Shown: piece by piece, positions 1-9,933 of the stretch
Layout: each line of letters opens with the position of its first letter
Position numbering within the stretch: position 1 is the first letter of the stretch
DNA from: Negativicutes bacterium
GTDB lineage: Bacteria > Bacillota_C > Negativicutes > Sporomusales_B > JARLHX01
Direction: 5' to 3'
Length of the DNA: 9,933 nucleotides
Assembly: GCA_031292015.1 (NCBI GenBank)
Contig: JARLHY010000166.1
Location: 1 to 9,933 of the forward strand
Notes under the pieces: model-generated
Told to the model about the DNA's origin: nothing
Seen by the model: the letters and a program-made list of their open reading frames with translations, nothing else
Databases searched by the model: none
Position numbers and translations under genes: made by a program

Positions 1-348
1 TACCCCATCCAGGAAATAAGTGTCGGCGTGTCCGTCAACACGCACGTTGATCTGCTTAGAGTCGGTGGAAAGCGTGATTGCCGGCACGATGTTTTTATTC
101 TTATCCTGCGCCAGCAGATTCTTACCGTAAAAGCTGGTGGCGTCAGTTTTCGCTTGGGCTGTTTTGGTCGGCAGGCTGAGCGCCCCGGCCAGGGCCGCGG
201 CATCGACAGCGTTCTGGAGTTTGGCGTGTTCAAGGTAGATGAGGCCGATATCGGCCACCAGGCCTACCAAGCTCATGAAGAAGAGAAACCCCGCCATCAC
301 CAGCGCCAGGACGCCGCCCTTTTGATTGCCTAGCAGTCTTCTGAGCAT
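1..348 (-). CDS. tadG: TadG-like pilus-assembly protein, 3' end outside window
   Basis: The first 116 residues are visible; the reading frame is still open at base 1, so the C-terminal part lies beyond the window. The start ATG (346-348) follows a GGAGGG Shine-Dalgarno with 7 nt spacing and lies 13 bp downstream of the tadE stop, so the two genes form an operon. The N-terminus is the classical Tad-like module: a short basic stretch, a Gly-Gly pair at residues 11-12, a membrane helix at about 12-36 containing VADIG, then LQNAVDAAALAGA at about 44-56. Proteins of this type (TadG / 'putative Flp pilus-assembly TadE/G-like') are anchored in the inner membrane with a large extracytoplasmic domain, and take part in assembly of the Flp/Tad pilus as pseudopilin-like or anchoring components. 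The family call is firm from the N-terminus. The name TadG, rather than another Tad-domain paralogue, is inferred from position, and the length and any C-terminal VWA domain cannot be seen. Confidence 0.85.
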   Translation of the reverse strand, partial: MLRRLLGNQKGGVLALVMAGFLFFMSLVGLVADIGLIYLEHAKLQNAVDAAALAGALSLPTKTAQAKTDATSFYGKNLLAQDKNKNIVPAITLSTDSKQINVRVDGHADTYFLDGV

Positions 349-361
349 CGGGTGTCCCTCC

Positions 362-802
362 CTACTCCATCATCATGATCGCTTGTCCGGTGATCAAAAC
401 CCCGTCCTGCGTGGCAGGAAGCAAGGTAACCGTTTTGCTGATATCCTTCGGGTCTACAGTGGTCACATCCACCTTCCGGGGGTAGGTCGCCGTCACCGTT
501 ACCGTCGCCCCCGAGGTCCGCTGACTCTGTGCGGGAAGAGTGGTCACCGTAGGCTGCGGATTGGTATAGGTTGGCACCGCAGCTCTGGCAATATCCTGAA
601 TTTTTCCGTCCGTCGCCTCGGGGTGGACAATGGCGTAACGGGCTCCCACCCTGGCCGCTTCGGCCATGGCGAGATAATCATGAATCACTATGCCGAAAGC
701 GATCATACCCACCACCATCAGCAATAACACAGGCAGGACCAGGGCGAATTCCACCATCGACTGACCACGGTGGTTGCGGACATATTTACTGATCATCTGC
801 AT
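362..802 (-). CDS. tadE: TadE-like pseudopilin of the Flp/Tad pilus
   Basis: A 146-residue protein. I chose the ATG at 800-802 because it follows GGAGGTGA with 5 nt spacing; the frame is open further upstream (to 970), but that part has no ribosome site and does not look like protein. The N-terminus has the prepilin signature G|QSMVEF, with Gly13 before the cleavage site and Glu18 at mature position 5, followed by a hydrophobic helix at about 20-41. This is typical of TadE pseudopilins, which are cut by a TadV/CpaA-type prepilin peptidase and needed for pilus formation. After the helix comes the common MAEAARVGARYA stretch (46-57), then a Thr/Val-rich extracytoplasmic domain of about 90 residues. 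It is the first gene of a tadE-tadG operon, with a promoter at 888-916 and conserved upstream boxes at 916-955. No prepilin peptidase gene is in the window. Confidence 0.9.
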   Translation of the reverse strand: MQMISKYVRNHRGQSMVEFALVLPVLLLMVVGMIAFGIVIHDYLAMAEAARVGARYAIVHPEATDGKIQDIARAAVPTYTNPQPTVTTLPAQSQRTSGATVTVTATYPRKVDVTTVDPKDISKTVTLLPATQDGVLITGQAIMMME

Positions 803-887
803 AATTGTCACCTCCGGATAATTTGCGGGGTCCGGACGCCCTGCCGGGCCTGTCGCCAGTCCCGTCAGGACATCGATACTTGCTTCC

Positions 888-916
888 ATTGTAGCATCTG
901 TGCAGCCACGGCTGCA
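888..916 (-). promoter_or_regulatory. tadE-tadG promoter, extended -10
   Basis: On the minus strand TACAAT (893 to 888) is preceded by TGC, giving an extended -10 (TGnTACAAT). The hexamer 17 bp upstream, TGCAGC (916-911), is a poor -35. The predicted start point is near 881, about 80 nt before the tadE ATG. The -10 context GCTACAATGG closely matches the flp and cpaB promoters (GTTACAATGA). The weak -35 suggests dependence on an activator binding just upstream. Confidence 0.6.
901..916. repeat. Perfect inverted repeat over the tadE -35 region
   Basis: TGCAGCC-AC-GGCTGCA is a 7-bp perfect dyad with a 2-bp centre. It ends 8 bp upstream of the -10 and covers the -35 position, where a bound repressor would block polymerase or an activator would touch it. 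It is absent from the flp and cpaB promoters, so it would add control specific to tadE. The dyad is visible in the sequence; its operator role is inferred. Confidence 0.45.
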
Positions 917-955
917 TCGTACCCAGGTCTTATTTGCATTGAGGACCCGGTCCCA
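916..955 (-). promoter_or_regulatory. Tandem regulatory boxes upstream of tadE
   Basis: Read on the minus strand, the distal box TGGGACCGGGTCCTCAAT (955 to 938) and proximal box TAAGACCTGGGTACGAT (932 to 916) start exactly 23 bp apart. GGTCCC (plus, 949-954) lies 56 bp upstream of the -10 edge at 893. The same pair recurs at identical distances upstream of flp and cpaB. The distal boxes all fit YGRGACCGNGNNYYCART. This is a candidate site for a transcriptional activator of the pilus regulon. Confidence 0.6.
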
Positions 956-1065
956 ACGTCCTCTGGGCATATCGTCCTAGCGCACCGGGTCCGAAAAGGA
1001 ACTCTCCAAAATCCCGCCCCAGCTTCATGACCCGGCCCGCCATGAAAAAACCCCGCGCAGGAGAG

Positions 1066-1096
1066 AAAAAAAATCCCCCGGTTCTCCGGGGGATTT
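1066..1096 (-). terminator. Rho-independent terminator of flp
   Basis: An 11-bp perfect GC-rich stem (1071-1081 with 1086-1096) with a 4-nt loop, AGAA on the minus strand, is followed on the minus strand by a run of eight T (1073 to 1066). It starts about 20 bp after the intact-frame flp stop. It is one of the strongest terminators in the window, as expected for a highly expressed pilin transcript, and it separates flp from tadE. Confidence 0.93.
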
Positions 1097-1116
1097 GTGG
1101 AGTCCACTGATTTTGA

Positions 1117-1277
1117 TTACAGCGCGGTGGCGATTGTAGAGAAGTAGGTGGCAATGTTCTGGCCGATAGTGGTCAGGGAGCCGATCACCACGATGTTACG
1201 AGCCCGAGAATCAAACCGTATTCCACCATGCCCTGACCTTTTTCGTTACGGAGAGCGTTGAGAATGAATGCCAACAT
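1117..1277 (-). pseudogene. flp: Flp major pilin gene with a one-base frameshift
   Basis: Encodes the small Flp-type IVb pilin, the structural subunit of the Tad pilus. The ATG (1275-1277) follows AAGGAGG with 8 nt spacing. The first 27 codons read as a normal Flp N-terminus: a leader ending KG, the cleavage signature G|QGMVEY (Glu at mature position 5), then GLILGLV. The frame then breaks: after GTA (1199-1197) it reads Thr-Ser-Trp and stops at 1187-1185, giving 30 residues. Shifting by one base, from AAC at 1197-1195, restores a typical Flp ending, NIVVIGSLTTIGQNIATYF and beyond, with a TAA at 1119-1117. One extra base near 1196-1198 (for example GTAAAC for GTAAC) would give an intact 53-residue pilin. 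No slippery heptamer is present, so programmed shifting is unlikely. It is either a real deletion or a sequence error. The promoter, ribosome site and terminator are all intact, which favours an error or a very recent mutation. Confidence 0.88.
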
Positions 1278-1332
1278 TTTTGCTTCCTCCTTATTATCGT
1301 TATTTTTGGGTTGTTGTCCTTTTGGTGATTTC

Positions 1333-1361
1333 ATTGTAACAAAAAAAAAACGGCCCTTCTA
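1333..1361 (-). promoter_or_regulatory. flp promoter, extended -10
   Basis: On the minus strand TGTTACAAT (1341 to 1333) forms an extended -10. The hexamer 17 bp upstream, TAGAAG (1361-1356), is a weak -35 lying in the loop of the degS terminator. The predicted start point is near 1326, giving a leader of about 50 nt to the flp ATG. The 11-mer GTTACAATGAA (1340-1330) is identical to that in the cpaB promoter (7100-7090). Confidence 0.65.
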
Positions 1362-1369
1362 TCGGCCGT
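1341..1369 (-). terminator. Rho-independent terminator of degS
   Basis: A 6-bp stem (ACGGCC at 1350-1355 with GGCCGT at 1364-1369) and an 8-nt loop are followed on the minus strand by ten T (1350-1341), 76 bp past the degS stop. The stem is short but GC-rich and the T run is long. The terminator overlaps the flp promoter: its loop contains the -35 position and its 5' arm lies in the proximal regulatory box. Confidence 0.8.
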
Positions 1370-1400
1370 AGGTCTCAATTTAACTGGGCTCACGGTCTCA
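1361..1400 (-). promoter_or_regulatory. Tandem regulatory boxes upstream of flp
   Basis: On the minus strand, TGAGACCGTGAGCCCAGT (1400 to 1383) and TGAGACCTACGGCCGAT (1377 to 1361) share TGAGACC and start 23 bp apart. GGTCTC (plus, 1394-1399) is 56 bp upstream of the -10 edge, as in the tadE and cpaB promoters. A further related element, TGGGACC on the minus strand at 1429-1423, lies about 30 bp upstream. The repeats are visible; binding by a common activator is inferred. Confidence 0.6.
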
Positions 1401-1444
1401 TTCCGGCCGGCGCCGGGTCCTAGGTCCCAGTCGGGGTTATAGTC

Positions 1445-2578
1445 CTACTTCAGCGGCACTTTGATGTATACCTTGGTTCCTTTGCCGTAACCCGACTTGA
1501 TGCTGATCTCTCCGTCCAGCAGCGTGATACGCTCCTGCATCCCCATGATGCCGTAACTGGAGTCGCCGATGTTCTCCGCGTCGGCGTCAAAGCCCCGGCC
1601 GTCGTCTTCGACAACAGCGCTGACCAGCTGGCGGCGAAAATCCAGCCGTACCCACACCGTTTTGGCCTGAGCATGTTTTTCCACGTTGGTCAGGGCCTCC
1701 TGCACGATCCGGAACAGCCCCACCTCGATATGAGAGTCCAGCCGTTTTTCATCGCCCATCACCATCAGTTCGACGATGGTACCATGCCGCTCTTTCATCG
1801 TGTCCATCACCCTGCGGATGGTCGGCACCAGCCCCAGGTCGTCCAGGGTCATCGGCCGCAGCCCGAAAATGATCTTGCGGGTTTCTTTCAATACTTCCCT
1901 GATCTGCACCTGCAAATCCTTGAGTTCTGCTTTGGCCCTGGTGATGTCGCTATCGACAAGCCGCTCGCATACCTCGGCCCGAAATACCACGTTGGCCATC
2001 GACTGAGCCGGACCGTCGTGGATCTCCCTGGCTACCCGGCGCCGCTCCTCTTCCTGGGCCCGGATGATCTTGGCGGCAAACTCCTGGCGCTGCTGCATCG
2101 ACTCGATCTGGGTGAGGACTCCGTCCATGTGATTGCCGAGAAAGCCCAGGGCGGCGCCGACCTGGCCGACCAGTCCCTCGGCCCGCCGCAGCGTATCCTG
2201 CAGATTGCGCAGCCGCTGCTCCAGATCGTCCCGCTGGCGGCGCAGGTTTTTCTCCTTCTCCCGCGACACCGCAAGCTCGACGCGTATCTGCTCAACTTCC
2301 TCGTAAGCCGCCCGCATATCTTCTTCGCTGTAGATCATGAAATTACGGTGAACCTCGGCCAGTTTCAACCGGGCCCGGCGCTCCCGTTTTTCCAGGTCGT
2401 CCACATGAAAAATGATGTCGGCGGTTTCCTGCTTGACCCGTTCAAGGTCTTTTCCCACATTATCCATTTCGTTGCGAGCCGCTTCATAAATGTCATAGAT
2501 CTGGGACTTGCCCTTCTCCACGGCCGCGATGGTTTGTTTGACGATTTTGTCGAGGACCTTGACGTCGATCTTCTGCAT
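1445..2578 (-). CDS. degS: DegS-type sensor histidine kinase (cytoplasmic)
   Basis: A 377-residue soluble kinase, close in length to Bacillus DegS (about 385). The N-terminal half (about 1-165) is the DegS sensor region, largely charged coiled coil with no membrane segment. The HisKA_3 dimerisation/phosphoacceptor block follows: AQEEERRRVAREIHDGPAQS, with His187. The HATPase domain shows the N box IVQEALTNVEKHA (Asn298), the G1 box VEDDGRGF (323-330) and the G2 box GIMGMQER (343-350). All catalytic features are present, so it should be active. DegS normally autophosphorylates and passes the phosphate to DegU, a LuxR-type regulator. No degU is adjacent here; the neighbours are tadB upstream and flp downstream. 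I prefer the ATG at 2576-2578, which sits behind AAGGG; a GTG at 2585-2587 in the same frame is the alternative (380 residues). Its terminator is at 1341-1369 and a promoter candidate is at 2598-2625. Confidence 0.9.
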   Translation of the reverse strand: MQKIDVKVLDKIVKQTIAAVEKGKSQIYDIYEAARNEMDNVGKDLERVKQETADIIFHVDDLEKRERRARLKLAEVHRNFMIYSEEDMRAAYEEVEQIRVELAVSREKEKNLRRQRDDLEQRLRNLQDTLRRAEGLVGQVGAALGFLGNHMDGVLTQIESMQQRQEFAAKIIRAQEEERRRVAREIHDGPAQSMANVVFRAEVCERLVDSDITRAKAELKDLQVQIREVLKETRKIIFGLRPMTLDDLGLVPTIRRVMDTMKERHGTIVELMVMGDEKRLDSHIEVGLFRIVQEALTNVEKHAQAKTVWVRLDFRRQLVSAVVEDDGRGFDADAENIGDSSYGIMGMQERITLLDGEISIKSGYGKGTKVYIKVPLK

Positions 2579-2597
2579 ACCCGCCACCCTTAAAAGG

Positions 2598-2625
2598 ATT
2601 ATACTATGAGCAATTCGCCAGACAG
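2598..2625 (-). promoter_or_regulatory. Candidate degS promoter
   Basis: A perfect TATAAT (minus, 2603 to 2598) lies just upstream of degS and downstream of the tadB terminator. The -35 candidate CTGTCT (2625-2620, spacing 16) is weak. The predicted start point is near 2591, only about 13 nt before the preferred ATG, so the leader would just hold the ribosome site. It lacks the GRGACC boxes of the pilus promoters. Confidence 0.45.
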
Positions 2626-2642
2626 GCCGCTATCCCTGCCGG

Positions 2643-2674
2643 AAATGGAAAAGACTTGGTTTCCGCCAAGTCTT
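2643..2674 (-). terminator. Terminator after tadB (end of the cpaB-tadB operon)
   Basis: A 9-bp perfect stem, AAGACTTGG (2651-2659) with CCAAGTCTT (2666-2674), and a 6-nt loop lie 15 bp after the tadB stop. On the minus strand the stem runs into TCTTTTCC, a short and interrupted T run. It probably works as an intrinsic terminator, but less efficiently than those of flp or degS. Confidence 0.7.
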
Positions 2675-2688
2675 CCTTCCTGCCTGCT

Positions 2689-3660
2689 TTACAATCTTAT
2701 ATCCACGATTTTCCGAACCAGCATGATGCCGAAAAGCTGGCTGACTAACGCCGCCCCCAGCATCATCTTCCCGGCCGGATGAGTAAAAAGACCTTGCATA
2801 TAATCGGGATTCGCCACAGTCATGAGCAATCCCATGACAAATGGCATCAGGCCGACCACCAGGCCGGAAATACGGCCCTGAGCCGTCAGGGTCCGGATCT
2901 CGCCCTTTAGCTTGATGCGGGACCGGATGGTACCGGCGATGTTGTCCAGTACCTCGGCCAGATTGCCGCCCACCTGACGCTGGATGAGCACCGCCGTAAC
3001 CACCAGGTCCAGGTCGTCACTGCCCACCCGTCGTGCCATATTGTTCAGCGCGTCCTCGGTGGTGATCCCAAGGTTAATTTCCTTCAGCATTCGGGCGAAC
3101 TCCTGCGAGATCGGCGGCGTCATCTCTCTGGCGACCATCTCGATGGCCTGAAGAAAACTGTAGCCGGTGCGCAGCGAATTGGCAACAAGCACCAGGGCAT
3201 CACTCAGTTGATCATTGAGCTGCCTGATTCGCTTGGCTGCCTTGATGCTGAGAAACATCTTCGGCACGATGAAGCCGACAACGATACCGACTGATGTCAT
3301 CAGCGGATTGCCCCCGCTGATGACGAAGAGCACCGCCGCGCAGCCGACCATCGACCCTGCCCATACAGTGGCAAACTCAGACCCTCTCAGCGGCAAACCG
3401 GCCCGAATCAGCTTGTTTTCCAAGCCCCGCGACTGGCCCGACCATTCGAAATGGCGGCTCAACCGTCGGACGGTGGCCCGCCAGCCGGTCAGGGACGGCT
3501 TGTGGAGCAGTTCCGTTCGTACATCTGCAGTCGAAGAGGGCTCGATATAATGACCGATGCGGTCTCTGATCGTTTGTTTAGGCAGCACGGCGTAGTACCA
3601 GATCGCCGCGAGTCCAACCATAATGGTGAGAAAGGCGCTCAGCGCAATGAGTGCGACCAT
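2689..3660 (-). CDS. tadB: TadB inner-membrane platform protein of the Flp/Tad pilus
   Basis: A 323-residue membrane protein with the normal TadB length. An N-terminal helix (about 2-24) is followed by a cytoplasmic stretch, two helices (about 97-137), the T2SSF domain (about 153-280) and a final helix (about 296-317). Diagnostic features are LSDALVLVANSLRTGYSFLQ (152-171), the QRQVGGNLAEVLDNIA block (227-242), AQGRISGLVVGLMPF (260-274) and the VRKIVDIRL ending characteristic of TadB. TadB and TadC together form the platform that couples the TadA ATPase to pilin polymerisation. It begins 15 bp after tadZ with a GGGGGGAG ribosome site and ends the cpaB operon. Normally tadA/cpaF precedes it and tadC follows. 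Here neither does: the 110 bp after it hold only a terminator and the degS promoter. The T2SSF fold is certain, and TadB rather than TadC is likely from the C-terminus. Confidence 0.92.
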   Translation of the reverse strand: MVALIALSAFLTIMVGLAAIWYYAVLPKQTIRDRIGHYIEPSSTADVRTELLHKPSLTGWRATVRRLSRHFEWSGQSRGLENKLIRAGLPLRGSEFATVWAGSMVGCAAVLFVISGGNPLMTSVGIVVGFIVPKMFLSIKAAKRIRQLNDQLSDALVLVANSLRTGYSFLQAIEMVAREMTPPISQEFARMLKEINLGITTEDALNNMARRVGSDDLDLVVTAVLIQRQVGGNLAEVLDNIAGTIRSRIKLKGEIRTLTAQGRISGLVVGLMPFVMGLLMTVANPDYMQGLFTHPAGKMMLGAALVSQLFGIMLVRKIVDIRL

Positions 3661-3675
3661 TATATTCTCCCCCCT

Positions 3676-4878
3676 CTAGCCTAACAATCGCTTCAGCTTG
3701 TGCACCATGCCTTTGGCAGGTTCCTGCTTGCCGACCTGGCCGATGGACTGGGCCAGTTTGACGATATTCTGGGAGACAACCGCCTCCGGATTGGTTGCAA
3801 CAAAAGGCGTTCCCCGGTTGACCGAGGCAACCACCGTCTTGCCGTCGCTGGGCAGAGTGGCGGCAAAGCTGCGTTTCAGGCTTTCTTCCGCCTCCCGGAT
3901 GTCCATCCCGCCCTCTGAATTGGTCCTGTTGAGCACCAGACTGATCTTATCCTGGCTGTACTCCAGCGACTCCATAATCTCCAGGCACAATTTCACATTT
4001 TTAATTGTCGGCAGGTCCAGCGACGCCACTACCAGGATCTGGTTAGCCCCGTCCAAAGCGGCCAGGGTTGTTTCACTGAACGCCGGTACAGTATCGACGA
4101 TGATATATTGGTACATGGTACGCAGCGTCTTGAGCATCGTCGCCAAATGGGAACCGGATACCATTTCGGCCTGTTCCGGTCGCAGCGGCGCAGCCAACAC
4201 GTCGACCTGCTGGTTGTACTTGGTCAGATAACCGGCCAGAACCTTGTCGTCAAGACTGTCGATGTCGGCCACTACGTCGGCGATGGTCGCCCGGGGCAAG
4301 ATATTGAGAAACAGACTGACGTCGCCGAACTGCAGGTCGGCGTCGACGATGCAGACTCGCCCTTTGGTCTTGTCGGCCAGCGCCACCGCCAGGTTGGTGG
4401 CGATAGTCGTCTTGCCGATGCCGCCTTTGGCGCTGAAGACAGTGATTACCTTCCCTTCCTCCGGTGGCTTGGGTTCAAAAGCCACGACCTTGCGCCGTTG
4501 CTGCTGAGTGGCGTGCACCTGTTTCACCGCCTGAAGCAGCTCGTCGCCGGAGAAAGGCTTGGTGAGGTAATCTTTCGCGCCGGCGGTCATGGCTTTGCGC
4601 AAATATTCGCGCTCGGCCTGAACGCTCATAATGATGATTCCGGCCTTCGGCACCTCGGCGCTGAGCAGGCTGGTGGCGGTGATACCGTCCATACCAGGCA
4701 TGTTGATATCCATCAGAATAATGTCCGGTTGAACTTCCTTGGCCTGTTGGATGGCCGCCTCCGCCGCTGCCGCCTCGCCCACCACGGTTATACCGGGATG
4801 AAACTCGATCAGCTTGTGGATGTTTTCCCGTGTGGCCTGAACGTCATCAACGATCATCACTCTAATTTTTGCCGCCAT
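3676..4878 (-). CDS. tadZ: TadZ/CpaE: receiver domain fused to a MinD/ParA-like ATPase
   Basis: A 400-residue protein that localises Tad pilus assembly to a cell site. Residues about 4-125 are a response-regulator receiver with all key residues: Asp11/Asp12, phosphoacceptor Asp57 (LMDINMPG), Ser85, and Lys107 in TKPF. Many TadZ/CpaE receivers are degenerate, so an intact one is notable. A linker of about 20 residues leads to the ATPase: deviant Walker A KGGIGKTT (151-158) with the MinD signature lysine Lys151, switch region VDADLQFGD (178-186) and Walker B-like IIVDTVPAF (259-267). The C-terminus is basic (KLKRLL), possibly a membrane-binding tail. The ATG at 4876-4878 follows GGAGG with 8 nt spacing and overlaps the secretin gene by 17 bp, so translation is probably coupled. 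The tadA ATPase gene expected next is missing. Which kinase, if any, phosphorylates Asp57 is unknown; DegS is encoded two genes away. Confidence 0.93.
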   Translation of the reverse strand: MAAKIRVMIVDDVQATRENIHKLIEFHPGITVVGEAAAAEAAIQQAKEVQPDIILMDINMPGMDGITATSLLSAEVPKAGIIIMSVQAEREYLRKAMTAGAKDYLTKPFSGDELLQAVKQVHATQQQRRKVVAFEPKPPEEGKVITVFSAKGGIGKTTIATNLAVALADKTKGRVCIVDADLQFGDVSLFLNILPRATIADVVADIDSLDDKVLAGYLTKYNQQVDVLAAPLRPEQAEMVSGSHLATMLKTLRTMYQYIIVDTVPAFSETTLAALDGANQILVVASLDLPTIKNVKLCLEIMESLEYSQDKISLVLNRTNSEGGMDIREAEESLKRSFAATLPSDGKTVVASVNRGTPFVATNPEAVVSQNIVKLAQSIGQVGKQEPAKGMVHKLKRLLG

Positions 4879-6157
4879 GTTCTTTTCCTCCCCAGGGATT
4901 TTCTTTCAGCGTGTCCTTCATTTCATTGGTCATGCCTGGTACATATTCTTTCGGATCGACAATGGTCGGAGTGATTAGGATAATCAGTTCGGTCTCGTCG
5001 CGGCTGAACTCCCGGCTGGTGAACAGCTTGCCCAGCACCGGCAGGTCGGCCAGGAGAGGAATCTTGGTCACAGCCTGGGACGTCGTGCTGGAAATCAGGC
5101 CACCGATGGCCATGGTCTGCCCGGAGGACAGGGCCACCGCCGCCTCGGCCGAACGCTTCGTTATAGGATAGATCTGAAAATTGGCGCTCAGGCCGATCTT
5201 GTGGTCGCTGCTCCAGTCGACGGCGCTGACTTCGGCTTGGACCTTGCTGTTGATCAGACCCTCGTTATTGACATCAGGCTCGATGTTCAGCTTGATGCCA
5301 TATTCCTTCCACTCCACCGACACCACGCCGTTCTGCACCGACACCGGTACCGGAATCTCGCCGCCGACGATAATATTGGCTTTTTCACCGCTCAGGGTGA
5401 TCACGTTGGGCTGGGACAGAATCTTGGCCAATCCTTGCTGGACAAGGGCCTCCAACTGAGCGTTGATGTCCCAGTAGCCACCGTACCCGCCCCAGCTCTT
5501 GCCCATAGGATTTCCCGAGCTGGCGAGCGCTTCATTGTAATATTCCGTGGTGCCGCCAGGACTAAGATGGGGGGTCTGCCCAAACTGGAAGACGCCTGGA
5601 CTTGAAGTATCGTGACCCCATTTGATGCCCAGGTTGTTGGTTTTCGTCTTATTAATCTCAATGATTTTTGCTTCAATTTTTACCTGGACCGGCCGGGTGA
5701 TCTCTAGCAGATTGATCACTTTCTCGCCATAAGCCGAGGCAACTTTTTCGGCCCGCATCCGCTGATACTGGTCATTGACCTTTCCTTCCAGGATGATGCT
5801 TTTGTTGACCTTGCTCACCCGGATATCGGAATAACCGAGGATGGTCTTAATGTCGTTGGCGATCTGGGTGTCGTTGGTGCCCACTTCGACTTCATAGCTT
5901 GTCCGGCCACCTGCCGCCCAGATGTGGAGGGTGGTCGTCCCGGGCGCTTTTCCCACCACCAGGATTTCCGAGCCGGAAACCACGATGATGTCGGCGATGT
6001 CCGGGTTGGCCACCGCCACCCGCTCCACCCCGCCGATATTCAGGATCTGGGACTGATTGACCGCCACCGTCAGCCTGTCGGCCGCGGCCGCCGTGAGCGG
6101 CAGAGCCAGACAAAATACTATCATTATATATAGGCATATTTTCCGTCTGTTTGCCAT
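4862..6157 (-). CDS. cpaC: CpaC/RcpA secretin, outer-membrane channel of the Flp/Tad pilus
   Basis: A 431-residue secretin that forms the outer-membrane pore through which the pilus leaves. A signal peptide (about 1-26: MANRRK, hydrophobic core, cut after TAAAA) is followed by the pilus-secretin N-domain (about 28-92), a BON-like domain (about 96-150, with IILEGKVND) and the secretin core (about 235-400). Core hallmarks are QPNVITLSGEKANIIVGGEI (249-268), VEWKEYGIKLNIEP (281-294), SSGQTMAIGGLI (344-355) and the closing block IPLLADLPVLGKLF (366-379) with TELIILITPTIV (389-400). I chose the ATG at 6155-6157, which follows AGAAGG with 7 nt spacing and begins directly with the signal peptide. 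A TTG 54 bp upstream would add a polar stretch with no clear role. It lies 40 bp after cpaB and overlaps tadZ by 17 bp. A secretin implies an outer membrane. No pilotin lipoprotein gene is visible. Confidence 0.94.
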   Translation of the reverse strand: MANRRKICLYIMIVFCLALPLTAAAADRLTVAVNQSQILNIGGVERVAVANPDIADIIVVSGSEILVVGKAPGTTTLHIWAAGGRTSYEVEVGTNDTQIANDIKTILGYSDIRVSKVNKSIILEGKVNDQYQRMRAEKVASAYGEKVINLLEITRPVQVKIEAKIIEINKTKTNNLGIKWGHDTSSPGVFQFGQTPHLSPGGTTEYYNEALASSGNPMGKSWGGYGGYWDINAQLEALVQQGLAKILSQPNVITLSGEKANIIVGGEIPVPVSVQNGVVSVEWKEYGIKLNIEPDVNNEGLINSKVQAEVSAVDWSSDHKIGLSANFQIYPITKRSAEAAVALSSGQTMAIGGLISSTTSQAVTKIPLLADLPVLGKLFTSREFSRDETELIILITPTIVDPKEYVPGMTNEMKDTLKENPWGGKEHGGKN

Positions 6158-6197
6158 GATCCAACCTTCTTTCCTGGCCGCTTGCTTTCGGCTTGCG

Positions 6198-7046
6198 TCA
6201 GTTTGCGTCAAGTTTGGTGCCGCGAATCACCTGGATTATAGGTCCCGGCGGGGCCGGAGCCTTGGCCGGCGGCGCCGTGGCCCGAGCCTCACTGTCACTG
6301 CCGCCTTTTGGGGAAGTTGCATATGATCCTACCAGTTCCTTTGGAGTGACGCCATTGGCCGCCACTGCCCCGCTGCTCGGTATATACGGCCGAAGAGCCA
6401 TACGGATCTTGCCCTTTTCGTCCGCCACTGTCAGCTTGGCGGCTTCTTCCGGAGTCACCGCCAGAGTCACGGTCGTTTTGCTGGTGGTCTCTTTCTTCTC
6501 CTTGCCGGCATCGGCCTGCCCGGCCTCGGTCTCGCGGTCGGCAGCCAGCACCAGCAGATTCTGCAGCACGATTTGGCTGACATTCTCGCCGACGGTGTTG
6601 GTGTCGAAGGTAACAAGAACATCGACATAGTCGCCAGCTTTGACGAAACCGGCCACACCCGTCACCTCGGTCACCGCAACAGTCATCGCCCGCTTATCAT
6701 TAGGAATGGTACCGGCGAATCCTCTTGTCTGACCCGGCACCGCCAACCGCCGCTGGGTAATCTGTTCGCCGGCGACAATCTGTTCGCGGCTGGTTACGCC
6801 GACTACATCGGCCGTCGCGACAATCGCTCCCGGCTGAATATATTCCGCCGGCACCGAACTCTCCTGCACCATTTCGGGCGTAATCACGGTTTTGGGCGGG
6901 ATATCGACTTTGGCTACGATCACCGGCTTGCCGGGCTTGATCGCCTGGTTGGCAACGCCCTTAAGATAGCTGTATACAAGCCCGGTAGTCAGCAAGCTCA
7001 AAATCAGAGCTATCACCATCAGCCCCCGGCCCGAAAGTTTTGCCAT
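6198..7046 (-). CDS. cpaB: CpaB/RcpC, SAF-domain periplasmic component of the Flp/Tad pilus
   Basis: A 282-residue protein. It has one N-terminal membrane anchor (about 8-27), a SAF domain (about 41-100: VIVAKVDIPPKTVITPEMV, then VVGVTSREQIVAGEQI), the CpaB/RcpC domain (about 110-225, with VKAGDYVDVLVTF at 135-147), and a Pro/Ala-rich segment (about 256-270) before a short C-terminus. CpaB/RcpC acts in the periplasm with the secretin and is thought to gate or stabilise the channel, possibly through SAF contact with peptidoglycan. The ATG at 7044-7046 follows GGGAGGG with 7 nt spacing; an in-frame TTG two codons upstream is too close to that site to be the start. It is the first gene of the cpaB-cpaC-tadZ-tadB operon, with a promoter at 7093-7121 and regulatory boxes at 7121-7160. 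A TTGCGTCA direct repeat (6193-6200 and 6203-6210) spans its stop codon. Confidence 0.93.
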   Translation of the reverse strand: MAKLSGRGLMVIALILSLLTTGLVYSYLKGVANQAIKPGKPVIVAKVDIPPKTVITPEMVQESSVPAEYIQPGAIVATADVVGVTSREQIVAGEQITQRRLAVPGQTRGFAGTIPNDKRAMTVAVTEVTGVAGFVKAGDYVDVLVTFDTNTVGENVSQIVLQNLLVLAADRETEAGQADAGKEKKETTSKTTVTLAVTPEEAAKLTVADEKGKIRMALRPYIPSSGAVAANGVTPKELVGSYATSPKGGSDSEARATAPPAKAPAPPGPIIQVIRGTKLDAN

Positions 7047-7092
7047 GCTCAATCCCTCCCGTAAGCAGGTCGCAAATTCTCAAATTAACTTC

Positions 7093-7121
7093 ATTGTAAC
7101 CTGCCTCGCTCTATTTCTCCA
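7093..7121 (-). promoter_or_regulatory. Promoter of the cpaB-cpaC-tadZ-tadB operon
   Basis: On the minus strand TACAAT (7098 to 7093) is the -10 and TGGAGA (7121-7116, spacing 17) matches the -35 consensus at 4 of 6 positions. The predicted start point is near 7086, about 40 nt before the cpaB ATG. GTTACAATGAA (7100-7090) is identical over 11 bp to the flp promoter. Confidence 0.65.
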
Positions 7122-7160
7122 TCCGACTGCCGCCTTAAACTGATTGAATCCTCGGTCTCG
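7121..7160 (-). promoter_or_regulatory. Tandem regulatory boxes upstream of cpaB
   Basis: On the minus strand the distal box CGAGACCGAGGATTCAAT (7160 to 7143) fits YGRGACCGNGNNYYCART fully, and TAAGGCGGCAGTCGGAT (7137 to 7121) is the more divergent proximal box, 23 bp on. GGTCTC (plus, 7154-7159) is 56 bp upstream of the -10 edge. This is the same layout as upstream of flp and tadE. Confidence 0.55.
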
Positions 7161-7166
7161 TTTTTG

Positions 7167-7185
7167 TGGGACTATCGGCCCAGTC
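7167..7185 (+). promoter_or_regulatory. Possible extra regulon box in plus orientation
   Basis: TGGGACTATCGGCCCAGTC matches the flp distal box at 13 of 19 positions, counting the shared GCCCAGT end. It begins 7 bp from the cpaB distal box but points toward the methyltransferase gene. No partner box or well-placed -10 follows it at the usual distance, so its function is uncertain. Confidence 0.25.
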
Positions 7186-7261
7186 GCGGGTATCTGACCT
7201 CCAGCGACGGCCAAGCAGCCGAAAGCTCCGCCGAAGACTATGATTGATTGTCATCCTTGAT

Positions 7262-7280
7262 TTGGGACTCAGGTCCCAAT
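7262..7280. repeat. Near-perfect palindrome resembling the regulon box
   Basis: TTGGGAC-TCAG-GTCCCAA is a 7-bp dyad with a 4-bp centre. Including the next T it matches the tadE distal box (TTGGGACCGGGTCCTCAAT) at 13 of 19 positions. It could be an operator for the plus-strand gene, about 100 bp upstream of its ATG, or a remote site for cpaB. The dyad is visible; the role is inferred. Confidence 0.4.
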
Positions 7281-7378
7281 TTTCTGGTCCTGGCAAAGCC
7301 AGAAGATAAACCCTCAGTCTCAAGGAACTACGAAAAATCAAATAGAATTTAAACATTGCAAGCGAAAGGAGGTTTGCC

Positions 7379-8071
7379 ATGTCTACGCAAAATATACGCT
7401 TCATCGCCAACGGGATCATCACCGTCTTTTCTTTTCTGGTTATTCTCGGGCGGTTGACGGAACCTTCTACTTCCGGCTATCACTGGCTGTGGGGAATACC
7501 GGCCCTGCTTATCCTCTTCCTTGACATCTACTTTTTGACAAAAAGTCTGCTGCGTGAACCAAAAGGAGCCGATACTTCGCTGACGGCTTTCATGATCAGC
7601 GTGGGCGGATCGCTGGGTTTTGGTTTCAGCGCCTTCGCTATTGGTTATCCGATCGTCGACTTCCTTCCAGTAGACGATCTCAACAACCTGGGCGGCTTTA
7701 TTTCCCTGGTCCCCTATCCGTTCATTATCTGGGCTCTGCTTTGTTTGAAGGACTGCATGACCATCATTCCCGAAGCTCACGCCGTGGTGGCCCGCGGCAT
7801 CTACCGCTATTCGCGCCACCCCTTGTATATGTGCTATATGCTTTGGGCATTCGCCAATATGATGATGTTTCCCTCTTTGCCGATGCTGGCCATCTCTGCC
7901 GCGCATATTGCCGTGTTGTTTATAAGGCTCAAGCGGGAAGAAAAGCTGCTGCTGGCGACCTTCACCGAGTACCGGAGTTACTACGAAACCACCGGCCTCA
8001 TCGGCACCTTCCGATTCCGAATGTTACTGAACGAAAAAGACAACAAAAAACCGGGGTTAGCAACTTGCTAA
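7379..8071 (+). CDS. Integral-membrane methyltransferase, isoprenylcysteine/phospholipid methyltransferase family
   Basis: A 230-residue protein with about five to six hydrophobic segments (about 7-24, 34-53, 69-90, 104-123, 150-183). The C-terminal half has the SAM-binding signature of the ICMT/PEMT superfamily: ARGIYRYSRHPLY with Arg-His-Pro at 146-148, then REEKLL (186-191) and EYRSYYETT (197-205). These enzymes use S-adenosylmethionine to methylate a lipid head group, a prenylated cysteine or another membrane-bound acceptor. The bacterial substrate cannot be told from sequence. The ATG at 7379 follows AAAGGAGGT with good spacing. It is transcribed divergently from the pilus operon and convergently with the decarboxylase gene, so it is a single-gene unit. 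Its last codons, including the TAA stop (8069-8071), lie inside the terminator hairpin. A link to pilus biogenesis is not shown. Confidence 0.8.
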   Translation: MSTQNIRFIANGIITVFSFLVILGRLTEPSTSGYHWLWGIPALLILFLDIYFLTKSLLREPKGADTSLTAFMISVGGSLGFGFSAFAIGYPIVDFLPVDDLNNLGGFISLVPYPFIIWALLCLKDCMTIIPEAHAVVARGIYRYSRHPLYMCYMLWAFANMMMFPSLPMLAISAAHIAVLFIRLKREEKLLLATFTEYRSYYETTGLIGTFRFRMLLNEKDNKKPGLATC

Positions 8072-8082
8072 CCCCGGTTTTT
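8046..8082. terminator. Bidirectional terminator between convergent genes
   Basis: A 16-bp perfect stem (8046-8061 with 8067-8082) with loop AACTT, flanked by A and T runs on both sides, works in either direction. On the plus strand it ends the methyltransferase gene, whose stop codon is inside the 3' arm. On the minus strand it follows the decarboxylase stop (8090-8092) after only 7 bp. Confidence 0.95.
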
Positions 8083-8089
8083 ATCTAAT

Positions 8090-9253
8090 TTATCGCGCGG
8101 ATGCCGGCTGAGCGGCGGAAATTTCAGCGGCGGCTTCTTCCCACAGGAGGATCGGCGCCTTGGCAAAACCGTTGAATACGGTGGCTGAGGCCGATGTATA
8201 GGCCCCGCAGTTGGGCACCAGCAGCAGATCGTCCACCGCCAGCGGCACTGTCGGCTTGTCGCGGAACATGACATCCAGCGAATCGCAACTGGGTCCGGCG
8301 AAGGTGGCAGGAATCCGTCTGCCGTCCCTGAAAGCCTGCAGCTCGAAATCCCAGTGGTCGAAGATCACGCCGGAGAAGGTACCGTACAGTCCCTCGTCAA
8401 GGAAATACCACTGCTGGTTGTTGCGGATCTGGGCACCGATAACCCTGGTAATCAGGTTAACCGCCGTGCCGCAGATGAAGCGCCCCGGTTCGGCCCAGAT
8501 TTCGGTGGCCGGGAAATACTCGGTGAGGGCCTGGCTGACGGCGGCGGTCAGGCCGGTAATGTCCACCGTCTCAGAAAGCGTTGGAATGGGAAACCCGCCG
8601 CCGATATCCAGGATCCGAAGGTCAAAACCCTCGGCCTTGGCGGCATCGAACAAGCGGCGGCAAACCTTGATGGCGTCGGTATAGGCTCTGGCGTTGGTGG
8701 ACTGGCTGCCGACATGAAAACACAACCCGCCGACATCCAGCCCCTGACTTTTGGCAATGGCCAGCAGCCGCAAAACCTCGTCAGGGTGGGCGCCAAACTT
8801 CTGATTCAGGTCCACCAGCGCTTCGGGGTTGTCCATTCTCACCCTGAGAAGCACGGTGCCTCCGGGAATCGCCCGGGCGATCCTGGCGATTTCAGCTTCG
8901 CTGTCAAAAGTAAATCTGCTCACGCCGGTGCGGCCGGCTGTCGCCAGCCCGCTGGCCGTTTTCGTGGGATTGGCGTAAATAATGCGATCAGGCCCGACTT
9001 TGAGTTTGGCAAGATCCAGCATCTCGCCGTCGGAGGCGGCGTCGAAATAAGCCCCGATTTCAGCCAAAGCCTGGACCAGGCGGATATCGGGATTGGCTTT
9101 CACCGCGTAGTGCAGTTTTACGCCAGGCAGATTCCGGGCTAAGAAGCGATAGTTCTCCTTGACCTGTTCCAGCGATAAAACCAGCACCGGTGTGCCGTAT
9201 TTTTCAGCCAGCAGATTCACTGCCGGCTGGGTTAGGCTAAAGTACTGCCGCAT
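8090..9253 (-). CDS. PLP-dependent ornithine/lysine decarboxylase (eukaryotic ODC-like fold type III)
   Basis: A 387-residue enzyme of the alanine racemase-like decarboxylase family (ODC, lysine, diaminopimelate and arginine decarboxylases). Visible motifs are PLP lysine Lys52 in HYAVKANP, PLP-stacking His180 in CFHVGSQ, the glycine loop DIGGGFP (216-222), the phosphate-binding EPGR (255-258), and the dimer-interface catalytic Cys323-Asp324 in GPSCDSLD (320-327). The Cys-Asp pair is typical of ornithine/lysine decarboxylases and argues against diaminopimelate decarboxylase. The product would be putrescine, cadaverine or both; specificity cannot be fixed here. In Selenomonas, a relative of this type makes cadaverine that is attached to peptidoglycan and helps hold the outer membrane, which suits a diderm with a secretin. 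I chose the ATG at 9251-9253 because GTAGGGG precedes it at proper spacing; an ATG 36 bp upstream has no ribosome site. It is a single-gene unit with a promoter at 9298-9325 and a terminator at 8046-8082. Confidence 0.9.
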   Translation of the reverse strand: MRQYFSLTQPAVNLLAEKYGTPVLVLSLEQVKENYRFLARNLPGVKLHYAVKANPDIRLVQALAEIGAYFDAASDGEMLDLAKLKVGPDRIIYANPTKTASGLATAGRTGVSRFTFDSEAEIARIARAIPGGTVLLRVRMDNPEALVDLNQKFGAHPDEVLRLLAIAKSQGLDVGGLCFHVGSQSTNARAYTDAIKVCRRLFDAAKAEGFDLRILDIGGGFPIPTLSETVDITGLTAAVSQALTEYFPATEIWAEPGRFICGTAVNLITRVIGAQIRNNQQWYFLDEGLYGTFSGVIFDHWDFELQAFRDGRRIPATFAGPSCDSLDVMFRDKPTVPLAVDDLLLVPNCGAYTSASATVFNGFAKAPILLWEEAAAEISAAQPASAR

Positions 9254-9297
9254 ATCAATCCCCCTACTTTTTTCTTTTCGGCAAAACATACGCTATG

Positions 9298-9325
9298 ATT
9301 TTATCATAACTGGCCGAAAGTGCAA
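9298..9325 (-). promoter_or_regulatory. Promoter of the decarboxylase gene
   Basis: On the minus strand TTGCAC (9325-9320) and TAAAAT (9303-9298) are 16 bp apart, a good vegetative-type promoter. The predicted start point is near 9291, about 37 nt before the preferred ATG at 9253. That start point falls about 2 nt upstream of the alternative ATG at 9289, which further argues against that start. Confidence 0.65.
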
Positions 9326-9400
9326 TAGGAAAAATCCAGGCTTAACAAAACCTGAAGAAAGGCGATTTGCCGCCGGCCTTTCGCCAGATGGAGACAGCGA

Positions 9401-9429
9401 AGAAAAAGCCAACCCGAAGGTTGGCTTTT
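9401..9429 (-). terminator. Terminator of the flavoprotein gene
   Basis: An 11-bp perfect stem (9404-9414 with 9419-9429) closes a UUCG tetraloop with a C-G pair on the minus strand, followed by a T-rich tail. It starts 25 bp after the stop of the flavoprotein gene. The stem begins with an A/T-rich stretch, so about five T of the tail belong to the stem and its flank. Confidence 0.88.
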
Positions 9430-9454
9430 GTTGGTTTTTCTATTGACGAACGCC

Positions 9455-9933
9455 TCAGAGCTTTGCCACGAAATCCCGGCCAAAGTTCGCGCAGTTTTCG
9501 CTGGCTGCAGCGTCGGGATTCCACATAATCCGCAAGGGATCATTAACTATGGTTAACCCGGCTGCCTGCAGTTTCTCGCTGATTTCCTTGGCCGACTCAC
9601 CGCTCCAGCCGTAAGCACCGAAACCGGCAGCCTTTTTGTTTTTGAACGCCATGCCCTTGATTTCTTCCAGAATGGCGGCGATGGATGACAACGTTCCTTT
9701 GTTGACGGTGGGCGAACCGACCACGATGGCCTTGGACTTGAAGACTTCGGTGAGAATGTCGGTCTTGTCCGAGCGGCCCGAATTGAAGACCTTGATCGTC
9801 ACGGCAGGATCGGCCGCCTTGATGCCTTCGACGATGGCCTCAGCCATCAGCCGGGTACCGTTCCACATGGTATCGTAGATGACGGTGATCTGATTTTCCT
9901 GATAGCTGTTGGCCCATTTGGCGTAGGCCTCGA
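9455..9933 (-). CDS. FprA-type diiron flavoprotein (C-terminal flavodoxin domain), 5' end outside window
   Basis: The last 158 residues are visible; the start lies beyond the right edge. The visible part begins EAYAKWANSYQENQITVIYD, followed by the FMN-binding loop DTMWNGT. Later flavin contacts are SPTVNKGTL and the aromatic FGAYGWSGES loop. The stretch before the loop (YAKWA) matches the linker joining the N-terminal metallo-beta-lactamase-like diiron domain to flavodoxin in A-type flavoproteins (FprA, rubredoxin:oxygen oxidoreductase, NorV). These reduce O2 to water or NO to N2O in anaerobes, so this is probably an oxygen or nitric oxide protection enzyme. No C-terminal rubredoxin domain is attached: the protein ends right after flavodoxin. 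A stand-alone flavodoxin-like protein is possible but less likely, because the frame continues without a start. The stop is at 9455-9457 and the terminator at 9401-9429. Confidence 0.82.
   Translation of the reverse strand, partial: EAYAKWANSYQENQITVIYDTMWNGTRLMAEAIVEGIKAADPAVTIKVFNSGRSDKTDILTEVFKSKAIVVGSPTVNKGTLSSIAAILEEIKGMAFKNKKAAGFGAYGWSGESAKEISEKLQAAGLTIVNDPLRIMWNPDAAASENCANFGRDFVAKL

What the first reader, a model, noticed from the sequence alone, without database searches (positions are those of the whole stretch)
1330..1400. Three pilus promoters share a fixed two-box operator layout
Minus-strand promoters of flp (-10 at 1338-1333), cpaB (7098-7093) and tadE (893-888) can be aligned without gaps. 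All have GYTACAATGR at the -10 and poor -35 hexamers. A distal box fitting YGRGACCGNGNNYYCART at all 18 positions lies at 1400-1383, 7160-7143 and 955-938. A proximal box, TRAGRCSKNNGKMSGAT-like, lies at 1377-1361, 7137-7121 and 932-916. The boxes start 23 bp apart in every case, and the GRGACC core ends 56 bp upstream of the -10 in every case. Identical geometry at all three pilus promoters, and its absence at degS and the decarboxylase, points to one activator of the pilus regulon. The motif was derived after the fact from three sites, and the 6-mer GGTCTC also occurs in coding sequence, so the evidence is the shared spacing, not the core alone. I do not recognise it as a known regulator's site.
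Basis: partly seen in the sequence, partly recalled or inferred. Interest (0 to 1): 0.78.

Follow-up and report, generated by a model that had tools for sequence, protein, structure and literature searches.

The report
Shared operator array controlling Tad pili
The promoters of a bacterial gripping-pilus gene cluster carry the same pair of regulator-binding boxes at nearly fixed positions, the layout recurs in many related species, and it most likely lets a DegS–DegU-type two-component switch turn the pilus genes on together.

Summary
All three promoters align as described. A matrix made only from them, run blind over 24 related loci, has its best hit at the flp or cpaB promoter in 12 of 14 Sporomusaceae-like loci. 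In 28 genomes of the order, 39 of 40 strong hits of a broader promoter model lie beside Tad genes.

Both boxes are copies of one inverted repeat, TRRGAC-N4-GTCYNA. The proximal copy is centred near -43, where activators touch RNA polymerase; the distal copy lies mostly 22-23 bp further up. The core is that of the DosR/DevR box.

The likely reader is a DegU-like NarL/FixJ response regulator, partner of the DegS kinase encoded inside the pilus locus. DegS and DegU co-occur (94 of 99 carriers). Among genomes not used to build the model, strong boxes appear where degS lies in the Tad locus (13 of 14) and not where it lies elsewhere (0 of 12), though distance confounds this. In a Desulfovirgula contig degS, degU, two boxes and flp are contiguous, although the broader model missed that genome. 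Boxes also precede two-partner-secretion genes in three genomes. Binding and activation are not shown.

The parts
888..893 (-). -10 element TACAAT of the tadE promoter (TGC before it)
915..934 (-). proximal box of tadE, AATAAGACCTGGGTACGATG
   Evidence: rank 1 with a matrix from non-window promoters
938..955 (-). distal box of tadE, TGGGACCGGGTCCTCAAT
963..980 (-). possible third, weaker dyad copy upstream of tadE, CTAGGACGATATGCCCAG
   Evidence: 5 of 14 positions differ; could be chance
1333..1338 (-). -10 element TACAAT of the flp promoter
1360..1379 (-). proximal box of flp, ATTGAGACCTACGGCCGATA
   Evidence: rank 2
1383..1402 (-). distal box of flp, AATGAGACCGTGAGCCCAGT
1413..1430 (-). third dyad copy upstream of flp, CTGGGACCTAGGACCCGG
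   Evidence: 4 of 14 differ
7093..7098 (-). -10 element TACAAT of the cpaB promoter
7120..7139 (-). proximal box of cpaB, TTTAAGGCGGCAGTCGGATG
   Evidence: rank 3
7143..7162 (-). distal box of cpaB, AACGAGACCGAGGATTCAAT
7166..7183 (-). third dyad copy upstream of cpaB, CTGGGCCGATAGTCCCAC
   Evidence: 3 of 14 differ; a GTCCYA-ended box recurs near here in several relatives
7262..7279 (.). perfect dyad TTGGGACTCAGGTCCCAA between cpaB and the divergent ICMT-like gene
7305..7324 (+). further dyad-like copy GATAAACCCTCAGTCTCAAG, 44 bp from the perfect dyad; possible proximal box of the ICMT-like gene (weak)
   Evidence: symmetrised matrix
1445..2587 (-). degS: DegS-type sensor kinase inside the Tad locus
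   Evidence: Pfam DegS, HisKA_3, HATPase_c
1115..1277 (-). flp pilin gene; frame departs from relatives after about 25 codons and stops at codon 31 in this contig
362..802 (-). tadE minor pilin
   Evidence: Pfam TadE
6198..7046 (-). cpaB (RcpC), first gene of the cpaB-cpaC-cpaE-tadC-degS run
   Evidence: Pfam RcpC, SAF

Best explanation
Each pilus promoter carries a tandem array of one ~18-bp inverted-repeat operator (TRRGAC-N4-GTCYNA). A dimer on the proximal copy (centre about -43) contacts RNA polymerase at a promoter with a weak -35 and a good, often extended, -10; a second dimer 22-23 bp upstream (about two helical turns) cooperates with it. The effect is joint induction of the assembly genes (cpaB operon), the pilin (flp) and the minor pilins (tadE), and in some species of a two-partner-secretion adhesin. 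Shown by computation: the array, its dyad symmetry, its geometry, its conservation and its near-restriction to Tad promoters in the genomes searched. Inferred: which protein binds, that it activates, and that DegS is its kinase. Not known: the signal. The window's own genome is not held, so its DegU gene was not seen.
For: Recurrence in other genomes and the reverse matrix test. Dyad with 4-bp centre, column permutation p=0.0025, as expected for a LuxR/NarL HTH dimer. Fixed phase to the -10: 36-37 bp in 40 of 42. degS lies in the locus in the window and in 13 of the 14 Sporomusaceae-like loci; the 14th (L015) ends before it. The DegU-like protein is the only GerE-type response regulator at 70% or more in all three genomes compared; 25 of 31 GerE matches were compared, the six left out being weak. 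It has receiver and GerE domains. DegS and DegU co-occur: 26 of 28 order genomes have both and the same 2 lack both; of 200 class genomes 94 have both, 5 one, 101 neither. Tad-linked degS goes with strong boxes: 26 of 27 linked genomes (13 of 14 not used to build the model) against 0 of 12 unlinked at E<=1e-3 (recount). Desulfovirgula L018 (Clostridia): degS 1607-2746, degU 2767-3432, two boxes about 3530-3575, flp 3644. The DegU recognition helix (SEKTVKNHL in 20 of 21 loci) carries, by my mapping, the residues named as base contacts in DosR (Lys179, Lys182, Asn183; PMC4082495 passage) and modelled as such in Listeria DegU (K194, K197, N198; PMC9263151 passages). DosR reads TTSGGGACTWWAGTCCCSAA (PMC2275270 passages).
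Against: No binding or expression data. B. subtilis DegU is reported to read GNCATTTA (PMC2245950 passages); no promoter box here has it (one match in the window, inside degS), so a similar recognition helix does not fix the site. The broader model R1 had no match at E<=0.5 in the Desulfovirgula genome; its flp boxes were found with the window matrix, and the distance to its best -10 is 32, not 36-37 bp. The Lucifera two-partner-secretion promoter was likewise not returned by R1. Two MAGs with strong boxes (G009, G045) have no DegU match above 44% identity, perhaps because they are incomplete. G015 has a second, divergent Tad locus (L016) with its own linked degS (42%) and no box hit; linked G050 has only a weak hit (0.13). 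G065 has a flp box (E 0.0018) with degS on another contig. degU is unlinked from the pilus genes in the Negativicutes genomes looked at, and upstream of it 18 of 20 loci score under 10 bits; the two above (L086, L088) look like terminator hairpins. The linked/unlinked contrast is confounded with distance from the model's training set, and only 40 of the 70 CpaB-bearing class genomes were given to the model. DegS and DegU also occur in genomes without Tad, so they have other jobs.
Confidence: 0.74

Rival explanations
1. The same operators are read by another regulator, for example a different NarL/FixJ regulator or a single-domain GerE protein, and DegS in the locus is incidental or phosphorylates the receiver domain of CpaE.
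For: CpaE in the locus has its own receiver domain. One relative (G003) has a 75-aa GerE-only protein with the same SEKTVKNH helix (L031). DegU's reported B. subtilis site differs. G009 and G045 have boxes but no good DegU match.
Against: Among the 25 GerE proteins of G001, G002 and G003 printed, only the DegU-like ones and L031 show the EKTVKN helix, and L031 has no full-length counterpart in G001 or G002. degS-degU-boxes-flp contiguity in L018. Regulators without a GerE domain were not surveyed.
Confidence: 0.18
2. The boxes are repressor operators or sites of a non-NarL factor (for example a LexA-like GAAC-N4-GTTC site, recalled); pilus genes are on by default.
For: A dyad with a 4-bp centre is not exclusive to NarL-type proteins.
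Against: The proximal site is phased to the -10 at 36-37 bp and lies upstream of it, not over the -10 or start; tandem upstream copies suit activation.
Confidence: 0.06
3. Chance, or shared sequence from recent duplication of promoters, or hairpin/terminator structure.
For: GTCC-rich inverted repeats also form terminators: the flp proximal box and spacer in the window overlap a terminator-like hairpin, and the sites before degU in L086 and L088 are hairpins.
Against: Matrix tests in other genomes, and the boxes keep their register in many genomes while the spacer between box and -10 varies.
Confidence: 0.02

Closest known systems
DosR/DevR box and regulon (Mycobacterium; NarL/FixJ response regulator)
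   Same: Inverted repeat with GGGAC-N4-GTCCC core (TTSGGGACTWWAGTCCCSAA), one to four motifs per unit (PMC2275270 passages), and the same base-contact residues in the recognition helix by my mapping.
   Different: The kinase here is DegS-type by Pfam (DegS, HisKA_3, HATPase_c); DosS is described as heme-containing (start of abstract of PMC4082495 in the listing). The targets here are pilus genes. The likeness is in site and helix; descent was not tested.
DegS-DegU of Bacillus subtilis / DegU of Listeria
   Same: DegS Pfam architecture; DegU-like receiver plus GerE protein; Listeria DegU is described as a positive regulator of motility (PMC9263151 passages).
   Different: Reported DegU motif GNCATTTA as inverted repeat N7 or direct repeats (PMC2245950 passages); here GAC-N4-GTC dyads. 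degS sits in a Tad locus; in the Negativicutes genomes looked at degU is elsewhere.
PprA-PprB of Pseudomonas aeruginosa
   Same: A two-component system drives the pilin gene: flp induction under carbon starvation was lost in a pprB mutant (PMC6821963 passages).
   Different: A different putative site (GGCTAATAC in that paper); orthology with DegS-DegU was not tested. That PprB is NarL-type is recalled.
ComA box of B. subtilis (TTGCGG-N4-CCGCAA, recalled)
   Same: NarL-family dyad with a 4-bp centre.
   Different: Different half-site and regulon.

Membership tests
DegS-DegU two-component system | DegS sensor: DegS N-terminal domain, HisKA_3 and HATPase_c | tested here: met
   window 2587-1445, Pfam; also L018
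DegS-DegU two-component system | DegU: receiver plus GerE/LuxR HTH, orthologue present with degS | tested here: met
   Pfam on L018, L025 and L026 proteins; co-occurrence in relatives; could not be looked for in the window's own genome
DegS-DegU two-component system | DegU recognition motif GNCATTTA at targets | tested here: not met
   one match in the window, inside degS, none in the promoters; so the B. subtilis site is not used here
DegS-DegU two-component system | DegU binds these promoters | not testable with these tools
   needs gel shift, footprint or DAP-seq
DosR/DevR regulon | GGGACT-WW-AGTCCC palindrome | tested here: inconclusive
   core GAC-N4-GTC met; best window copies differ at 2 of 14 positions; exact RGACTWWAGTCY in 11 of 144 loci, some of them overlapping loci or terminator hairpins
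DosR/DevR regulon | heme-containing DosS/DosT-type sensor | tested here: not met
   the kinase in the locus has Pfam DegS, HisKA_3 and HATPase domains only
PprA-PprB control of Tad pili | PprB recognition site (GGCTAATAC-like) | not tested
   site seen in PMC6821963 passages; no search made for it

The most novel reading that the evidence does not exclude
In diderm Firmicutes, and in at least one Desulfovirgula lineage outside Negativicutes, a DegS-DegU system with DosR-type operators is a dedicated surface-attachment switch: it turns on Tad pili together with two-partner-secretion adhesins, and perhaps also CheX, HD-domain (c-di-GMP) and small-RNA outputs, from a rigid -43/-66 operator array.
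Probability: 0.45. Interest if true: 0.65.

Novelty: new variant of a known kind. Interest (0 to 1): 0.52.

Why it matters
Tad pili drive tight surface attachment, but the listings of my literature searches (open-licence papers, first 8-12 titles of each) showed no regulator for them in Negativicutes. If right, a portable 70-bp promoter signature predicts the attachment regulon in genomes of this group, names kinase and regulator, and shows a DegU-type protein that reads a site unlike the B. subtilis one. It also makes a clean test of how NarL-type recognition helices that look alike read different sites.

Tried and rejected
Autoregulation of degU: 20 of 21 DegU loci examined upstream of degU (L094 gave no start); only L086 and L088 scored above 10 bits and both look like hairpins. 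Rfam on the window, L142, L143 and L018: no match at gathering thresholds. ICMT-like gene as a general member: homologue in only 4 of 28 order genomes. Plain mismatch counting of the perfect dyad was a weak statistic over the whole window (3 matches with up to 3 mismatches against 0.6 expected), so I moved to matrices. My first hand-set -10 anchors were one base off for many relatives, so the ranks printed at my anchors are poor; the blind top hits are what I use. My first extraction of GerE proteins read minus-strand matches wrongly; one search replaces it. Weak extra targets not relied on: CheX (L078, E 0.076), S. ovata short ORF (L080, E 0.2), HD-domain gene (L143, E 0.036).

Limits: the genome search scored at most 150 of roughly 160-880 first-look candidates per genome for the model, and at most 9 (DegS), 14 (DegU) and 12 (CpaB) per genome in the 200-genome searches, so misses are possible. 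CpaB status of G017 was not shown. Of the 70 CpaB-bearing class genomes 40 were given to the model (20, 20), chosen by me from the more similar ones. The 43 promoters were chosen because they carry the box, so they speak for spacing, not for frequency. The linked/unlinked tally leaves out G015 (two Tad loci: one boxed, with the contig ending before degS; one with linked degS and no box hit).

Full report
The window is a 9.9-kb contig with a Negativicutes-like Tad (tight adherence) pilus locus on the minus strand: cpaB, cpaC, cpaE with an N-terminal receiver domain, tadC, a DegS-type sensor kinase, flp, tadE and tadG, with a divergent ICMT-like methyltransferase and a decarboxylase upstream. 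No whole genome is held for it. The named CpaB relatives in the protein search are mostly Negativicutes, Sporomusaceae and unnamed Firmicutes MAGs (best 120 of 837 listed). A scan of genome contigs gave 24 loci, 14 of them Sporomusaceae-like, mostly with the gene order cpaB-cpaC-cpaE-tadC-degS-flp-tadE-tadG-tadA-tadB where the contig allowed; Lucifera (L010) has the locus split.

Aligned on the -10, the promoters share the two boxes without gaps. The distal pattern and the -10 pattern each occur three times in the window, at the three promoters only.

The boxes are one motif. A perfect dyad, TTGGGACTCAGGTCCCAA, lies at 7262-7279, and the distal, proximal and a third upstream box of each promoter are degenerate copies of it. 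Across 43 promoters the proximal box reads AWTAAGACYNNNGKMYGATG, with its best symmetry centre at GAC-N4-GTC; permuting the columns of one half gives p=0.0025. The distal box is less conserved than the proximal one, and its best centre is not the same.

Tests in other genomes. A matrix from the three window promoters alone has its top hit at the flp or cpaB promoter in 12 of 14 Sporomusaceae-like loci. The reverse test, a matrix from 40 other promoters, ranks the window proximal boxes 1-3. A 70-position sequence model (R1) from 23 promoters, three of them the window's, was run on 28 genomes of the order. All 20 with CpaB have a hit at E<=7e-5, 10 of them not used to build the model. Of the 7 shown to lack full-length CpaB, none reached 1e-3 (G021 0.008 before a TadE-like gene beside degS, G032 0.0245 and G023 0.0499 before two-partner-secretion genes); one more (G017) had no hit and no shown CpaB status. 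Of 40 hits at E<=1e-3, 39 lie beside Tad genes by coordinates and one (G030 contig 68) does not. In G053 five hits, from 7e-7 to 0.086, fall on three dispersed flp paralogues, a tadE and a tadG. In Lucifera the flp (3.3e-6) and tadC (0.0039) genes on another contig each have their own boxes.

Exceptions. By reading, the cpaB promoters of L003, L006, L007, L011 and L014 lack the proximal box, L005 cpaB is poor, L002 flp lacks it, and 7 of 10 loci read show no box pair before tadE, where there may be no separate promoter.

Geometry. From the base that opens RGAC in the proximal box to the first base of the -10 is 36 or 37 bp in 40 of 42 promoters; 26 of 42 have a TGn extended -10. Taking the -10 as -12 to -7, the proximal dyad is centred near -43 and the distal near -66. 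This is the usual class II plus upstream-site arrangement of activators (established knowledge); activation is inferred.

Which regulator. DegS is in the locus. Of 25 GerE-domain proteins compared in three relatives' genomes (of 31 matches; six weak ones left out), one DegU-like response regulator is shared at 70-72% identity, while the other group seen in all three is at 46-61%. DegS and DegU co-occur in 26 of 28 order genomes and are both absent from the same two; in 200 class genomes 94 have both, 4 only DegS, 1 only DegU, 101 neither. For the four DegS-only genomes a relaxed search found only 41-44% matches in three and none in one. Strong boxes go with degS lying in the Tad locus: 26 of 27 linked genomes against 0 of 12 unlinked; leaving out the genomes used for the model, 13 of 14 against 0 of 12. 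One unlinked genome, G065, does have a real flp box at E 0.0018, the unlinked genomes are on the whole more distant, and G015 (left out) has a second, divergent Tad locus with linked degS and no box hit. The best link is the Desulfovirgula contig L018 (class Clostridia in NCBI's taxonomy): degS (1607-2746) and degU (2767-3432) lie directly before a hairpin that looks like a terminator, two boxes and flp (3644-3841), followed by a prepilin peptidase, tadE, tadG, cpaB, cpaE and tadA (some names by position and resemblance). The L018 boxes were the top hit of the window matrix, and its DegU is 56% identical to that of S. malonica. Against this, R1 had no match at E<=0.5 in that genome, and its best -10 lies at 32 bp.

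Site and helix. DosR of Mycobacterium reads TTSGGGACTWWAGTCCCSAA (PMC2275270, passages), the same GAC-N4-GTC core. Its base contacts are Lys179, Lys182 and Asn183 (PMC4082495, passages). Listeria DegU was modelled on the DosR-DNA complex with K194, K197 and N198 as base binders (PMC9263151, passages). The DegU-like proteins here have SEKTVKNHL in 20 of 21 loci, which I map onto these residues. Against a simple reading, B. subtilis DegU is reported to prefer GNCATTTA (PMC2245950, passages), which is absent from these promoters.

Regulon beyond pili. Two-box promoters with the same spacing (36-37 and 22-23 bp) precede ShlB/FhaC-type transporters in Lucifera (L010), G032 (L115) and G023 (L116); in Lucifera the next gene has a TPS secretion domain. 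R1 E-values were weak for the latter two (0.0245, 0.0499) and R1 did not return the Lucifera one, which came from the window matrix, but the gene family recurs in all three. CheX, an HD-domain gene and a short unit without an ORF are single weak hits.

Precedent and novelty. A two-component system driving flp is known from PprA-PprB (PMC6821963, passages). Searches for DegU with Tad or tight adherence, Sporomusa with Tad, DegU with Sporomusa, and Tad regulation in Negativicutes or Firmicutes listed nothing that describes this (listings; open-licence papers only; 12 of 109 and 10 of 85 papers were listed). I rate it a new variant of a known kind.

Noticed in passing
window 1115-1277 (-): The flp pilin frame departs from relatives after about 25 codons and stops at codon 31 in this contig, while flp of the relatives read is open; a sequencing/assembly slip or a pseudogene.
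   Followed up: partly
window 7379-8071 (+): An ICMT-like methyltransferase is divergent from cpaB with a perfect dyad and a second copy upstream of it; related genes lie between degS and flp in L002 and just after flp in L120 and L129 (Pfam ICMT/PEMT). Homologue in 4 of 28 order genomes. A possible pilin-modifying enzyme.
   Followed up: partly
L010 16364-16560, L115, L116: Two-box promoters before ShlB/FhaC-type two-partner-secretion transporters in three genomes, two of which lack CpaB.
   Followed up: yes
L142 (G030 contig 68): A two-box promoter (E 6.7e-4) followed, about 50 bp after its -10-like element, by a strong GC-rich hairpin with a short T-rich tail and no ORF until after it: a candidate small RNA. 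No Rfam match.
   Followed up: partly
L143 (G029 contig 2): Box pair with TAGGACTATAGTCCC before an HD-domain (HD_5) gene, possible c-di-GMP link; weak (E 0.036).
   Followed up: partly
L031 (G003 contig 62): A 75-aa GerE-only protein with the same SEKTVKNH helix as the DegU-like regulator; could compete for the boxes.
   Followed up: no
L086 2300-2335; window 1369-1350: GTCCT/GTCTTA inverted repeats also occur as terminator-like hairpins, which can mimic box pairs.
   Followed up: partly
L012: A MAG labelled Acholeplasmataceae carries a cpaB-cpaC-cpaE-tadC-flp run with 48-50% CpaB identity and no degS between tadC and flp; perhaps mis-binned.
   Followed up: no
window 3676-4878 (-): CpaE carries an N-terminal response-regulator receiver domain, also in L018; a possible second phospho-target of DegS.
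   Followed up: no
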